Assembly: GCF_007752535.1 (NCBI RefSeq)
Contig: NZ_CP036426.1
Span: forward strand, 1,426,001-1,490,000
Length of the DNA stretch: 64,000 nt
DNA from: Tautonia plasticadhaerens
GTDB lineage: Bacteria; Planctomycetota; Planctomycetia; Isosphaerales; Isosphaeraceae
Reading direction: 5' to 3'
The first letter of the stretch is position 1. The number at the start of each line of letters is the position of its first letter. The notes beneath the pieces were generated by a model, which saw only the letters and a list, made by a program, of their open reading frames with translations, searched no databases and had not been told where the DNA came from. The position numbers and the translations under genes are program-made. Of the stretch, positions 1 through 64,000 are shown in pieces.

Positions 1-2088
1 GAGCGTCAGGAGCCCGACTCCGAGGGCAAGCCGGACTACCTCCGACGCCACCGCCAGCGGCGGTCCTGGCTCGCCGGCCTGGCCGAGCCGGTCTACCGCC
101 GCCTCTCCGCGCTGATCGAGTCGGTCGCACGGCCCGGCCCCTGGTCGACCCAGGTCGACCGGCTCGGCCGATTGGCGACGGGCCTCGGCCTCGACCCCGA
201 CGCCGAGGACGCCCTCGGCCACCTCTTCGCCGCGCTCGACGATCACGCGTTGGTGGTCGGAGGGGTCGGCCTCGGCAAGGAACCCTGGACCTGGGCCCGA
301 TTCGTCGACGAGGTCGAGTCGATCCTCCGGGAACTCCCCCCGCCCGACTCCCGGATCGTCGGCGCGATCCGGATGGCCACCGTCGATGAGGCCTCCGGCG
401 CGATCGCCCGGCACGTCCTCCTCGCCAACCTCGCCGAGGGCAGCTTCCCCGCCAGGTCCTTCGTCGGCCCCACCGCCGACCCGGATGACCAGGCCCTCGA
501 CGAGTCGGAGTCCGACGAGGAGGATGTCGAGCCGGGGGACGAGGAGGGCCCGGGGGCCTTCCCCGAACGGCCGACGATCACGTCCCGCCCTCCCGGTCAG
601 CTCCGCCTTCCCTTCGACGGCTCCCCGATCGCCTCGTCGACCACCACCCCCTTCGGACGGGAGATGGCCCGATTCCTCCGGGTCGTCGGCTCCGCGGAAC
701 GGAGCCTGACCCTCTCCTACCCGACGGCGAACGAGAAGGGGGTCGAGCAGCTCGCCGCCGGTTTCCTCGTCGAGGTGGAGGCCCTGCTCGATCCCGACGT
801 CGCCGGCCAGGTCGTGCACGTCGACCGCTCGCTCGACCCCGCCCTCCGCCGGACGAAGCCCCTTTCCCCCCTCGAACATCGGGTCCGGGCGATGTCCCGG
901 GCGGCGATCGAGGACTTCAGCGACCTCGCCTCCCTGGCCGGGGCCGCCGGGCATCGAGCCGCCCTGCGTGATTCGGCCGAGGCCTTGCTGGTCAACGAGA
1001 GGCGGTCCCGCCAGCCATCCTGGAGGCGAATCCGCCGGCCGATCTCCCGCTTCGAAGGCATGCTCCGGGACCCCCGGATCGCCGCCCGCCTGGCGACCGA
1101 TTTCGGACCCTCGTACGCCTTCAGCGCCAGTCAGCTCGAATCGCTCGCCTTCTGCCCGTTCCAGTTCTTCGCCCGGTACGTGCTGAGGCTCGATCCGATC
1201 GAGGAGCGGGACGAGCTGGAGGAAGACCGGACCGCGGGCGGCAGCCGGATGCACGCCGCGCTCGAGGCGTTGCACCTCACCCTCCGGGACGACCCTCCCC
1301 CCCCGGAGGTCTCGCTGGACGAGGCGGTCGCCGACGCCATCGAACGGGCCGTCCGGGACCAGATCGACCGCGAGGCGACGCCATCCTCGGACGTCGGCCG
1401 GGCCCTCAGGGCGATCGAAGCCGAGCGGATGGTCCGGGTCGGGAAGACCTATGCGGATCAGTTCCGACGCTATGCCGAGGCCCACGGCTCGGGCCTCGTC
1501 CCCTTCGGCTTCGAGTATCGGTTCGGGGGCGAGGGCGAGGACGCCAGCCCGGCCTTGATCCTCGGCGAGGGAGAGCGACTGGTCCGGCTCCAGGGGATGA
1601 TCGACCGGATCGACGTCGCCGAGCATCCGTCCGGGACGCTCTTCCGGGTCATCGACTACAAGACCGGATCGGTCCCCTCTCGGGGCAAGCTGTTCAAGGG
1701 ACTCGCCCTGCAGCTCCCCCTCTACGCGATGGCGGTCGAACGCTCGCTCCCGGCCGAGCGGAACCCCCGGGCGATCGACGCCGGCTATTGGGCCCTGCGC
1801 GGTAAGGGCTACTCACCCTTGGTCACGATGGCCGAGTACCGGGACGGCGACCTCTACCCGAAGGACGGCTGGAAGCCCGGCCCCGATCGGATCGTCGCCT
1901 TCGTGCTCGAACTGGTCGACAGCCTCCGGGGCGGGATGCTGCCCGTCCATCCCGCCGAGACGGACTGCGACCGCACCTGCGACTACCGCACCGTCTGTCG
2001 GCTCCGCCAGGTCCGCCAGGCCCGCAAGGACTGGCCCGAGGCCCCGAGCATGGACGAGCCCGCCTCGCAGGGCGAGGAGCATTTCTGA
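1..2088 (+). CDS. AddB-like PD-(D/E)XK nuclease / exonuclease subunit (5' truncated)
   Basis: Frame 1 is open from the first base, so the gene begins upstream of the window; 695 residues are visible. The C-terminal half carries a RecB/AddB-type PD-(D/E)XK nuclease: FSASQLESLAFCPFQFF (about residues 372-388), GSRMHAALE, the catalytic pair GMIDRIDV (about 533) and VIDYKTG (about 550), then CDRTCDYRTVC (about 656-667). One Cys before and three after the nuclease core match the Fe-S cluster cysteines of AddB-type nucleases. The stop overlaps the start of the helicase gene by one base, so the two are probably coupled as an AddAB-like recombination-repair pair. The missing N-terminus would normally hold an inactivated helicase domain, which cannot be checked here. 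Confidence 0.85.
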   Translation, partial: ERQEPDSEGKPDYLRRHRQRRSWLAGLAEPVYRRLSALIESVARPGPWSTQVDRLGRLATGLGLDPDAEDALGHLFAALDDHALVVGGVGLGKEPWTWARFVDEVESILRELPPPDSRIVGAIRMATVDEASGAIARHVLLANLAEGSFPARSFVGPTADPDDQALDESESDEEDVEPGDEEGPGAFPERPTITSRPPGQLRLPFDGSPIASSTTTPFGREMARFLRVVGSAERSLTLSYPTANEKGVEQLAAGFLVEVEALLDPDVAGQVVHVDRSLDPALRRTKPLSPLEHRVRAMSRAAIEDFSDLASLAGAAGHRAALRDSAEALLVNERRSRQPSWRRIRRPISRFEGMLRDPRIAARLATDFGPSYAFSASQLESLAFCPFQFFARYVLRLDPIEERDELEEDRTAGGSRMHAALEALHLTLRDDPPPPEVSLDEAVADAIERAVRDQIDREATPSSDVGRALRAIEAERMVRVGKTYADQFRRYAEAHGSGLVPFGFEYRFGGEGEDASPALILGEGERLVRLQGMIDRIDVAEHPSGTLFRVIDYKTGSVPSRGKLFKGLALQLPLYAMAVERSLPAERNPRAIDAGYWALRGKGYSPLVTMAEYRDGDLYPKDGWKPGPDRIVAFVLELVDSLRGGMLPVHPAETDCDRTCDYRTVCRLRQVRQARKDWPEAPSMDEPASQGEEHF

Positions 2089-5000
2089 TGAGCACCCCGG
2101 GTTCCCCCGAACCCCCGACGAGCCTCCCGCCCTCCCCGCCGACGGACGAACAGCGGAGGGCCCTGGAGGCGACCGTCAGCGTCGCGCTCAGCTCGGGCGC
2201 AGGATGCGGGAAAACCCGGGTCCTCACCGACCGGTTCGTGCTCGCGCTGGAGCGGCGGACGCCGCTCGACCGGATCGTCGCCGTGACCTTTACGGAGAAG
2301 GCCGCCTCGGAAATGCGCGACCGCATCCGGAAGGAATGCCGACGCCGGATCGCCTCGGCCACCGGGGCCGACGCCGCCTACTGGCGTCGCGTCCTCAGGG
2401 GCCTGGAGGCGGGCCGGATCGGCACCTTCCACGGCTTCTGCCTCGACCTGCTGAAGCGATTCGCCGTCCAGGCCGGCCTGCCCCCCGATTTCGCCGTGCT
2501 GGAGGAGTCGCTCGCGCCGACCCTCCGGGACGAGTCCCTGCGATCCTGCTTCCGCCGCTGGCTGGCCGGGGAGAACGAAGACCTCGTCATGCTGGCCGTC
2601 GAGCTGGGCCTGGATGCCGTCCGGGAGGGGCTCCGGTCGCTCCTGCTCGGTCGGACCCTCGCCGAGCCCGGCCGATGGGCCGAGCTGAGGCCGGAAGATT
2701 TGATGGCGCACTGGCTCGATGCCTGGCACTCGGAGGGCCGGCCGGCCGTGCTCCGCCGGTTCGTCGACGACGCCGGGCCGCTGCTCGAACTGCTCGAGGC
2801 CCACCCGTGTGAGCACCCCGTCGGGGCCGAGCGGCGGTCGGTCCTCCTCTGCGAGATCCCGCTGCTCCCCGAGGCGCCACACCCCGACCTCTCGTTCGAG
2901 ACCATCAAGGAACACGCCGCCGTCGCCGGGGGCGGGACGGGCAGGCACTGGCCGTCGATCGACGTGTACAACGCCGTCCGCGATCATTACAAGAAGATCC
3001 GGGACGCGGTCGACCGCTCCCGGAAGGCCCTCCTCTGGGACGAGGCGTTGACCCGGCGCTCGGCCGAGCTGGGCGTCCGCTTCGCCCGGCTGGCGAGGGA
3101 GGCGTTGGAGGAGGTCGATGCCCTGAAGCGTCGCAGGGAGTTCGCCGACTTCGACGACCTGCTCGGCCGCACCCGGTCCCTTCTGTCGGAGGGGGGGGAC
3201 GGCCTGCTGGATGGCCTCCGGGGCGAGATCGCCCTGCTCCTCGTCGACGAGTTCCAGGACACCGACCCCGTCCAAGGGGCCATCGTCGAGGCGATCGCGG
3301 GCGACGACCCCTCCTCGGCCCGGCTCTTCCTGGTCGGCGACTCGAAGCAGTCGATCTACCGATTCCGGGGGGCCGAACCGAAGATCTTCGACCGCTTCCG
3401 GTCCGGACTGCTCGACGGCGGGAGGCTGTCGCTCACCGGGAACTTCCGCAGCGTCCCGGGCGTGATCGACTTCGTCAACGCCCTCTTCGGCGACCTCTAC
3501 GCCGACCCGTCCGAGGCCCTCCGCGCCGAGCGGGACGTGCCGACCGACCCGGATCGGCCGCCGGCCGTCGAGTTCCTCTGGGCGTATGAACCGGAGTCCT
3601 CCGGCCGGTCCAAGGCCTCCAATCGGCGCGTCGAGGCCGGCTGGATCGCCCGACTGATCGCCGATCGACTGGACCGGGGCTGGCCGATCCAGGATCCGAA
3701 ATCCGGCGCCTGGCGCGACGCGGCACCCCCCGACGTCGCCATCCTCTTCCGTGCGCTGACCACCGTGGGGGTGTATGAGGAGGCCCTGGCGAACGAGGGG
3801 CTGGATTACCACACGGTCGACGGATCGGCCTTCTTCGCCCAGCAGGAAGTGCTCGACGTGGTCAACCTGCTCGCGGCGATCGAGGATCCGTTCGACCCGC
3901 TCTCGCTCGCGGCGGCGCTGCGGAGCCCCGTGTTCGGCCTCAGCGACGAGGGGCTCTACTGGCTCGCCAACGCCCGGCCGGACGACCGGCCGTCGGACCT
4001 GCTCCAGAATCTCCGCCGATCCGACCCGGTCCCGGAGCTCTCACGCGGCGATCGCCGCCGGGCGATCCGAGCCCGGGACCGGCTGGAGCGCTGGAGGGCC
4101 CTGAAGGACCGGGCGCCGATCGCCACGCTGCTGGATCGCGTGCTCGACGAATCCGGCTTCGAGGCGGCCATCGCGGCCGAACCCCTGGGGGACCGCAAGC
4201 GGGCCAACGTCCGCAAGGTCGTCCGGCTCGCCGGCGACTACGATCGGGGCGGCTATCCCCTGGCCGACTTCGTCGCCCGACTCCGGGCCGACCTCCGCCA
4301 GCTCGCCCGGGAGGACCAGGCCGCCACCAATACCGAGCAGGGGGATGCCGTCCGCCTGATGACCATCCACCGGGCTAAGGGCCTGGAATTCCCGATCGTC
4401 ATCGTCCCGGACCTCGACCGGGGCAGCCCCCCGACGTCGAGGTCGGTCGTCGTCCACGACCGCTTCGGCCCGATCGTCCGGATTGCCCCCGAGCCGGGCG
4501 AGGAACCGACGAACCCCGGGTCGGAGGAGGACCCGAAAGGACTCGGCGATCTGCTCCACCGGGCCTCCGAGGAGCGGGAAGAGCGGGCCGAGGCGGACCG
4601 CCTCTTCTACGTCGCGGCGACGAGGGCGGTCAGCCGGCTCATCCTCTCGAACGGGCTGGACCGGCCGATGCTGCTCGGCCCCCCCGGCCGGGAACCGCCG
4701 GGCCAGAAATTCTACCGGCCGCTCGCCCCGGCGATGGAGCGGATCCATGCCCGGTTCGACCTGGCCTCGGGGAGCCTCAAGGCGACCCTCCCCGCCGGCT
4801 GGCCCGAGCCGAGGGTCTCGGTCATCGCCCGGTCCCCCGAGCGGCAGTCCCCCCGAGGGGGGCCGATCCGACCGCGGGCCGACCGGCTCTCGATCGTCCG
4901 AGCGATCGGCCGCGCCCGCCCCGGCTCCTCGCCCGACCGGGTCCCGGCCCCCGCCAGGCCGACCTGGATCGAGCATGAGCTGGAGGACGGGCTCGCGCCG

Positions 5001-5597
5001 TTTGCGGCTCGGGTCCATCGCCTGGTGCTCGCGGTGCTCTGCGACCCCGACGCGGCCTGGTCGAGCGACCTCGCCCTCGCGATCGATCGCGCGGCCCGCG
5101 CCACGATCCCGGCCTCACCGCCCCGGGTCGTCGAGGCGGCCCGATATCTGATCGACCCCTGGCTCGGCGGCGACCTGGCCCGTCGGGTCGGGTCGGCCGA
5201 GGAACGCCGGGGCCAGATCCGGTGGACCGTGACCGGGGAAGGGGACGGCCCAGATTCGGCCGGGGTCGTCCACCGGGGTCGGCTCGACCTCGCCTTCCGC
5301 GAGGGGAAGACCTGGCGGCTGGTGAGTTGGGAGCACCCGGCGTCGCCCTCCGGGGTCTCGGAACGCCGCCTCGTGCTCTCGATCCGGGCCGCACCGGGCC
5401 TGGGCCTGGGGAGGATCGGCGCGGCCTGGCTCGTGTCGCTCGGCGGGGGCCCGATCGAGCAGGCACTCGACGTCCGCCGGGTCTCCCGTACAATCCCCGT
5501 CGAGACCCCTCCCACCCCCCCCCGAACCCGATCCCGACCCGCCCGAAGGCCGTCGGCCGGGACGCGTCCCACCGAGGACCCCGATGACCGCTCCTGA
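2088..5597 (+). CDS. AddA-like UvrD/Rep-family helicase subunit
   Basis: A 1169-residue superfamily 1A helicase. Visible motifs: Walker A GAGCGKT (residues 37-43), VTFTEKAASEM (motif Ia), LLVDEFQDTD (about 384-393, Walker B), GDSKQSIYRFRGA (about 417, motif III), GNFRS (motif IV), TIHRAKGLEFPIV (about 759, motif V) and FYVAATRA (about 840, motif VI). Together with the upstream AddB-like nuclease it should form an ATP-driven double-strand-break end-resection complex. The C-terminal region still shows GRLDLAF (about 1064), but the expected DYK triad strand reads LVSWEHP, so the AddA nuclease looks degenerate. The start overlaps the upstream stop by one base, and the 3' end overlaps the next gene by 14 bases. 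Confidence 0.88.
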   Translation: MSTPGSPEPPTSLPPSPPTDEQRRALEATVSVALSSGAGCGKTRVLTDRFVLALERRTPLDRIVAVTFTEKAASEMRDRIRKECRRRIASATGADAAYWRRVLRGLEAGRIGTFHGFCLDLLKRFAVQAGLPPDFAVLEESLAPTLRDESLRSCFRRWLAGENEDLVMLAVELGLDAVREGLRSLLLGRTLAEPGRWAELRPEDLMAHWLDAWHSEGRPAVLRRFVDDAGPLLELLEAHPCEHPVGAERRSVLLCEIPLLPEAPHPDLSFETIKEHAAVAGGGTGRHWPSIDVYNAVRDHYKKIRDAVDRSRKALLWDEALTRRSAELGVRFARLAREALEEVDALKRRREFADFDDLLGRTRSLLSEGGDGLLDGLRGEIALLLVDEFQDTDPVQGAIVEAIAGDDPSSARLFLVGDSKQSIYRFRGAEPKIFDRFRSGLLDGGRLSLTGNFRSVPGVIDFVNALFGDLYADPSEALRAERDVPTDPDRPPAVEFLWAYEPESSGRSKASNRRVEAGWIARLIADRLDRGWPIQDPKSGAWRDAAPPDVAILFRALTTVGVYEEALANEGLDYHTVDGSAFFAQQEVLDVVNLLAAIEDPFDPLSLAAALRSPVFGLSDEGLYWLANARPDDRPSDLLQNLRRSDPVPELSRGDRRRAIRARDRLERWRALKDRAPIATLLDRVLDESGFEAAIAAEPLGDRKRANVRKVVRLAGDYDRGGYPLADFVARLRADLRQLAREDQAATNTEQGDAVRLMTIHRAKGLEFPIVIVPDLDRGSPPTSRSVVVHDRFGPIVRIAPEPGEEPTNPGSEEDPKGLGDLLHRASEEREERAEADRLFYVAATRAVSRLILSNGLDRPMLLGPPGREPPGQKFYRPLAPAMERIHARFDLASGSLKATLPAGWPEPRVSVIARSPERQSPRGGPIRPRADRLSIVRAIGRARPGSSPDRVPAPARPTWIEHELEDGLAPFAARVHRLVLAVLCDPDAAWSSDLALAIDRAARATIPASPPRVVEAARYLIDPWLGGDLARRVGSAEERRGQIRWTVTGEGDGPDSAGVVHRGRLDLAFREGKTWRLVSWEHPASPSGVSERRLVLSIRAAPGLGLGRIGAAWLVSLGGGPIEQALDVRRVSRTIPVETPPTPPRTRSRPARRPSAGTRPTEDPDDRS

Positions 5598-6414
5598 CCG
5601 CAAGGACGACCTGGAACTCGCGCTCCGCCTCGCCGATCACGCCGCCGAGGCGATCCTGCCCAAGTTCCGCCGGTGTGCCGTCGAGTGGAAGGCCGACGGC
5701 ACCGAGGTCACCGCCGCCGACCGCGCCGCCGAGGAGATCATCCGCGAGCTACTCGAACGCGAACGCCCCGACGACGGAGTGCTCGGCGAGGAGTTCGGCG
5801 AGCGGGCCTCGAGGCCGGGAAATCATCGTCGATGGGTGCTCGACCCGATCGACGGGACCGCCGCCTTCGCGCTCGGCCTGCCGACCTTCGGCACCCTGAT
5901 CGCCCTGCTGGAGGAAGACGAGCCCGTCCTCGGCGTGATCCAGCTCCCCGCGATTGGCGAGACGACCTACGCCGCGACCGGCCTCGGCTGCTGGTGGCGC
6001 CCGACCCCCGGGGAACCGGCGGAGCGAGTCCGGGTCGCCGACCCCGCCCCGCTGTCCCAGGCCTATGCCTCGACGACCAACCCCCGTTCCAGCGACATCA
6101 TCTGCGCCCCCGGCCATGTCCCCTACCGGCTCGGGCTCCTGATCCGATCGGTCAAGAAGTTCCGATTCGTGGGCGACTGCGTCCAGTTCGCGCTGGTCTG
6201 TCGGGGTCGCCTGAACGTCGCCTTCGACTCGGTCATGGCCCCCTGGGACATCGCCGCGCTGGTCCCCTGCGTCGAGGAGGCCGGCGGCGTCGCCTCCTCG
6301 CTGGACGGCTCCCGGGACCGCATCGCCTTCAATCGGAGCCTCGTGACCAGCAGCGATCCGGCCCTGCACGCCGAGGTGCTCCGGACCCTGAATCCGGACG
6401 AATCGGGCCGATGA
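5584..6414 (+). CDS. hisN: Inositol-monophosphatase-family phosphatase, HisN-type histidinol-phosphatase
   Basis: 276 residues of the FIG/IMPase superfamily. Metal-binding motifs are GEEFGE (about 66), WVLDPIDGTAAF (about 82-93) and WDIAALVPCVEEAGG (about 220-234). The GDCVQFALVCRGRLNVAF stretch before WDIAAL is more like the HisN (histidinol-phosphate phosphatase) subgroup than SuhB or CysQ, so the last phosphatase step of histidine biosynthesis is the best guess. Inositol or other sugar phosphates remain possible substrates. The ATG at 5584 overlaps the helicase gene by 14 bases, implying co-transcription, although no functional link is evident. Confidence 0.8.
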   Translation: MTAPDRKDDLELALRLADHAAEAILPKFRRCAVEWKADGTEVTAADRAAEEIIRELLERERPDDGVLGEEFGERASRPGNHRRWVLDPIDGTAAFALGLPTFGTLIALLEEDEPVLGVIQLPAIGETTYAATGLGCWWRPTPGEPAERVRVADPAPLSQAYASTTNPRSSDIICAPGHVPYRLGLLIRSVKKFRFVGDCVQFALVCRGRLNVAFDSVMAPWDIAALVPCVEEAGGVASSLDGSRDRIAFNRSLVTSSDPALHAEVLRTLNPDESGR

Positions 6415-6439
6415 CCGAGGACGGAGGCCTGATCGATGT

Positions 6440-6456
6440 CGGGGGCCTCGCCCCCG
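6440..6456. terminator. Bidirectional hairpin between convergent genes
   Basis: A perfect 7-bp GC stem (6440-6446 with 6450-6456) closes a CTC loop between the convergent hisN and metalloprotease genes. There is no clear T-tract, as is common for terminators in high-GC genomes. Assignment rests on position and stem strength. Confidence 0.45.
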
Positions 6457-6538
6457 CCCCTCGTACGGCTCCGCCCCCTGCCGGGGTCTCGATTCGATCC
6501 GACTCATCGGCGATCGGCGGTCCTCCCGCTCCGCTTTC

Positions 6539-8332
6539 TTACTGGACCCGTACCGCCTCGCCGGATCGGCTCGCGATGCCCCCGGGGGACGCGGAGGCGG
6601 TCGCCTCACGGCGGGAGTGGGAGAGCCATCGGGCGTGGAGGTCGTCGAAGTCCTCGAATCCGTAAACCTTCCGCAACGCGGCCTCGGCCCCGATGTTGTG
6701 GGTTTCGCGGAGGTACGCCACCAGCCTGCCCGGCGAATCGAGCTGGATCAGGTAGCGGGCCAGCGAGGCGCTCTGGGCCATGAAGAGGTCCCAGTAGCGG
6801 CCGTCGGGCATGGAGGCGGTCATCAGTTGGCCAGTCAGGAAGACCTTGCCCGAGGCGATCGGCCCATCCAGGACCGCCAGGCGGCCTGCCTGGGCCCCGT
6901 TCGGTTCGGCGAGCACGGCGATCCCCTCGTCGGCCCACCGGGGGATCTGGCGGGTCGGGAACAGGTCGGCCAGCACGACGTGAGCGACCTCGTGCGGCAC
7001 GACCGACTCGACCAGGTCGCCGTGGTCGGCCCGGAGATTGATGCGACGGGCCACCACCCGGCCCCCGCTCAGCCCCATCGTCGAGAACCCCGGCGAGTCC
7101 CCCTCCTGGCCGGTCATGCGGGTGAAGATCGTCGCGTCAGGGTAGACGTACAGGTCGCATCGCGGCGACCACGGGGCGTCCGCTTCGGACCCGTCCCAGT
7201 AACGCAGCAACTCGGTCCTCGACCGCTCGGCACTCCGGGCAATCCCGTCGGCCAGCTCGGCATCGGCGTGGAAGATCCGGAAGTTCTCCGTCTCCATCAC
7301 CTTCCAGGAGCCGACTTCCGCGGCCGACTCGATGACCCCGGCGGGTCCCTCCGAGTCGGACTGCCCCCGGACGATGAAGCCGCTCGGCCTGGCTCCCGCG
7401 ACGCCGGATCGCTCGGCGGCCAATCGGCGGAGGTATTCGCTGAACCAGATCTCGGGGGGGGTGAGGGCCCGGATCTCCCGGATCTCGGCGTGGATGCTCG
7501 CCCACTCCTCCGGGCTCGACGGCTGGGAGTTGATCTTCCTCGCCACGGCGATGAACCGGCAGTAGGCCCAGACCGGCCGATGGGCCTCGGGGAGCTGGTC
7601 CCTCGCCGCCAGCCCTTCGTAGATCCGGCCGGCCTCGTCGTATTCCTGCTCCAGAAACTTGGAGTCGGCGGCGCGGAGCACCTCGGCCCACGACGGTGGG
7701 TCGGCCGACTCCGGTTCCTCGATCGGGGCCGGGGCCGGGACGACCGGCGCTCCTGGAGGCTCCGTCCCGCCAGGGATGTCCGAGGCCGGGGCGACCGCCT
7801 CATCGGTCGGGGGCCTGACCGTCGAGTCGTCGCCCTCGCGGGGCTGGTCGGAGGGGGGCGAGGCCGGAGCGTCGAGCGCAGGAGGCTCGGGAGGTGAGGG
7901 CGCGGGCAGGGGATCCGGCCCTTGCGGGGCCGTCGGCGGCGAGCCGGCCGGGGTGGGCACCTTGGGGGCAGGGGTCGGCCCGTCGCCGACCGGCGTCACG
8001 CCGGCCGATCCGCGGGGCCGGTCGATGATCTGCAGGTTCTCCCGGTACGACCGGGCGCGTCGGGCGTCGCCGGCCGCCTCGGCCTGGGAGGCGGCCCGCT
8101 GGTAGGCGAGGCGGAGTTCCCCCAGCACGGCGGGCCGATCGCCCGCGGAGGCCGCCAGCAATGCCGATTCGAGCAGGGAGACGGCGGCCGGCCCGTCTCC
8201 CCGTCCGAGGGCGTCGCGGCCGGCCTGGAGATTGTCCGAGGCGTCGTCGGCTCGGGCCTCGGTAACGACGTGGGTAAGGGTCAACAACGCCGCGACCATC
8301 AGGGCCGCGGGCGAGGCGGGGCTCCGGTGCAT
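6539..8332 (-). CDS. Exported HExxH zinc metalloprotease-like protein with proline-rich linker
   Basis: 597 residues. The N-terminus has a signal peptide (hydrophobic AALMVAALLTLTHVVTEARA). It is followed by a Gln/Ala-rich region that may hold a TPR-like repeat, then a long Pro/Ala/Glu linker (about 110-210) and a globular C-terminal half. The C-terminal half contains VVPHEVAHVVLADLF, a HExxH zinc site, followed about 15 residues later by WADEGIAVLAEP, where the Glu fits the third ligand of a gluzincin (peptidase MA / DUF1570-like). This suggests a secreted or periplasmic peptidase; substrate unknown. It is convergent with hisN and faces away from rsmD. Confidence 0.75.
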   Translation of the reverse strand: MHRSPASPAALMVAALLTLTHVVTEARADDASDNLQAGRDALGRGDGPAAVSLLESALLAASAGDRPAVLGELRLAYQRAASQAEAAGDARRARSYRENLQIIDRPRGSAGVTPVGDGPTPAPKVPTPAGSPPTAPQGPDPLPAPSPPEPPALDAPASPPSDQPREGDDSTVRPPTDEAVAPASDIPGGTEPPGAPVVPAPAPIEEPESADPPSWAEVLRAADSKFLEQEYDEAGRIYEGLAARDQLPEAHRPVWAYCRFIAVARKINSQPSSPEEWASIHAEIREIRALTPPEIWFSEYLRRLAAERSGVAGARPSGFIVRGQSDSEGPAGVIESAAEVGSWKVMETENFRIFHADAELADGIARSAERSRTELLRYWDGSEADAPWSPRCDLYVYPDATIFTRMTGQEGDSPGFSTMGLSGGRVVARRINLRADHGDLVESVVPHEVAHVVLADLFPTRQIPRWADEGIAVLAEPNGAQAGRLAVLDGPIASGKVFLTGQLMTASMPDGRYWDLFMAQSASLARYLIQLDSPGRLVAYLRETHNIGAEAALRKVYGFEDFDDLHARWLSHSRREATASASPGGIASRSGEAVRVQ

Positions 8333-8804
8333 GACGGTCCGTGTCCTCGGTAGATGGCCGACCCGTATCGGACGGATCCGCCCCGGAGGGGGGCGTGCTC
8401 GTCCGGCCGCTCGATCGCGTCGAATCGTCGAGGAGGTGGGCTCAAGGGTGCGTCGACGGGCCGAGGGGCCGGGTTCCGTCGCGTCGGGTCGACCCTGCGT
8501 CCTTGGGGTCGTTCTCGCCGAGTCGGGGCATCGCTCGCGTCGCCGGGCAACGACGGTCAGACACGGTGCGGTGCTCGTCCTGTGGGCAATCCGGCCCGGA
8601 GTATGTCCGCGGGCCCGGCATCGGTCAAGCCGAACCGGGCGCCGAGGGCGATCGGATCGCGACCGGCCCGGTCGACCCGCGAACCGTGCGGAGGATGAAC
8701 CGGGGATGAATCCCCGGGGTGCTGCATTTCGACCGGCGGGAGGGCGTCTCCGGGACGTCGTGCGGCGTGCCTACCCCGCCCCGAGAATCCCCGCCTCGAC
8801 TTGC
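8333..8804. other. Intergenic region between divergent genes, no gene seen
   Basis: About 470 bases separate the start of the metalloprotease gene from the rsmD promoter. Frames are open here only because of high GC, and the translations are low-complexity Arg/Gly/Pro. No RNA gene or repeat was recognised. Confidence 0.5.
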
Positions 8805-8810
8805 TATAAT
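8802..8810 (+). promoter_or_regulatory. Extended -10 promoter for rsmD
   Basis: TG-C-TATAAT gives a perfect -10 box (8805-8810) with an extended TGn element in a GC-rich background, about 64 bases before the rsmD start. No good -35 box is seen at 16-18 bp, consistent with extended -10 promoters that do not need one. Transcription should start near 8817. Confidence 0.55.
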
Positions 8811-8873
8811 GGCTCGTCCTCGCCCCGATGCGACCGAGGGGCGACGCGATCGACTCCCGAGGGGCAGCGAACG

Positions 8874-9455
8874 ATGCGGATCATCGCCGGAATCCGGCGC
8901 GGGCACACGATCCAGGGGCCGGGCGGCTCGCATCGCACCCGGCCGACGAGCGACATGGTGCGCGAGTCGATCTTCAACATCATCGGGCCGGAGGTCGAGG
9001 GTCGTCCGGTGATCGACCTGTTCGCCGGCACCGGGGCACTCGGCCTCGAGGCGTTGAGCAGGGGGGCGACCTCGGCCACCTTTGTCGAGAAGAAGGGCCA
9101 GAACGCCGCGCTGATCCGCAAGAACCTGGCGCATTTGCGGTTCGAGGGGCTCGGCGAGGTGGTCGTCGCCAACGCGTATGCCTGGGCGAGCCAGCTCGAA
9201 TTGCCGATCGAAGACGGGGCGGTGGTCGTCTTCATCGACCCCCCGTATCGGGACTATGAGCAACAGGCCGGCAAGCTCCGGGCGATGTTCGACTCCCTGG
9301 TCGGCCGCCTGCCGGTCGGCTCGTCGATCGTCGCCGAGGCGGGCGTCGAGCCCGGTCCTCACCTGCTCCCCGACCTCGACCGGTGGGATCTGCGGCGCTA
9401 CGGCGGGACCCACGTCGCCATCCGGACGCTCGACGCCCCGGCCGGGGAGGCCTGA
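8874..9455 (+). CDS. rsmD: 16S rRNA (guanine(966)-N(2))-methyltransferase RsmD
   Basis: 193 residues from the ATG at 8874, preceded by an AGGGG ribosome-binding site; the frame is open much further upstream but without matching sequence. N-terminal MRIIAGIRRGH and RPTSDMVRESIFNII are typical of RsmD. VIDLFAGTGALGLEALSRG is the SAM-binding loop, and FIDPPYRDYE holds the DPPY catalytic motif of N2-guanine methyltransferases. It methylates G966 of 16S rRNA during 30S assembly. The cca gene starts 3 bases downstream, so the two RNA-processing genes form an operon. Confidence 0.92.
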   Translation: MRIIAGIRRGHTIQGPGGSHRTRPTSDMVRESIFNIIGPEVEGRPVIDLFAGTGALGLEALSRGATSATFVEKKGQNAALIRKNLAHLRFEGLGEVVVANAYAWASQLELPIEDGAVVVFIDPPYRDYEQQAGKLRAMFDSLVGRLPVGSSIVAEAGVEPGPHLLPDLDRWDLRRYGGTHVAIRTLDAPAGEA

Positions 9456-9457
9456 TC

Positions 9458-10789
9458 GTGGGGGAGAACGACCTGGTACCCTCGGCGACCGACGATCCCA
9501 GGCGATCGTTCGCCCTCGACGTCGTCCGACGCCTGCAAGAGTCCGGGCACCGGGCGCTCTGGGCCGGCGGGTGCGTGCGGGATCTCCTGATCGGCCTGGA
9601 GCCGAGCGACTACGACGTCGCCACCGACGCCCCCCCCGAGCGGGTCATGCAGCTGTTCCGCCGCACCGTGCCGGTGGGGATCAATTTCGGCGTCGTCCGG
9701 GTCCTCGGCCCGCGGCCGGCCGGCGAGGTGGAGGTGGCCACCTTCCGGAGCGACGGCGCCTATCTCGACGGCCGACGGCCCGAGACCGTCGCCTACAGCA
9801 GCCCCGAGGAGGACGCCTCCCGTCGCGATTTCACGATCAACGGCATGTTCCTGGACCCCATCCGGGGCGACGTGATCGACTTCGTCGGCGGGAGGCTTGA
9901 CCTCCAGGCCGGCCTGCTTCGCGCCATCGGTGACCCGGCCGCGCGGTTCGCCGAGGACAAGCTCCGACTCGTCCGGGCCGTCCGATTCGCCTCCCGATTC
10001 GGCCTCCGGATCGAGGCCGAGACGAGTCGGGCCCTGGGGGCGATGGCACCGCAGGTCACCGTGGTGGCCGCCGAGCGGATCGCCCAGGAACTGCGGAAGA
10101 TGCTCGCCCACCCGAGCCGGGCGGCGGCGATGCGAGTCCTGATGGAGGCCGGCCTCGTCGCCGAGATCCTGCCCGAGCTGGTCCCCCTGGTCGGCCGGCC
10201 CGCCGGGCTGGTCTCCCGACCGGGAGACGACCTCTGGGACCATACCCTCGGGGTGCTCGACGCCCTGCCGCACGACCTCTCGTTCCCGCTCGGCCTGGCG
10301 GCCTTGCTGCACGAGTCCGGCACGGCGGCGGGTGGTCCCGGTGAGCCCGACGCGGTCGATCGGGTCGCCGATCGCCTGAAGCTGGCCAACGCCGAGCGCG
10401 AACGGGCCTCCTGGCTCGTTCGTCGCCACCGGGACCTGAGGGAGCCGGGGTCTTTGCCGACCGCACGGCTGAAGCGGCTCCTGGCCGAGCCGGGGATCGG
10501 GGACCTCTTGACGCTCCACAGGGCGGATGCGGTGGCGGCCGGGGATCCGGCCGATCACGTCGATGACTGCGAGCGATATCTCCGGGACGAGCCCGACGGC
10601 CCGATCCGGCCCGATCCCCTGCTCACCGGCAAGGAGCTGAAGCAGATCGGTTTGCCCCCGGGGCCGGCGTTCAAGGCGTGGCTCGATCGGGCGTACGACG
10701 CCCAGCTCGAGGGCAAGATCGCCGACCGCGACCAGGCGATCGCATGGGTCTTGCGGCAGTCCGCCCCGGGGATCCCGCCCCAGGCCTGA
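9458..10789 (+). CDS. cca: tRNA nucleotidyltransferase (CCA-adding enzyme / poly(A) polymerase family)
   Basis: 443 residues from a GTG start 3 bases after the rsmD stop; the in-frame region upstream overlaps rsmD and is not conserved. Class II nucleotidyltransferase features: WAGGCVRDLL (metal and NTP site), SDYDVATDAPPE with the two catalytic Asp, RRDFTINGMFLDP, and RLVRAVRFASRFGLRIE for template-less NTP selection. A degenerate HD-like region follows (DHTLGVLD). It adds or repairs the 3' CCA of tRNAs. This matters here because none of the tRNA genes in the window encodes its own CCA. Confidence 0.9.
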   Translation: MGENDLVPSATDDPRRSFALDVVRRLQESGHRALWAGGCVRDLLIGLEPSDYDVATDAPPERVMQLFRRTVPVGINFGVVRVLGPRPAGEVEVATFRSDGAYLDGRRPETVAYSSPEEDASRRDFTINGMFLDPIRGDVIDFVGGRLDLQAGLLRAIGDPAARFAEDKLRLVRAVRFASRFGLRIEAETSRALGAMAPQVTVVAAERIAQELRKMLAHPSRAAAMRVLMEAGLVAEILPELVPLVGRPAGLVSRPGDDLWDHTLGVLDALPHDLSFPLGLAALLHESGTAAGGPGEPDAVDRVADRLKLANAERERASWLVRRHRDLREPGSLPTARLKRLLAEPGIGDLLTLHRADAVAAGDPADHVDDCERYLRDEPDGPIRPDPLLTGKELKQIGLPPGPAFKAWLDRAYDAQLEGKIADRDQAIAWVLRQSAPGIPPQA

Positions 10790-10795
10790 GGCCGC

Positions 10796-11314
10796 TTACC
10801 CGTCCTCCCGCCCGCCCGCCGCGACCCGGCCGGGGGCGACGATCGGCACGCCGATGATCCGCCCATGGTACACCATCGAGCGGTCGACGAACCCCTGGGT
10901 GTCGAAGACAGTCTGGCGGCGGTGGAGCCGCTGGGCCTTCCCGACGATGACCAGGCGGTCTCCGGGGCGGACCGGGCCACGGAACCGGACGTCCTCGAGT
11001 CCGCCGAAGCCGAGGAATCCGTCGGGGACGAGTCGGACGGCCTGGCAGTAGTAGCTGCAAAGCTGCGCGGCCACCTCGCAGATCAGGACGCCAGGCATCA
11101 GGGGGTAGCCGGGGATGTGCCCCCTGGTCCAGAACTCGTTCTCGTCCAGGTCCTTGTAGCCGACGATCAGGTGTTCATCGGTGTCGACGTGGACGATCGC
11201 CGAGAGCTGCTCCATCTCGAATCGCTGGGGATTGAAGCGCCGGATCTGCTCCTGATCGGCGACGATTCGCTCCAGGTCGATCTCGCTGGGCGGAATGATT
11301 GCGACGGGTGGCAT
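10796..11314 (-). CDS. FabZ-like (3R)-hydroxyacyl-ACP dehydratase family protein
   Basis: 172 residues from the ATG at 11314, chosen because GGAGGGGACC precedes it by about 6 bases and the longer frame has no conserved sequence. The hot-dog fold motif is RGHIPGYPLMPGVLICEVAAQ-like (about 60-80), with the active-site His of HxPGxPxMPG and the Glu of GVLxxE both present. It probably dehydrates 3-hydroxyacyl-ACP. It is longer than a housekeeping FabZ (about 150 aa) and stands alone rather than in a fab operon, so it may belong to a specialised lipid pathway. It is convergent with cca, 6 bases apart. Confidence 0.8.
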   Translation of the reverse strand: MPPVAIIPPSEIDLERIVADQEQIRRFNPQRFEMEQLSAIVHVDTDEHLIVGYKDLDENEFWTRGHIPGYPLMPGVLICEVAAQLCSYYCQAVRLVPDGFLGFGGLEDVRFRGPVRPGDRLVIVGKAQRLHRRQTVFDTQGFVDRSMVYHGRIIGVPIVAPGRVAAGGREDG

Positions 11315-11588
11315 GACGCTCGGTCCCCTCCGGGAGCCGCCTCGCGACCTCGGGAAGGCGGGGCACCGGCGAGGTCCTCCGGCCCGGTCGGCTCGGCATC
11401 CGTGTCTGGTCCCCCCCTCGGGGGCGGTTGACCATCGTATGATGACGACCACCCCGGCGGCAAACAAGTCATTTCCCGGGGCGTACCGCCGGCCCCCCGG
11501 GCCCATTCGGACCCCGGCGGGGTCACGCGCTCGGAGGGCCTCGGCCCCCGGCCGCCCAATCGATCCGGGGCCGATCCCCGCACCCCGG

Positions 11589-12896
11589 TCAGTCCTCGAC
11601 GCCCAGCCGGACGCTCGGCGGTGAGACGACGAGCAGGCGGTCGATGGCCTCCATCGCGGCGTCGAGGTCGGCCTCGGAGGCGAGGTGGGTCATCATCACC
11701 AGGGGGACGGGGGCGTCGGGTTGGTCGTCCTCGCCGGGGTCATGCTGGATGACGCTGGCGATGCTGACCCCATGACGGCCGAGCACCTGGGCGATCGACC
11801 CGAGCACCCCCGGGCGGTCCGCGATCGAGAACCGCAGGTAGGATCGCCTCCGGACGTCCCGGGGGGAACAGAGCCTGGGCTCCGGGGCCCCTCCGGGCCA
11901 GAGGTCCAGCGACCGGGCCGTCAGCGCGGCCCGGCCGACGATGACGTCGATGAGATCTCCAATCACCGCCGAGGCCGTCGGCCCCGCTCCGGCACCTTGG
12001 CCGGAGATCAGGGTCGCCCCGACCGGCTCGCCCACGGTCCGGATCGCGTTGTCGGGCCCCGTGACCTCGGCCAGCGGCGACCCCCGACGGACGAGCCGGG
12101 GGGCGACCCGCAATTCCAGCCCCGCCTCGCCGTGGTCCCTGGCCACCGCGAGCAGCTTGACCGTGTATCCCAGCTCGGCGGCGTACTGGATGTCGGCCGA
12201 TTGCAGGGTGTCGATCCCCTGCCTCGGGATCAGGGCGGTCGTCACGGAGGCACCGAAGGCGAGCTGGACCAGGATGGCGAGCTTGTGGGCCGTGTCGGTC
12301 CCGTCCACGTCGAGCGCCGGGTCGGCCTCGGCGTAGCCGAGCGACTGGGCCTGCCGAAGCGCCTCGTCGTAGGACAGGCCCGATCGGGTCATGTTCGAGA
12401 GGATGAAGTTGCAGGTCCCATTGAGGATCGCCGCCAGGAAACGGAACCGATTGCCCGCCAGGCCGACGCCCAGCGACTGGATGATCGGGATGCCGCCGCC
12501 GACGGCCCCCTCGAAGGCGACCGCCCGGCCCGATCGCCGGGCGGCGTCGAAGATCTCGGCCCCGTGCTCGGCCAGCAGCGCCTTGTTGGCCGTCACCACG
12601 TCCTTGCCCGCCCTCAGGGCCGCGAGCACGGCCGTCCGCGCCGGCTCGATGCCGCCCATCAGCTCGACGACGACGTCGACCTCGGGGGCCCCGGCCACCT
12701 CGACCGGGTCGGTCGAGAGCCGGTCGATCGGGAGGTCGAGGGACCGGCCCTTGTGCGGGTCGCGGACGGCCACCTTTCGCAGGACCACCCAGCGACCGAC
12801 CCTGCGGGCGAACGCCCCCTCCCGATCCATGACCAGGCGGGCCACCTCGGCCCCGACGGTCCCCAGGCCGAGCAGGCCGATGGCGACGGGTTGCAT
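11589..12896 (-). CDS. hom: Homoserine dehydrogenase
   Basis: 435 residues from the ATG at 12896, preceded by a strong GGAGG site. The N-terminus IGLLGLGTVGAEVARLV is the NAD(P)-binding Rossmann loop. VVTANKALLAEHG and GGGIPIIQSL, with NGTCNFIL following, belong to the catalytic domain. GQGAGAGPTASAVIGDLID closes the domain, and a C-terminal ACT domain (about 350-430, beginning YLRFSIADRPGVLGSIAQVL) should mediate feedback by threonine. It reduces aspartate semialdehyde to homoserine on the way to Thr and Met. The gene is monocistronic here. Confidence 0.93.
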   Translation of the reverse strand: MQPVAIGLLGLGTVGAEVARLVMDREGAFARRVGRWVVLRKVAVRDPHKGRSLDLPIDRLSTDPVEVAGAPEVDVVVELMGGIEPARTAVLAALRAGKDVVTANKALLAEHGAEIFDAARRSGRAVAFEGAVGGGIPIIQSLGVGLAGNRFRFLAAILNGTCNFILSNMTRSGLSYDEALRQAQSLGYAEADPALDVDGTDTAHKLAILVQLAFGASVTTALIPRQGIDTLQSADIQYAAELGYTVKLLAVARDHGEAGLELRVAPRLVRRGSPLAEVTGPDNAIRTVGEPVGATLISGQGAGAGPTASAVIGDLIDVIVGRAALTARSLDLWPGGAPEPRLCSPRDVRRRSYLRFSIADRPGVLGSIAQVLGRHGVSIASVIQHDPGEDDQPDAPVPLVMMTHLASEADLDAAMEAIDRLLVVSPPSVRLGVED

Positions 12897-12945
12897 CGAT
12901 CCTCCGTGGCAGCGACGAACGGGAAGCCGGGCGGGACGGCTTCGC

Positions 12946-12971
12946 TCAATACAATACAATTGTCCGCGGAC
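12946..12971 (-). promoter_or_regulatory. AT-rich patch and palindrome upstream of hom
   Basis: About 50 bases before the hom start a short AT-rich stretch (repeated CAATA) abuts the perfect 10-bp palindrome GTCCGCGGAC (12962-12971). This is the only AT-rich run in the intergenic space, so it is the likely core promoter. The palindrome could be an operator, but no regulator is identified. Confidence 0.3.
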
Positions 12972-13058
12972 GCCCCGATCCGGCGGGGACGCGTCCGACG
13001 AACGGCGGCCCATTGGGCTCGGGTCCCGTCGCCGGTCGTCGGACGTCCCGAGGGTGAC

Positions 13059-13814
13059 TCAGTCCATCGGTTTGATCCGGATGTTCCGGAACTGCACGAG
13101 GCTGGGAGGGCCGGTATACTTGCCGTCCCGATAGCCGCCGTGGTGTTGCAACTGGAGATTGCCCCGCTCGGGGATGCCGGGGAGCTGGGCGTCCTCGATC
13201 ACGGTCACGTCGTTGAGGACGACGGTCAGCCGGTCCCCCTCCATCGTGATCCGGAAGGCGTTCCACTCGCCCACGGGCTTGTCGGCCTGCGTCCTGGGGG
13301 TCACCCCCGATCGGACCTCGGTCGGCAGCGAGGCGTCCATCCGATAGCCGTACACCTCCCCGGAGCCGATCGGCCAGCACCAGATGTTCACCTGGCTCTT
13401 GCTCGATCCGCGCACGTAGACCCCCGAATCGCTGTCCGGCAGCGCGAGCTTCAGGGGCTCGCCGTCCACCCCCCGGGCGTGGGTGCCGTCGGGCAGCACG
13501 TACGGGACGTTCGGGTTGGTGAACGGGGTCTCCTTGATCCGCCACTCGAACTCCAGCACGAAATTCCCGAACTCCTCCCTGGTGACGAGGTTCTTGTCGC
13601 CCGAGGCCTCGCTCCTGGCGTCGTAGTCGATGACCGGGCCGCCGTCGACGGTCTCCACCTTCCAGTGGCCGTTGTCCCCCTCGGGGATGGCCCACTGGTC
13701 GAGGCTGCCGTCCTTGAACAGCCAGGTCCAGCCCTCGTCCTGGGCCGAGGCCGCCGGCCCGGCGACGAGGGCCAGGCATGCCAGGAGGGCGGTCGGTGCG
13801 GTGCGGAGCGTCAT
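13059..13814 (-). CDS. DUF1080 (3-keto-disaccharide hydrolase) domain protein, exported
   Basis: 251 residues. A signal peptide (APTALLACLALVAGPAASAQ) is followed by one DUF1080 jelly-roll domain: WTWLFKDGSLDQWAI at the start, NFVLEFEWRIKETP in the middle, GVYVRGSSKSQ, and the closing IRIKPMD strand. This family is greatly expanded in planctomycetes, and members are now known as 3-keto-disaccharide hydrolases or glucan-active lectin-like proteins. A periplasmic role in carbohydrate degradation is likely. No operon partner is adjacent. Confidence 0.85.
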   Translation of the reverse strand: MTLRTAPTALLACLALVAGPAASAQDEGWTWLFKDGSLDQWAIPEGDNGHWKVETVDGGPVIDYDARSEASGDKNLVTREEFGNFVLEFEWRIKETPFTNPNVPYVLPDGTHARGVDGEPLKLALPDSDSGVYVRGSSKSQVNIWCWPIGSGEVYGYRMDASLPTEVRSGVTPRTQADKPVGEWNAFRITMEGDRLTVVLNDVTVIEDAQLPGIPERGNLQLQHHGGYRDGKYTGPPSLVQFRNIRIKPMD

Positions 13815-14098
13815 CGGTTCGATCCTCGGATGGGGGGCGTCTCGGTCTCGGGCCGCGATCGTCTCATTCGGCCCCGGGAAGGGTCACGCTAGCGGGCGAC
13901 CCCCGCGTCGTCAATCGGCCGGCGGCGGGTGAATCCCTGGCGATCATGCCGGTCGCGACGACTGGACAGGCGCCGGCTTGTACGGAAGTCCATCGACACG
14001 ATGAGCTTGAGGATGTAAACTTGGGGATATTGCCAGATCGTCGCGGACCGCGACCATTCGCCCGCGACAACGCCACGTCGGATCGGAGGGAGGCGTCG

Positions 14099-14527
14099 AT
14101 GGGACCGGCCGAGATCATCGCGAGCCTCAAGGAACTCTGCGAAGAAGACGGGCCGAAGATCCGGACCGAGACGATCGTCGAGTGGATCGACCGCCACGGC
14201 GGGTTCGAGACCGAGGCCGAGCTGATCGCCTTCGCCAAGAAGATGAAGGCCCGGCAGTACGCCCGGCAGCTCACCTACGAGGACGAGGAAACCGGCCTGA
14301 AGGTCAAGCGCCTCTGGAGTTTCCGGGATCCGGCGACCGGCGACCGCTATTACAACGACATCCTACAGCTCCCCGAGGAGCGTCGCCGCCGGCTGGTCCG
14401 GGAGTACGCCCACTTCCTCGAGCAGCTGAAGTCCGTCCGGCGTGCCATGTCGGACTATTTCGCCGGCCAGGAATTCTTCCCCTTCTATGTCGGCGCGGAG
14501 GCCGACGGGGAATCGATCGAGGAGTAG
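14099..14527 (+). CDS. Conserved hypothetical protein, 142 aa, charged and helical
   Basis: The ATG at 14099 follows a GGAGGGAGG ribosome-binding site. The protein is mostly helical and highly charged: KELCEEDGPKIRTETIVEWI, AELIAFAKKMKARQYARQL, then a Tyr/Arg-rich middle and an acidic tail. No membrane segment or signal is present. I do not recognise a domain. The regular pattern and good ribosome-binding site make it a real gene, probably cytoplasmic; a nucleic-acid or protein-interaction role is only a guess. Confidence 0.65.
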   Translation: MGPAEIIASLKELCEEDGPKIRTETIVEWIDRHGGFETEAELIAFAKKMKARQYARQLTYEDEETGLKVKRLWSFRDPATGDRYYNDILQLPEERRRRLVREYAHFLEQLKSVRRAMSDYFAGQEFFPFYVGAEADGESIEE

Positions 14528-14538
14528 CGTCCGGGGGA

Positions 14539-14568
14539 CCGCCGGGCGAGGCCGGGCCCGCCCGACGG
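14539..14568. terminator. Bidirectional hairpin between convergent genes
   Basis: A 10-bp stem with one mismatch (14539-14548 with 14559-14568) and a 10-nt loop sits between the convergent 14099-14527 and 14586-15056 genes. It has no T-tract. Position makes a shared terminator likely. Confidence 0.4.
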
Positions 14569-14585
14569 CCGAGGGTCCTCCCCGA

Positions 14586-15056
14586 TCAATTCGAACCCGG
14601 GTCGGGCCGGTCCTTCTTGGCCACCGTGCTGGTCCGCAGGTAGAAGGTCTTGGACAACTCGGGGACCGTCTCCTCATCGGGTTGCGGGAGGAGACGGACG
14701 CTCCGCTTGAACGTCTGGGGCTCGCCCTCGGGATCGATCAAAACGATGGCGAGGGCGCAATCGCGGTCGGAACTCAGGCTGCGGGCCTCGAGGCTGATCT
14801 CGTCCAGCTGGACGGGACCGCCCTGACCTTCGTGCACCTCCCGGACGACCGGCGTGAACCGGCTGCCGGGGTGGGCCGGCTTGACCTGGACCTTCCATCC
14901 CGGGGCGACGCCGGAAATCTGCAGATCCAGCTTGACCGTGTTCTTCACCGCGACCGGGTCGGGCTTCGGCGTTGGGTCGTCGGCACGGACCGTGGCGGTC
15001 GGGACGAGCAGGGCGAGCAGGGCGGCGAGCATCCGGGGGCGTGCGGCGATCGGCAT
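14586..15056 (-). CDS. Exported conserved hypothetical protein, 156 aa
   Basis: The frame runs far upstream, but the natural start is the ATG at 15056, giving a clean signal peptide (MLAALLALLVPTATVRA). The mature part has alternating hydrophobic residues typical of a beta sandwich (KLDLQISGVAPGWKVQVKPA, ALAIVLIDPEGEPQTFKRSV) and ends in a Lys/Asp-rich tail. No catalytic motif is seen. It is probably a small periplasmic or surface protein of unknown function. Confidence 0.65.
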   Translation of the reverse strand: MPIAARPRMLAALLALLVPTATVRADDPTPKPDPVAVKNTVKLDLQISGVAPGWKVQVKPAHPGSRFTPVVREVHEGQGGPVQLDEISLEARSLSSDRDCALAIVLIDPEGEPQTFKRSVRLLPQPDEETVPELSKTFYLRTSTVAKKDRPDPGSN

Positions 15057-15304
15057 CGGGACCGGCTCCTTCCCATCCTTGGTCGGGGGTCGGCGCCTCC
15101 GGGCAGGGCCGGGGATGGCGCCGACCGATCGGGTGAGACTCCATCCTTGGAGCGCCGCGCGTCGGTTCGGGGGAGGGAAGTCGCTGGGATCGGGCCGGAG
15201 CACCCGAGGTCCTCGGTGATGCTCCGGGCCGGCGCGGATCGTCGACGGGTGAGCGGGCAATCTACCCCGGATGCTCCCGGTCGGCAAGGCCGACCGGCCT
15301 CCGT

Positions 15305-16042
15305 TCAGGTCGTACGCCCGCCGTCGACGACCAGGATCTGGCCGGTCGTCAGCGTGGCCCGATCGGCGAGGTAGACGATCGCCTCGGCGATCTCGTCCGG
15401 CGAGGCGGGGCGCTTCAGGGGGGTCATCGCCATCGCCTGCTCGACCATGTCCTGGTGGTCGGCCAGCCATCGGGTCTGCACCGGGCCCGGCGCGACGGCG
15501 TTGACCCGGACCTCCGGGGCGAACGCCCTGGCCAGGCTTTTGGTCAGGGTGATGACCGCCCCCTTGCTCGCCGCGTAGGGGATCGAGCTGCCCGAGCCCG
15601 CGATCCCGGCGACCGAGGCCACGTTCACGATCGACCCCCCCCGGGCCTTCAGGTGCGGCATGGCCGCCCGGCACGCGTAGAAGGTCCCCTTCACGTTGAG
15701 CTGGAGGATCGAGTCCCAGACCTCCTCCGTCAACGCATCCAGGTCGGTGTGCGGCACGAAATGCGTCGTCGCCGCATTGTTGACCAGCGCGTCGAGCCCG
15801 CCGAAGGCCGAGGTCGCCTCCTCGACGAGCCGTCGGACCTCGCCGTCGACGCCCGCGTCGGCCCGGACCAGCCGGGTGTCGGTCCCACGGGACCGGACCC
15901 CCTCGGCGGTCTCCTCGGCGTCGGTTCGGGATTTCGAGTAGTTGACCACCACGTCGTAACCCCGCTCGGCGAAGAGCCAGGCTGCGGCCCGGCCGATTCC
16001 CGTGGCCGACCCCGAGACCAGCGCCACCTTCCGTCTCGACAT
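15305..16042 (-). CDS. Short-chain dehydrogenase/reductase (FabG-like SDR)
   Basis: 245 residues from the ATG at 16042, which has GGAGGGG upstream. Classical SDR signatures are all present: ALVSGSATGIGRAAA (cofactor loop), LDALVNNAATTHFV (NNAx), NVASVAGIAGSGSSIPYAASK (Ser, Tyr-x3-Lys catalytic set), and NAVAPGPVQTRWL. The C-terminus TTGQILVVDGG matches 3-oxoacyl-ACP reductases and glucose dehydrogenase-type SDRs. NADPH preference is suggested by the basic surroundings but not proven. The substrate cannot be assigned from context. Confidence 0.88.
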   Translation of the reverse strand: MSRRKVALVSGSATGIGRAAAWLFAERGYDVVVNYSKSRTDAEETAEGVRSRGTDTRLVRADAGVDGEVRRLVEEATSAFGGLDALVNNAATTHFVPHTDLDALTEEVWDSILQLNVKGTFYACRAAMPHLKARGGSIVNVASVAGIAGSGSSIPYAASKGAVITLTKSLARAFAPEVRVNAVAPGPVQTRWLADHQDMVEQAMAMTPLKRPASPDEIAEAIVYLADRATLTTGQILVVDGGRTT

Positions 16043-16204
16043 CACGCGTCCCCTCCGATGCAATCGATCCGGGCGTGCCCCGCGGCCGGTCGATCGGCCC
16101 GGGGGGCGGTTTGTGGTACTCTAGACCGATCGCGGCCCGCGGATCCACCGTGCGACGCCCGGCCGCATCGAAACCCCCCGAGCCCCCCCGCGGCCCGACG
16201 TATC

Positions 16205-17023
16205 ATGAATCGCATCGATGCCCTCTTCGCCCGACTCCGATCCGAGGACCGCCGGGCCCTGATGCCCTTCCTCACCGCCGGGGACCCCGACCTGGAGACG
16301 ACCTCGGCGCTGATCCGGGAGGCCTTCCGCCGGGGGGCGCACATGATCGAGGTCGGCATCCCCTATTCCGACCCCATCGCCGACGGCCCCGTCATCGCCG
16401 CCAGCTATCAGCGGGCCCTCGACCGCGGGATCAGGCTCGGCCCGATCTTCGACGCGATCGGCTCGCTCCGAGGGGGCGAGGGCGGGCCGGCCGTCGATGG
16501 CCCGATGGTCACCATGTCCTCCTATGCGATTATCCTCCGGCGCGGCCCCCGGCGTTACCTCGACGAGGCGAAGGCCGCCGGCGTCGACGGCCTGATCGTG
16601 CCCGACCTGCCCGTCGAGGAGGCCGGGCCGCTGGCCGAGCTGGTCGCCGAGCGGGATCTCCGCCTGATCCAGCTCATCACCCCCCGCACCCCCCGGGACC
16701 GCGCCGCCGCCATCGCCCGGACGACCACCGGCTTCATCTACTACGTCTCCGTCGCCGGGATCACCGGCGAGCGCACCGAGCTGCCGACCGACCTGGCCGA
16801 CGCCGTCGGCTGGCTCCGGTCGCAGACCGACCTCCCCATCTGCATCGGCTTCGGCATCAGCCGCCCCGAGCACATCCGCGCCCTCGCCCCGGTCGCCGAC
16901 GGCCTGATCGTCGGCAGCGCCATCGTCCGTCGGCTCGACGACGGAGACGGCCAGGGCCGGGAGGGGCTGGTCGATCGGATCGGGGCGTTCATCGGCGAAC
17001 TGGCGGGGGCGTTGCCTTCCTGA
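16205..17023 (+). CDS. trpA: Tryptophan synthase alpha subunit
   Basis: 272 residues from the ATG at 16205; the longer frame upstream has no homologous sequence. TrpA landmarks are LMPFLTAGDPDLETT, MIEVGIPYSDPIADGPVI (containing the catalytic Glu and Asp), VDGLIVPDLPVEEAG, FIYYVSVAGITGER, and the phosphate-binding ICIGFGISRPEHI and ADGLIVGSAIV. It cleaves indole-3-glycerol phosphate to indole, which is passed to TrpB. It is separated from other trp genes, and no trpB is in the window. The ribosome-binding site is weak. Confidence 0.95.
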   Translation: MNRIDALFARLRSEDRRALMPFLTAGDPDLETTSALIREAFRRGAHMIEVGIPYSDPIADGPVIAASYQRALDRGIRLGPIFDAIGSLRGGEGGPAVDGPMVTMSSYAIILRRGPRRYLDEAKAAGVDGLIVPDLPVEEAGPLAELVAERDLRLIQLITPRTPRDRAAAIARTTTGFIYYVSVAGITGERTELPTDLADAVGWLRSQTDLPICIGFGISRPEHIRALAPVADGLIVGSAIVRRLDDGDGQGREGLVDRIGAFIGELAGALPS

Positions 17024-17072
17024 GGCCCCCAGGTGGACGGGGCGGGGCGGGGCAGGCCCGCGCCCGCCCTCG

Positions 17073-18398
17073 TCAGAGGTCGGCCGGGAAGTCGACGGGG
17101 GACTGCCGTCGCATGGCCTCGTCGCCGATGAGGATGGTCGCGGCGTTGACCAGCCCGACCCGGGCGTCGCAGGGCGTGGCGGGGTCGCCCCGGAGGATGC
17201 AGTCGAGGAACGAGACGAGCGAGTCCCGGGTGTCGTCGCCGGTGGCGTCGATCTCGAACGGCTTGCCCCGATGGGCCCAGGGGTCGTTGGAGAGCTTGAG
17301 GGTCTTCCCGGCGGTCAGCACCGCGGCGTCCCGATCGGCCGACCCGGGTTCGCCGCCCCGCCCCCAATCGGCCTCGCCCGGGTCGGCTTCCCGGTAGAAC
17401 AGGCCCTTGTTCGGTGTGAGGAAGAGCGTGCCTCGGTCTCCCATGATCAGTTCCGAGGCCCCCTCGTAGGCGTTCGACTGGTGCGACGCATAATGGACCC
17501 GCACCGTGTAGGGTCGATCGGCCCCGTCCCGGGGCAGGGGGGGGGCGGGTGGCCGGTCGGGCGCGACCTCGTATTCGTAGATGCACGAGACGTTGTCGAA
17601 CACCTCACGGCCGTCCCTCCAGTGGTCGATCCCGCCGGTGCCGATCGCCCGGGTCGGCGGGACCCCCAGCAGCCGGGTCGCCACGTCGAGCTGGTGGCTG
17701 GCCAGCTCGGCCATCAGCCCGCGAGAAGTCTCCCGGTAGAGCCTCCAGTTGAGGCGGCGCTCCAGGGCGGGCCGATCGGGGTGGTCCCGGGGCACGGGGA
17801 GCGGACGCCTCCAGGAATTGTTGCGCGTCCACTGGGCCTTGATCGAGACGACCCGGCCGAGCATCCCGGCCCGGACCATCGCCTCCGCCTGGGCGTAGAT
17901 CGCGTTCGAGCGCCGCTGGAGCCCGACCTGGAAGACGGCCCCCCGGGCCTCGACCTCACCCGCCAGCGTCTTCGCCTCCTCCACCGACCCGCACATCGTC
18001 TTCTCGCAGAACACGGCGCACCCGGCCCCGACGGCGAGCATCGCCATGGGGAAGTGCCGGAACAGCGGGGTGGCGATGACGACGGCATCGGGTCGGGTCC
18101 GGTCGAGCATCCGCTCGAAATCCCGGAACGGCTCGACCCGGGCCCCGGCGTAGTGGAGGCCTCGATCCAGGTGCGGCCCGTAGTCGTCGCAGACGGCGAC
18201 GATCCGGGCCGACTCGATCGTCGAGAGCGCCCGGATCAGGTCCGACCCCCGGGCCCCGGTGCCGACGACCGCGACCCGGGCCGGCCCCCCCGCGGTCGTC
18301 CCGGACGGCCCGGCGGTCGCCGGACTCGTCGCCCCGCCGAGCATCAGGGCCGCCGATCCGGCTAGGAATCGGCGTCGGTCGGGCGGGTTCGGCATCAT
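17073..18398 (-). CDS. Gfo/Idh/MocA-family oxidoreductase with Tat signal
   Basis: 441 residues; start ATG at 18398, overlapping the ApbE stop as ATGA. A twin-arginine signal (DRRRFLAGSAALMLGG) implies folded export with bound cofactor. The Rossmann domain begins RVAVVGTGARGSDLIRAL; AVFCEKTMCGSVEEAKTLA is the EKP-like motif, with Met replacing Pro; SRGLMAELASHQLDVATRLLG is in the C-terminal domain. Family members are NAD(P)-dependent sugar or inositol dehydrogenases, and exported forms are abundant in planctomycetes. Coupling to ApbE may be incidental or may mark a periplasmic redox unit. Confidence 0.88.
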   Translation of the reverse strand: MMPNPPDRRRFLAGSAALMLGGATSPATAGPSGTTAGGPARVAVVGTGARGSDLIRALSTIESARIVAVCDDYGPHLDRGLHYAGARVEPFRDFERMLDRTRPDAVVIATPLFRHFPMAMLAVGAGCAVFCEKTMCGSVEEAKTLAGEVEARGAVFQVGLQRRSNAIYAQAEAMVRAGMLGRVVSIKAQWTRNNSWRRPLPVPRDHPDRPALERRLNWRLYRETSRGLMAELASHQLDVATRLLGVPPTRAIGTGGIDHWRDGREVFDNVSCIYEYEVAPDRPPAPPLPRDGADRPYTVRVHYASHQSNAYEGASELIMGDRGTLFLTPNKGLFYREADPGEADWGRGGEPGSADRDAAVLTAGKTLKLSNDPWAHRGKPFEIDATGDDTRDSLVSFLDCILRGDPATPCDARVGLVNAATILIGDEAMRRQSPVDFPADL

Positions 18399-19261
18399 CG
18401 GATCCGCTCCAGGGTTGGGGCCCACCATTCGACGACGGTCGTCCCGTCCACCTGCTCGATCCAGGCAACCCGGGGGGCGGGTCGCCCGGCCGCCGTCCCG
18501 GAGACGAATTCTCGGGCTCGTTCGCGGCCCATGACGAGCAGGGCGGTCGAGAGGACCTCGGCCTCGGTCGCCGTGTCGGCGATCACGGCGCAGGCGGCGG
18601 GCCGTTCCAGGGGACTGCCGGTCACCGGATCGAGGAGGTCGGATCGGCCGGATCCCGGCCCGAAGACGGCCGAGCACGACAGGGCGCGATCGGTCAACAC
18701 GAACCGATCGACCGTCGCCATCGCCGGGGGTTCGGCGAACGGATCACGGAGCGCGACGACCCAGGGCCGCCCCCCTGCGTTCGAGCCCAAACCCCGTGCC
18801 GAGCTCGTCCCGACCTGGAGCATCGCGGCGACCCCGTAGGATGCGACCCGATCGGCGGCCCGGTCCACGGCGTACCCCTTCCCGTAGGCCCCCAGGTCGA
18901 TCCGGGCCCCCGGGGCTCCGAATCGGACCGCCCGGCGACCCGCCTCGATCCGGAGATCCTCCAGGATCCGTCCCGTCGGAGCGCAGGGGTCGAAGGCACC
19001 CCCGGTGCGTCGGCTCCAGTCCAGGCAGTCTCGGAGGACGTCGAACAGTTCCACGTCGACGAGGACGGGCCCGACCGCGGCGTCCCGGTTCAGCCTGGCG
19101 ACCTCAGCGGCCGGATCGTGGCGGCTCAGGAGCCGCTCGACCCGCCCGACCTCCTCCAGGGCCTCGGAGGCGACGGCGTCGAGGTGCTCGGGGTCGTCCC
19201 CGGAGAGGATCAGCTCGAAGGTCGAGGCCATCGCCGGCCGGGAGCGGTGCAGGACGGGCAT
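18395..19261 (-). CDS. apbE: FAD:protein FMN transferase, ApbE family
   Basis: 288 residues from the ATG at 19261, which gives the usual MxxTxFEL-like beginning (RPAMASTFELILSG). GGAFDPCAPTG and ARIDLGAYGKGYAVDRAADR are the FAD/Mg-binding motifs, and AAMLQVGTSSARGLGS corresponds to the conserved glycine-rich strand. ApbE enzymes attach FMN covalently to Thr in periplasmic redox proteins (Nqr, Rnf and FMN-binding-domain proteins). No signal peptide or lipobox is evident at the chosen start; a longer start at 19375 would not add one. The stop overlaps the Gfo/Idh start by four bases. Confidence 0.85.
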   Translation of the reverse strand: MPVLHRSRPAMASTFELILSGDDPEHLDAVASEALEEVGRVERLLSRHDPAAEVARLNRDAAVGPVLVDVELFDVLRDCLDWSRRTGGAFDPCAPTGRILEDLRIEAGRRAVRFGAPGARIDLGAYGKGYAVDRAADRVASYGVAAMLQVGTSSARGLGSNAGGRPWVVALRDPFAEPPAMATVDRFVLTDRALSCSAVFGPGSGRSDLLDPVTGSPLERPAACAVIADTATEAEVLSTALLVMGRERAREFVSGTAAGRPAPRVAWIEQVDGTTVVEWWAPTLERIR

Positions 19262-19430
19262 GGGGCGGTCCCGGGAGGGGGGATCGACCGGGGAGTGCGC
19301 CTCGACGCAGGGGCGAGGTCCGGACGGCGGGGGACCGGGACGCCTCCCGTGTCCCGATTCGTGCCCCGGCCTCACGTCCCCCGAGGGTGCCTGCTGGACG
19401 CCCCGGAGGGCGGGGCCCCGGGCGTCTGTC

Positions 19431-21422
19431 TCAGGCGTAGCACCGGATCTCGTAGAGGCGGGCGGTGTCCTCGCCGTTGGTGGCCGAGACGTGCACGCGG
19501 AGCGACTTCGCCCGGATCGGGTCGAAGGCGTGTCGCCGGAGCCGTTGATGATTGCCGGAGACCCTGGCGAGTTCGACCTCCCGGCCGTCCTCCAGGCGGG
19601 CGATCAACGCGTAGTCCCGCACCGTCTCCGGCTGGGGGGCCCGGATCATGTGGCTGTTGTGCGAGTCGGACGAGGTGAGGGTCAGCTCCCGGTGGAAGCC
19701 GGTGTCGAAGGTGAGCTGGACCCGGGAGAGTTCCTGCGGCGCGTCCCAGTCCAGTTCGACCCAGGCCCCGTCGGCGGAGAGGGGGGCGATCCAGCGGTTG
19801 TCCATCTCCCCTTCCATGTCCCGGACCAGGCCGTTGGTCACGTTCTCCGGCCTCGACGACTCATACGCCCCCGACGCCGACACCCGGGCCGACCGGGCCA
19901 GGTCCGCCGGGTCCTCGTTCCGGACCCCCTTGATCGTCTGGTCGTCGCGGAGCAGGGCCTGTTGCAGCCCGAAGACCGCCCGATCGTCGCCGACGAGCTG
20001 CCGGGGGGTGATGCCGTCCCTCACGCAGAGGGCGGCGGCGGTCCCCGCGGCCTGGCCCATGACGGCGCAGGTGGCCATCACCCGGGTCGAGGTGAAGGCG
20101 ACGTGGCTGCAACTGGCGTTTCGGCCGGCGATGAACAGGTTCTCGACGTCCTTCGAATAGAGAGACCGCAGCGGGATGTTGTAGACCTCGGGGAGCTTGA
20201 TGCTCACGAACGGGGGCTGCTCGATCGCGTCGAAGCCGCCGGGGGGGTGCTCGTCGAGCCCCCAGCCGCCGATGGCGACGGCGTCGTTCGGCTCGCCGTT
20301 CAGGCCCATCAGGTCGTGCTGGGTGAGGACGTGGTCCCCCTCCACCCGCCGGCTCTCCCGCTTGCCGGGCACCATGCCGACCCAGTCCATCGCCCAGGTC
20401 TCGGCCCCGGGGAACTTGCCGCTGTTCTTCACGTAGTCCCAGACCCCGGTGACGATCGAGAGCAGCTCGAACCGGATCCGCTCGTTGTCCCGTATCGTGT
20501 CCGTGATGCCCCCCCACTCGATCCACCAGTAGCCGTATTCCCAGGACGAGATCGGGCGGAATCTCAGGTGGGACTCGTCGATCTTCCTCGCCCAGCTCGG
20601 CGGGGCGTAGGGCATCGGCGTGCCGAAATCCCGGGCCGTGAACAGGACGGAGGAGCCGAGCGTCTCCCGGGTCGGCTCCTCCCACGCGAGCGGCTCGTTG
20701 AACTCGGCCCGGGACTCGTGGCCCCACCGGATCGTCGCCCCGGCCTCCAGGGCGAGGCGGCTGTCCCCGGTGCAGTCGGCGTAGGTCTTCGACGAGATCC
20801 GGTAGAGGTGCTCCGTCTTGTCGCACCGCGCCATCACCCGGTCGATCCGCCCGCCCTGCACGTCGGCGGCGAAGACGACGGTGTCGAGCAGCAGGGTGAC
20901 GTTCGGCTCGCTGACGAGCTTGTCGTAGAGCAGCAGGTCCCAGAGTTCCCAGCAACGCTGGGGGTTGTTGGCGGCGTCGTCGAGTCGGAGTTCCTCGATG
21001 ATGCCGCCCTCCCTCCAGCCGGGGCGGCCCCGATGGTTGTTCGCCCCGACGACGTGCATCTTCACCTCGCTGCTGGAGTTGCCCCCCAACCTCGAGCGGT
21101 CCTGGCAGAGCACGACCCTCGCCCCGTTCCGGGCCGCGGCCAGGGCGGCGCAGACGCCGCTCGGCCCCCCCCCGGCGACGAGTAGGTCGCACTCCAGGTC
21201 GACGAGCGTCATGTGCGGCTCGCCCTCGAAGCGTCGGGCGGCCAGGCCCGGCTCCATCGGCGAGATCGCCTCGAACCCGGCCCGGATGTCGGGCAGGTCG
21301 GGGGCCGAGTCGGCCCCCGAGGCCGGCCTCGACCCCTCGGCGAGGACGTAGACCGAGTAGGTCGACAGCCCGGCGGCGGCGGCCAGGAAGTCGCGTCGGC
21401 TGGCCCGGTTCGATCGGCTCAT
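19431..21422 (-). CDS. Tat-exported FAD-dependent oxidoreductase with C-terminal discoidin-like domain
   Basis: 663 residues. The Tat signal SRRDFLAAAAGLSTYSVYVL is followed by an FAD-binding Rossmann motif DLLVAGGGPSGVCAALAAARNG (about 75-97) and LGGNSSSEVKMH. YADCTGDSRLALEAGA and NLFIAGRNASCSHVAF are typical of the FAD_oxidored (PF12831) family common in planctomycetes. From about residue 525 (VSASGAYESSRPENVTNGL) the protein has a galactose-binding/F5-F8 discoidin-like tail ending in RLYEIRCY. Substrates of this family are uncharacterised; a carbohydrate-linked periplasmic oxidation is likely. Confidence 0.85.
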   Translation of the reverse strand: MSRSNRASRRDFLAAAAGLSTYSVYVLAEGSRPASGADSAPDLPDIRAGFEAISPMEPGLAARRFEGEPHMTLVDLECDLLVAGGGPSGVCAALAAARNGARVVLCQDRSRLGGNSSSEVKMHVVGANNHRGRPGWREGGIIEELRLDDAANNPQRCWELWDLLLYDKLVSEPNVTLLLDTVVFAADVQGGRIDRVMARCDKTEHLYRISSKTYADCTGDSRLALEAGATIRWGHESRAEFNEPLAWEEPTRETLGSSVLFTARDFGTPMPYAPPSWARKIDESHLRFRPISSWEYGYWWIEWGGITDTIRDNERIRFELLSIVTGVWDYVKNSGKFPGAETWAMDWVGMVPGKRESRRVEGDHVLTQHDLMGLNGEPNDAVAIGGWGLDEHPPGGFDAIEQPPFVSIKLPEVYNIPLRSLYSKDVENLFIAGRNASCSHVAFTSTRVMATCAVMGQAAGTAAALCVRDGITPRQLVGDDRAVFGLQQALLRDDQTIKGVRNEDPADLARSARVSASGAYESSRPENVTNGLVRDMEGEMDNRWIAPLSADGAWVELDWDAPQELSRVQLTFDTGFHRELTLTSSDSHNSHMIRAPQPETVRDYALIARLEDGREVELARVSGNHQRLRRHAFDPIRAKSLRVHVSATNGEDTARLYEIRCYA

Positions 21423-21576
21423 CGTGCTCCGCGCCGAGTCCGGCGCGCCCCGGTAGACCGGGCGCAGCCGAAGACGCGAGGCCGCGCCACCCCTCCCCCG
21501 ACTCTACCCGAGGCGCCGGGCCTCGGGCAACCGGCGGGGTCGTGGGGAGCGGACACGGGCGAGTCCGATCGGCGGA

Positions 21577-21864
21577 TCACGCGGTGGCAGCAGGGGCGGA
21601 GAGTCGGGCCTGGATGACTCCCCGATAGGCGTTCGGGTCGGTCCCCTTCGGGGAGGCGATGCCGATGCCGACGCAGGCGCCGATGGGGACGATCCGGACG
21701 ATGTTCCGCTCCTGATCCCCCAGGAGGGCGACCCGGGTCGGTCCCATCACCGACGTATTGTCCCAGTGGCATCGGCAGGCGCTGCCGTCGGGGAGGAACA
21801 GCATCACCTCCGGCATGCCGGCGTCTCGGAGCTGCTCCCAGAGCCCGATGATCAGGTCGCCCAT
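21577..21864 (-). CDS. Small conserved hypothetical protein, 95 aa
   Basis: It starts at the ATG at 21864. It is compact with a beta-rich look: EVMLFLPDGSACRCHW, PTRVALLGDQERNIVRIVPI and CVGIGIASPKGTDP. It has two closely spaced Cys (CRC) and no signal or membrane segment. I do not recognise a family. Codon use and absence of low complexity support a real gene. It lies upstream of, and in the same direction as, the FAD oxidoreductase (155 bases away). Confidence 0.55.
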   Translation of the reverse strand: MGDLIIGLWEQLRDAGMPEVMLFLPDGSACRCHWDNTSVMGPTRVALLGDQERNIVRIVPIGACVGIGIASPKGTDPNAYRGVIQARLSAPAATA

Positions 21865-21969
21865 GCGAGACTCCCGAGGTCCGGAGGGGGCGGGGCGAGC
21901 CTCCCGGGTCGACCGGGCCGGCGTACGTCCATCGAGGGGAGTCTAGGACATCCTCGCCCCGAGCCGGTC

Positions 21970-22239
21970 TCAGGGCGGGGGGGTATTGTAGCGGGGGCCT
22001 TCCCCGGTGAGCAGCCAGTGCGGGTCGGCCCCGGTGAGTTCGAGGAAGCGGAGCATCACGTCGGCGGGCATGACCGAACCGCGCTCGTAGTCGGACCAGA
22101 CCCGGAAGGGCAGTTCGAGGGCGGACGCCAGCAAGGGGCCGCCGTGCTCGCCGTAGAGCTCCCGACGGACCTCCCGGACGCGGTCGGCCAATTCATTGCG
22201 GATCTCCAACCACTCGTCCGAAGAGTCGGGACGATTCAT
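21970..22239 (-). CDS. Small helix-turn-helix (XRE/Cro-like) protein, 89 aa
   Basis: 89 residues. [11 protein letters not shown] opens a HTH, and [21 protein letters not shown] resembles the recognition-helix region of XRE/Cro repressors (W/Y-xx-YE-xG). [22 protein letters not shown] matches the last helices and the WLLTG ending typical of phage-type repressors. It lacks any C-terminal effector domain, so it is probably a simple DNA-binding regulator. It is transcribed divergently from the 22564 gene, with about 320 bases between them where an operator could lie. Confidence 0.75.
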
Positions 22240-22563
22240 CTCGGTCTCGGCCTGCCGACCGTCCGTTTCGTTGGGGTCTGGGAGGGATTGTGAGGATGAC
22301 CTGCTATTTTAGTCCGAGGGCCACCCGGGGTCCAGGGTACCCGGCATCCCCGGCGTCCCCCCGTCGGCCTTGCCGCCGGGCCCCGGGACGGTGGGACCGG
22401 ATCGAAGAAAAACCGATCCCCGGGATCTTTTCTTGTCGTCGCCCGGGCCGGATTCCGGTGTCGGTTTGGCGAGAGAGATTCCGCCCGGAATCCGAGCGTT
22501 GCGAAGAAGCAGCCGGGATCGGGTCCGGGTCGGTACTCGCCCTCAACCGCAGGCGAGGGAACC
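22240..22563. other. Divergent intergenic region with candidate promoter
   Basis: 324 bases between the HTH gene and the 22564 gene. It contains TGCTATTTT (22302-22310), an extended -10-like box similar in layout to the rsmD promoter, pointing right. No convincing -35 box or inverted repeat was found. No open frame here has protein-like composition. Confidence 0.35.
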
Positions 22564-23163
22564 GTGCTGACGACACCACTCTCTACCCGATGCCTGGCGG
22601 ATCGGATACGCCGGGCCTACCTGCGACGACACCCCTGGTGGACGGGAGGGGGACCCGACGCGCCGGTATGGCACCGATCGGCCCTGGGACTGATCCAGGC
22701 GCACTCGGCGGACCCCCGGCTACCGATCGACCCCGAATTATTCGTCGCCTCCCAGCCGATCTTCGACTCCCTGGTCGACCCTTGGGGGGACCTGGTGGCC
22801 CCCGAGGCGGTCGCTCGCTACCGCCGTCGGGTGTCCCGGATCGTCCGTCGCCTCCGCGACGAGCTACGCCGGGAACTCCGCCTGATGCGGCGGCGATCCC
22901 TGAAGGGGCAAGCGATGGAACACCAGGTCGCCCTCGGGGGCCGGGGGCTCTCACCGCTGGGGCGCTATGTCGCGGCGCAGCGGATCGGCCGCGGCGACCT
23001 GGCCGAGACCCTCCGGGGAGAGGCGCTGCGTCAGCACTTGGGCTGCCCCCTCTATCGGCTCGCCTGTCGGGGTCTGCTCTCCGAAGGTGGGTATCCCGAG
23101 GCCGGGCCCTCGGCCGCGCTGAGCCTCCCCTTGCCCTTGCACGTGGCCGTCGGATGGAACTGA
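22564..23163 (+). CDS. Conserved hypothetical protein, 199 aa
   Basis: GTG start at 22564 with GAGGGA upstream. It is Arg- and Leu-rich with a long basic helix (VARYRRRVSRIVRRLRDELRRELRLMRRRS, about 95-125), then LSPLGRYVAAQRIGRGDLAETLR. No signal peptide, membrane helix or enzyme motif is visible. I do not recognise it. The overlapping frame starting at 22290 is low complexity and is not the gene. It is followed by the ECF sigma/kinase pair in the same direction. Confidence 0.55.
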   Translation: MLTTPLSTRCLADRIRRAYLRRHPWWTGGGPDAPVWHRSALGLIQAHSADPRLPIDPELFVASQPIFDSLVDPWGDLVAPEAVARYRRRVSRIVRRLRDELRRELRLMRRRSLKGQAMEHQVALGGRGLSPLGRYVAAQRIGRGDLAETLRGEALRQHLGCPLYRLACRGLLSEGGYPEAGPSAALSLPLPLHVAVGWN

Positions 23164-23446
23164 GGCGACCAGGGTCCGAACTCTGAGCGACGTCGCTCGG
23201 CCGACCCGGCCCCCGATCGCGGACGATCCCGGCCCCCCTCCGTCCCGCGCCTTCCTCGCGACCCATGTGTTGCGACAATGCGACTCGGACGCGCGGAATT
23301 TCCCTTTTCTTTCTGCACGTCGTTGTGGCACCATGATTAATAGACTGGCCCGGGTGAGGGCGGTCGGGCCAATGCCGGTTGCCGGGCGATCCATGGCTTC
23401 GCCGTCCGCCCTCCCCCACGACGAAGATCCCGCCGGGAGCGTCAAC

Positions 23447-24043
23447 ATGCAAAGTTCGTCGGGAGGGTCGTTCGACGGGTTGTTCGCCAAGGCGCAATCA
23501 GGAGACCAGGACGCCTGGGAGGAGTTGTTCAATGAGTGCTATCCCAAGGTCGTCCGGGTCGTCCGGAGACGCCTGAACCAGCCGATGCGTTCACTCTACG
23601 ACTCCGCCGACTTCGCCAGCGACGTCTGGCGCAGCTTGCTGGCGAAATCCGACCGTTTCGACTTCCCGACGATCGCCGCGCTGATGGCCTTCCTGGAGAA
23701 GGCGGCCACGCAGAAGGTGATCGACGAGCATCGCCGTCTGCACTCCCTCAAACGTGATCAGCGGCGGACGACCAGCCTCGACGCCGGGCTGGACGGGTTC
23801 GGTGCCGGGTTCCCGCTGGCCTCCGCCGACCCGACCCCCAGCCAGCACGCCGTGGCCAATGAGGGCTGGCAGCGGGCCAACGAACGGCTCGACGAGACGC
23901 ACCGCCGCGTCCTGGAGATGGCCCGTCAGGGGTACACCACCCGGGAGATCGCCGACGCGGTCGAGTGGTCCGTCCGCAAGGTCCAGCGCGAGCTGAAGGA
24001 GATGGGCGAGTCCTGGCTGTCGGACAAGGGGAGGCTCCCATGA
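23447..24043 (+). CDS. ECF-type RNA polymerase sigma factor
   Basis: 198 residues from the ATG at 23447, preferred because GGGAG lies about 8 bases upstream; an ATG at 23393 is an alternative. Region 2: FDGLFAKAQSGDQDAWEELFNECYPKVVRVVRRRL and SADFASDVWRSLL, each quoted in part from residues 5-70. Region 4: RLDETHRRVLEMARQGYTTREIAD, then VEWSVRKVQRELKEM. The long Ser/Gly-rich linker resembles the planctomycete-specific ECF groups that are paired with kinases. The stop overlaps the kinase start (ATGA), so the pair is translated together and the kinase may control sigma activity. Confidence 0.87.
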   Translation: MQSSSGGSFDGLFAKAQSGDQDAWEELFNECYPKVVRVVRRRLNQPMRSLYDSADFASDVWRSLLAKSDRFDFPTIAALMAFLEKAATQKVIDEHRRLHSLKRDQRRTTSLDAGLDGFGAGFPLASADPTPSQHAVANEGWQRANERLDETHRRVLEMARQGYTTREIADAVEWSVRKVQRELKEMGESWLSDKGRLP

Positions 24044-26316
24044 TCGTTGCGTCCCCCGGCCTGGCGACCGGCGCGGAGCTGCGCCCCGACGGCCGAACGG
24101 ACGACCTCCGCGAGCGCTGGCGAAGACTCGGCGGTTCGCCCTCGGCCCTCGCCGACCTGGTCAAGTCCGAGTTGCGACGACGCTTCTCGGAGGGACGCCG
24201 CCCGGCGGTCGCCGATTTCCTCGATGCCCTGCCGGAGCTGCGTGAAGACTCCGAACGGATGCTTAGCCTCATTTATGAGGAGTTCTGCCTCCGCGAGGAA
24301 GCCGGGGAGGCCCCCAGCCCCGACTCGTTCTGCGAGCGCTACGCCCCCTGGCGCGACTCGCTCGCCTCGCAACTGAATTATCACCGCATGCTCAGCCAGG
24401 CGGTCGGGGTCCTGCCCGGCACGCCTCCCCGATTCCCGGAGCCGGGGGAGCACTTCCTCCGCTATCGCCTGCGATCGGTCCTCGGCCAGGGGGGGGCCGC
24501 CCGCGTCTTCCTCGCCGATGACGAGGATCTCGGCGGCAGGCCCAGCGCCCTGAAGGTCTCGCCCGACCGGGGCGAGGAGCCGTCGATCATGGGGCGATTG
24601 CAGCACCCGCACATCATGCCGGTGCACAACGTCGTCCGGGACCCCGAGTCCGGCCTCCGGGGGCTTTGCATGCCCTATCACCCCGGCAGGCCGCTGGACC
24701 AGGTGATCCGGCGGATGGAGAACATCCCCGCTCCGGCCCGATCCCCCCGCACACTGCTCGACGCCGCCGCCCCCGAAGACCTCGCGGCGCGGGTCGAGGG
24801 TCCCGGCTGGCAGGGCTTCCCGCGCCGGGGCACGTACCCCGAGGCCTGCGCCTGGCTCGCCCTGACCCTGGCCGATGCCCTAGCCCACTCCCACGCCCTG
24901 GGAATCCTCCACCGAGACGTCAAGCCGGCCAACGTCCTGCTGTCGTCGGTCGATGGCCCTCAACTGCTCGACTTCAACCTCGCCCACGACCCCCACGCCC
25001 CCGAACGTGCCGAGAGCGCCCTCCGGGGCGGCACGCTCCCCTACATGGCCCCCGAGCAACTCGAGGCCTTCCGAGACCCCGACCGCTGGGACCTCGTCGG
25101 CCCCCCCGCGGAATGCTACGCCCTCGGCCTGGTCCTCCGCGAACTGCTGACGGGGAGACGCCCCGAGGCCCCGGGCGCCGAGGTCCCCCTCCCCCGGGCC
25201 ATCAACGACCTGCTCGCCATGAGGGCCGAGGGCTGGCCCCCCGCCCGCCGCCGGAATCCCGAGGTCCCCCACGCGCTCGAGGCGATCCTCTCCCGCTGCA
25301 TCGCCCACGACCCGTCCGCCCGCTACGCCTCGGCCTCCGATCTCGCCGAGGACATCCACGCCTTCCTCCGGCACCGCCCCCTGGCCCATGCCCGCAACCC
25401 CAACCGCCGGGAACGCGCCTGGAACTGGTACCTCCGCAACCGATTCGGCATCGCCGGGCTGGGACTGCTCGCCGTCGTCCCCGCGATCGCGCACCTGTCG
25501 ACCCGGGAGACGGCCAAGCACGCCCCGACCTACGTGACCCACGGGAAGATCAAGACCGTCCAGGCCGCCGAGGCTTCGACCACGCCCCGGGCCCGGGCCG
25601 CCCTCCTCGCCGAGGCGAAGCGCGACTTCACCCGGGCCCTCGAACTCGACCCCACCCACCCCCGGGCGACGTTCGGCCTCGGCGTCGTCTCCACCAGGGA
25701 GGGGGACTTCCCCCGGGCCGTCGACCGGCTCTCCCGTGCCATCGAGCTGGCCGAGGGGGACCACGCCTTCAGGCCGCCGACCCTCGGCCGGGTCGCCGGC
25801 TTCTGGCTCGACGCCGCCGCCGACCTCGCCGAGGGCCCGGCGGGCCCCGTCCGCCTGGTCCCCGAGGCCGCCCAGCTGACCCGGGGGGAACGACGGGTGC
25901 ACCTCGCGACAATCGCCGAAATGTACACGTGCCGCGCCGAGGCCATCCTCCGCCAGTATCCCCCGAACCTGCCCCAGGATGCGACGGCCCTCCGGTCGGC
26001 CCGGGCGGATCTCGAACACGCGGAACGACTCCTCTCCATCCGGCCGTTCTCCATCGAGGGGATGGTCCGGCGCGCGGAACGGGAGATCCTCCGGGATCGG
26101 ATCCGTTACTGGAGTGCCCGGGAGCGGATGGGTCGCGCCCTCCTCGTCCCCGACGCGATGGACCGCCGCCTCCTGGAGCAGGCCAAGGACCTGCTGGAGC
26201 CGGTCGTCCAATCCGGGACCCTGGATCAGTTGGAATACTATGGGGTTCGTGGCTTCCACAGGAACCTCGACCGCCTCCTCGGCGGATCGGCGGATCGGCG
26301 CCGCGACGACTCCTGA
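24040..26316 (+). CDS. Membrane Ser/Thr protein kinase with C-terminal TPR-like region
   Basis: 758 residues; ATG at 24040 overlaps the sigma-factor stop. An N-terminal helical region (1-130) precedes a PknB-type kinase (about 140-460): glycine loop LGQGGAARVF, Lys in SALKVS, catalytic loop HRDVKPANVLL, then LLDFNLAHD with Asn in place of Gly of DFG, and GTLPYMAPEQLEAF. A single membrane helix (FGIAGLGLLAVVPAIAHL, about 470-490) leads to TPR-like repeats (AKRDFTRALELDPTHPRATF). DFN for DFG is recurrent in planctomycete kinases. It is probably a sensor that gates the adjacent ECF sigma factor. Confidence 0.87.
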   Translation: MIVASPGLATGAELRPDGRTDDLRERWRRLGGSPSALADLVKSELRRRFSEGRRPAVADFLDALPELREDSERMLSLIYEEFCLREEAGEAPSPDSFCERYAPWRDSLASQLNYHRMLSQAVGVLPGTPPRFPEPGEHFLRYRLRSVLGQGGAARVFLADDEDLGGRPSALKVSPDRGEEPSIMGRLQHPHIMPVHNVVRDPESGLRGLCMPYHPGRPLDQVIRRMENIPAPARSPRTLLDAAAPEDLAARVEGPGWQGFPRRGTYPEACAWLALTLADALAHSHALGILHRDVKPANVLLSSVDGPQLLDFNLAHDPHAPERAESALRGGTLPYMAPEQLEAFRDPDRWDLVGPPAECYALGLVLRELLTGRRPEAPGAEVPLPRAINDLLAMRAEGWPPARRRNPEVPHALEAILSRCIAHDPSARYASASDLAEDIHAFLRHRPLAHARNPNRRERAWNWYLRNRFGIAGLGLLAVVPAIAHLSTRETAKHAPTYVTHGKIKTVQAAEASTTPRARAALLAEAKRDFTRALELDPTHPRATFGLGVVSTREGDFPRAVDRLSRAIELAEGDHAFRPPTLGRVAGFWLDAAADLAEGPAGPVRLVPEAAQLTRGERRVHLATIAEMYTCRAEAILRQYPPNLPQDATALRSARADLEHAERLLSIRPFSIEGMVRRAEREILRDRIRYWSARERMGRALLVPDAMDRRLLEQAKDLLEPVVQSGTLDQLEYYGVRGFHRNLDRLLGGSADRRRDDS

Positions 26317-26352
26317 CGACCGAGTCGGGAACGCCCCCCCCGATTCATGCGA

Positions 26353-26562
26353 TCAAATGTCCATCGGCCCCGTCGCACAGACCTCGTCGAACGTCAGCAA
26401 CGCATCGATCAGCTGCTGGTCGGCCGGGATCGTGTCCGCCGGCGGCGCCTCGACCGGGGGGATCTGCAGCGGGGGCACCGTTCCGACCGGGGCGATCCGG
26501 CTCGCGAGGCAGTCGACCACGGGGACGAATCGGCGGGGACGGCTGCGACGGGTCGCGAACAT
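26353..26562 (-). CDS. Small protein with basic N-terminus, 69 aa
   Basis: The start at 26562 is preceded by a strong GGAGGAG site at good spacing. The N-terminus RRSRPRRFVPVVDCLASRIAP resembles the basic P-x-(V/L)-E-x-L-E-x-R leader found at the start of many planctomycete surface proteins, here followed by a short Pro-rich stretch and an acidic end (LIDALLTFDEVCATG). It has no further domain. It could be a remnant of such a protein or a genuine small peptide. Function unknown. It is convergent with the kinase gene. Confidence 0.55.
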   Translation of the reverse strand: MFATRRSRPRRFVPVVDCLASRIAPVGTVPPLQIPPVEAPPADTIPADQQLIDALLTFDEVCATGPMDI

Positions 26563-26875
26563 GGGAAGGCTCCTCCGCCGACGATCGTAAATAGTCAGGA
26601 ATGAAAATGTGGTGTTGTGTCGCTGATTGCGCAGCCGCGCCTGCGACGGCCCCGAGGGCGGCCCAGGACGAGATGGCGCGGCCAGCCCTCTCGGGCCCGC
26701 CGGGCGACACGGTCGGGATTCGCTCAGGAGACAGGCCCGTGGGAGGGGCCTCCGAGTGCTTCATCGCTCTTGGGGAGGCGGATGCTCGCGTCTCCAGCAT
26801 TTCGACCGGATTCCCCGGGGCGATGCGACACGCCAATTATCGGAAATCGGCGACGGCGCCTGAAACGCCGGTCGA
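26563..26875. other. Intergenic region, no gene seen
   Basis: 313 bases. The first 70 bases next to the small protein are unusually AT-rich for this genome and probably hold its promoter, but no clear -35/-10 pair could be picked. The remainder is GC-rich without structure. Confidence 0.4.
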
Positions 26876-27313
26876 TCATCCCATCGCCAGGCCGGCCATC
26901 GTCAGCACGATCAGCGCGTGGGCCGACCAGCTGACGGTCCGGGCCCAGTTGGTCCGGACCAGCCTGCGGTGCGCCCCCGCGTCGAATCCCGACGCGAGCC
27001 TCCGGTGCAGCGGCACTTGCACCGCCGCCGTCGAGATCCAGGCGAGCGTGGCTGCCGACAGCCCGGCGACGGCCAGCCAGCCGGGGCAGCCCTGCGGCGG
27101 ATCGACGACCAGCCAGGCGGCCGAGGCCAGCTCGCCGATCATCGCCGGGCCCACGACCGGACCGGTCCGCCTCACGTGCTCGGCGTGATACCTCCCGAAT
27201 GACCCAGGCCCGACCTCGCCCAGCAGCGGGTAATGCACGACCTGCACGAACCAGATCAGCCCCGCCATGGACAGGGTCGAGCCGAGGCAGAGCAACAGGG
27301 CCAGGGTCGACAT
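26876..27313 (-). CDS. Small integral membrane protein, 145 aa
   Basis: 145 residues with about four hydrophobic segments: LALLLCLGSTLSMAGLIWFV, IGELASAAWLVV, WLAVAGLSAATLAWISTAAV and WSAHALIVLTMAGLAMG. Conserved-looking polar features between them (VHYPLLGEVG, YHAEHVRRTG, VQVPLHRRLASGFD, LVRTNWART) resemble the DUF1772-like membrane protein family. No catalytic function is known. It stands alone, facing the divergent EEP hydrolase gene. Confidence 0.72.
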   Translation of the reverse strand: MSTLALLLCLGSTLSMAGLIWFVQVVHYPLLGEVGPGSFGRYHAEHVRRTGPVVGPAMIGELASAAWLVVDPPQGCPGWLAVAGLSAATLAWISTAAVQVPLHRRLASGFDAGAHRRLVRTNWARTVSWSAHALIVLTMAGLAMG

Positions 27314-27397
27314 CGGCGTGACTCGGCTTCCGCGGGAGGCGACGCGAGAGGGACCGACTCATCCATCGAGCCGCATGGGGAGTTCGACGCGGTGACA

Positions 27398-27424
27398 TGC
27401 TTTTGTACACAGTAATTAAGCATT
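27398..27424. promoter_or_regulatory. AT-rich inverted repeat in divergent promoter region
   Basis: ATGCTT (27398-27403) and AAGCAT (27419-27424) are inverted around a 15-base AT-rich centre that contains the palindrome TGTACA (27405-27410). It lies between the divergent membrane-protein and EEP genes. The AT richness suggests a promoter/operator, but no bound regulator is known. Confidence 0.35.
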
Positions 27425-27626
27425 CTAAACGGACATGCCCCGTCCGACAAGAACCGGTCCCTCCGTCCTGGACGGCAGTCCAGACGGAGGCTACGATCCG
27501 GGTCGATCGCCCCGCCGGCTCGGGAGGCCCCCCGCCCGCCTCCCGACCTCGAGGGGGAGGCCCGGGGCCGGACGTCCCGCGTCCGCCCACCACCGACCGC
27601 CGCCCCGACCCCGCCGAGGAATCGCC

Positions 27627-28775
27627 ATGCCCCGCCGGTCGCCCCCGAGAGAGCTGCTGGCGGTGATCGCCGCCCTCGTCAGGCGCGACCCGAGGTGGTT
27701 GATCGTCGTGGTGCTGGTCGCAATGGTGCTGCTCTACCTCGATCGGCGGCAGGCACCCCGCGACCTCGGCCCCGCCCCGGAGCCTCCGGGGGAGGGCTAC
27801 CTCTTCTGCTCCTGGAACGTCGAGAACCTCTTCGACGACGCCGACGACCCGAGGAATCACGACCCCCTCGACGCCTGGTTCGCCGCCGATCCCGAGGCCT
27901 TGCGGCTCAAACTCGACCTGCTCGCCGAGACGCTGATCCCCCTCGACGGCGGCCGGGGGCCCGACGTCCTCGCCCTGATCGAGGTCGAGAATCGCCGGGC
28001 GGTCGAGCTGCTCCTTGGCGCCCTCAACGCCCGGCTGCCGACCGAGTGGCACTACACCCGGATCGTCCACGACGACAACATCTCAGGCCGCCGAATCGAG
28101 CCCGCGCTGATCACCCGACTGCCGGTCGACGACCGGTCGACGCTCGTCGTCGACGATCGGCGCATGATCCGGGCCCGCCTCGTCGTCGACGACCGGCCCC
28201 TCGACGTGATCGTCGCCCACTGGACCAGCCGGGTGACCGACCGGGAGGGCCCGAAGCGACTCGCCTACGCCCGGGCCATGTACGACACCTATCTCGGCAT
28301 CGAGCGTAATACCGACGGCCTCGCCGACGTCCTGCTCTGCGGCGACTTCAACGATGGGCCCGACGACGAATCCGTCCGGCTCGGCCTCCGGGCCACGGGG
28401 GACCGCCCGGCCGTCTCCTCATCGGCGGGGGGCGGCCAGCCGAGGCTCTACAACCTGATGGCCGGTCGGGATCCGGAGGACTTCGGCACCTATCGATACC
28501 GGGGGCGCTGGCAGATCCTCGACCACCTCGTCGCCTCCCCCGGCCTGCTCGACCCGGACGGCTGGGCGATCCTCCCCGACTCGCTCCGGGTCGTGTCCAC
28601 CATCGACATCCGGGATTCCCGGGACGGGCCGCTCCGATTCGGCAATCCCGACAACCAGAACCCCCGAGGGCCCTCGGACCACTTCGCCGTCACGGTCCGA
28701 CTCAGGCCGCCCGGTTCCGCCGGTCAGGGTCAGGGTCAGGGTCAGGAGGCCGGAGGCGTCGTCCTCCCCGAATGA
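27627..28775 (+). CDS. Endonuclease/exonuclease/phosphatase (EEP) family protein, membrane-anchored
   Basis: 382 residues from the ATG at 27627, with GAGGA upstream. An N-terminal membrane helix (WLIVVVLVAMVLLYLD, about 24-40) anchors an EEP domain: FCSWNVENLFDD (metal-binding Asn), DVLALIEVENRRA (catalytic Glu), DVIVAHWTSR, LLCGDFNDGPDDES (GDFND) and the terminal GPSDHFAVTVRL (SDH). The fold is shared by DNase I-like nucleases and phospho-/sphingomyelinases, so the substrate is open. The C-terminus ends in a Gly-Gln tract from a hexanucleotide repeat. Confidence 0.82.
   Translation: MPRRSPPRELLAVIAALVRRDPRWLIVVVLVAMVLLYLDRRQAPRDLGPAPEPPGEGYLFCSWNVENLFDDADDPRNHDPLDAWFAADPEALRLKLDLLAETLIPLDGGRGPDVLALIEVENRRAVELLLGALNARLPTEWHYTRIVHDDNISGRRIEPALITRLPVDDRSTLVVDDRRMIRARLVVDDRPLDVIVAHWTSRVTDREGPKRLAYARAMYDTYLGIERNTDGLADVLLCGDFNDGPDDESVRLGLRATGDRPAVSSSAGGGQPRLYNLMAGRDPEDFGTYRYRGRWQILDHLVASPGLLDPDGWAILPDSLRVVSTIDIRDSRDGPLRFGNPDNQNPRGPSDHFAVTVRLRPPGSAGQGQGQGQEAGGVVLPE
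28724..28747 (+). repeat. Hexanucleotide tandem repeat in EEP gene
   Basis: Four consecutive copies of GGTCAG encode alternating Gly-Gln near the C-terminus of the EEP protein. In-frame changes in copy number would only alter tail length. This is a small slippage-prone tract. Confidence 0.7.
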
Positions 28776-28970
28776 ACCGGCCCCGACCCGCCGGGCCTCG
28801 GGATTCCCGGGACTCGATCCGAGGATTGCTCACGTCCGAGTCCGTGAACGAACGCGACCGGAGCGACGATCGTCGACGCCCCGAGATCGCGTGACGGCTC
28901 CGGCACCGCCCCGATTGCCGGAGCCATCCCCGATTTCGAGCGATGCGGGATCCGACCCGGGGGAAACGGC

Positions 28971-29024
28971 CGGCGGGCGGGGCCGCCCCCGACATGTTGA
29001 TGTCGGGGGCGGCCCCGCCCGCCG
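28971..29024. terminator. Perfect 25-bp hairpin between convergent genes
   Basis: Left arm 28971-28995 and right arm 29000-29024 are exactly complementary over 25 bases around a GTTG loop. It lies between the convergent EEP gene and the 29059-29892 gene. There is no T-tract. The arm shares its core with the hairpin at 31482-31527, also between convergent genes, so both look like copies of one bidirectional terminator-like element. Confidence 0.65.
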
Positions 29025-29058
29025 TTGGGAGCGCCAGGGCGGCGAGGGCCGTCCTCGC

Positions 29059-29892
29059 TCACCGGGTCGCGGTCTCGACGCCCTCGGCGAGCTCCGGACG
29101 CCCCCGGGACGAGTCGGGCCGCCGGACACGGGAGACGACCGTCTGGAACCGGCCCCGGGTCTCCTCGGGGAGATGCGCCTGGGAGGCGATCACCTGGTCG
29201 GCCCAGTCCGGGTACGTCTCGACGAGCCTCCCCATCAGCGAGACGAACCAGCCGGCCTCCTGGAGTTGGTCGACCAGCAGGCGCTCGATCAGCGGCCGGA
29301 AGGTCTTGGCGACCGCCCGCCAGCCCCGGGAGTCGACCTTCACGTACGCCTCAACCTCGTGCTGGATCCAGGGCGACCCGCCGGCCTCCTTGTAGTAGTT
29401 CGTGTGCACGATCAGCACGATCCGACCCTCGAGGTGGGCCGAGCCCCGGGGGCTGCGGTACTCCATCTCGCAGAGCAGGACGTGCAACTGGGGAGACCGC
29501 AACACGAAGCTCCAGGTCGCCGTCGTCCCGTTGCCGTCGGTCCCCTGATAGAGTCCCGGGGCGATGATGGAGAGCTTCGCCGGGCTCTGGCTCAGATCCT
29601 GCCACAATGCCAGCGTTAATGCCGGCTCGTTCAAGAGGCTCAGGTAGAGTTGGGGGTCGCAGGGGAACGTCTCGGGCTCCCCCTTGTGGTGGAAGCTATG
29701 CTCCGAGACCACCTCCGAGACCTCCGCCCTCGCCTCGGGGGCGACGAGGTGCATCGGCAAGACCTCGGCCGGCTCGAGTTTCCGGCCGAGCAGCCCCCCG
29801 GAGGGGGCCGGGCCGGCCCCCCCCGCGCCAATCATCACCCCCAGGGCCACGATTGCGGCCGACAGCACCCGGCCCGCTCCTCGCGTGATCAT
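29059..29892 (-). CDS. Exported conserved hypothetical protein, 277 aa
   Basis: ATG at 29892 with an upstream purine-rich site (GGGAGCGAGG). The signal peptide is AAIVALGVMIGAGGAGPAPS. The mature protein has long amphipathic strands (TWSFVLRSPQLHVLLCEMEY, GRIVLIVHTNYYKE, HEVEAYVKVDS) and a helical end (PLIERLLVDQLQEAGWFVSL). The layout resembles lipid- or ligand-binding START/SRPBCC-like exported proteins, but I cannot assign a family. It ends in a Pro/Arg-rich tail. Confidence 0.65.
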   Translation of the reverse strand: MITRGAGRVLSAAIVALGVMIGAGGAGPAPSGGLLGRKLEPAEVLPMHLVAPEARAEVSEVVSEHSFHHKGEPETFPCDPQLYLSLLNEPALTLALWQDLSQSPAKLSIIAPGLYQGTDGNGTTATWSFVLRSPQLHVLLCEMEYRSPRGSAHLEGRIVLIVHTNYYKEAGGSPWIQHEVEAYVKVDSRGWRAVAKTFRPLIERLLVDQLQEAGWFVSLMGRLVETYPDWADQVIASQAHLPEETRGRFQTVVSRVRRPDSSRGRPELAEGVETATR

Positions 29893-30215
29893 GGTCCTCG
29901 CTCCCAACCGGCCCCGATCCCAGGCCCCGGCCGACCGCCGGGCCGGCCGGGCCGTCGCATCCCTGCGGTCCGTTCGCCGGTCGGCATCCCCCCGACCGGC
30001 CTTGCTACTGATCGGCGCCCCTCATCCCTAAACTGACGAAAAAACACCCGTCCCGAGAACTTCGGGGTGATTGGTAGTCCTGGAGGGATGGGCAATTTTC
30101 CTCCCGTTGAAGCTGGGCTTGTGGACCCCGGGGGGTGGGCTAAGATGACCGGCCCGCCCCGAGGGGGGGCGTGGGATCGGTCGAACATCGAGCCGGACGA
30201 GGCAGGGAGGCGACC
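29893..30215. other. Divergent intergenic region with candidate promoter
   Basis: 323 bases between divergent genes. It contains an A-rich tract (about 30040-30046) and a small hairpin (CCCGA/TCGGG, about 30053-30067). A weak TTGTGG (30119-30124), 16 bp, TAAGAT (30141-30146) pair points toward the HEAT-repeat gene. No coding frame is convincing. Confidence 0.4.
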
Positions 30216-31442
30216 ATGGCGCTGGGACGCGGGGCTCGGCTGGGTCTGGGGATCTTCGGCGTGGCGGGGCTCCTGGCCGCCGGGGTGCTCGCCCTGGTGA
30301 TGGCCCCCGGTGGGCCCGCCGGGCGGGGCGACGACGCGGATGTCGGGGGGGCCGGGGCGGCCTCGGCCGGGGCCCAGGAGGGTCGGCCGGTGCCGGGCTT
30401 CTCCGGCCGGGCCGCGCTGCTGGCCGGGGGTGACGCCGAGGCCCTGGCGGGGGCGTCGGCCGAGGTCGCCCCGGCGGTCGAGGCGGACGGGGAGGTGCCG
30501 GCGGCCCCGGCGTCGCTCTCCGACGCGGAACTGGCCACCTGGCTCGACGACCTCGCCGGGATCGGTGCGGGGTTCTCCCGGTTCGGCCCGGTCGACCGGG
30601 CCCGGGTGATCGCGACCGTCGGCACGGTCCTCGACCGCCTCGCGGTCGAACCGGCGCCGGCGCGGTGGATCGAGACGCTTTCGCCCAGCGCCGAGGTGCT
30701 CACCGTCGGCCTGGCCGACGCCTCCCCGGCCGTCCGGGCGGGGGCGGCCGAGGTGCTCGGCCGGGCCTGGGACTGGCAGCCCGGCTGCTCCACCTGGCCC
30801 GACGCCGACCGGGCCGTCGCCTCCTGGAAGAATCGGCTGCACACGCCGATGGTCGCCTTGCTGGACGACCCCGAGCCCGGCGTCCGCCTCTCCGCGGTCC
30901 TCGCGCTCGGCCGCCTGCCGATCGACGCGATGGCCCAGCCCGCGACCGCGCTGCTGGACGACCCCGTCCCGGCCGTCCGCGTGCAGTTGCTCAACAGCTT
31001 CGCCCACCGCCGGGACCTGATGACCGACGAGGCGATCCTGCCGTTGCTCTTCGACCCCGAATCGGCCGTCGCCCTCGCCGCCCAGATCGTCCTCCGGGCC
31101 CGGGGGCTGGACGACGACCAGATCTCCTTGGCCAAGCTCCTCTTCCACCCCCGGGCCGAGATTCGGGCCTCGGCGATCGCCATGGTCGAGGCCCGGGAGG
31201 ACATCGACCCGATCGTCTGGCTCCTCCGCCTCTCCCGGGACGAGGACGAGGCGGTCCGGTCCCAGGCGCTCGACGCCCTCAGCCGACGGACCTCCCCCGA
31301 TGCGCGACGCCGGCTCGCCGAGATGGCCGACTCCGACCCCTCGGAATCGATCCGGGACGCGGCCCGGCGGGCCCTCGACGAGCTGACCGCCGACCTCCCG
31401 CCGCTGCCCTCGTCCTCCGGGACCTCGATCCGGGCCAACTGA
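30216..31442 (+). CDS. Membrane-anchored HEAT-repeat protein
   Basis: 408 residues from the ATG at 30216, preceded by GGGAGG. A membrane helix (LGLGIFGVAGLLAAGVLALVM, about 9-29) is followed by an Ala/Gly-rich spacer. HEAT-like repeats then run from about residue 150 onward: DASPAVRAGAAEVLGRAW, DPEPGVRLSAVLALGRL, DPVPAVRVQLLNSF, HPRAEIRASAIAMVEA, DEDEAVRSQALDALSRR and DPSESIRDAARRALDEL. Such solenoids bind proteins or act as lyase-like scaffolds. Enzymatic residues are not evident. It is convergent with the porin gene. Confidence 0.78.
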   Translation: MALGRGARLGLGIFGVAGLLAAGVLALVMAPGGPAGRGDDADVGGAGAASAGAQEGRPVPGFSGRAALLAGGDAEALAGASAEVAPAVEADGEVPAAPASLSDAELATWLDDLAGIGAGFSRFGPVDRARVIATVGTVLDRLAVEPAPARWIETLSPSAEVLTVGLADASPAVRAGAAEVLGRAWDWQPGCSTWPDADRAVASWKNRLHTPMVALLDDPEPGVRLSAVLALGRLPIDAMAQPATALLDDPVPAVRVQLLNSFAHRRDLMTDEAILPLLFDPESAVALAAQIVLRARGLDDDQISLAKLLFHPRAEIRASAIAMVEAREDIDPIVWLLRLSRDEDEAVRSQALDALSRRTSPDARRRLAEMADSDPSESIRDAARRALDELTADLPPLPSSSGTSIRAN

Positions 31443-31481
31443 TCCCCCGGGTCGCCCCGAGCCGCATCCTCGCGGATCGGC

Positions 31482-31527
31482 GGGCGGGGCCGCCTCCGAC
31501 GCGATCGCGCGGGAGGCGGCCCCGCCC
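31482..31527. terminator. Second copy of the shared hairpin element
   Basis: A 16-bp perfect stem (31482-31497 with 31512-31527) with a 14-nt loop lies between the convergent HEAT-repeat and porin genes. Its arm GGGCGGGGCCGCCTCC differs by one base from the matching stretch of the 28971-29024 hairpin. It probably terminates both genes. Confidence 0.6.
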
Positions 31528-31551
31528 CTCGCCGTCCGAGATCCCCCGACA

Positions 31552-33408
31552 TCAGAAGAAGATCGCCACGCGGGTCCAGAACGTGTTGAAGTGCGAGATG
31601 GGGTTGGTCCGGACGCCGTCGGTCTGCATGTCGGAGGAGACTGGCCAGGGGATCGCCTTGTTGAATTCGTCGTTGACCCAGTCGAAACTGACCCGGACGT
31701 ACTTGTTCGGCCACCAGTTGATGCCGGCCATCGTCTCGTCGAGCCGGGTGGCCCAGATGGGCCGGGCGAAGCCCCGCCGGACGTCCTCGTTGCCGATGTT
31801 CAGGTGGGTGAACTGGAAGGCGACCTCCCAGGCCCCGGGCCCGTACTCGCCCTCCGAGGGGTTGAACGGGCGATTCGGGATGATCGTCGGGAAGCCTCCG
31901 GTGCCGTCGCCGGTGTATTCCTCGCCGGTCAGGAAGTAGGAGCCGGTGACGTAGAAGCCGTGCTGGATCGACGTCCCCCGCGCCAGCGGCGAGGCCAGCT
32001 CCCGGCTCTGATAGACGTATTCGCCCAGCACGCTCAGCCGTCCGTAGCGGAAGAAGTGGGGCGCGACCCGGACCCGCTCGCCGAGGGCCCGCACGTCGTC
32101 CTCGTAGATGAAGAAGGGCACGCCGCTGGCGGTGACGAACCGCTGGTTGAGGTTCGGCGTGCCGGCCCCGGCGATGAACGTCGGCACGTCCACCTCGTTG
32201 AGCATGTAATTCTGCCAGCCGACCTGAGTGCTCACCCCGAAGCCCAGGTCCTGAAGCCAGGAGATCCCCGACGGTTTGAAGGGCGTGAGCGTCAGCGAGC
32301 CGACGAAGTCGAGGTTGTCGTCCAGGTCGAAGTAGCTGTCCGGGACGCCGGTGAAGACGCCCGCCTGGTACTGGATCCGGTTCTCCGACAGCTTCCCCCA
32401 GGCCATCAGGCCCGTCTCCCGCTGGGCCGAGAACTGGACGAGCGGCGAGTAGGTGACCGCCGGGACCAGCATCGGGAAGGTCGCGTAATCCTGGTAATAG
32501 AACGGCGCCAGGAAGCGGCCGAATTTGAGCATGAACCGGTCGTCGTAGTGCACGTTGACGATCGCGTCCAGCAGGTTGAACCCGCCGAGGCTGCTCTGCT
32601 CGGAGACCTGGAATTCCCAGTTCTTGGTGACGTTCCCGTAGAGGTACAGCCGCTGGAAGGGGATGGTGAAGTTCTTCTGCTCGGTGGGCGCATTCTGGAC
32701 GTCGTAGAACGTGCCGTCGGCGGTGACGATGTTCTGGACGTTGAGGACGAACTCCCCGTCCTCGTCCGAGAACTTGAAGAAACCGCCCGCGAAGTTGTAC
32801 TTGTATTCCGCCGTGATCCGCTCCCCGAGGGGCTGCCGCTGTCCGACACGCTGTCCCCGGCCGACGCTCCCCTGGCCGGCGCCCGTCCCCGAGGTGCCGC
32901 CGGAATTCGGCCCGGCGCCTCCCCCACCCCCCGCGGAGAAGGTCCCCTCGCCGCCCGAATTCGAGTATCCCGCCGTCGGACTGTCCCCCCCGGCCGACCC
33001 CCCATCGCCCGACCCCGAGGAGGAGGGCGACGAGGACGACCCGCCCGACCGGTCGCCCTCGTAGAGCGAACCGAGCGAGCGGCCCGCGGTTTCCCCTTGT
33101 AGGGACCCCGGTCCGAGGCGAATCGAATCCAGCTCGGTCTCCAGTTCCGAGACCCGTTGCCGGAGCTGCCGGACCTCGCCGACTTCCCGCTCCAGCTGTT
33201 CGAGCCGGCGGAGCAGGGCCTCCTCGGCCGGGACGGTCCCGTCGTCGGGGATCGCCGGGGGAGGCCCGGCCCCATCGGCCGGCGGGGGAGGGACGATGGC
33301 CGATGGGGTGGGGGGGGCGGAGTCCGGTCCCTGCGCCCTCGAGGACGGGCAACGGATCGTCCCGAGCGCGATGAGCGCCAACACCATCGTCGCCGACCGA
33401 CTCGGCAT
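31552..33408 (-). CDS. Outer-membrane porin, phosphate-selective porin O/P family
   Basis: 618 residues; ATG at 33408 with GGAGGGG upstream. A signal peptide is followed by a coiled coil (LEQLEREVGEVRQLRQRVSE, about 70-100), a Gly/Ser-rich spacer, and a 16- to 18-strand barrel of the OprO/OprP type (YKYNFAGGFFKFSDEDGEFV at the start). The chain ends in ...WTRVAIFF, the aromatic C-terminus recognised by the Bam machinery. The coiled coil probably trimerises the porin. Anion or phosphate uptake is the family role; actual selectivity is unknown. Confidence 0.85.
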   Translation of the reverse strand: MPSRSATMVLALIALGTIRCPSSRAQGPDSAPPTPSAIVPPPPADGAGPPPAIPDDGTVPAEEALLRRLEQLEREVGEVRQLRQRVSELETELDSIRLGPGSLQGETAGRSLGSLYEGDRSGGSSSSPSSSGSGDGGSAGGDSPTAGYSNSGGEGTFSAGGGGGAGPNSGGTSGTGAGQGSVGRGQRVGQRQPLGERITAEYKYNFAGGFFKFSDEDGEFVLNVQNIVTADGTFYDVQNAPTEQKNFTIPFQRLYLYGNVTKNWEFQVSEQSSLGGFNLLDAIVNVHYDDRFMLKFGRFLAPFYYQDYATFPMLVPAVTYSPLVQFSAQRETGLMAWGKLSENRIQYQAGVFTGVPDSYFDLDDNLDFVGSLTLTPFKPSGISWLQDLGFGVSTQVGWQNYMLNEVDVPTFIAGAGTPNLNQRFVTASGVPFFIYEDDVRALGERVRVAPHFFRYGRLSVLGEYVYQSRELASPLARGTSIQHGFYVTGSYFLTGEEYTGDGTGGFPTIIPNRPFNPSEGEYGPGAWEVAFQFTHLNIGNEDVRRGFARPIWATRLDETMAGINWWPNKYVRVSFDWVNDEFNKAIPWPVSSDMQTDGVRTNPISHFNTFWTRVAIFF

Positions 33409-33631
33409 TCGCCCCTCCTGGACCGGTTTCGGGCGACGAGGCCTCCACGGGGAAGGGGCCTACCGTTCGCCCGACTGACGGGAATCTTTTCTCCTCAAGA
33501 CTTCGGATCGGTTGGTCGCCCCGCATGAGCAATCCCGAGAATCGGCATCTTCCGAAGGCAGAATCGGTCGATACTCGATCTCGGACAGGGTCGTCGGAGG
33601 TGAGCCAGACCTCGAATTACTGGAGGTAATC

Positions 33632-34639
33632 ATGATCGGACGGCATCCGGCCTGGATGCTGGTCGCGTGTCTCGTACTCTGCCCGGTCTCGTCCGCGTCG
33701 GCCCGACAGGGGCCCGAGGGACGACCGGAGGGCGTCGGCAGGTCGCCGGACTTCGGGGAATTCTCGGCGACCTCGACGGCGTCGTCGCCCCCGCCTCCCG
33801 GCCATCCCGGTCCGTGGGGCCGGTCCCCGAGGCCGGGAGGGCTGCTCGAACGGCTCGGCGCTCCGCTTTCCCACGTCGAGGACGACGACGGCCGGATCAA
33901 CACCGACCGGCCCAGCTTCACCCCCTCGAACGCGACCGTCCCGGCGGGGAGGTTGCAGGTCGAGTCGGGCTATACGTTCTCGCACGACCTCACGCGAACG
34001 TCCCGGAACGATGAGCACCTGTTCCCGGAGCTTGCCGTCCGCCTCGGTCTGAAGGACTGGCTCGAGCTGCGGACCTTCTGGGCCGGGCAGACCTATTCCC
34101 GGACCAACCGGAGGGCCGACGGTGCGCTGCTCTCCCGGAACGACGGCCCGACGAACTTCCTGGCCGGCTTCAAGTGGAAGCTCTCGGATCAGGACCGCTG
34201 GATCCCCGAGGCGGCCCTGATCACCGACCTGGCCATCCCCACCAGCGGCACCTCACCGAACTCCTCCGACGGGATCGAGCCGGTCCTCTTCCTGCTCTAC
34301 GGCTGGAAGCTCACCGACCGCTTCACCCTGGCCGGCAGCACGGGACTGACCACCGTCTTCGACCGGGGGGTCGCCGACGCCCCCCTCGACGACGCGTTCG
34401 AGCAGTTCTCCCAGTCCCTCATCGGCTTCCTCTCGGTCCGGGAACGCGTCACCCTGTTCTCCGAGTGGTTCGTCCTGGCGCGGACCAACTCGGCGGTGAA
34501 GCTCCCGCAACACTTCATGGACGGCGGGATCCTCTACCAGCCGACGCCGAACATCCAGCTCGACCTGCGGGCGGGATTCGGGCTCGGGGACCACCCGACC
34601 GATTTCTTCGCCGGCGCGGGGCTCTCCTTCCGCTACTGA
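33632..34639 (+). CDS. Outer-membrane transporter-like protein (MetA-pathway phenol-degradation family)
   Basis: 335 residues from the ATG at 33632, with a strong TGGAGGT site. Signal peptide: WMLVACLVLCPVSSASA. The barrel part matches the Phenol_MetA_deg (PF13557) pattern: INTDRPSFTPSNATVPAGRL, QVESGYTFSHDL, LFPELAVRLGLKDWLELRTF, and the closing FFAGAGLSFRY with aromatic C-terminus. These proteins are outer-membrane channels of uncertain substrate and are frequent in planctomycetes. It is divergent from the porin, sharing the 33409-33631 promoter region. Confidence 0.8.
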   Translation: MIGRHPAWMLVACLVLCPVSSASARQGPEGRPEGVGRSPDFGEFSATSTASSPPPPGHPGPWGRSPRPGGLLERLGAPLSHVEDDDGRINTDRPSFTPSNATVPAGRLQVESGYTFSHDLTRTSRNDEHLFPELAVRLGLKDWLELRTFWAGQTYSRTNRRADGALLSRNDGPTNFLAGFKWKLSDQDRWIPEAALITDLAIPTSGTSPNSSDGIEPVLFLLYGWKLTDRFTLAGSTGLTTVFDRGVADAPLDDAFEQFSQSLIGFLSVRERVTLFSEWFVLARTNSAVKLPQHFMDGGILYQPTPNIQLDLRAGFGLGDHPTDFFAGAGLSFRY

Positions 34640-34657
34640 GGAGCTTCCGGGGCCGGC

Positions 34658-35683
34658 TCAGGGGGCCGAGCCGGACGCCGAGGGCAGGTAGGGGCTCCCG
34701 GGGTACTCTTGCCGGAGGCGATCGACGACCTGGCCGGCCCGCTCCGTCTGATTCAGGACCCGCCACAACTGCGCGATCGCGGCCAACGCCCGGGCGTGTT
34801 CCTCGGGCTGGGAGGGATAGAGGATGTCGGTGTTCAGGTAGGCGAAGAGGGCATCCCTCGGCTTCCCGGCGGCCCGCAGGCAATCGCCGAGCGTGTTGTA
34901 GGCCGGCGCCAGGGTCCCCGAGTCCTCCGGTTCGGCCGCGTCGATCACGGCGCGGACGGCCCGCTCGGCCTCCTCGAATCGGCTCAGATCGGCCAGCGCC
35001 TCGGCCCGGGCGAGCGTCGCCTGGAGGCGGGCCGCGCCCCCCTCGGGGAGCCGGCCGATCAGGGCGTCCAGGTCCCGGATCGCCTGCTCCGACTGCCCCT
35101 GCTCCACCCTCACCCGGGACTTCGTCACCGCGGCCCGGTCCCTCGCCCAGGGGAGCTTCGAGAGTTCCTCCAGGGTCGCCTCGGCGGCGTCGAACTCGTC
35201 CGCGTCGAGCTGGAGCCTCGCCAGCAGCATCAGGGCCGGGCCGACGTGCCGGCTGCCCGACAGCTCGGCGGTGATCCCCCGCAACGCCTCGACCGCCGCA
35301 TCCCGCTTCGACGGGTCGGCCTGGGCGACCCGGGCGAGCATGGCGGCGCGTCGGAAGCGGGAGTCCTGGACGACCAGCGGGTTGGTCGACTCCCCGGCGG
35401 CCTTCTGGTAGAGGTCGGCGGCCCGGGCGAGGTCGCCGTTGTTCTCCTGGAGCCGGGCCTGGGAGTAGCTGACGCCGGCCCCGTCGTAATCGACCCCGGC
35501 CACCTGGTCGAGCGGCACGTCCCTGCCTTCGATCCGGACCAGTTCCGGCGTCTCGCGCTCGACCTTGCCCCGGATCAGGCCCCCGGGCGCCGACACGGTC
35601 GAGCCGGGGACCAGCGCCACCTCGTCGGCCGCGGCCGGTCCGGCGACGGCCAGGACCGCTAAAAAGGATCGAAATAATCTCAT
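34658..35683 (-). CDS. Exported TPR-repeat protein, 341 aa
   Basis: The start at 35683 gives a clear signal peptide (MRLFRSFLAVLAVAGPAAA). A short N-terminal beta domain (PGGLIRGKVERETPELVRIEG, about 26-50) precedes TPR-like helices: LARAADLYQKAA, DAAVEALRGITAEL, FDAAEATLEELSKL, EQAIRDLDALIGRL and FEEAERAVRAVID. The N-terminal segment looks like the short beta domain found in exported planctomycete TPR proteins. It is downstream of, and 49 bases from, the larger TPR gene, so they form an operon. A role in envelope assembly is plausible but unproven. Confidence 0.75.
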   Translation of the reverse strand: MRLFRSFLAVLAVAGPAAADEVALVPGSTVSAPGGLIRGKVERETPELVRIEGRDVPLDQVAGVDYDGAGVSYSQARLQENNGDLARAADLYQKAAGESTNPLVVQDSRFRRAAMLARVAQADPSKRDAAVEALRGITAELSGSRHVGPALMLLARLQLDADEFDAAEATLEELSKLPWARDRAAVTKSRVRVEQGQSEQAIRDLDALIGRLPEGGAARLQATLARAEALADLSRFEEAERAVRAVIDAAEPEDSGTLAPAYNTLGDCLRAAGKPRDALFAYLNTDILYPSQPEEHARALAAIAQLWRVLNQTERAGQVVDRLRQEYPGSPYLPSASGSAP

Positions 35684-35732
35684 TCGTCGCTCCGCCCTCG
35701 AAGACCCGGGTTCCCGTCGCAATCCGCCGCGG

Positions 35733-38510
35733 TCAGCCGCCGACGCGGCCGAGCAGTTGCTCGTACTTTCCCTTCAACTCGTCCGAGCCGAGCGACCTGG
35801 ACAGGGCCATCACGCTCTTGAGCGTCTTCCTGGCCGAGTCGGGGTTGCCCTTGCCGTACTGGCAGAGGGCGACGTGATACCAGCACTCGTAATACTCGGG
35901 GGGCCGGGGCCGAGACGCCTCCAGCTTCTTCGCCAGATCCTGCCAGTAGCGGATGGCGACGTTCCAGTAACCAGGCTCCTCGGTCGCCCAGTCCTCCAGG
36001 ATCTGGCACTGTTCGATGAGGAAGTCGAGGGCCCGGGGGTTCTCCGCGATCAGCTTCGCCGTCTCGGCCCAGGCCTCCTTGAATTGCTTCGCCTGCCGGT
36101 GCGCCGCCGAGAGCTTCAGCCGGGTCCTCAGGATCCGGTCGTGGTCGGGGAACTCTTCCAGCACCCGGTTGAAGATCTCGGCCGCGCGATCGGGCCGTTC
36201 CAGCGTGAGCATCTGCTCGCCCGCCCACTGCAGCGACTCGAACGACTGCCCCGACTGGCTCCCCACCAGCGCATCCAGGAATTGCCGGAAGGCGTCCCGA
36301 CTCGACCGGAGCCGGGCCAGGTCGCCCGCCTCCCTCTGTCGTCCCATCTCCGCCTCCAGCAACCGGCCGAGCCCGAAGAACAGCTGCGTGAGCGACTCCC
36401 CGGTGCTGACGGATTCGAGCGCCTGCATGTCGGCGATCGCCTCGCCCGTCTCCCCGCCGGCGATGTGCCCCTGAAGCCGGAGCTTCAGCAGCCTGCCGTA
36501 GAGATCCCGGGTCGCCTCGCCCGGCGACGAGAGGGAGGCCAGCGCCTCGGCGTGCGGCCCGATGACCTTTAGCGCCTCGGCGGGCCTCCCCTCGGCCAGG
36601 TGGATCTCTGCCAGGTCCCCCGCGTTGCGGAGCCGTTCCGGGTCGGTCGCCGGCACCCGGGCCTCGACCCGTGCCTCATAGGCCGCGACCAGCAGTTCGA
36701 GCGCCCGGGCCGACTCGGCCTCGGCCTCGGCGGGCACGGCCCCGTCCCCGGCGTCCTTCCGCAATCGCAGACTGCGACGCCAGTGGGCCGCGGCGGCCTT
36801 GCTCTTCGCGTCCAGGGCGTGCGCGGGCGTCGTCACCGACTCGAACGCCTCGGCCGCCTCCTCGTAGCGCCCCTGGCCCAGCGCGATGTCCCCCCGGAGG
36901 ATCCGGGCCACGTCGGCCTGCGGCGCATCCGGCCAGGTGGAGACCGTGTAGTCGGCCAGGTCCTCGAGCCGCCGGAGGTCCTGCTCCCTCCCCGGCCCGT
37001 CGACCCGCTCGTACGACATCGCCAGCGCCCCCATGCCCAGCTCGGCGGCCGGCCTCGACGAATCCCAGTCGGGATAGCGGCGGGCGAGAAAGTCGGCCAG
37101 CACGGCGGCCTCAAGGTAGCGGTCGGCCGAGTAGAGGGCGAAGGCGAGCAGGTAGCGGGCCTCGTTGGCCCGCTCGGGATCCCGACCCGGGTCGGCCTTC
37201 CCTGCGGCCGCCCGGAGCAGGGCGATCGCGTTCCCCCAGGAGCGGAGCCCCATCTCCTCCCGCGCCCGCTCCATCGCCTGGTCGAAGCTCAGGCCGGCGA
37301 GCGTCCGGGCGTCGATCGACGTGTCCGGCCGATACTTCTTCAGCAGTGCGACCGCGTCCGCCTTGTACGGGGAGGCGTAGCGGACGACCTGGCCAAGCTG
37401 CTCGACGACGTCCCGCACCAGGGCGTCCCGGTTGGCCAGCGCCGCCGGCTCCTCCATCTCCAGTTGCCGGTCGATGTTCCGGGCCAGTTCCAGCTGGACG
37501 CCCAGGCGCTCGTAGGCCCCCCCCCGCCCCCGGGTGAAGGAGAGCCACTCCCGGGCGAGCCGCTCGGCCAGCGGGTACTGCTCCCGCTTCCTCGTGGCGA
37601 TGACCCGGAAGAAGGCGACCTGGCGCTGGAGTTCGCGCAATCGGGGGTCCGTATGATCGAGCAACTCGTTGTAGATGCCCATCGCCGGGCCGATCTCCCC
37701 CTTCTCCTCCAGGCTCTTGCCCTGCCACATCCGGGCGGCGAATCCGGCCATCCAGGTCCGGTAGTCGTTGTGGATGGTGCCGAATCGCCCGATCGCCTGG
37801 TCGAGCAGCTCGACCCGCCGCTCCGAGCCTTCCGGGTACGACTGGGCCTCGTCGTAGTCGACGAGCGCCCGCTTGAGCATCGCGTCGATCATCCGGCGCT
37901 GGGCCTCGTCCTTCTCGACCCGGATCGGGTCGTCCTGGGCCAGGACCCCCCGGGGGAAGGCGTCGTAGGCCCGCTTCAGGTCCTCCAGGGCGGCGTCGAA
38001 CGCCGTCCTCGCCTCGCCGAAGGCCGCCCGGGCCGAGGCGAGCCCGGACTCCCGGTCGGCCTCGTCGGCGGCCTCGTCCGCCTTCAGCGCGGCCGTCTGC
38101 CCGCGCTGGTAGAGCACCTGGGCGAGCTGCACCTTGGCCTCGGGCACCAGCTCGTGGCCCGGGTGCCCCTCCAGGAAGGCGTCGAGCGCCGCCCGGCCCT
38201 GTTCCAGCAGCAGCTCCCGGCGTTCGAGGTCGGCGGCCACCTCGGCTTCCAGCAGCTTGCCCCGGGCCTGCTCGAAGGCCAGCTCGGGCTTCAGGGGGGC
38301 GGGCGTCCCGGGGTCGGCCATGAGGCCCTCCAGGAACTCCTCCGCGAGGTCGTGATAGCCCCGCTCCCGGAGCCCCGCCAGGAACGCCCGGTGCCGACCG
38401 GCGACCGGGTCGACGGTCCTCGGCTCCTCCTGCCTGGCCCCGGCGACCCCGGGGGCGGCGACGAGCAGGACGGCCGCGAGCCGGGCCGCGGCGCGACGGA
38501 TTCGGAGCAT
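35733..38510 (-). CDS. Large exported TPR-repeat protein, 925 aa
   Basis: Signal peptide AARLAAVLLVAAPGVAGARQ, then TPR/half-TPR helices along the whole length, for example AARAAFGEARTAFDAALEDL, AIALLRAAAGKADPG, GRYEEAAEAFESVTTPAHAL and RPDRAAEIFNRVLEEFPDHD. No catalytic motif or membrane helix follows the signal. Such long TPR solenoids are typical scaffolds of planctomycete periplasm. The 49-base gap to the 341-aa TPR gene suggests a shared transcript. Function unknown. Confidence 0.78.
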   Translation of the reverse strand: MLRIRRAAARLAAVLLVAAPGVAGARQEEPRTVDPVAGRHRAFLAGLRERGYHDLAEEFLEGLMADPGTPAPLKPELAFEQARGKLLEAEVAADLERRELLLEQGRAALDAFLEGHPGHELVPEAKVQLAQVLYQRGQTAALKADEAADEADRESGLASARAAFGEARTAFDAALEDLKRAYDAFPRGVLAQDDPIRVEKDEAQRRMIDAMLKRALVDYDEAQSYPEGSERRVELLDQAIGRFGTIHNDYRTWMAGFAARMWQGKSLEEKGEIGPAMGIYNELLDHTDPRLRELQRQVAFFRVIATRKREQYPLAERLAREWLSFTRGRGGAYERLGVQLELARNIDRQLEMEEPAALANRDALVRDVVEQLGQVVRYASPYKADAVALLKKYRPDTSIDARTLAGLSFDQAMERAREEMGLRSWGNAIALLRAAAGKADPGRDPERANEARYLLAFALYSADRYLEAAVLADFLARRYPDWDSSRPAAELGMGALAMSYERVDGPGREQDLRRLEDLADYTVSTWPDAPQADVARILRGDIALGQGRYEEAAEAFESVTTPAHALDAKSKAAAAHWRRSLRLRKDAGDGAVPAEAEAESARALELLVAAYEARVEARVPATDPERLRNAGDLAEIHLAEGRPAEALKVIGPHAEALASLSSPGEATRDLYGRLLKLRLQGHIAGGETGEAIADMQALESVSTGESLTQLFFGLGRLLEAEMGRQREAGDLARLRSSRDAFRQFLDALVGSQSGQSFESLQWAGEQMLTLERPDRAAEIFNRVLEEFPDHDRILRTRLKLSAAHRQAKQFKEAWAETAKLIAENPRALDFLIEQCQILEDWATEEPGYWNVAIRYWQDLAKKLEASRPRPPEYYECWYHVALCQYGKGNPDSARKTLKSVMALSRSLGSDELKGKYEQLLGRVGG

Positions 38511-38681
38511 CGGGCAGTCTCCCGGGCCGGATCGATGCGAGACGGGGGGATCGAGTCCGGCCGATCCGGATCAGAACCGGGCGGACCGGCCGTCGAGGTG
38601 CACGGGGTCGATCGAGGGGCCCCCCGAGGAATCTACGACGGCCGGGCGGCGGTCGTCAAATCCCGAGGGGGCCGGGACCGC

Positions 38682-39086
38682 TCACGACGCGGCGGGCGCC
38701 TCGGCCCGGGGGCCGACGTCGATGGCGCGGTGCATCGTCTTCAACGCGAGCAGGCCGCACTTGCGGCGGGCGGGGGTCAGCGGGATGCCGAGCCAGCCGA
38801 TCATCTCGTCGGGGGTCAGCGACCGGGCCTCGCCGATCGGCTTCCCCTCCACCCGCTCGGCCAGGATCGAGGCCGCCGCCTGGCTGATCACGCAGCCGTG
38901 GCCGTGGAACCGGGCGCAGGCGATCCGGTCGGGGAGGTCCGGATCCATCGCCAGCTCGAAGCAGACCCGATCCCCGCAGAGCGGATTGTCCAGCTCCGCC
39001 CCCAGGTCCGCCCCGTCGAGCGTCCCCCGGTGCGGCGAGCTGTCGAAGTGGTCCAGGAGTTCTTCTCGGTAGAACGCGTCGTCCAT
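38682..39086 (-). CDS. sufU: SufU/NifU-like Fe-S cluster assembly protein
   Basis: 134 residues. The three ligand Cys of the IscU/SufU fold are present in NPLCGDRVCFEL (about 36-47), GHGCVISQAAASILAE (about 61-76) and RRKCGLLALKT (about 107-117). The SufU-specific region between the second and third Cys is present. It lies 58 bases downstream of sufS, and in Gram-positive-type systems SufU is the zinc-dependent sulfurtransferase partner accepting persulfide from SufS. SufB, SufC and SufD are not in the window. Confidence 0.92.
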   Translation of the reverse strand: MDDAFYREELLDHFDSSPHRGTLDGADLGAELDNPLCGDRVCFELAMDPDLPDRIACARFHGHGCVISQAAASILAERVEGKPIGEARSLTPDEMIGWLGIPLTPARRKCGLLALKTMHRAIDVGPRAEAPAAS

Positions 39087-39144
39087 CGTCGGTTCGGTCC
39101 TCTGGTCCCCGGTTCGGGGCTCGTCTCCGTCGGGGAAGCCCGCG

Positions 39145-40404
39145 TCACCGGCGGGGCCGACGGTCCTTGAACAGGTGCCTGGCCCGGTCGACGGCGTCGG
39201 CCAGGCGGTCGACGTCCTCGGTCGTGTTGTAGAGGTAGGCGCTGGCCCGCCCCGAGGCGGCCAGCCCCAATTTCTGGTGGAGCGGCATCGCGCAATGCTG
39301 CCCGGCCCGGATCGCCACCCCCTCGCGGTCCAGCAGCTGGGCCAGGTCGTGCGGGTGGACCCCCTCCACGTCCATCCCCACGATCCCCCCCTTGTGCTCG
39401 GGGCTCGGGCCGAGGATCCGGACGCCCTCGATCGCCGAGAGCCGCCGGTGGGCGTGCTCCATCAGGCCCCGCTCATGGGCGGCGACCGCCCCCGAGTCGA
39501 GCTTCGAGAGGTAATCGACCGCCGCCCCCAGCCCGATCGCCTGGGCGATCGGCGGCGTCCCCGGCTCGAACTTGTAGGGCAGGTCGTTCCACTCCGAGCT
39601 TTCCCGGGTGACCCGCATCACCATGCTGCCGCCCCCCCAGGCCGGGGGCATCGCCTCCAGGTGCTCCCGCTTGCCGTAGAGCACGCCCACGCCGGTCGGC
39701 CCGCACATCTTGTGGCCGGAGAAGGCGAGGAAGTCGGCCCCGATCGCCGACACGTCGATCGCCCGGTGCGGCACCCCCTGGGCGCCGTCCACCACCACGA
39801 TCGCCCCCCGTTCGTGGGCCATCGCCACGATCGGCTCCAGGGGGACCACAGTCCCCAGCACGTTCGACATCGCCGAGATCGCCACCACCCGGGTCCGGTC
39901 AGTCATCACCCGCTCGACCGCTTCGGGCTCCAGCCTCCCGTCCTCGGTGATCTCGGCGAACCGGAGGGTCAGGCCCCGCTCCTTCGCCAGCATCTGCCAG
40001 GGGACGAGGTTCGCGTGGTGTTCCAGGTCGCTCAGGACGACCTCGTCCCCCTCCTTGAGGAACGCCCGCCCCCAGGACTGGGCCACCAGGTTGATCGACT
40101 CGGTCGTCCCCCGGGTCCAGATCACCTGTTCCGGGTCCTCGGCGCCGATGAACCGGGCCACCTTGGCCCGGGCCAGCTCGTAGGCCTCGGTGGCCCGCTC
40201 GCTCAGGGCGTGGATCCCCCGGTGGACGTTGGCCGGGTACTCCGCGTCGAACGCCTGGACGGCCCGGATCACGGGCCAGGGCTTGAGGGTCGTCGCCGCG
40301 TTGTCCAGGTACGTCAGCCGGACCCCGGGACGGATCTCCTGGTCCAGCGCGGGGAAGTCGGCGCGGAGCAAATCGAGCGGGGTGGTGCGTTCGGCGGTCG
40401 CCAT
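39145..40404 (-). CDS. sufS: Cysteine desulfurase SufS
   Basis: 419 residues of the class-V aminotransferase fold. YLDNAATTLKPWPVI and NVHRGIHALSERAT are the N-terminal signatures; FLAFSGHKMCGPTGVGVLYG contains the PLP Lys; IRAGQHCAMPLHQKLG holds the mobile catalytic Cys. The group II (SufS) form is indicated by the short RAGQHC loop. It takes sulfur from cysteine for Fe-S cluster assembly and passes it to the downstream SufU. It is the first gene of the pair. Confidence 0.94.
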   Translation of the reverse strand: MATAERTTPLDLLRADFPALDQEIRPGVRLTYLDNAATTLKPWPVIRAVQAFDAEYPANVHRGIHALSERATEAYELARAKVARFIGAEDPEQVIWTRGTTESINLVAQSWGRAFLKEGDEVVLSDLEHHANLVPWQMLAKERGLTLRFAEITEDGRLEPEAVERVMTDRTRVVAISAMSNVLGTVVPLEPIVAMAHERGAIVVVDGAQGVPHRAIDVSAIGADFLAFSGHKMCGPTGVGVLYGKREHLEAMPPAWGGGSMVMRVTRESSEWNDLPYKFEPGTPPIAQAIGLGAAVDYLSKLDSGAVAAHERGLMEHAHRRLSAIEGVRILGPSPEHKGGIVGMDVEGVHPHDLAQLLDREGVAIRAGQHCAMPLHQKLGLAASGRASAYLYNTTEDVDRLADAVDRARHLFKDRRPRR

Positions 40405-40930
40405 CGTCCTCGGGTGGGCTGGGAGCTTCGGTGGCCTTCGGGCGTCACCCCATCATACGAGATCGGGGCCCGATCTGCTCGATCCTTTGGCCCCGGTCGG
40501 CGCGATCGGCCGGCATCGCTCGGGCCCAACCGGCCCCGCCCCGGGCGGCGTCCGGATTCTGTGACTGGGATCCGCGATTTCCTCGATCATATGGGAGTGG
40601 CCCCTTCGAATGACCCCGGACGCCCGCCCCGGGTGGGAGGAATGATGATGCCCGAACTTCGGCCCTTCGACCGCCCCAGCCCCCCCTCCCGGGCGGGTGG
40701 GGTGTGTCCCCAGGACCAGCCCGGGGCCTCCCCCCTCGACCCGGCCTCGGCCCGCCCCGGTCGACCCCGGCGGGACGCCGTCCCGAGGCCGGTGGGGTCC
40801 CCATCGGGATCGCGGGTCCCCGGCGCCGAACGAAGCCACCTGCCATCCTGGCAGTCGGGTCGGGATCTCCCCCGCGCCCGTCGTCCCCGGTTCGAGGCCC
40901 TCGCCGAGGCCTCAATCCTTCCGTGCGCAC

Positions 40931-40952
40931 CGACGGAGCGAACCCATTTTGG
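40931..40952 (+). repeat. Direct repeat, copy 1 of 2
   Basis: A 22-bp sequence whose core is GAGCGAACCCATTTTGG is repeated exactly at 41135-41156, 204 bases further on. Both copies have the same orientation and are followed by less GC-rich DNA. It is much too long to be chance repetition at this spacing. Confidence 0.75.
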
Positions 40953-41134
40953 AATCCGGAATGTGTTGCCTTGTCATGGGTTTCGTCGAAACCCGGGTGC
41001 TCCCGGTCGGCGCACCGACCGCTTACCCGCCGCGTCCCGGCCGGCCCTTTCGCGGCCGACGATCCCGACCCCAATGGCCGTCCGAGCCCCGGCCGAGTCG
41101 CCGGTCCTCCGCCCGGCTGGTGCTGGTGCGCTCG

Positions 41135-41156
41135 CGACGGAGCGAACCCATTTTGG
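41135..41156 (+). repeat. Direct repeat, copy 2 of 2
   Basis: Exact copy of the 22-bp unit at 40931-40952. It is followed by an AT-rich run (41160-41205) that is out of character with the surrounding DNA. Confidence 0.75.
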
Positions 41157-41301
41157 GCGACGATGCAATTTATAACTCATTATTTTCATTTTGGTTATGA
41201 TGATCGACCCGTTCACGATCTCGGCGCACCGGCCCCCGCGCCGCCCCGGTCCCGGGCTGGTCCCGGTGAGGGATGCCGGGGGAGCCGACCCCGCGATCCG
41301 G

Positions 41302-41307
41302 TATGAT
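41302..41307 (+). promoter_or_regulatory. Candidate -10 box for purN
   Basis: TATGAT, five of six matches to consensus, lies 48 bases before the purN start in GC-rich sequence. No matching -35 box is present at standard spacing. Confidence 0.3.
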
Positions 41308-41354
41308 AACCGACCGCGTCCCCGACCCCCCGGACCCCCGCCCCCCCCCGAGCC

Positions 41355-42017
41355 ATGCCCGAATCCCCCCGCACCCCGCCGATCGCCGACCCGCCGATCC
41401 GACTGGCCGTCCTGGCGTCAGGGGGGGGCACCACGCTCCAGAACCTGATCGACCGGATCGGCGACGGCCGGCTCGTCGCCTCGATCGCCCGGGTGGTCGT
41501 CAGCAAGCCGGGGGTCGCCGCGATCGAGCGGGCGGAGCGGGCCGGCATCCCGGTCGGGGTCGTCCGGAAGGCGGGGCTCGCTCCCGAGGCGTACGAGGCG
41601 GCCGTCTTCGACCCGATCCGCCAGGCCGGGGCCGACCTCGTCGTCCTCGCCGGCTTCCTCAGCCTGCTGCCGATCCCGGAGGACTATCTCGGGAAGATCA
41701 TCAACGTCCACCCGTCCCTCCTCCCCAGCTTCGGCGGCCGGGGCTTCCACGGCGAGGCGGTCCACCGCGCGGCCCTCGAAGTGGGAGTGAAGGTCTCCGG
41801 CTGCACCGTCCACTTCGTCGACGAGCGGTACGACAATGGCCCGATCATCCTCCAGCGCACCGTCCCGGTGCTCGACGACGACACCGAGGCGACCCTCGCC
41901 TCCCGGGTCCAGGCCGCCGAGCGGTCGGCGCTGCCCGAGGCGATCGCCCTGTACGCCGACGGCCGACTGCTGGTCGAGGGCCGCCGGGTCCGGGTGCTCG
42001 ACCCGTATCGGGAGTGA
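41355..42017 (+). CDS. purN: Phosphoribosylglycinamide formyltransferase (GART)
   Basis: 220 residues. LAVLASGGGTTLQNLID is the N-terminal GxGSN-like phosphate loop, here GGGTTLQ. DLVVLAGFLSLLP and INVHPSLLPSFGG (with catalytic Asn and His) and GCTVHFVDERYDNGPII (with catalytic Asp) define 10-formyl-THF-dependent GARTs. It performs the third step of purine synthesis. It is about 20 residues longer at the C-terminus than E. coli PurN, ending GRRVRVLDPYRE. It is followed by infC, which has its own promoter. Confidence 0.93.
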   Translation: MPESPRTPPIADPPIRLAVLASGGGTTLQNLIDRIGDGRLVASIARVVVSKPGVAAIERAERAGIPVGVVRKAGLAPEAYEAAVFDPIRQAGADLVVLAGFLSLLPIPEDYLGKIINVHPSLLPSFGGRGFHGEAVHRAALEVGVKVSGCTVHFVDERYDNGPIILQRTVPVLDDDTEATLASRVQAAERSALPEAIALYADGRLLVEGRRVRVLDPYRE

Positions 42018-42062
42018 CCCCCCGGCGTGGGCCGCAAGATCGGGATCAGCGTTGCGACCCTC

Positions 42063-42091
42063 TTGACATGCCGGGAGAATCCGACTATAGA
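42063..42091 (+). promoter_or_regulatory. Sigma-70 type promoter for infC
   Basis: A perfect -35 box TTGACA (42063-42068), 17 bp, then TATAGA (42086-42091). This is the best consensus promoter seen in the window. Transcription would start near 42098, leaving a leader of about 140 nt before infC. The leader could carry the translational autoregulation known for infC operons. Confidence 0.65.
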
Positions 42092-42236
42092 TCAGGGTTG
42101 CCTCTGCGACTAGGCAGGACCCGCCGCGTGGCGGGCGTCGCGGATGCGGGATGGTCTCGACCCCGGGCAATCCGGCCGTCGAGGCGAGGAGCCATCCCCA
42201 TCAGAGGTTGACCCGCATCGTCCTGGGGAGGACGCC

Positions 42237-42764
42237 ATCAGACCGCCGTTTGATCGTACCGAGCGCGAGAAGACTCAGCGCGTCAATGACCAGATCCGCA
42301 TCTCGCCGGTTCGTGTCGTCGGAGCCGACGGCGCCCAGCTCGGCGTGATCCCGACGTCCAAGGCGCTGGAGTTGGCCCGAGAGGCCGACATGGACCTGGT
42401 GGAGGTCGCTCCGAATGAGCGCCCGCCGGTCTGCAAGATCATGGACTTCGGCAAGTTCAAGTACGAACAGAAGAAGCGGACCACCAAGCAGAAGCAGCAC
42501 CAGGTCCAGGTGAAGGAGATCCGGGTCCGCCCCAAGACCGGTGACGAGGACATCCGCGTCAAGGTCAAGAAGGCCCGGGACTTCCTGGAGCACAAGGACA
42601 AGGTGCTGGTCAACGTCCTCTTCCGGGGGCGGGAGATGGCCCACATTGAGGAGGGGCGCCGCGTCCTGGATGAGGTGATCACGGCGCTGGAGGACGTGGC
42701 CAAGATCGAGAAGCCCCCGGCGATGGAGGGCCGCCGCATGACGGCCATCGTCGCCCCGCGCTGA
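42237..42764 (+). CDS. infC: Translation initiation factor IF-3 (probable AUC start)
   Basis: 175 residues if translation begins at ATC 42237, which is preceded by GGGGAGGA (42225-42232). The only in-frame ATG (42144) would add 31 residues unlike any IF-3 N-terminus. IF-3 motifs: [74 protein letters not shown] and [14 protein letters not shown] non-AUG start on infC is a known device by which IF-3 limits its own synthesis. It keeps ribosomal subunits apart and polices start-codon choice. Confidence 0.9.
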
Positions 42765-42845
42765 CCGAGTCGGGCCAGGCCCCCCGAGCCCGACCGATCC
42801 GCCCCGATCCGATCGACCGATCCCGACCCCGACCGATGCCCTCGG

Positions 42846-42883
42846 CGCCCCCCGGCCCGCCTCCCGACGGCCCGGGGGGCGTT
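42846..42883 (+). terminator. Terminator hairpin after infC
   Basis: CGCCCCCCGG (42846-42855) pairs with CCGGGGGGCG (42872-42881) and is followed by TTT, a short T-tract. It lies between infC and rpmI. Readthrough could still link the genes. Confidence 0.6.
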
Positions 42884-42908
42884 TCCCGATCCCCGTCCCC
42901 GATCGGCA

Positions 42909-42937
42909 TTGGATCCCGACGCCCGCCGTGATACGAT
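42909..42937 (+). promoter_or_regulatory. Promoter for rpmI-rplT
   Basis: TTGGAT (42909-42914), 17 bp, TACGAT (42932-42937). It lies directly after the infC terminator, giving a leader of about 130 nt before rpmI. That leader could be the site of L20-type autoregulation, but no fold could be verified by eye. Confidence 0.5.
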
Positions 42938-43074
42938 GACCCCCTTTCCGGCCCGACAGGGGGCCGGCCCCCCCGACACGCAGGCGAACTCCGACGATCG
43001 CCCGAGATGCAGGCAGCCCGGCTCCGGCACCGGCGGGCTCCGACCGGGCTCGGCTCAAGCGAGGCCAGACGACG

Positions 43075-43377
43075 ATGCCCTCGGTGAAGATGAAGACCCA
43101 CAAGGGGACCAAGAAGCGCTTCAAGGTCACCGCCACCGGCAAGGTGGTCCACAAGCGCTGCGGCTCCTCCCACCTGAACAGCCACATGAGCGGCAAGCGG
43201 ATCCGCAAGCTCCGCAAGCCGGTGGTGCTCCGGAACAAGGCGGTCGCCGCCAAGCTCCGCCGGGCGATGCAGCGTCGGGAGGCCGGGCACGGCCGATTCG
43301 CCTCCGCCCTGGCCGCCGCCGCCCTCGCCCACGAGGCCGCAGAGCAGGGCGATCAGGCCGAGCCTGCCGCCGAGTGA
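43075..43377 (+). CDS. rpmI: 50S ribosomal protein L35 with C-terminal extension
   Basis: 100 residues. The first 65 match L35: MPSVKMKTHKGTKKRFKVTA at the start, TGKVVHKRCGSSHLNSHMSG and IRKLRKPVVLRNK. Residues about 66-100 are an Ala/Glu/His-rich extension (SALAAAALAHEAAEQGDQ), absent from the usual 64- to 66-residue protein. Order rpmI then rplT is standard. The extension could be lineage-specific. Confidence 0.92.
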   Translation: MPSVKMKTHKGTKKRFKVTATGKVVHKRCGSSHLNSHMSGKRIRKLRKPVVLRNKAVAAKLRRAMQRREAGHGRFASALAAAALAHEAAEQGDQAEPAAE

Positions 43378-43453
43378 CCCGGGCCCGACGCGCCCCCACG
43401 CCCACCCATTGATCCGACCCGACCCAGGCCCCTGACCGTCGAGAACCGTTGCG

Positions 43454-43840
43454 ATGCGAGCGAGGAAAGGTTCGGCCCGCCGACGGGCCAAGAAGCGATT
43501 GTTGAAGGAAGCCAAGGGCTTCGTCGGCGGCCGCCGACGGCTCTACGTGACGGCCAAGGAGACCCTGCTCCGCGCCGGCATGTTCGCCTTCCGGGACCGC
43601 CGGGCCAAGAAGCGCGAATTCCGACGCCTCTGGATCACCCGCATCAGCGCCGCCGTCGAGATGCGGGGGCTGCGCTACAGCCGGTTCATCCAGGGGCTGA
43701 AGCTCTGCGAGATCGGCCTGGACCGCAAGAGCCTCTCGGAACTGGCCATCCACGACCCCGAGACCTTCGACACGATCGCCGACCGCGTCCGGGCCAAGCT
43801 CCAGGAAGTGGGCGCCATCCCGGCCGCCGCCACCGCCTGA
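43454..43840 (+). CDS. rplT: 50S ribosomal protein L20
   Basis: 128 residues with L20 features: [20 protein letters not shown] at the start, [27 protein letters not shown]-like [14 protein letters not shown], and [21 protein letters not shown]20 is needed for early 50S assembly and represses its own operon in bacteria studied. It lies 76 bases after rpmI, in the same transcript. Length is slightly above the usual 117 residues because of an Ala-rich tail. Confidence 0.95.
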
Positions 43841-43942
43841 GCCGGGCCCGCCCGTCCCCCCGGCCGATCGACCGAGCACCCCGAGGCGGGCCCCGCCCCC
43901 TCTCATCGAGAGCGGGTGGGAGACCCCCACCCGACCCGACCG

Positions 43943-44941
43943 ATGGAACTCCCCGAGGCGATCGAGCAGCTCGAATCGCTGGAGGCCGCCGGCCTGGCGG
44001 CCTTCCGCTCCGCCGAGGTCACCGATGCGGTCGAGGCCGCCCGCATCGAGTTCCTCGGCCTGAAGCAGGGCCGGATCAAGGCCGCCCAGGAGCGGCTCAA
44101 GGCGGTCGAGCCCTCGGACCGAAAGGCGTACGGCCAGCGCTTCAACGCCGCCAAGAAGGCGCTGGAGGCGGCCTGGGAAGCGGCCAAAGCCCGGGTCGAT
44201 CGCCCCTCGGACGCCGCCTCGGGGATCGACGTCACGCTCCCCGGCTCGCCCCGCCCCCGGCTCGGCCACCGACACCCGCTGACCCAGACCGCCGACGAGT
44301 TGATCGACCTGTTCGGCCGGCTCGGCTTCGGCGTGGCCCGGGGGCCCGAGGTCGAGGACGTCTTCCACAACTTCGAGGCGCTGAACATCCCCCCGGCCCA
44401 CCCGGCCCGGGATCCGGCCGACAACTTCTACCTGAGCGACGGCGCCCTGCTCCGCAGCCAGACCAGCACGATCCAGATCCGGGTCATGGAGCGCCAGCCC
44501 CCGCCGGTCCGGATCGTCGCCATCGGCCGGGTCTATCGGCCCGACGAGGTGGACCCGACGCACTCGTTCATGTTCCACCAGATCGAGGGGCTGATGGTCG
44601 ACCGGGGCATCACCATGGCCCACCTCAAGAGCACCCTCCGGTTGTTCGCCGAGGGCTACCTCGGACGGGACGTGAAGATCCGGTTCCGCCCGTCCTTCTT
44701 CCCGTTCACCGAGCCGAGCGTCGAGGTGGACATGCTCTGGCACGGCGGGGATCGATGGGTTGAAATGGGGGGGGCCGGCATGGTCGACCCCAACGTCCTC
44801 CGAGCCGTCGGTTACGACCCGGACGAGGTGACCGGCTTCGCCTTCGGGCTCGGCGTCGAGCGGCTCTGCATGCGGAAGCACGGGATCGACGACATCCGGC
44901 AATTCACCCTCAACGACGTCCGGTTCCTGTCCCAGTTCTGA
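43943..44941 (+). CDS. pheS: Phenylalanyl-tRNA synthetase alpha subunit
   Basis: 332 residues from the ATG at 43943. The N-terminal coiled coil ([18 protein letters not shown]) is followed by the class II catalytic core: [76 protein letters not shown] (motif 2), [17 protein letters not shown] and [13 protein letters not shown] (motif 3). It forms the alpha2beta2 enzyme with PheT. Here pheT is separated from pheS by two small genes, unlike the usual adjacent arrangement. Confidence 0.95.
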
Positions 44942-45034
44942 ACCGGAGCCGAGCCGGATCGAACCGACCCACGCCCGGCGCCCCGGCGACCGGTCCCCCC
45001 CGCCCCGTCCGACCGAGCGAACGAGGTCCTGACG

Positions 45035-45268
45035 ATGTCCCACGGCGAAGACCGAGTGATCGTCTCGTCCGGCGCCACTGCCGGGCTCTCCGCGGCCCAC
45101 CACCGCGATTTCCCCGAGATCCGGGCCGAGGGGGAGAGTCCCGCCGACGCCGCCTCCCAGCTCGTCCACCACCTCACCCGGGCCCTGGACACCGCCCTCA
45201 CCGATTGGCGGCGGTCGGCCATCGAGCAGGCCATCGCCGACGTGAAAGCCTACTCCCAGCAGGCCTAG
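45035..45268 (+). CDS. Small hypothetical protein between pheS and pheT, 77 aa
   Basis: ATG at 45035 with CGAGGTCC upstream. The sequence EIRAEGESPADAASQLVHHL followed by TRALDTALTDWRR and AIEQAIADVKAYSQQA is helical and soluble, without membrane or signal segments. The first third (RVIVSSGATAGLSAAHHRDF) is beta-like. I do not recognise a family. It lies 93 bases after pheS and 63 before the Uma2 gene, in the same direction. Confidence 0.6.
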   Translation: MSHGEDRVIVSSGATAGLSAAHHRDFPEIRAEGESPADAASQLVHHLTRALDTALTDWRRSAIEQAIADVKAYSQQA

Positions 45269-45331
45269 GGCTCTCCCCCACCCCCCTCGGCGTCGGGCCT
45301 GATCCGACCCCGGCCCCCGGAACCGGATCGC

Positions 45332-45946
45332 ATGGCGACCGCTTCTCGACTCCCGAGCATGGCGCCCATCCCCAGTCCTCCCGCCCCCGAACCGCCGGCG
45401 GGCCGGGTCCGGTTCACCGTCTCGGATTACTACCGCATGGCCGAGGCCGGCATCCTCGACGAGGACTCCCGGGTCGAGCTGATCGACGGGGATCTGATCG
45501 CGATGTGCCCGATCGGCCCGAGGCATTCCGCAGAGGTCAATCGGCTCACCGCACTCCTCTCCGCCCGCCTCGCAGGCCGGGCGATCGTCAGCGTCCAGAA
45601 CCCGATCCGGCTCGACGACCACTCCGAGCCCGAGCCCGACCTGATGCTCGTCCGACCCCGGGAGGATTACTACGCCTCCGCGCACCCCGGCCCGGCCGAC
45701 GCGCTCCTGCTGATCGAGGTCATGGACTCTTCGGCCGCCTACGACCGGGGGACGAAGCTCGGCCTCTACGCCCGGTTCGGCGTGGCCGAGGTCTGGCTGA
45801 TCGACCTGGACGAGTACCGCGTCGAGGTCCACCTCGCCCCCGTGGACGGCATCTATACCCAACGACTGATCCGGGGGCGGGGGCAAGCCGTCGCCCCGGC
45901 CGCCTTCCCCGACGTGGAGCTGGACGTGGACGCCATCCTCGGCTGA
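45332..45946 (+). CDS. Uma2-family endonuclease-like protein (DUF820)
   Basis: 204 residues. The restriction-endonuclease-like core of Uma2 is complete: FTVSDYYRMAEAGILDEDSR, VELIDGDLIAMCPIGPRHS, the central EPEPDLMLVRPR (catalytic Asp), ALLLIEVMDSSAAYDRGTKL (E-V with downstream Lys) and YARFGVAEVWLIDLDEYRVE. Uma2 proteins are expanded in cyanobacteria and planctomycetes and are predicted nucleases of unknown role, often linked to mobile DNA. It sits between pheS and pheT, an unusual site. Confidence 0.88.
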   Translation: MATASRLPSMAPIPSPPAPEPPAGRVRFTVSDYYRMAEAGILDEDSRVELIDGDLIAMCPIGPRHSAEVNRLTALLSARLAGRAIVSVQNPIRLDDHSEPEPDLMLVRPREDYYASAHPGPADALLLIEVMDSSAAYDRGTKLGLYARFGVAEVWLIDLDEYRVEVHLAPVDGIYTQRLIRGRGQAVAPAAFPDVELDVDAILG

Positions 45947-46000
45947 CCCGCCTCGATCTCCCCACCACCCACCCCACCGAAGCCGCCGAAGTCCACCGCC

Positions 46001-48025
46001 ATGATCGTCAGCTGGAACTGGTTGACCGACTACGTCCGCCTCGACATGACGGCCGACGAGCTGGCCGATCGCCTGGCCCTGACCGGCCTGAATCACGAGG
46101 GGACGGCCGAGGTCGGCGGCGACCTGGCGATCGACCTGGAGGTGACGAGCAACCGGCCCGACTGCCTCGGCCACCTGGGGATCGCCCGGGAGATCGCCGC
46201 CGTGTTCGGCGCCCGGGGTTACCGGGAGCCCTCCCCGAATCCGCCCCGATCCGGGCCTCCCGCCGCCGAGGCCACGGGCGTGACGGTCGACGAGCCCGGC
46301 CTCTGCCCCCGATTCACGGCCCGGGTCGTGACCGGTGCGAAGGTCGGGCCGAGCCCCTGGTGGATGCGGAAGCGGCTGGAGACGCTGGGCGTCCGATGCA
46401 TCAACAACATCGTCGACGTCACGAACTACGTGATGTTCGAGTGCGGCCAGCCGCTGCATGCCTACGACCTCGACGCCCTCGCCGGCCGACGGCTGGTCGT
46501 CCGCAAGGCGACCTCGGGAGAGACGCTCGTCGCCATCAACGGCAAGACCTACGAACTCGCCCCGGGAATGCTGGTCATCGCCGACGCCGATCGGCCCGTC
46601 GGCCTGGCCGGGGTGATGGGGGGCCTCGACACCGAGATCGCCGACGCGACGACCGACATCCTGATCGAGGCCGCTCGATTCGATGCGCTCTCGGTCCGTC
46701 GGACCTCGCGATCCCTCGGCCTGATGAGCCCGTCGAGCTATCGGTTCGAGCGGCCGATGGACCCGGAGCGGACCTACTGGGCCAGCCGGAGGTGCGCCGA
46801 CCTGATCCTGGAGCTGGCCGGGGGGACCCTGCACGAGGGGGTCATCGACCTGGCCGCCGAGCCCCCGCCGGAGCGGCCGGCGGTGATGCTCCGGTTCTCC
46901 CAGATCGCCCGGGTGCTGGGGATCGAGATCCCCCGGGTCCGGGTCGAGGCGATCCTGGAGTCGCTGGGGCTGGAGCGCGTCTGGCACGACGACCACGCCG
47001 CCTCCTTCCGGCCCCCGAGCTGGCGGAGCGACCTGGGCCGCGAGATCGACCTGATCGAGGAGGCCGCCCGGGTCTACGGCTATGAGCACATCCCCGAGGA
47101 CCGGCCCGTGCCGCTGGCGGCCTCCAGCCTCGGCCGTCGGGAGCGGATCGAACGGGCCGTCCGGGAGGCGCTGACTGGCCTCGGGCTCGACGAGGCGGTC
47201 GGCTTCAGCCTCGTGCCCGACGAGCTGATCGCGCCGCTCGACCCGATGCCCGTCGAGGCGCCGATCCGGGCCGAGCATCCCGACTTCCGCAAGAACAGCG
47301 CCCTGAGGCAGAGCCTCGTCCCGAGCCTGCTCGCCGCCCGGGGCTACAACGAGGCGCACGGTGTCCCCGACGCCCGGCTCTTCGAGGTCGCCCACGTCTA
47401 CCTCCCCCGTCCGGGACGGCCCCTGCCGGACGAGTCTCCCCGGGTCGCCTTCGTGACCGGGACCGACTTCCCGGGGATCAAGGGGATCGTCGAGGCGCTG
47501 CTCGATCGCCTGCACCCGGCCGGTCAGCTCGACGCCCGCCCGGCCTCGCCGTCGCCGATGGCGGACGGCCGATCGGCCGAGTTGCTCCTGGGTGGGCTGC
47601 ACCTCGGCTACGCCGGGGAGATCGACGCGGACGCCTCGAAACGGTTCGGCCTCCGGGGCCGCTGCGCCGCGGCTGAGCTGAGCCTCGACGCCCTGATCGA
47701 CCGCGCCGACCTCGCCCCGTCGTATCGTCCGGTGCCGATCTATCCGTCCGTCACCCGGGACCTCTCCCTCGTCATCGACCGGGCAATCCCCTGGTCGGAG
47801 CTGGCCGAGGCCGTCCGGGGCTCCGGGGGGCCGACGCTGGAATCGGTCGAGTTCCTGGACACGTTCGAGGGGGCGGGCGTCCCGGAAGGACGCCACAGCC
47901 TGCACTTCGGGATGAGCTTCAGGCGATCGGACCGGACCCTGACCGGCGAGGAAGTGGAGGCCTCGATCCGGCGGATCGTCGACGCCTGTCGGGCCCGTTT
48001 CGACGCGTCGCTCCGGGCCTCCTGA
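46001..48025 (+). CDS. pheT: Phenylalanyl-tRNA synthetase beta subunit lacking the inserted tRNA-binding domain
   Basis: 674 residues, compared with about 795 in E. coli. The start MIVSWNWLTDYVRLDMTADE runs straight into DLEVTSNRPDCLGHLGIARE at residue about 50, skipping the roughly 110-residue OB-fold (EMAP/tRNA_bind) insert. The B3/B4 editing domain (INNIVDVTNYVMFECGQPLH), B5 (IPRVRVEAILESLGLERV), and the C-terminal ferredoxin-like anticodon-binding domain (YPSVTRDLSLVIDRAIPWSE) are present. It pairs with PheS for tRNA-Phe charging and editing. Confidence 0.93.
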   Translation: MIVSWNWLTDYVRLDMTADELADRLALTGLNHEGTAEVGGDLAIDLEVTSNRPDCLGHLGIAREIAAVFGARGYREPSPNPPRSGPPAAEATGVTVDEPGLCPRFTARVVTGAKVGPSPWWMRKRLETLGVRCINNIVDVTNYVMFECGQPLHAYDLDALAGRRLVVRKATSGETLVAINGKTYELAPGMLVIADADRPVGLAGVMGGLDTEIADATTDILIEAARFDALSVRRTSRSLGLMSPSSYRFERPMDPERTYWASRRCADLILELAGGTLHEGVIDLAAEPPPERPAVMLRFSQIARVLGIEIPRVRVEAILESLGLERVWHDDHAASFRPPSWRSDLGREIDLIEEAARVYGYEHIPEDRPVPLAASSLGRRERIERAVREALTGLGLDEAVGFSLVPDELIAPLDPMPVEAPIRAEHPDFRKNSALRQSLVPSLLAARGYNEAHGVPDARLFEVAHVYLPRPGRPLPDESPRVAFVTGTDFPGIKGIVEALLDRLHPAGQLDARPASPSPMADGRSAELLLGGLHLGYAGEIDADASKRFGLRGRCAAAELSLDALIDRADLAPSYRPVPIYPSVTRDLSLVIDRAIPWSELAEAVRGSGGPTLESVEFLDTFEGAGVPEGRHSLHFGMSFRRSDRTLTGEEVEASIRRIVDACRARFDASLRAS

Positions 48026-48079
48026 TCCGGCCCCACGCCTCGGGGAGGGGCCCGACCGGGAGCCGGAGGCGGCCGAGGC

Positions 48080-48319
48080 TCAGGGGCCGGGGTCGCCGAA
48101 GCCCGGGTCGGCGGGCTCGGGGTCGACCGGGATGGGATCGACCTCCTCGGCGGCGGGATCGGCCGACCCCACCGGGTCCCCTCCCTCGATCGGGGCCGGG
48201 TCAGAGACGTCGATTCCCTCATCAATCCCGGCGTCACCGCCCCCGCCGCAACCGGCGAGTCCGATCGAGAGGGCGGCGAGGAGGCCGAGCGCGGACAAGG
48301 TTTCGGGCAGAGGCTTCAT
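48080..48319 (-). CDS. Small predicted lipoprotein, 79 aa
   Basis: The signal sequence LSALGLLAALSIGLAGCGGGG carries a lipobox (LAGC, Cys at 24). The mature part is almost only Asp, Glu, Pro and Gly. Such acidic, Pro-rich short lipoproteins are frequent in planctomycetes and may occupy the periplasm as spacers or metal binders. No strong ribosome-binding site is seen. It is convergent with pheT. Confidence 0.6.
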   Translation of the reverse strand: MKPLPETLSALGLLAALSIGLAGCGGGGDAGIDEGIDVSDPAPIEGGDPVGSADPAAEEVDPIPVDPEPADPGFGDPGP

Positions 48320-48634
48320 CGTAGGGTTGGGCTCCGGCCGGGTGATCGGCGATCGTCGGGGGGCCGTCCCGATGAGGCACCCGGATTGCCGCTGTTATAG
48401 CCCGAGGCGCGCGTCCGGGGAATGGGGCGACCCGCCGTCCTTGAAAACCGGGCGTGGAGGGCGGACGATGAAGCTCGGTGATCGTGTCCCATGAGGATCG
48501 GCGGGCCGGGCCGTGCGACCAGGCCCGCGTCGCACGGCCGCCGGGTCCGAGCCGGATCGGCGGGGATCGATCCGGGGCCTCGGGGCGGTCGGGGTTCGCC
48601 GGCCGGGCTTCGGCCGAGTTCGGGGGGAGCTGAC
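48320..48634. other. Intergenic region, no gene seen
   Basis: 315 bases between the divergent lipoprotein and GTPase genes. The frame upstream of the GTPase start is open but low complexity. No promoter, repeat or RNA could be identified. Confidence 0.4.
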
Positions 48635-50218
48635 GTGCTGCGGAACTGGCGGGCCTGGGTGCTGATCGCCCTGATCGTGGTGCCGTTCGGGCTCTACGTG
48701 GTCCTCGGGTCGCTCTGGCTGCTGGAGCACGGCTGGGCGTGGGCGTCCGCCGTGGCGATCGGCTGGATCGGCTCGTATGCGCTCTTCTCCTACCTGGCGG
48801 ACCGCTGGACGAGGTCGGCCAACCCGCTGCTCCCGCCCCTCGACTGGGATGCCCCGCAGACGTTCACCCCGAAGGACCGGGAAGCCTGGGGGATCGTCGA
48901 GGGGATGGCGAAGCGGGCCGACGAGGCCGCGATCGAGTCGCTCAGCTCCGGGGACATCTACATCGACACCGGCCGGGAGCTGGCCGCCGCCCTGGCGAGG
49001 CACTACCACCCGGGGGCGAGGGAGCCGATCGACCGCGTCCCGGTCGTCGAGCTGCTGACGGCGCTGGAGCTGGCCGCGGAGGACCTCGCCCGGCTCTGCC
49101 GACAGGTCCCGGGGGGGGACATCATCACCCCCGGGCACTGGAAGCAGGCGATCGACGCGGCGAACCTGGTCAACCGGGCCAACGAGATCTACACGTTCCT
49201 GCTGCCGCTGTTCGCCCCCGTGGCGGGGGTGGCCCGCCTGGGGACGCAGAAGCTGATCGCCCAGCCGGCCTGGAGGAGCATGCAGCGCTCGCTGATGCGG
49301 TGGTTCTTCCGGGCCTACGTCAACCGGCTCGGCCACCACCTGGTCGAGCTGTACAGCGGCCGGCTGTCGATCGGCTCGGAGCACTACCGCCGCCTGACCC
49401 GTCGTGCCGGGGAGCGGGCCTCCGCGGCCCACGACGCCTCGCCGAGCCCGGTGGTGGCCGTCGCGGGGGCCAGGGGATCGGGCAAGTCGCTGCTGATCGC
49501 GAGCCTGGAGAAGGCGATCGGCGACGGCGACCTGGACGCGACGAAGGCGAAGCTACTCCAGGCGGGACGCGAGCCCGCCCTGGCGAACCGGCTCACTTCC
49601 GTCCGATTCCTGGAGATCCCCGGCTTCCGGGCCCAGCCGGGCCCCGACACCTCCCGGGAGCGTGCCAGCCGGAAGGACGCCGTCGCCGCCGCGGGGGAGG
49701 CCGACCTACTGATCCTGCTGGCCGACGCCTCCCGGGGGGATCTGAGCGACGACCTCAACTTCGCCCGGGAGTGGATCGACGCCCACCGGGATCGACCCCA
49801 TCAGGACATGCCCCCCTCGCTGGTCGTCGTGACCGGCTTCGGGGCCCCCCGGGACGCCTCGGGATTCGGGCCCTCGGCGGTCGAGGCGGAGGGGGCGGCC
49901 GTCGGCACGAGGGTTCGGCCGCTCTCGAAGGAGGAGGCGATCGGTGCCTTGAAGGCCGAACTGCCCGAGGGGATCAACCGCGTCATCGCCGTCGAGCTGG
50001 AGGACCAGCCGCCGGCCACCGTGGCCGACTCGGTGCTGCCTTCGATCGCCCGACGGCTCCCCGAGGCCGAGCGACTGGCGCTGCTCCGCCACCTCCACCG
50101 GCACTCGACCCGCTCCAAGGCCCGCCGGGTCGTCGAATCGATCGGCCGTCAGGGGAAGCACCTCTGGTCGTCCGTCCGGAGTCGGGCCCCCTCCCGGCCG
50201 GACGACTCGGAGGATTGA
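48635..50218 (+). CDS. Membrane-anchored GTPase-like protein (YcjX/DUF697-like layout)
   Basis: 527 residues from the GTG at 48635, which follows GGGGGGAG by 5 bases. Two N-terminal membrane helices (VLIALIVVPFGLYVVLGSLW and WASAVAIGWIGSYALFSYLA) precede a helical domain and a P-loop GTPase: VAGARGSGKSLLIASLEKAI (G1, about 270), RFLEIPGF (G3-like, Asp replaced), LLILLADASRG and LVVVTGFGAP (G4 position, lacking NKxD). The G4/G3 deviations suggest altered nucleotide use. It may remodel membranes or act as a stress GTPase; function unknown. Confidence 0.7.
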   Translation: MLRNWRAWVLIALIVVPFGLYVVLGSLWLLEHGWAWASAVAIGWIGSYALFSYLADRWTRSANPLLPPLDWDAPQTFTPKDREAWGIVEGMAKRADEAAIESLSSGDIYIDTGRELAAALARHYHPGAREPIDRVPVVELLTALELAAEDLARLCRQVPGGDIITPGHWKQAIDAANLVNRANEIYTFLLPLFAPVAGVARLGTQKLIAQPAWRSMQRSLMRWFFRAYVNRLGHHLVELYSGRLSIGSEHYRRLTRRAGERASAAHDASPSPVVAVAGARGSGKSLLIASLEKAIGDGDLDATKAKLLQAGREPALANRLTSVRFLEIPGFRAQPGPDTSRERASRKDAVAAAGEADLLILLADASRGDLSDDLNFAREWIDAHRDRPHQDMPPSLVVVTGFGAPRDASGFGPSAVEAEGAAVGTRVRPLSKEEAIGALKAELPEGINRVIAVELEDQPPATVADSVLPSIARRLPEAERLALLRHLHRHSTRSKARRVVESIGRQGKHLWSSVRSRAPSRPDDSED

Positions 50219-50240
50219 CGGCCCTCCCCGGGGCGACGGT

Positions 50241-51671
50241 TCACCCCTTCGAGGGCGCCGTCTCCTGGGCGTCCTTCCAGATGGGGTCGTAGACCTCCTT
50301 GTCGAACGGGGGGCAGCCGGTCGGGTACTGCCCGAGTTCGTTGTGCTTGGAGCGCATCAGGGCCGTGCAATAGCTGAAGGTCCGGCAAATCCGCTTGCGG
50401 TCCAGGGGTCGCCCCTCCAGGACGTTCCGGGCGAAATCGGGATGGGAGAGCGAGGCCCGCCCGACGCCGACGATCGAGACCCGGCCGTCCCGGATGTTGG
50501 CCGCACCCGCCTGGAAGAGGAACGCCTGGAGCCACGAGTAGCCGGAGCCGAGGATCGGCAGCTCAGGGCAGGCCCGTTGGATCTGCTCGGCGGCCTTGAA
50601 GTGGCGGTCGATGCCGATCAACGGGTGCTCGGGCGTCTCGTAGCCGTCGGGAGGCGGGTATTCGAACGGCCGGATGATGTGGGGGCTGCCGTAGGGGTTG
50701 CCCATCGTGACGTTGACCATCGCCACTCCCAGATCCCGGAGCTGGCCGATCAGCCGGATCGGCTCGGCCAAGTCGGGTTTAGTGTGGTCGTCCGGGTCCG
50801 TCCCCCAGCAGGACCGAAGGGGGTAGGGGACCGCTTCCGGCTCCCCTTCCTGATCGGGGCCATTGCGCCAGGGGATGCCGTCGTAGACGTTCATCCGGGT
50901 GGCGACCATCAGGCCGGGCAGGCGATCTCGGATGCGGCCGACGACCTCCCGGATGAACCGGGTCCGGTTCTCGAACGGCCCGCCGTACTTGCCCGGCCGG
51001 GTGTGAGCCGAGAGCAACTCGCAGAGCAGGTATCGGTGACATTGCTTCAAGTCGACGAAGTCGTAACCGACCTTCGAGGCGACCTCGGCGGCCTCGACGT
51101 AGCGGTCTTGTAACCGGTCGAGGTCGTCGTCGGAGAGCAGGGGGGTGTGGTCGTCGGCGGTCCGTCCGGTGGCCCGGTCCAGCACCGTCCGGGGGTCGAG
51201 GCCCGGGTCGTGCTGCGCCAGCAACGGCCGGGGGACGCTGTAGCGGCCCGAGTGGGTCAATTGCAGTCCGACGAGCAGGTCGGAGTCGTCCCCCCAGGCG
51301 TCCCGGTGGGAGCGTCGACACTGTTCCAGCATCCGGGAGAGCCCGTCTGCGCGGTCGGCGTTGCAGACGAGCTGCCGGGTGTTGGCCCGGCTCTCGGGGA
51401 CGACGGCCGCGGCCTCCCCCCAGATCAGCTTCGCGCCGCCGTCGCCGAAGCGTCGGTAGCGACGGAGGGTCAGCTCGCCGGGAGAGCCGTCGGGCTCGCC
51501 GTCGCAGCCTTCCATCGGGTGGATCGCCAGGCGATTCCCGACCGTCCGGCCGCCGATCGTGATCGACCCCAAGAGCGGGGAGAGGTCGTCGGTCAGCCGG
51601 ATGTCGAGGCCCATCGCCTCGGCGTCCGCCCGGAGGCCGTCAGCGGTCTTGTATTTGAAGTAGCGGGACAC
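50241..51671 (-). CDS. NADH:flavin oxidoreductase (Old Yellow Enzyme family)
   Basis: 476 residues with OYE barrel features: LLGSITIGGRTVGNRLAIHP, GGAKLIWGEAAAVVPE, QLTHSGRYSVP (His of the active site), YDFVDLKQCHRYLLCELLSA, GKYGGPFENRTRFIREVVGR and ARMNVYDG-like VATRMNVYDG. FMN phosphate binding is by the C-terminal ILGSGYSW and VGVGRASLSHPDFAR. No Fe-S cysteine cluster as in dienoyl-CoA reductase is obvious, though FSYCTALMRSKHN-type residues near the end deserve a look. It reduces enones or related substrates. It is downstream of ileS. Confidence 0.85.
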   Translation of the reverse strand: MSRYFKYKTADGLRADAEAMGLDIRLTDDLSPLLGSITIGGRTVGNRLAIHPMEGCDGEPDGSPGELTLRRYRRFGDGGAKLIWGEAAAVVPESRANTRQLVCNADRADGLSRMLEQCRRSHRDAWGDDSDLLVGLQLTHSGRYSVPRPLLAQHDPGLDPRTVLDRATGRTADDHTPLLSDDDLDRLQDRYVEAAEVASKVGYDFVDLKQCHRYLLCELLSAHTRPGKYGGPFENRTRFIREVVGRIRDRLPGLMVATRMNVYDGIPWRNGPDQEGEPEAVPYPLRSCWGTDPDDHTKPDLAEPIRLIGQLRDLGVAMVNVTMGNPYGSPHIIRPFEYPPPDGYETPEHPLIGIDRHFKAAEQIQRACPELPILGSGYSWLQAFLFQAGAANIRDGRVSIVGVGRASLSHPDFARNVLEGRPLDRKRICRTFSYCTALMRSKHNELGQYPTGCPPFDKEVYDPIWKDAQETAPSKG

Positions 51672-51696
51672 GGCACGGGGCTCCGAGGGGCGGGGA

Positions 51697-54549
51697 TCAG
51701 CCGGCCGGGGCGTTCAGCTCTCGGATGACCCGGGAGCATCGGGCGCAGAGCGTCGGGTGTTCCTCATCCTGGCCGACCGAGCGTCGGAGATTCCAGCAGC
51801 GCTCGCACTTGGGATAGGTCGACTTGCGGACGAGGAACCAGAGGTTCCGGTCGGGGAGGTCGGTCGCCCCCTCCGGGCGGTCCTCGGCGATGACCACGTC
51901 GGAGACGATGAACTTGCTCTCCAGGTGATCCCGCAGGTTCGCCAGCCGCTCCCTCACCTCCGGGTCGGGGCTGCCGAGGGTGACGAGGGCCTCCTGATTG
52001 CTGCCGATCTCCTTGGCGGCCCTCAGCTTCTCCAGATCCCGGAAGACGGCCTCCCGGGCCGACCGGAGGAACTCCCAGTCGATGCCGCCGGGGTCGGGCG
52101 CGTCGAAGGCGGAGTCGGGCTTGGGCCAGGGGGCGAGGTGGACGCTCGGGGCCTTCTCGGGAGAATCGGGGACGAGGTCCCAGATCTCCTCGCTCGTGTG
52201 CGGCGTGATCGGGGCGAGCATCCGGGCCAGCGCCGAATGCAGTCGGGCCATGACGAACTGGGCGGCCCGGCGGTCGGGCCCGGTGGGATCCTCGGCGTAG
52301 AGGCGGTCCTTGAGCACGTCGAGGTAGAAGCTGGAGAGGTCGACGGAGCAGAACTGGTAGATCTTCTGGAAGGCCCGGTAGAAGTCGAAGGCGTCGAAGG
52401 CGGCGGTCGCCTCCCGGATCACGGCATTGAGCCGATGTAGCGCCCAGCGGTCGATCGGGTGGAGCGTGGCCGGGTCGACCGAATCGGGGTCGAACCGGGC
52501 GTAGTCTTCCAGGTTGCCGAGCAGGTAGCGGAAGGTGTTGCGGATCTTGCGGTAGGCCTCGGAGGCCTCCTTGATGGCCCGCTCGGTTAGCGAGACGTCG
52601 TTGGAGTAGTCGAGGCTCGCGACCATCAGCCGGAGCACGTCGGCGCCGTGTTTCTCCGTGGATTCGACCGCGCCGACCGAGTTGCCCAGCGACTTGGACT
52701 GCTTCTGCCCCTTGTCGTCAACCACGAAGCCGTGGGTCAGGACCGTCTCGAACGGGGCCCGGCCGGTGGTGCCGACGGCGGTGAGGATCGACGACTGGAA
52801 CCAGCCCCGGTGCTGGTCGGAGCCTTCGAGGTACATGAAGGCGGGGTAGGGGCCGGAGTCGTAGCCCGGCTCCCGGACCACGGAGCGGTGGCTGGAGCCG
52901 GACTCGAACCAGACGTCGAGGATGTCGGTCCCCTTGCGGAGGAATTCGACGGGATGGGCCGAGGTGTCCAGGTCGGGCGGCACCAGCTCCCCGACCGGCC
53001 GGTTGAACCAGGCGTCGGCCCCTTCCTTCGCGAAGAGATCGCGGTAGAAGCGGACGGATTCCCCGGTCAGGTGGAAGGACTCGTCCCGGTCGTCGTAGAG
53101 GACGGGGATCGGCACGCCCCAGGCGCGCTGCCGGCTGATGCACCAGTCGGGGCGCTGGCCGACCATCGCCTCGATCCGGGCCTGCCCCCAGGAGGGGAGC
53201 CATCGGACCTGCGACCGGATCGCCTCCAGCGTCTTGCCGCGGAGGTCGTCTCGGTCGACGCCGATGAACCACTGGGCCGTGGCCCGGAAGATGACCGGCT
53301 TCTTGCTCCGCCAGCCGTGCGGGTAGCTGTGACGGAACTTGAAGTGGTGGTACAGGCTGCCGTCGGCCTTTAATCGCTCGACGATCTTCGGATTGGCGGC
53401 GAAGACCTGGAGCCCGACGAGGTCGGCGGGGACGTCGTCGGTGTCCATGAAGCGGCCGGAGGCGTCGACCGGGCTGATGACCGGCAACGTGTACGTCAAT
53501 CCGGTCCGGTAGTCCTCCGCACCGTGGCCGGGGGCCGTGTGGACCAATCCGGTGCCGTCCTCGACGGTCACGTAGTCGGCCAGGACGACCGTTCCCTCGC
53601 GGTCGATGAAGACGTGTTCGTAGGTCGCCCCTTCGAGCGCCCGGCCCGAGCACGTGCCGACGACCTCGAACGTACCGACCTGCTTCAGCCCCATGACCCG
53701 GTCGACGAGCGGGGAGGCCAGGATCGTCTTCACCTCGGCGCCTGACTCCGGGTCGACGTAACGGACGCCGGCGTACTCCAGGGCGGGGTGGGCGGCGATG
53801 GCGACGTTGGCGGGGAGGGTCCAGGGGGTGGTGGTCCAGATCATGGCGTGCCAGGGGCCGTCCCCCCACTCGGGGGGCACGCCGGATCGGATCGGGAAGT
53901 TCACGTAGATCGAGGGGGAGGTGTGCTCGGCGTATTCGAGCTCGGCCTCGGCCAGGGCGGTGCGGTCGTGGATGTCCCAGTGGATCGGCTTGAGTTGCCG
54001 GAAGACGAAGCCGCGGTCGACCAGCTCGGCCAGCACGTCCATGATGCCGGCTTCGTAGCGGGGGTCGAGCGTGAGGTACGGGTCCTCCCAGTCGCCCGAG
54101 ACGCCGAGCCGCTTGAACTGTTCGCGCTGGACGCCGACCCACTTGAGGGCCTCGACCCGGCAGAGCCCCCGGATCTCCGAGAAGCTCATCGACGCCGCCT
54201 TCGGGCCGAGGTCCTTCGCGACCTTGTGCTCGATCGGCAGGCCGTGGCAGTCCCACCCGGGGACGTACGGGCTGTCGAACCCCCGCATCGTGTGGTAGCG
54301 GACGACGAGGTCCTTGAGCACCTTGTTCAGCAGGTGACCCATGTGGATGTCGCCGTTGGCGTAGGGGGGGCCGTCGTGCAGGACGCGGCGGGTCCGCCCC
54401 TTGCGGGCCTCCCGTATCCGGGCATAAAGGCCCATCTCCTCCCATCTCGCCTGGATCTGCGGTTCACGCTGGGTGAGGTTCGCCTTCATGGCGAAGGCGG
54501 TCCTGGGGAGATTCAGCGTGTCTTTGTATTTCTTGGCTTCGGTAGACAT
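51697..54549 (-). CDS. ileS: Isoleucyl-tRNA synthetase
   Basis: 950 residues, class I synthetase. GPPYANGDIHMGHLLNKVLK is the HIGH-type motif (HMGH), VPGWDCHGLPIEHKV follows, the CP1 editing domain contains WTTTPWTLPANVAIAAHP, and GQKQSKSLGNSV is the KMSKS-type motif (KQSKS). The C-terminal zinc site KCERCWNLRRSVGQDEEH and CARCSR is present, as in bacterial-type IleS. It charges tRNA-Ile, and no tRNA-Ile is visible in the partial tRNA array. It is followed by the OYE gene at 25 bases. Confidence 0.95.
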   Translation of the reverse strand: MSTEAKKYKDTLNLPRTAFAMKANLTQREPQIQARWEEMGLYARIREARKGRTRRVLHDGPPYANGDIHMGHLLNKVLKDLVVRYHTMRGFDSPYVPGWDCHGLPIEHKVAKDLGPKAASMSFSEIRGLCRVEALKWVGVQREQFKRLGVSGDWEDPYLTLDPRYEAGIMDVLAELVDRGFVFRQLKPIHWDIHDRTALAEAELEYAEHTSPSIYVNFPIRSGVPPEWGDGPWHAMIWTTTPWTLPANVAIAAHPALEYAGVRYVDPESGAEVKTILASPLVDRVMGLKQVGTFEVVGTCSGRALEGATYEHVFIDREGTVVLADYVTVEDGTGLVHTAPGHGAEDYRTGLTYTLPVISPVDASGRFMDTDDVPADLVGLQVFAANPKIVERLKADGSLYHHFKFRHSYPHGWRSKKPVIFRATAQWFIGVDRDDLRGKTLEAIRSQVRWLPSWGQARIEAMVGQRPDWCISRQRAWGVPIPVLYDDRDESFHLTGESVRFYRDLFAKEGADAWFNRPVGELVPPDLDTSAHPVEFLRKGTDILDVWFESGSSHRSVVREPGYDSGPYPAFMYLEGSDQHRGWFQSSILTAVGTTGRAPFETVLTHGFVVDDKGQKQSKSLGNSVGAVESTEKHGADVLRLMVASLDYSNDVSLTERAIKEASEAYRKIRNTFRYLLGNLEDYARFDPDSVDPATLHPIDRWALHRLNAVIREATAAFDAFDFYRAFQKIYQFCSVDLSSFYLDVLKDRLYAEDPTGPDRRAAQFVMARLHSALARMLAPITPHTSEEIWDLVPDSPEKAPSVHLAPWPKPDSAFDAPDPGGIDWEFLRSAREAVFRDLEKLRAAKEIGSNQEALVTLGSPDPEVRERLANLRDHLESKFIVSDVVIAEDRPEGATDLPDRNLWFLVRKSTYPKCERCWNLRRSVGQDEEHPTLCARCSRVIRELNAPAG

Positions 54550-54612
54550 GGTGCTTTGCGGGTGGGATGCGAGCGGGGTCGGGGTCGGGGGCGGGCCGGC
54601 CGGGGCGACCGA

Positions 54613-55458
54613 TCAGGGGGAGGGCAGCCGCTCGATCACCCTGGTGACGAGCCGACGCAGCTTCCCCTCGGCCTCGTTGGCGACGGCGATGATCTCCTCG
54701 ATCACGACCGGTTCCAGGGCGTCGGGCAGGCAGAGGTCGGTGACGATCGAGAAGCCGAGGACCTTCATCCCCGAGTGGACGGCCACGACCACTTCGGACG
54801 TGGTGGACATCCCGACCACGTCGGCGCCGATCCCCCGGAGATACCGATACTCGGCCCGGGTCTCCAGGTTCGGGCCGACGATGCCGACGTAGACCCCACG
54901 ATGGGCGGGGATCCCCTCGTCCAGGGCGATCGACAGGGCGAGATCCTGGAGGCCCCGGTCGTAGGGCTCGATCATGTCGGGGAATCGGGGGCCGAGGCGG
55001 TCGTCATTGGGGCCGATCAGCGGGCTGAGGCCCGAGAGGCCGGGGAGGTTGAGGTGGTCGTCGATGACCACTAGGTTGCCCTTCCGATGGAGCGGGTTCA
55101 ACCCCCCGGCGGCGTTGGAGACGATCAGCGTGTCGCACCCCAGTTCCTTGATCACCCGGATGGGGAAGGTGATCTCGGCCGGGGTGAAACCCTCATACAG
55201 GTGGAATCGGCCCTCCATCGCCACGACGGGCAGGCCCGCCAACGTGCCGCAAACGAGCCGGCCGGCGTGGCCCTGGACGCCCGTCGGGCGCGGGAAGTGG
55301 GGGATCTCCTCGTACGAGATGGACGCCTCGGCGGCGATCTCCGAGGCGAGCTTGCCCAGGCCGGTGCCCAGGACGATGCCGACCCGGCCGGTGCCCGACC
55401 ATCGGGCGCGGACGGCCGACACGGCGTCCCGGACGTCGTCCCAGCGGTGGTGCTGCAT
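54613..55458 (-). CDS. punA: Purine nucleoside phosphorylase
   Basis: 281 residues, hexamer/trimer class I PNP of the mammalian-like (PunA) type: VGIVLGTGLGKLASEI phosphate loop, HFPRPTGVQGHAGRLVCGTL, AMEGRFHLYEGF, LIVSNAAGGLNP, YVGIVGPNLETRAEYRYLR and DVVGMSTTSEVVVAVHSGMK (ribose and base site). It cleaves inosine and guanosine for salvage. The gene runs in the same direction as ileS, 63 bases upstream of the ileS start. Confidence 0.9.
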   Translation of the reverse strand: MQHHRWDDVRDAVSAVRARWSGTGRVGIVLGTGLGKLASEIAAEASISYEEIPHFPRPTGVQGHAGRLVCGTLAGLPVVAMEGRFHLYEGFTPAEITFPIRVIKELGCDTLIVSNAAGGLNPLHRKGNLVVIDDHLNLPGLSGLSPLIGPNDDRLGPRFPDMIEPYDRGLQDLALSIALDEGIPAHRGVYVGIVGPNLETRAEYRYLRGIGADVVGMSTTSEVVVAVHSGMKVLGFSIVTDLCLPDALEPVVIEEIIAVANEAEGKLRRLVTRVIERLPSP

Positions 55459-55661
55459 CGGAGGGGGTTCCGCGCTTCGAGGGTTCGGATTCGGGCCAGC
55501 CCGGCGGGAGGGCGGGGCGGGTCCGGGCCGAGTACGATGGCCCGGCGGACCTCCCCGACTCGCCCCCCGCCCCTCCCGGGAGGACGGCCCGGGAAGGGGG
55601 GCGGGGACTCGGCTGGGCCCGGTACGCTTCGTAATCGCGGGCGGGACTTCGGGCGATCCGG

Positions 55662-56090
55662 TCAGGCGCGCCGAAGGATCCGGGCGAACCTCGGGTCCTG
55701 GCGGAGGGCCTTCAGGTCCGGGTCTCGGACCATGTGGCGGAAGTGCCGGTATCCCAGGTCGACCGCCCGTTGGAGGGCCTGGAAGGCCGGGTCGACCATG
55801 CCCAGCACCGCGTAGCTGCAGGCCAGGTTGTACCAGGGGATCGGCCGGTCGGGCTGGAGCCGGGTCAGCCGGCGGTCCAGTTGCAGGGCCCGGGTCGACT
55901 CACCTCGACGGGCGAGGTTGTTGGCCTGGACGCGGAGCACGTCGGCATAATACGGATCACGCTCGAGGATGCGGCCGAGGAACTCGACCTCGAAGTCGCG
56001 CTGCGATTGCTCTCGCAGGCATCGGGTCGGGGTCTCGGGGGCCGTCCGATCGCGGTCGGAGTTGCCGGGCAGGGGATTCGAGGCGGCCAT
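55662..56090 (-). CDS. Small TPR-like protein, 142 aa
   Basis: 142 residues; ATG at 56090. Two TPR-like units: YYADVLRVQANNLARRGEST and ALQLDRRLTRLQPDRPIPWY, then NLACSYAVLGMVDPAFQALQ and RAVDLGYRHFRHMVRDPDLK. No signal peptide. The pattern of Asn-Leu-Ala-x-Ser-Tyr-Ala supports the fold. It could be an adaptor protein; partners unknown. Confidence 0.72.
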   Translation of the reverse strand: MAASNPLPGNSDRDRTAPETPTRCLREQSQRDFEVEFLGRILERDPYYADVLRVQANNLARRGESTRALQLDRRLTRLQPDRPIPWYNLACSYAVLGMVDPAFQALQRAVDLGYRHFRHMVRDPDLKALRQDPRFARILRRA

Positions 56091-56295
56091 GGCACAACGC
56101 TCCTGAACCGACCGGGTCGGGGGTCGGACGCACGGGACGACCGATCCGGCCTGTCAAGCCTACTACACTACGGCGCCGAGGCGCGTCGTGCCAAGCCCCC
56201 GCCCGTGTCGCGACCGCCCCGATCGGCCGACCCGGGGGCGGAGGGCCCGGCCCCGGGGGCGGCGTTCGGCATCGAGGGGCGATGGGGCACGCCGG

Positions 56296-56658
56296 TCAGA
56301 TCTCTTCCTCGTCTTCCTCGATCTCCTCAAGTTCATCATCCTCATCGTCGTCGAAGTCGTCGTCCTCGTCGATGTCGATGTCTCCGAGGTCGTCGAGGTC
56401 GTCCTCGTCGTCCTCGTCGTCGAGGTCGTCGTCGTCGTCGAGGTCGTCGTCGTCGTCGAGGTCGTCGTCGTCGTCGTCGAGGTCGTCGTCGTCATCGAGG
56501 TCGTCGTCGTCGTCGAACGCCTCCTCGTCGTCACCGGCCTCCTCTTCATCCTCCTCGGGATGTCGGGCGAGGGGCTCGGCCGCGACCGGGCCGCCGAGCG
56601 TCAGGGCGGCGGTCGTGTCGTCCTCGAGGGTGGACAACGGGGTCTGGAGGTCCCACAT
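56296..56658 (-). CDS. Highly acidic poly-Asp/Glu protein, 120 aa
   Basis: ATG at 56658 with AGAGGA upstream. Residues about 38-110 are almost pure Asp, with Leu every six residues (DDDDDLDDDD-type), ending in a Glu-rich tail (ELEEIEEDEEEI). The short N-terminus (MWDLQTPLSTLEDDTTAALT) is not repetitive. The DNA is a GAC/GTC trinucleotide tract. This could be an acidic chaperone- or metal-binding tail protein, or a tract maintained by slippage. An ATG at 56772 would lengthen it. Confidence 0.55.
   Translation of the reverse strand: MWDLQTPLSTLEDDTTAALTLGGPVAAEPLARHPEEDEEEAGDDEEAFDDDDDLDDDDDLDDDDDDLDDDDDLDDDDDLDDEDDEDDLDDLGDIDIDEDDDFDDDEDDELEEIEEDEEEI
56341..56522 (-). repeat. Trinucleotide repeat tract
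   Basis: Nearly pure GTC/GTCG-type triplets on the plus strand (GAC on the coding strand) with periodic interruptions. It encodes the poly-Asp domain. The tract is prone to slippage and would vary in length between strains. Confidence 0.8.
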
Positions 56659-56839
56659 CGGGTCGGTCCTCTTGCCGGGACGGCTCGGGCCGTTCAATTC
56701 GGCCCGAAAAGTCGAGCGGGGAAATCGAGTCCGGGATGACCGCGCCGGGCCATTCGGGCCGGGCGGAGTCATACTGGTAGTCTCGTGCCAGGGGATTGTC
56801 AAGCAAGGACGCGCGTACGATCGGGGCATCGGGGTTAGA

Positions 56840-57862
56840 TCATCCCGACGCGTCCGACTGGGCTAGCCGGATGACCTGGCCCGAGCCGGCCGATCGGGCG
56901 ATGGCCTCCTGCAGGCGGACCGTCTCCATCGCCTGTTCGGCCGAACAGCAGGGCGGGCGGCCGGATCGGATGGCGTCGATGAAATCGGCGTCGATGCTGG
57001 TCGGGCTCCCGGTCGGTGGAATCTCCTCGAAGCGGGCCTCGGCGCCCGAACCGGACAGCTGGAGCGACGAGTCGCTCGCCCTCAGGGTGCCCGACTCGCC
57101 GAAATAGGTGATCTCGAAGAGGGGGCCGGGTGCCACGCCGGAAATCGCCAGCGTCGCCGGGATACCGCCGGACAGCCGGAGGCAAACCGCGTCGACCACG
57201 TCGAGCCCCGGCGCCTCCCGTTCCTGGAAGGCGACGACCTCGGCGACCGGACGCCCGGTGGTCCAGATCAGGGCGTCGAGCAGGTGGTCCCCCGCGTCGG
57301 CGAGGATCCCGCCGCCGGAGATCCTCGGATCCAGCCGCCAGGCGTTCTCTGGGCCGCCGTGACCGGCCAGCCACGAATCGGCCATGATCGCCGACACCAG
57401 CCTCAGGCGGCCGATCGCCCCGTCGGCCAGCCGACGCCTCGCCTCGACGAGGCTGGGCGCCAGCCGGAACTGGTGGCCGACCCCCACGACCCGATCCCTC
57501 CCCCGGGCCAGGGAGACGATATCATCGGCCTCCTGGGCGTTGGTCGACAGCGGCTTCTCGATGAAGAGGTGGCAACCGGCCTGGAGCCCATCCATCGCCG
57601 GCCGGTAGTGCGACCGGGGCGGGGTGAAGATCGCCAGGACGTCGGGCGCCGCCTCGGCCAGGAGGTGCTGATGGTCGGCGAAGATCGCCACGCAGGCGGG
57701 GTCTCCGCCGGGCCCGGCAAGCTCCCGGGCCAGGGCCCGGGCGGCCTCCGGATCCGGGTCGGCGCAGGCAACGATCGAGACCCCGTCGAGTCCCCGGAGC
57801 CTCCCGGAATGGATCCGGGCCGCGTGCCCGCAGCCGACGATACCGATCTTCAACGCGGTCAT
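56840..57862 (-). CDS. Gfo/Idh/MocA-family oxidoreductase (cytoplasmic form)
   Basis: 340 residues without signal. LKIGIVGCGHAARIHSGRLR is the NAD-binding loop; HLFIEKPLSTNAQEADDIVS contains the EKP motif; VGVGHQFRLAPSLVEAR and the catalytic-region GGGILADAGDHLLDALIW follow, with the conserved D and H. It is probably an NAD(P)-dependent sugar dehydrogenase. Unlike the 17-kb homologue it lacks a Tat signal, so it acts in the cytoplasm. The gene is monocistronic. Confidence 0.88.
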   Translation of the reverse strand: MTALKIGIVGCGHAARIHSGRLRGLDGVSIVACADPDPEAARALARELAGPGGDPACVAIFADHQHLLAEAAPDVLAIFTPPRSHYRPAMDGLQAGCHLFIEKPLSTNAQEADDIVSLARGRDRVVGVGHQFRLAPSLVEARRRLADGAIGRLRLVSAIMADSWLAGHGGPENAWRLDPRISGGGILADAGDHLLDALIWTTGRPVAEVVAFQEREAPGLDVVDAVCLRLSGGIPATLAISGVAPGPLFEITYFGESGTLRASDSSLQLSGSGAEARFEEIPPTGSPTSIDADFIDAIRSGRPPCCSAEQAMETVRLQEAIARSAGSGQVIRLAQSDASG

Positions 57863-58134
57863 GGTCCTGCACCCGGTTCAGGCCGCCGGTCGGGCGACTC
57901 GGGCATTCGGATCGTCGAGACCCCGGGCCCGGCGGCTGGCAACATCCCAGCAAGCCTACGATGCCTCGTCAAGAGCATCGCCCCCGGGGTTGCGATTCCT
58001 CCCGATCATCCCCGATGATCCGCCTTGCCGACCCGACCCGGGCGACCCCCCAAGCCGCCCCGGACCGGACCTCCCCGACGACAGTCGGCTTGACTCGGAC
58101 GTGGGCACGCCCGTATCCTAAACCCTGACGCGAT

Positions 58135-58208
58135 GGTGGCTGTTGCCTAGCGGTTAAGGCGCCAGATTGTGGATCTGGAGATCGCGGGTTCGAATCCCGT
58201 CAGCCACC
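58135..58208 (+). tRNA. tRNA-His (GTG), stand-alone
   Basis: Full cloverleaf. Acceptor GTGGCTG (58136-58142) pairs with CAGCCAC (58201-58207). G at 58135 and C at 58208 form the G-1:C73 pair specific to tRNA-His. Anticodon loop TTGTGGA on a CCAGA/TCTGG stem, U33 normal. T-loop TTCGAAT. CCA is not encoded. This conventional gene contrasts with the second His gene in the array at 62.6 kb. Confidence 0.93.
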
Positions 58209-58522
58209 CTCCCCTCCACTTCCGGACTCCTCGACGGTCACCGCCTCGCCGCACACGGCGAGCTTGAACTCGATCCCGGTGATCCTCCGATTTCCCAGGC
58301 CTCGGCCGTTTCGTCGTCGAAGCTCGGGCGGGGCACCGGCCCGATTTTTTCTCGGGAGGGAACCGATCCCGGATCCGGGTTGACCCAAACGAACCTGGCC
58401 TCTCCCCGGGGGCCTGATCTTCCCGCCTCCGCTCCGCCCGAACCGTCGCCCGACCCCATTCCTCACCCGGGGTGAGTCACCCGGGGATCGGGGATACGGG
58501 CGTGATCGCCTTCGCGGGAGTT
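58209..58522. other. Intergenic region with palindrome
   Basis: 314 bases between the tRNA-His and the sulfatase gene. An almost perfect palindrome CTCACCC-G-GGGTGAG (58462-58476) lies 47 bases beyond the sulfatase stop and may terminate that gene. A T6 run at 58345 is flanked by CCCGA/TCGGG. No coding frame is convincing. Confidence 0.45.
58462..58476 (-). terminator. Palindromic hairpin after sulfatase gene
   Basis: 7-bp stem with a single central base (58462-58468 with 58470-58476), followed on one side by a second CACCCGGGG-type copy (about 58478). The position downstream of the sulfatase fits a terminator. Confidence 0.35.
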
Positions 58523-60145
58523 TCACCGGACCGGGGAGGGGAGATCTGACCAGGGGACGACCGCCGATCGGGACGCCCAGTCGTCGTACAGGGAGGACAG
58601 TTCGGCCACCACGTCGGGGTGACGATCGGCCAGATCGTCCGACTCGGTGCGGTCGGCAGCGAGGTCATACAGTTCCCAGGGGCCGGGATGTCGGCTGACG
58701 AGCTTCCAGTCACCCCGTCGGACGGCCCGGTTCCCCTCGTGCTCCCAGAAAATTGCGTCGTGGGGCTCCCGGTCTCCACTTTGGAGGGCGGGGGCAAGCG
58801 ACTTGCCCGCCATCGGGGTGATGGACTGACCGGCGAACGAGGCGGGATACCGGGCCCCGCCCAGGTCGACGCACGTCGCCATCAGGTCGATCAGGTGGCC
58901 GGGGGTGGGGAGGAGCGAACCTCCCAGGCCCTCGGGGATTCCCGAGGGCCAGTGGGCGATGAGCGGGGTGGAGATGCCCCCTTCGTGGACCCAATGCTTG
59001 GAGCGCCGGAACGGAGTGTTCGAGGCGTTCGCCCATGGGAGCCCATAACTCTGGTACGTGTCGGCCGGTCCCGGAGTCAGGTCGCGGCGATTGCCTTGCA
59101 GGACGGGGCGCCCGTCCCGGGTCGTCTCGGGGATGTACAGGGCGTGCGAACTGGGCCCGAGTTCTTCGGCACACCCGCCGTTGTCCGCCAGGAAGAGGAT
59201 CAGGGTCTCCTCCAGGCGGCCGTCCTCCCGGAGCGCCTCGACGATCCGGCCGACGTTGCGGTCCATCAGCTCGACCTGGGCGGCGTAGACCTCCATCCGG
59301 CGGGAGAACCAGGGCCGGTCCACCTCGGGGACCTCGTCCCAGGCCGGTGCCTCCTCGTCCCTGGGCGTGAGCGGCCAGTGACCCTCGACGACCCCCAGGT
59401 CGATCATCCGGCGGTGCCGTTCCGATCGGAGGACGTCCCAGCCCTCGTCGTACCGGCCGGAGTACGAGGCGATCGCCTCCGCGGGGGCGTGGAGCGGCCA
59501 GTGGGGGGCCGTGAGGGCGACGTAGGCGAACAGGGGACGATCGTCGGGCGCCTCTCGGATGAATTGGGAGGCGTAGGAGCCGATGGCGTCGGTGTAATAG
59601 TAATCGTCCCCCTCGGGCGCGATCGGCTCGCCGTCGAGCTGGAGTGAGACGGGGTCGTAGAAGCTGCCCGCGCCATGGATCGTGCCGTAGTGGCGATCGA
59701 ATCCCCGGGCGATCGGCCCGTTCTCCTCGGCCCGATCCGGCCGACAGACGTGCCACTTGCCGGCCATCAAGGTCGCATAGCCGGAGGGCTTGAGGACCTC
59801 GGCGATGGTGACGCTGGATCGGTTCAGGTCCCCCCGGTAGCCGGGGATCCCCCGGTCCTCCATCATGTGGCCCACGCCGGCCTGGTGCGGGTACAGGCCG
59901 GTCAGCAGCGAGGCCCGGGTCGGGCAGCACCGGGAAGTGTTGTAGAACTGGGTGAATCGGAGCCCTGCCCGGGCGAGGGCGTCGAGGTTCGGCGTCCGGA
60001 TCTCTCCCCCGAAGCAGCCGATGTCGGAGAAGCCCATGTCATCGGCCATGATGATGACGAGGTTCGGCCGCCTGGCCTGTTCCGCCGTCGCGGGGCCGAC
60101 GAGGACCCCGGCGCAGATCGTGACGAGCCATCGAGATCGGTTCAT
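58523..60145 (-). CDS. Exported sulfatase (arylsulfatase family)
   Basis: 540 residues from the ATG at 60145 (the alternative upstream GTG/ATG adds four residues). Signal peptide LVTICAGVLVGPATAEQ. The catalytic core: NLVIIMADDMGFSDIGCFGG (metal Asp), TSRCCPTRASLLTGLYPHQA with C-C-P-T-R, the CxPxR formylglycine site, then LMAGKWHVC and LFLADNGGCAEELG. It is a type I sulfatase needing Cys-to-formylglycine maturation. Sulfated polysaccharide is the likely substrate, as in other planctomycetes. No maturase is nearby. Confidence 0.9.
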   Translation of the reverse strand: MNRSRWLVTICAGVLVGPATAEQARRPNLVIIMADDMGFSDIGCFGGEIRTPNLDALARAGLRFTQFYNTSRCCPTRASLLTGLYPHQAGVGHMMEDRGIPGYRGDLNRSSVTIAEVLKPSGYATLMAGKWHVCRPDRAEENGPIARGFDRHYGTIHGAGSFYDPVSLQLDGEPIAPEGDDYYYTDAIGSYASQFIREAPDDRPLFAYVALTAPHWPLHAPAEAIASYSGRYDEGWDVLRSERHRRMIDLGVVEGHWPLTPRDEEAPAWDEVPEVDRPWFSRRMEVYAAQVELMDRNVGRIVEALREDGRLEETLILFLADNGGCAEELGPSSHALYIPETTRDGRPVLQGNRRDLTPGPADTYQSYGLPWANASNTPFRRSKHWVHEGGISTPLIAHWPSGIPEGLGGSLLPTPGHLIDLMATCVDLGGARYPASFAGQSITPMAGKSLAPALQSGDREPHDAIFWEHEGNRAVRRGDWKLVSRHPGPWELYDLAADRTESDDLADRHPDVVAELSSLYDDWASRSAVVPWSDLPSPVR

Positions 60146-60338
60146 TGGTGCGTCCACCCTCGGGTCGAGGCCGCATGGTCCGTCGGACTCGCCAACCTAC
60201 CAGCCGTTTCCGGTCGAAGGAACGGCCCGCCCGGGGTCTGAATCCCGAGAGATCGGGGACGGATTGCCGGACCCCGGTCGCAGTCGGTCACCGGGCGGCC
60301 CGATCATCCGGGCCGATCCGTCCCGATCGGGCCTCCGC

Positions 60339-60382
60339 AACGACGTTCGCCTCCATTCGAAACGACGTTCGCCTCCATTCGA
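60339..60382 (+). repeat. Tandem 22-bp duplication
   Basis: The 22-base unit starting AACGACGTTCGCCTCCATTC is present twice in exact tandem (60339-60360, 60361-60382), upstream of the sulfatase gene. It could be a duplicated operator or a recent slippage event. Confidence 0.7.
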
Positions 60383-60445
60383 GCGGGACGCGAGGGCGCA
60401 CGCGAACCGCCCCGGCCCCCCGTCGGGGCTCGGGGCGATTGCGGC

Positions 60446-61555
60446 TCAGAGCAGGTTGACCACGCGGTCGGCCAGGCCCTTCTCGCCGAGCATGATGTTC
60501 AGGTGCCCGGTCGAGGCGATCCGCTCCAGGGCCTCCAGCTCCCGGAGCTTCATGAGCATCGGCTGCTCCGCCAGCAACTTCGCGGTGTTGGCCTGGCTGC
60601 GGAGCGCGGCCGTCTCCTCCCGACGGGTGATAAGGTTGGCCTCGGCGGCCTTGCGGGCCTCCGTGACCTTGTTCATCAGGTCCCTCATCTCGCCCGGCAG
60701 GATCAGGTCGCGGATCCCGGCCGAGCGGACCTCCAGGCCCAGCGCCGAGGCCCGGTCCCGGAGCATCGCCTCGGTCTCCCGGGCGACCTCGTCCTTGTCG
60801 GCCAGCAGGGCGTCCAGCTCCCGGGCGCCGATCGACACCCGCAATGCCAGCTGCGCCTCCCGGTAGAGCGCCTGCCGGTAGTCGTCCACCGTGCAGACGG
60901 TCCGCCTCGGGTCGGACACGACGTAGGTGACCAGGGCGTTGAGCCGCAGCGTCACCTTGTCGGCGGTCATGATCTCCTGCCCCCCGACGTCCAGGGTCGC
61001 CTCGCGGAGGTCGACCTCGACGACCCGGGCATCCGCCGGCCCCCGCCAGAAGGCGTGGAGGCCCGGCTCCAGCGTCTCGGCGTACTGGCCGTCCAGGAAC
61101 AGGACGCCGGCGTGGTTCCGGTTGACCGAGCAGACGTCGAGCAGCGAGTTGACGCCGGTCGACCTCGCGATCACCTTCAGGTCCTCGTGCTCGAACCGGA
61201 TCCGGCGGGTCTCGACGACTTCGACCCGGACTTCCCGGGGGCCCGTCCAGTAGGCGTGCAGCCCGGGCCCGAGGACGTGGGAGAAGCGCCCGTCGATCCA
61301 GACCAGGGCCCGGCGGTCGTCCTTCAGGTCGACCACGTCGGCCATCGGCTTCAGGGCCCCGGACTTGACGATCAGATCCAGCCGGTCGTGCACCAGGCGT
61401 GGGGCCCGCATCGAGACGACCTCGACCTCGATCCGCCCGAGCGGGTCGAAGAACCAGTGCGTCCCCTCGCCGACCAAACCCCGGAACTCTCCCCGACGGA
61501 AGAGGAGCCCCTGCTCGAAGCTGCGGACGACCACGCGACGAATCATCGGGAACAT
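60446..61555 (-). CDS. SPFH/band-7 family protein (slipin-like)
   Basis: 369 residues, ATG at 61555 with GGAGGTG upstream. The protein contains two FxxGxxH-like repeats (GRFSHVLGPGLHAYW and GQYAETLEPGLHAFWRG) before a band-7 core: VTLRLNALVTYVVSDPRRTV, REAQLALRVSIGARELDALL and LEVRSAGIRDLILPGEMRDL. A helical tail follows (ITRREETAALRSQANTAKLL, about 310-330). No N-terminal membrane helix is apparent, unlike classical slipins, so it may attach peripherally or form a cytoplasmic cage. Role unknown. Confidence 0.8.
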   Translation of the reverse strand: MFPMIRRVVVRSFEQGLLFRRGEFRGLVGEGTHWFFDPLGRIEVEVVSMRAPRLVHDRLDLIVKSGALKPMADVVDLKDDRRALVWIDGRFSHVLGPGLHAYWTGPREVRVEVVETRRIRFEHEDLKVIARSTGVNSLLDVCSVNRNHAGVLFLDGQYAETLEPGLHAFWRGPADARVVEVDLREATLDVGGQEIMTADKVTLRLNALVTYVVSDPRRTVCTVDDYRQALYREAQLALRVSIGARELDALLADKDEVARETEAMLRDRASALGLEVRSAGIRDLILPGEMRDLMNKVTEARKAAEANLITRREETAALRSQANTAKLLAEQPMLMKLRELEALERIASTGHLNIMLGEKGLADRVVNLL

Positions 61556-62003
61556 GGCGGCACCTCCTCGCCCGGGGCGTCGGCCCGGGGCTCGTCTAGG
61601 AATTGATCATGATGATGGGTCCATGGGATGCAAGATGCCCTCCGGGATCGGTTGGACGCCGATCAATCGTCGAGGAGCGGGGTCTCGCTTGAGCCGAGGA
61701 GGCCGATCGCCTCGGGGTTCCGGATAGGCGGGATGCCGATCGGCCGGAGCCGACCGACGTCCCCACCTCCCCGGACACCCACCGGCCGTCGGCCCCTTTC
61801 GGCGGAATCCGCGAACCTCAGAGCTCCCGTTCCGTGCTGCCGACATCCGGTCGGGACGCCGTCGGGCGCGGTCCGGTTGCCCGGCCCGACTCCCGGCGGC
61901 GCCCTCCCCGGGCGACGGCCGATCGGATGTCCTCCCGATCCCTTCGGGCCTTGGTCGAAACGCTGGACAGCGTTCCTGTCAGCCGGTTACGAGCCGGCCA
62001 CGG
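61556..62003. other. Gene-free region downstream of the tRNA array
   Basis: About 450 bases between the SPFH gene and the last tRNA. Two hairpins lie near the array end: AACGCT-GGAC-AGCGTT (61959-61974) and GCCGG/CCGGC (61982-61998). Either could terminate the array transcript on the minus strand. No coding frame is convincing. Confidence 0.5.
61959..61998 (-). terminator. Candidate terminators of the tRNA array
   Basis: The hairpin 61982-61998 (5-bp stem) lies 6 bases after the tRNA-Leu end. It is followed, in the array's direction, by the 6-bp stem 61959-61974, which ends in TTT on the minus strand. Confidence 0.45.
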
Positions 62004-62076
62004 TGGTGTGAGCGGGAGTCGAACCCGCAACCCCCAGATCCTCAGTCTGGTGCCCTACCCATTGGGCGATCACACG
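62004..62076 (-). tRNA. tRNA with Leu anticodon (GAG), short variable arm
   Basis: Acceptor CGTGTGA/TCACACC has a C1.C72 mismatch. D-stem GCCC/GGGC, anticodon loop CTGAGGA on CCAGA/TCTGG, variable loop GGGTT (only 5 nt), T-loop TTCGACT, A73. A Leu anticodon on a class I body is atypical, because bacterial tRNA-Leu has a long variable arm. Confidence 0.75.
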
Positions 62077-62214
62077 CCCGATGCCGCCCCGGTTCAGATC
62101 CCATGCACGGGACACACCTCCCCGATCTCCCCGGGGGAGAGGAGGGTGCGCCGCTGGCCTGACGGCATCGGCCGCTTGCTTGAAAGCGATTGGGGATGAT
62201 CATGGATCCCCGAG

Positions 62215-62285
62215 AGACGCCGGTGGGAGTCGAACCCACTTCGACCGGGTTGCAGCCGGTTGCCTGGCCGTCTGGCTCCAGCGTC
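62215..62285 (-). tRNA. tRNA-Cys (GCA)
   Basis: Acceptor GACGCTG/CGGCGTC with a T.G pair, D-stem GCC/GGC, anticodon loop CTGCAAC, T-loop TTCGACT. Discriminator T73 is the classical Cys identity element. Position 8 is G, not U. Confidence 0.85.
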
Positions 62286-62301
62286 GATGGTCCGCGAGGG
62301 A

Positions 62302-62372
62302 TGTCCCCGCCAGGAGTCGAACCTGGCCCTCGACCTTCGCACGGTCGCGTGCCTCCCTCACACTCCGGGGAC
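62302..62372 (-). tRNA. tRNA-Arg (GCG)
   Basis: Acceptor GTCCCCG/CGGGGAC, D-stem GTG/CAC, anticodon loop GTGCGAA on CGACC/GGTCG, T-arm CCAGG/CCTGG, A73. G8 replaces U8. It shares its T-arm and anticodon stem with the neighbouring Arg(CCG) gene. Confidence 0.82.
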
Positions 62373-62390
62373 GGGATGGGTCGACCGCAG

Positions 62391-62462
62391 TGCCCTCGCC
62401 AGGAGTCGAACCTGGCCCTCGACCTTCGGAGGGTCGCGTGCCGTCCGACACACCCCGAGGGC
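62391..62462 (-). tRNA. tRNA-Arg (CCG)
   Basis: Acceptor GCCCTCG/CGAGGGC, D-stem GTG/CAC, anticodon loop CTCCGAA on CGACC/GGTCG, T-arm CCAGG/CCTGG, A73. G8 replaces U8. The anticodon stem, variable loop and T-arm are identical to Arg(GCG). Confidence 0.82.
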
Positions 62463-62483
62463 AACGATCGATCGTCGGATCAG

Positions 62484-62553
62484 CAGGGGCGCAAGGATTC
62501 GAACCCTGTGGACGGGCTTTGGAGGCCCGCTGCTCTCCCAGGAGCACGCCCCT
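62484..62553 (-). tRNA. tRNA-Trp (CCA)
   Basis: Acceptor AGGGGCG/CGCCCCT exactly as in many bacterial tRNA-Trp, anticodon loop CTCCAAA on CGGGC/GCCCG, T-arm CAGGG/CCTTG, G73. Spacing around positions 8-10 is short, with one base apparently missing before the D-stem GCTC. Confidence 0.82.
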
Positions 62554-62575
62554 GTCTGCTGCTTCGATCAGCAAG

Positions 62576-62647
62576 GGTGTCCGACGGGATTCGAACCCGC
62601 CCTTCGAGGCCCACAACCTCGGGTGCTGCCGCTACACCACGGACACC
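62576..62647 (-). tRNA. tRNA-His (GTG), array copy
   Basis: Acceptor GTGTCCG/CGGACAC with an extra G-1 (62647) facing C73 (62576), the tRNA-His hallmark. Anticodon loop TTGTGGG on CGAGG/CCTCG, T-loop TTCGAAT. Its body differs strongly from the stand-alone tRNA-His at 58135. Confidence 0.88.
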
Positions 62648-62672
62648 CTCAACCGTTCGGCCAATCCGACAG

Positions 62673-62755
62673 CGGAAGGGGAGGGATTCGAACCCCCAAG
62701 GCTTGCGCTCGCCCGCCTTCCACGCGGGTCCCGTCGCCGATCGGGTGGCCCTTCC
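62673..62755 (-). tRNA. tRNA-Ser (GGA)
   Basis: Acceptor GGAAGGG/CCCTTCC, anticodon loop GTGGAAG on CCCGC/GCGGG, long variable arm of about 15 nt, T-arm GGGGG/CCCTC, G73. The long arm fits Ser. Positions 8-9 are CC. Confidence 0.85.
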
Positions 62756-62770
62756 ATCGAACTCGGCCAG

Positions 62771-62843
62771 TGGGCGGTGCAGGGATCGAACCTGCGACCT
62801 CCCGCACGTCACGCGGGCGCTCTCCCGGCTGAGCCAACCGCCC
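62771..62843 (-). tRNA. tRNA-Val (GAC)
   Basis: Acceptor GGGCGGT/ACCGCCC, U8, D-stem GCTC/GAGC, anticodon loop GTGACGT on CCCGC/GCGGG, T-arm GCAGG/CCTGC, A73. This is one of the most canonical genes in the array. Confidence 0.9.
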
Positions 62844-62873
62844 TCGGGAACGTCCCCGACCCCTGGGACGCAG

Positions 62874-62961
62874 CGGAAGGGGAGGGATTCGAACCCCCAC
62901 GCCCCTCTCGGGGCTCACTCGTTAGCACCGAGGCCCGGCCAGCCGTATCCGGCTCCCTTCC
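62874..62961 (-). tRNA. tRNA-Ser (GCT)
   Basis: Acceptor GGAAGGG/CCCTTCC, shared with Ser(GGA). Anticodon loop GTGCTAA, long variable arm with GCCCC-GAGA-GGGGC stem, T-arm GGGGG/CCCTC, G73. Position 8 is A. The anticodon stem has a C.T mismatch at its base. Confidence 0.85.
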
Positions 62962-62978
62962 TTCGCACTCACCCGCAG

Positions 62979-63049
62979 TGGACCGCCGGGGAGTCGAACC
63001 CCGATCTCCGGTGTGCAAGGCCGGTGTCTTCCCATTGGACGAGCAGCCC
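62979..63049 (-). tRNA. tRNA-Ala (TGC)
   Basis: Acceptor GGGCTGC/GCGGTCC contains the G3.U70 wobble that specifies alanine. Anticodon loop CTTGCAC on CCGGC/ACCGG with a C.A mismatch at 31-39, T-arm CGGGG/CCCCG, A73, U8 present. Confidence 0.87.
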
Positions 63050-63066
63050 ATCACGATTATCGGACA

Positions 63067-63137
63067 AGGTCCGCCCGGGGCTCGAACCCGGACCACCTCC
63101 CTACCGAGGAGGCATGCCGCCATAACACCTGCGGACC
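63067..63137 (-). tRNA. tRNA-Thr (GGT) with C33
   Basis: Acceptor GGTCCGC/GCGGACC, anticodon loop TCGGTAG on CCTCC/GGAGG, T-arm CCGGG/CCCGG, T73. Position 33 is C and position 8 is A, both departures from near-universal uridines. Confidence 0.78.
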
Positions 63138-63144
63138 AGCAGAG

Positions 63145-63217
63145 TCGTCCCGGCAGGAGTCGAACCTGCGATCACCCGCATGTGAGGCGGGGGCCCTGGC
63201 CGCTGGACGACGGGACG
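63145..63217 (-). tRNA. tRNA-Val (CAC)
   Basis: Acceptor CGTCCCG/CGGGACG (unusual C1-G72), D-stem GTCC/GGGC, anticodon loop CTCACAT on CCCGC/GCGGG, T-arm GCAGG/CCTGC, A73, U8 and U33 present. Confidence 0.85.
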
Positions 63218-63303
63218 AAGCGGAGTCGAGCAGTCGGTCGACGAGGGAGGACTCGACGCTGCAATGCACCCGAGCCCCGGCCGGGTCTCGGTCCACCCGA
63301 GAA
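63218..63303. other. Spacer inside the tRNA array with strong hairpin
   Basis: The only sizeable gap within the dense part of the array (86 bases). It contains the near-palindrome CCGAGCCCCGG/CCGGGTCTCGG (about 63270-63291). No T-arm could be found, so either it is a decayed tRNA or an internal terminator/processing site. Confidence 0.4.
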
Positions 63304-63373
63304 TCCCAGGCCCCGGTAACGATCCGGGCACGCCGGGCTTATGAGACCCGGCCGGGCACCTGCCACGCCTGGT
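63304..63373 (-). tRNA. tRNA-Met-like gene (CAT), atypical
   Basis: Acceptor ACCAGGC/GCCTGGG with A1.G72 mismatch. Anticodon loop CTCATAA on CGGGT/GCCCG. The T-loop reads ATCGTTA instead of TTCxANT, and the D-arm is shortened by about three bases. It could be a diverged elongator or initiator Met, an Ile(CAU) gene, or a pseudogene. Confidence 0.6.
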
Positions 63374-63393
63374 AAGGATCTCCGATCGAGGAG

Positions 63394-63465
63394 TCGCCCG
63401 TGCGGGACTCGAACCCGCCTCTCCCGGTCGAGGGCCGGGTGTCCTGGCCGATGGACGAACGAGCG
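63394..63465 (-). tRNA. tRNA-Glu (CTC) with C33
   Basis: Acceptor CGCTCGT/ACGGGCG, D-arm TCGTCC...GGAC typical of Glu, anticodon loop CCCTCGA on CCCGG/CCGGG, T-arm GCGGG/CCCGC, A73. C33 replaces U33 (complement of 63433). Confidence 0.8.
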
Positions 63466-63475
63466 ATCTGCGAGG

Positions 63476-63558
63476 TGCGCCGGGACGGAATCGAACCGCC
63501 AACGCCCGGGGGCGGGGCGGGTTACGGCCACCGGGGCTCTCCGGTGCCCGGCCGACGC
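63476..63558 (-). tRNA. tRNA-Tyr (GTA) with C33 and long variable arm
   Basis: Acceptor GCGTCGG/CCGGCGC, D-stem GGGC/GCCC, anticodon loop CCGTAAC on GGTGG/CCGCC, long variable arm as in bacterial tRNA-Tyr, T-arm GGCGG/CCGTC, A73. C33 replaces U33, and position 8 is C. Confidence 0.8.
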
Positions 63559-63579
63559 ATCAGACGAATCCGGAACAAG

Positions 63580-63654
63580 CGCCCCCGATGGGATTCGAAC
63601 CCATGACCTCCACCGTGACGGGGTGGCGAGCACTCCAGGCTGCTCCACGAAGGC
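63580..63654 (-). tRNA. tRNA-Asp (GTC) with C33
   Basis: Acceptor GCCTTCG/CGGGGGC with two T.G pairs, D-stem GAGC/GCTC, anticodon loop CCGTCAC on CCACC/GGTGG, T-arm ATGGG/CCCAT, G73 as in tRNA-Asp. C33 replaces U33 (complement of 63620). Confidence 0.83.
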
Positions 63655-63669
63655 GTGTCGGAAACCGAG

Positions 63670-63743
63670 TGGCCCGAGAGGGATTCGAACCCCCACTCTC
63701 CCGCGTCTGAGGCGGGTGTCGTTGCCAGTTCGCCTACCGGGCC
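63670..63743 (-). tRNA. tRNA with Leu anticodon (CAG), short variable arm
   Basis: Acceptor GGCCCGG/TCGGGCC, Leu-like D-arm, anticodon loop CTCAGAC on CCCGC/GCGGG, T-arm GGGGG/CCCTC, A73. The variable loop AGAGT is only 5 nt, unlike normal bacterial tRNA-Leu. Confidence 0.78.
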
Positions 63744-63780
63744 TGCGGTTGATTGCAGCGTCCCCGTTCATTCCTCGAAG

Positions 63781-63852
63781 ATCGGGGAGGAGGGCTCGAA
63801 CCTCCACGACCGGCCTCAGAAGCCGGAGGCCTACCGATTCGCCGATCCCCGA
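63781..63852 (-). tRNA. tRNA-Gln (CTG)
   Basis: Acceptor TCGGGGA/TCCCCGA with the T1-A72 pair expected for Gln, D-stem GGC/GCC, anticodon loop TTCTGAG on CCGGC/GCCGG, T-arm GGAGG/CCTCC, T73. It ends one base before the Gly gene. Confidence 0.85.
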
Positions 63853-63853
63853 G

Positions 63854-63925
63854 CGTGCCCCGCGGGAGTCAAACCCGCCTGTCCGGCGTGGGGGGCCGGT
63901 GCCTGTGCCGATCGGCCAGGGACAC
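63854..63925 (-). tRNA. tRNA-Gly (CCC) with C33 and U56
   Basis: Acceptor GTGTCCC/GGGGCAC, D-stem GCC/GGC, anticodon loop CCCCCAC on CCGGC/GCCGG, T-loop TTTGACT where C56 is replaced by U. C33 replaces U33. N73 is G, not the usual U. This is one of the most divergent genes of the array. Confidence 0.72.
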
Positions 63926-63938
63926 GTCTCGCAAGAGG

Positions 63939-64000
63939 CGGAAGGAGAGGGATTCGAACCCCCAAGGCTCATCGCTCGGCCGCGTTCGAGGCGGCTGCCG
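63939..64000 (-). tRNA. tRNA-Ser (CGA), cut by window end
   Basis: Visible: T-arm GGGGG/CCCTC, G73, acceptor 3' strand TCCTTCC, anticodon loop CTCGAAC on GCCGC/GCGGC, long variable arm. The 5' part of the gene lies beyond 64000, showing that the array continues. Confidence 0.82.

Follow-up and report, generated by a model that had tools for sequence, protein, structure and literature searches.

The two 22-bp direct repeats in the gap between sufS and purN of Tautonia plasticadhaerens probably mark units in a family of multipartite, putative protein-binding DNA elements that are set in cooperative arrays. Copies of the repeat core occur throughout the genome, the sites within a unit lie close to whole helical turns apart, and the same element sits at the 3′ ends of genes from one protein family.

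The repeat locus and its genome-wide family

The initial annotation of the window (the whole 64,000-nucleotide stretch of DNA analyzed here) had noticed two exact copies of the repeat in the same orientation, an AT-rich run behind the second copy and a gene-free setting, all of which we confirmed. The copies are 204 bp apart, start to start, and a search with the inner 17-mer of the repeat at up to three mismatches returned two matches in the window, one at each copy, against 0.09 expected. The window's top 30-, 40- and 60-base AT stretches all fall inside 41145-41206; the AT content of the richest 30-mer is 83%, compared with 73% for the best elsewhere in the window. A codon-usage caller placed no genes in the 950 bp that separate sufS from purN. 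The 22-mer is the core of two elements of about 100 bp (Table 1); the initial annotation had missed the outer GGTGCGC and GGCGCACC sites, as well as the phasing and the connection with a protein family.

Table 1. Features at the repeat locus, in positions of the window
Feature	Position	Strand	Remarks
Possible satellite element	40827-40854	+	CGAACGAAGCCACCTGCC-ATCC-TGGCAG: variant core, then small inverted repeat
Element 1	40923-41016	+	Left to right outer site; length class 74
Left outer site of element 1	40923-40930	+	GTGCGCAC, variant of GGTGCGCC
First 22-bp copy	40931-40952	+	Contains the genome-wide core RCGGAGCGAACCCATTT; 15-mer at 40935-40949
Right outer site of element 1	41009-41016	+	GGCGCACC, 74 bp past the 15-mer start
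Element 2	41125-41230	+	Left to right outer site; length class 84
Left outer site of element 2	41125-41131	+	GGTGCGC
Second 22-bp copy	41135-41156	+	15-mer at 41139-41153
Most AT-rich 30 bases of the window	41169-41198	.	In element 2, core to right site
Right outer site of element 2	41223-41230	+	GGCGCACC, 84 bp past the 15-mer start
sufS	39145-40404	-	Named by NCBIfam
purN	41355-42017	+	Named by NCBIfam

In an Rfam scan of the window only tRNAs reached the gathering threshold, none of them at the repeat locus, and ARAGORN likewise found no tRNA there. Elsewhere in the window, ARAGORN placed 19 tRNA genes packed together on the minus strand at 62002-63925, 10 of which reach the Rfam tRNA threshold, with a His tRNA additionally at 58136; on this basis the cluster may be a mobile-type tRNA array. 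A search for plasmid relatives of the locus gave only short, weak matches (10 records, none at 80% coverage).

The suggestion that the repeat belongs to an intergenic family was borne out by a search of the whole genome (9,395,224 bases). At up to one mismatch, the 15-bp core was found at 124 places (60 on the plus strand and 64 on the minus strand), with none for the reversed control, and GGAGCGAACCCATTT was found at 63 exact places. We clustered the 98 listed core places on contig C1 (100 of the 124 were listed) into 58 loci of 7 kb each, and analyzed 105 of the 124 copies, the other 19 being 2 exact copies on contig C2 and 17 one-mismatch copies. Forty-eight of the fetched loci are intergenic, holding one, two, three or four copies in 16, 18, 13 and 1 cases, respectively, and 10 are gene-borne, at the 3′ ends of paralogous genes. 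Copies of mixed orientation were found in none of the 58 loci. The intergenic arrays are spread over four kinds of gene gap (8, 15, 11 and 14 of 48), and their flanking genes have no preferred orientation.

As a control we used 20 stretches of 20 kb placed away from the listed loci, 8 of them within 4.0-6.0 Mb. The array loci (406 kb) contained 195 occurrences of GGCGCACC compared with 32 in the control stretches (400 kb), and 73 of CGAACCCATTT compared with 0, the zero being due in part to how the stretches were chosen. In one control stretch (L231) we saw a pair of variant copies (GGAGCGAACCCAATC) spaced by 217 bp, indicating that arrays are more numerous than counted. Satellite-like elements were also seen in three further array loci (L052, L058 and L072), and the small inverted repeat of the satellite, taken alone, was unenriched, with 5 in array loci and 4 in control stretches. 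Along the 8.67-Mb chromosome (G000:C1, where G000 is the window's genome), the exact core is absent over 1.69 Mb, from 4.66 to 6.35 Mb, and the simulated chance of a gap as large is 0.011 (38 clusters).

A scan across genome contigs with the 15-mer returned at least 120 stretches. Among the 80 matches listed, which came from many phyla and included one Planctomycetaceae MAG, each held a single copy, a pattern as by chance. Our literature search found no description of the repeat, which is not proof of its absence from all print, and the word "repeat" does not occur in those parts of the type-strain paper (PMC7716859) that the search covered.

Unit anatomy and helical spacing

The order of a unit is GGTGCGC(C), RCGGAGCGAACCCATTT, an AT-richer middle and GGCGCACC. 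The core RCGGAGCGAACCCATTT is near invariant among copies that were selected at no more than one mismatch in the 15-mer. GGTGCGC(C) typically lies 12-13 bp upstream of the core, and the full GGTGCGC is present in 48 of 103 units. Downstream of the core, a stretch richer in AT, in which CGCAA and TTGCG are often present, leads to GGCGCACC or a close variant of it, which is present in 103 of the 105 copies and missing from two. Measured from the start of the 15-mer, the right site lies at a distance of 62-64 bp (31 units), 73-75 bp (31), 84 bp (11), 86 bp (12), 96 bp (3) or 108 bp (13); one unit each falls at 54 and at 77 bp. The inner sequences of units of the same class are, by eye, unlike one another beyond the sites, which suggests that unit length is kept while sequence drifts.

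The distance from core to right site is quantized. Scanning periods from 8 to 16 bp, we obtained an R of 0.914 for all units (n = 103), 0.905 for the 93 intergenic units and 0.888 for one unit per intergenic locus (n = 48), the last set being tested because copies within one locus are mostly of one class. In each set the best period was 11.2-11.35 bp (~11.3 bp), as is found in a helically phased multi-site element with its sites whole turns apart, and none of 500 uniform nulls reached the observed R; the length classes had been noticed before the test. R was 0.74-0.81 at 10.5 bp compared with 0.88-0.91 at 11-11.5 bp. Copy-to-copy spacing (n = 45) gave a period of 11.1 bp with an R of 0.48, which none of 500 nulls reached by what is a small margin (largest null 0.445), and the distance from right site to next core (n = 42) gave a period of 10.95 bp with an R of 0.60, again reached by none of 500 nulls.

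Free DNA has ~10.5 bp per turn. For the helical repeat in vivo, fits to E. coli looping data gave 11.60 and 11.08 bp/turn (PMC1762422). The ~11.3-bp quantization is close to such in vivo turns, and so points away from an RNA and toward putative proteins that share one face of a DNA duplex. The spacing rule seems to preserve, within a genome, the helical repeat as it is in vivo. The occurrence of classes 84 and 86 without 85, and of class 108 without 107 or 109, is sharper than helical phasing requires, and the length classes may be partly inherited, reflecting descent rather than phasing.

STGP genes and species dialects

The 10 gene-borne copies belong to a single protein family, for which we use the name STGP, from the STGPRT motif at its N terminus. 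The genome has 28 STGP matches, of which 12, counting the query, have at least 55% identity, and we examined 26 of the 28 for a core near the stop codon, leaving out L123 and L124. All 12 close paralogues carry CGAASCCA near the stop and GCGCACC exactly 105 bp further on, with one more GCGCACC in L107, at 95 bp. The element is in one reading frame in ten of these genes and in another in two, and in L108 the stop codon lies within the element, with 35 bp from core to stop and 70 bp from stop to right site, so that the distance is still 105 bp. That this distance is kept across frames and across the L108 stop reflects a constraint on the DNA and not on the protein tail. A protein-level reading of the gene-borne copy, as a conserved "RSEPIS" tail, was rejected on the same grounds.

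Class 108, which corresponds to the 105-bp distance counted from the 15-mer, comprises 10 of 10 gene-borne units compared with 3 of 93 intergenic units. In the 14 remote paralogues (L109-L122) the gene itself is free of the core; GCGCACC alone is present in L109-L114 and L121, and in L122 the core lies 191 bp past the stop. A near-identical block, AAAAAGTGACTG...GGGGCCCGATTTCCTGATCTTAAGGGTGTA, was observed upstream of 10 of the 12 close STGP genes (for example at about 1360-1420 of L097), with a related block before the remote paralogues L120 and L121. This upstream block is possibly a shared promoter.

We then have a count from eight other genomes, where 30 STGP loci out of a larger number of matches, less 8 without a readable N-terminal motif and 3 that run off contig ends, gave 19 readable genes. 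In 15 of the 19, the last 600 nt ahead of the stop contain CGAASCCA on the coding strand, compared with about 0.5 expected from the rate of CGAASCCA in control stretches, and 13 of the 15 have longer forms that resemble the repeat core. The remaining 4 of 19 have no core before the stop, and the genes in this count span genera g1, g2, g11 and g18. In G014, a genome of another genus, an STGP gene (L143/L254) has four tandem 48-bp copies of the core word in open frame. The draft assemblies G040 and G042 break at several STGP copies (L180-L182 and L213-L224), and most G042 copies are 82-96% alike, which suggests that duplication or gene conversion has taken place recently in this species. Outside the taxonomic family, a search of 78 sampled genomes from the phylum with the STGP protein model gave matches in two, each over a short stretch (E values of 2.8e-17 and 5.1e-5), in a first look that scored at most 21 candidates per genome.

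The STGP protein is predicted to be long-helical and coiled-coil-like. Its AlphaFold model (pLDDT 85.1) consists mostly of long helices with a small C-terminal hairpin, and a fold search returned no PDB or BFVD match at E ≤ 0.001. No domain was found above cut-off with Pfam and NCBIfam (three proteins) or with PHROGs and PADLOC (two proteins), the better of two sub-threshold Pfam matches scoring 18.2 against 25 bits.

Absence of the repeat from both the rest of the genome and its relatives was part of the outcome that the initial annotation had set against its own proposal, and the repeat is present in both. The exact 15-mer occurs in 4 of 45 genomes of the taxonomic family. All four belong to the window's genus, and the three other than G000 have between 2 and 7 copies each. 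Exact cores outside STGP genes occur at five loci in G041, and four of these have flanking genes in common with G000 arrays (L048, L052, L069 and L088), and a gene-borne copy of G040 shares flanking genes with the G000 locus L061. Upstream of purN, there are four variant cores in G040 and three in G041, and no core was found there in G042. The flanking genes shared within the genus suggest that several array places are old and inherited, while the word drifts.

Judged from sequence, the core CGAASCCA has different dialects in other genera. The variant GAACGAAGCCAATTT has 31, 27 and 11 copies in three of six g18 genomes, 1-3 copies in four genomes of other genera and 0 in the window's genus. 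The shorter ACGAASCCAATT was above its reversed control in three g18 genomes and in one each of g6, g2, g13 and g16 (36 searched). In G032, 19 of 36 successive variant copies are spaced 89-91 bp apart, which would equal 8 turns of 11.25 bp each. For G014, we predicted that the word carried by its STGP gene, GGAACGAACCCAGC, would be found dispersed in the genome; it has nine matches there, four within the gene and five elsewhere, compared with one match across eight other genomes and two reversed-control matches. Upstream of the five dispersed places no STGP homology was found, over 3.9-4.9 kb for three of them and over only 1.1 and 0.7 kb for two. The same dispersal test gave no support in G002, where the word occurs four times, twice in the source genes; the other two places have like flanks, with 0.5-0.6 kb of DNA upstream.

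Competing readings and a putative nucleoprotein array

A non-coding RNA or other RNA-level element transcribed from the array, such as a structured RNA, an attenuator or a terminator, had been among the initial proposals and is in our estimation very improbable. The outer arms are able to pair, and z is below -2 on the element strand in 28 of 103 units; however, the opposite strand reaches this value in 24 of 103, and the mean z is -1.10 compared with -0.95 (n = 103, 25 shuffles each), so that folding is weak and similar on both strands. The left arm, full in fewer than half of the units, varies while the right arm is near constant, unlike compensating stems, and the lack of a preferred orientation in flanking genes is unlike terminators. 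In addition, the locus has no Rfam match and the spacings fit the DNA helix. The initial proposal of a regulator-binding array has fared better, as helical phasing makes it the best supported kind of mechanism, with gene regulation itself putative. Helical phasing is typical of cooperative regulators, and ordinary transcription-factor sites that control neighboring genes as a regulon would fit both the phasing and the 29 of 48 intergenic loci with a gene reading away on the 3′ side, purN included. We consider a regulon improbable nonetheless, because a gene orientation preference is not clear, the same element lies within the 3′ ends of STGP genes, and the few neighbors identified have no evident common theme; these are purN and, from their sequence, genes that we take to encode peptide deformylase, MutL and a histidine kinase, most array-neighbor names being putative. 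The loop operators of LacI and AraC and the sites of nucleoid-associated proteins also lie whole turns apart, with an in vivo period of ~11 bp, whereas the element described here is genome-wide, has several site types per unit, occurs in all kinds of gene gap and inside the 3′ end of a gene family, and has a binder that is putative. DNA uptake sequences and genus-specific signal words resemble it as short dispersed words with dialects among related species, and differ in that the present element has far fewer copies and is multipartite, arrayed and phased. Integron attC arrays are similar in their position at gene 3′ ends, variable length and inverted sites; the element described here differs in that its copies are dispersed around the chromosome, for the most part with no genes between them, at a spacing of ~200 bp.

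It is also unlikely, to a lesser degree, that the units are a non-autonomous mobile element of REPIN- or MITE-like type, in which the outer inverted repeats would be the ends and the arrays would be landed or decayed copies, with the autonomous or helper role falling to an STGP gene together with the copy at its 3′ end. Such an element would account for the inverted outer sites, the size of ~100 bp and the dispersal in intergenic DNA, for the multiple STGP genes, for the closeness of most G042 copies, several of which are at contig ends, and for dialects that differ from species to species. Against it, the units have short sites in common and not inner sequence (by eye), no transposase domain was found in the scanned STGP proteins, and mobility does not need helical phasing. 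The flanking genes common to G000 loci, at four of five exact-core non-gene loci in G041 and one gene-borne copy in G040, also speak against it. REP/REPIN-RAYT systems, in which a Y1 (HUH) transposase gene is flanked by the repeat itself, are alike in being dispersed, intergenic, clustered and ~100 bp long with inverted outer sites, in differing between species and in their link with a repeat-carrying gene family; they are unlike in that no Y1 domain was found in the scanned STGP proteins and the units here are phased and share sites rather than inner sequence. This identification was rejected because the repeat on either side of the only Y1_Tnp gene in the genome is a different one. CGAASCCA, GGCGCACC and GAGCGAAC are all absent from the 3.2-kb locus of that gene (L179, G000:C1:7963603), which holds the sole RAYT-like match together with its own GGGACAACGTGTTGTCCC-type palindromic repeat and is apparently a separate REP system. 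As defined in PMC3733652, REP/REPIN sequences are palindromes of 20-40 bp that bear a GTAG or CGTC tag, and by eye neither tag is present in the element consensus.

Under the reading that we favor, a phased array of putative protein-binding units, each unit would offer separate sites, namely GGTGCGCC on the left, RCGGAGCGAACCCATTTC in the center, often CGCAA and TTGCG, and GGCGCACC on the right. With sites about whole helical turns apart, bound proteins would lie on one face of the DNA and could touch, or bend or loop the ~100 bp of a unit. Adjacent units are head to tail at a spacing that is also near whole turns, and could thus build a cooperative nucleoprotein array, in which the several kinds of site would correspond to several proteins or domains on one DNA face. 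The role may be in chromosome architecture or in local regulation.

The STGP protein is a tentative candidate for the binder, put forward because its gene carries the element and its predicted shape is helical; with neither a fold nor a domain match, DNA binding by STGP is a guess. We can also imagine, with considerable doubt, an undescribed chromosome-organizing system of the Isosphaeraceae, in which the multi-copy coiled-coil STGP would bind the phased arrays, spaced at ~200 bp, and bridge or wrap DNA. Protein and word would then change together to give species dialects, each close STGP gene having its own full-length target at the 3′ end.

In our judgment, little is understood of planctomycete chromosomes, and an anatomy this readable is rare among bacterial repeat families. 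A concrete candidate for testing comes from the pairing of a DNA word with gene 3′ ends in one unnamed protein family. If confirmed, the element would add a new class to the dispersed DNA signals of bacteria, one that has dialects from species to species.
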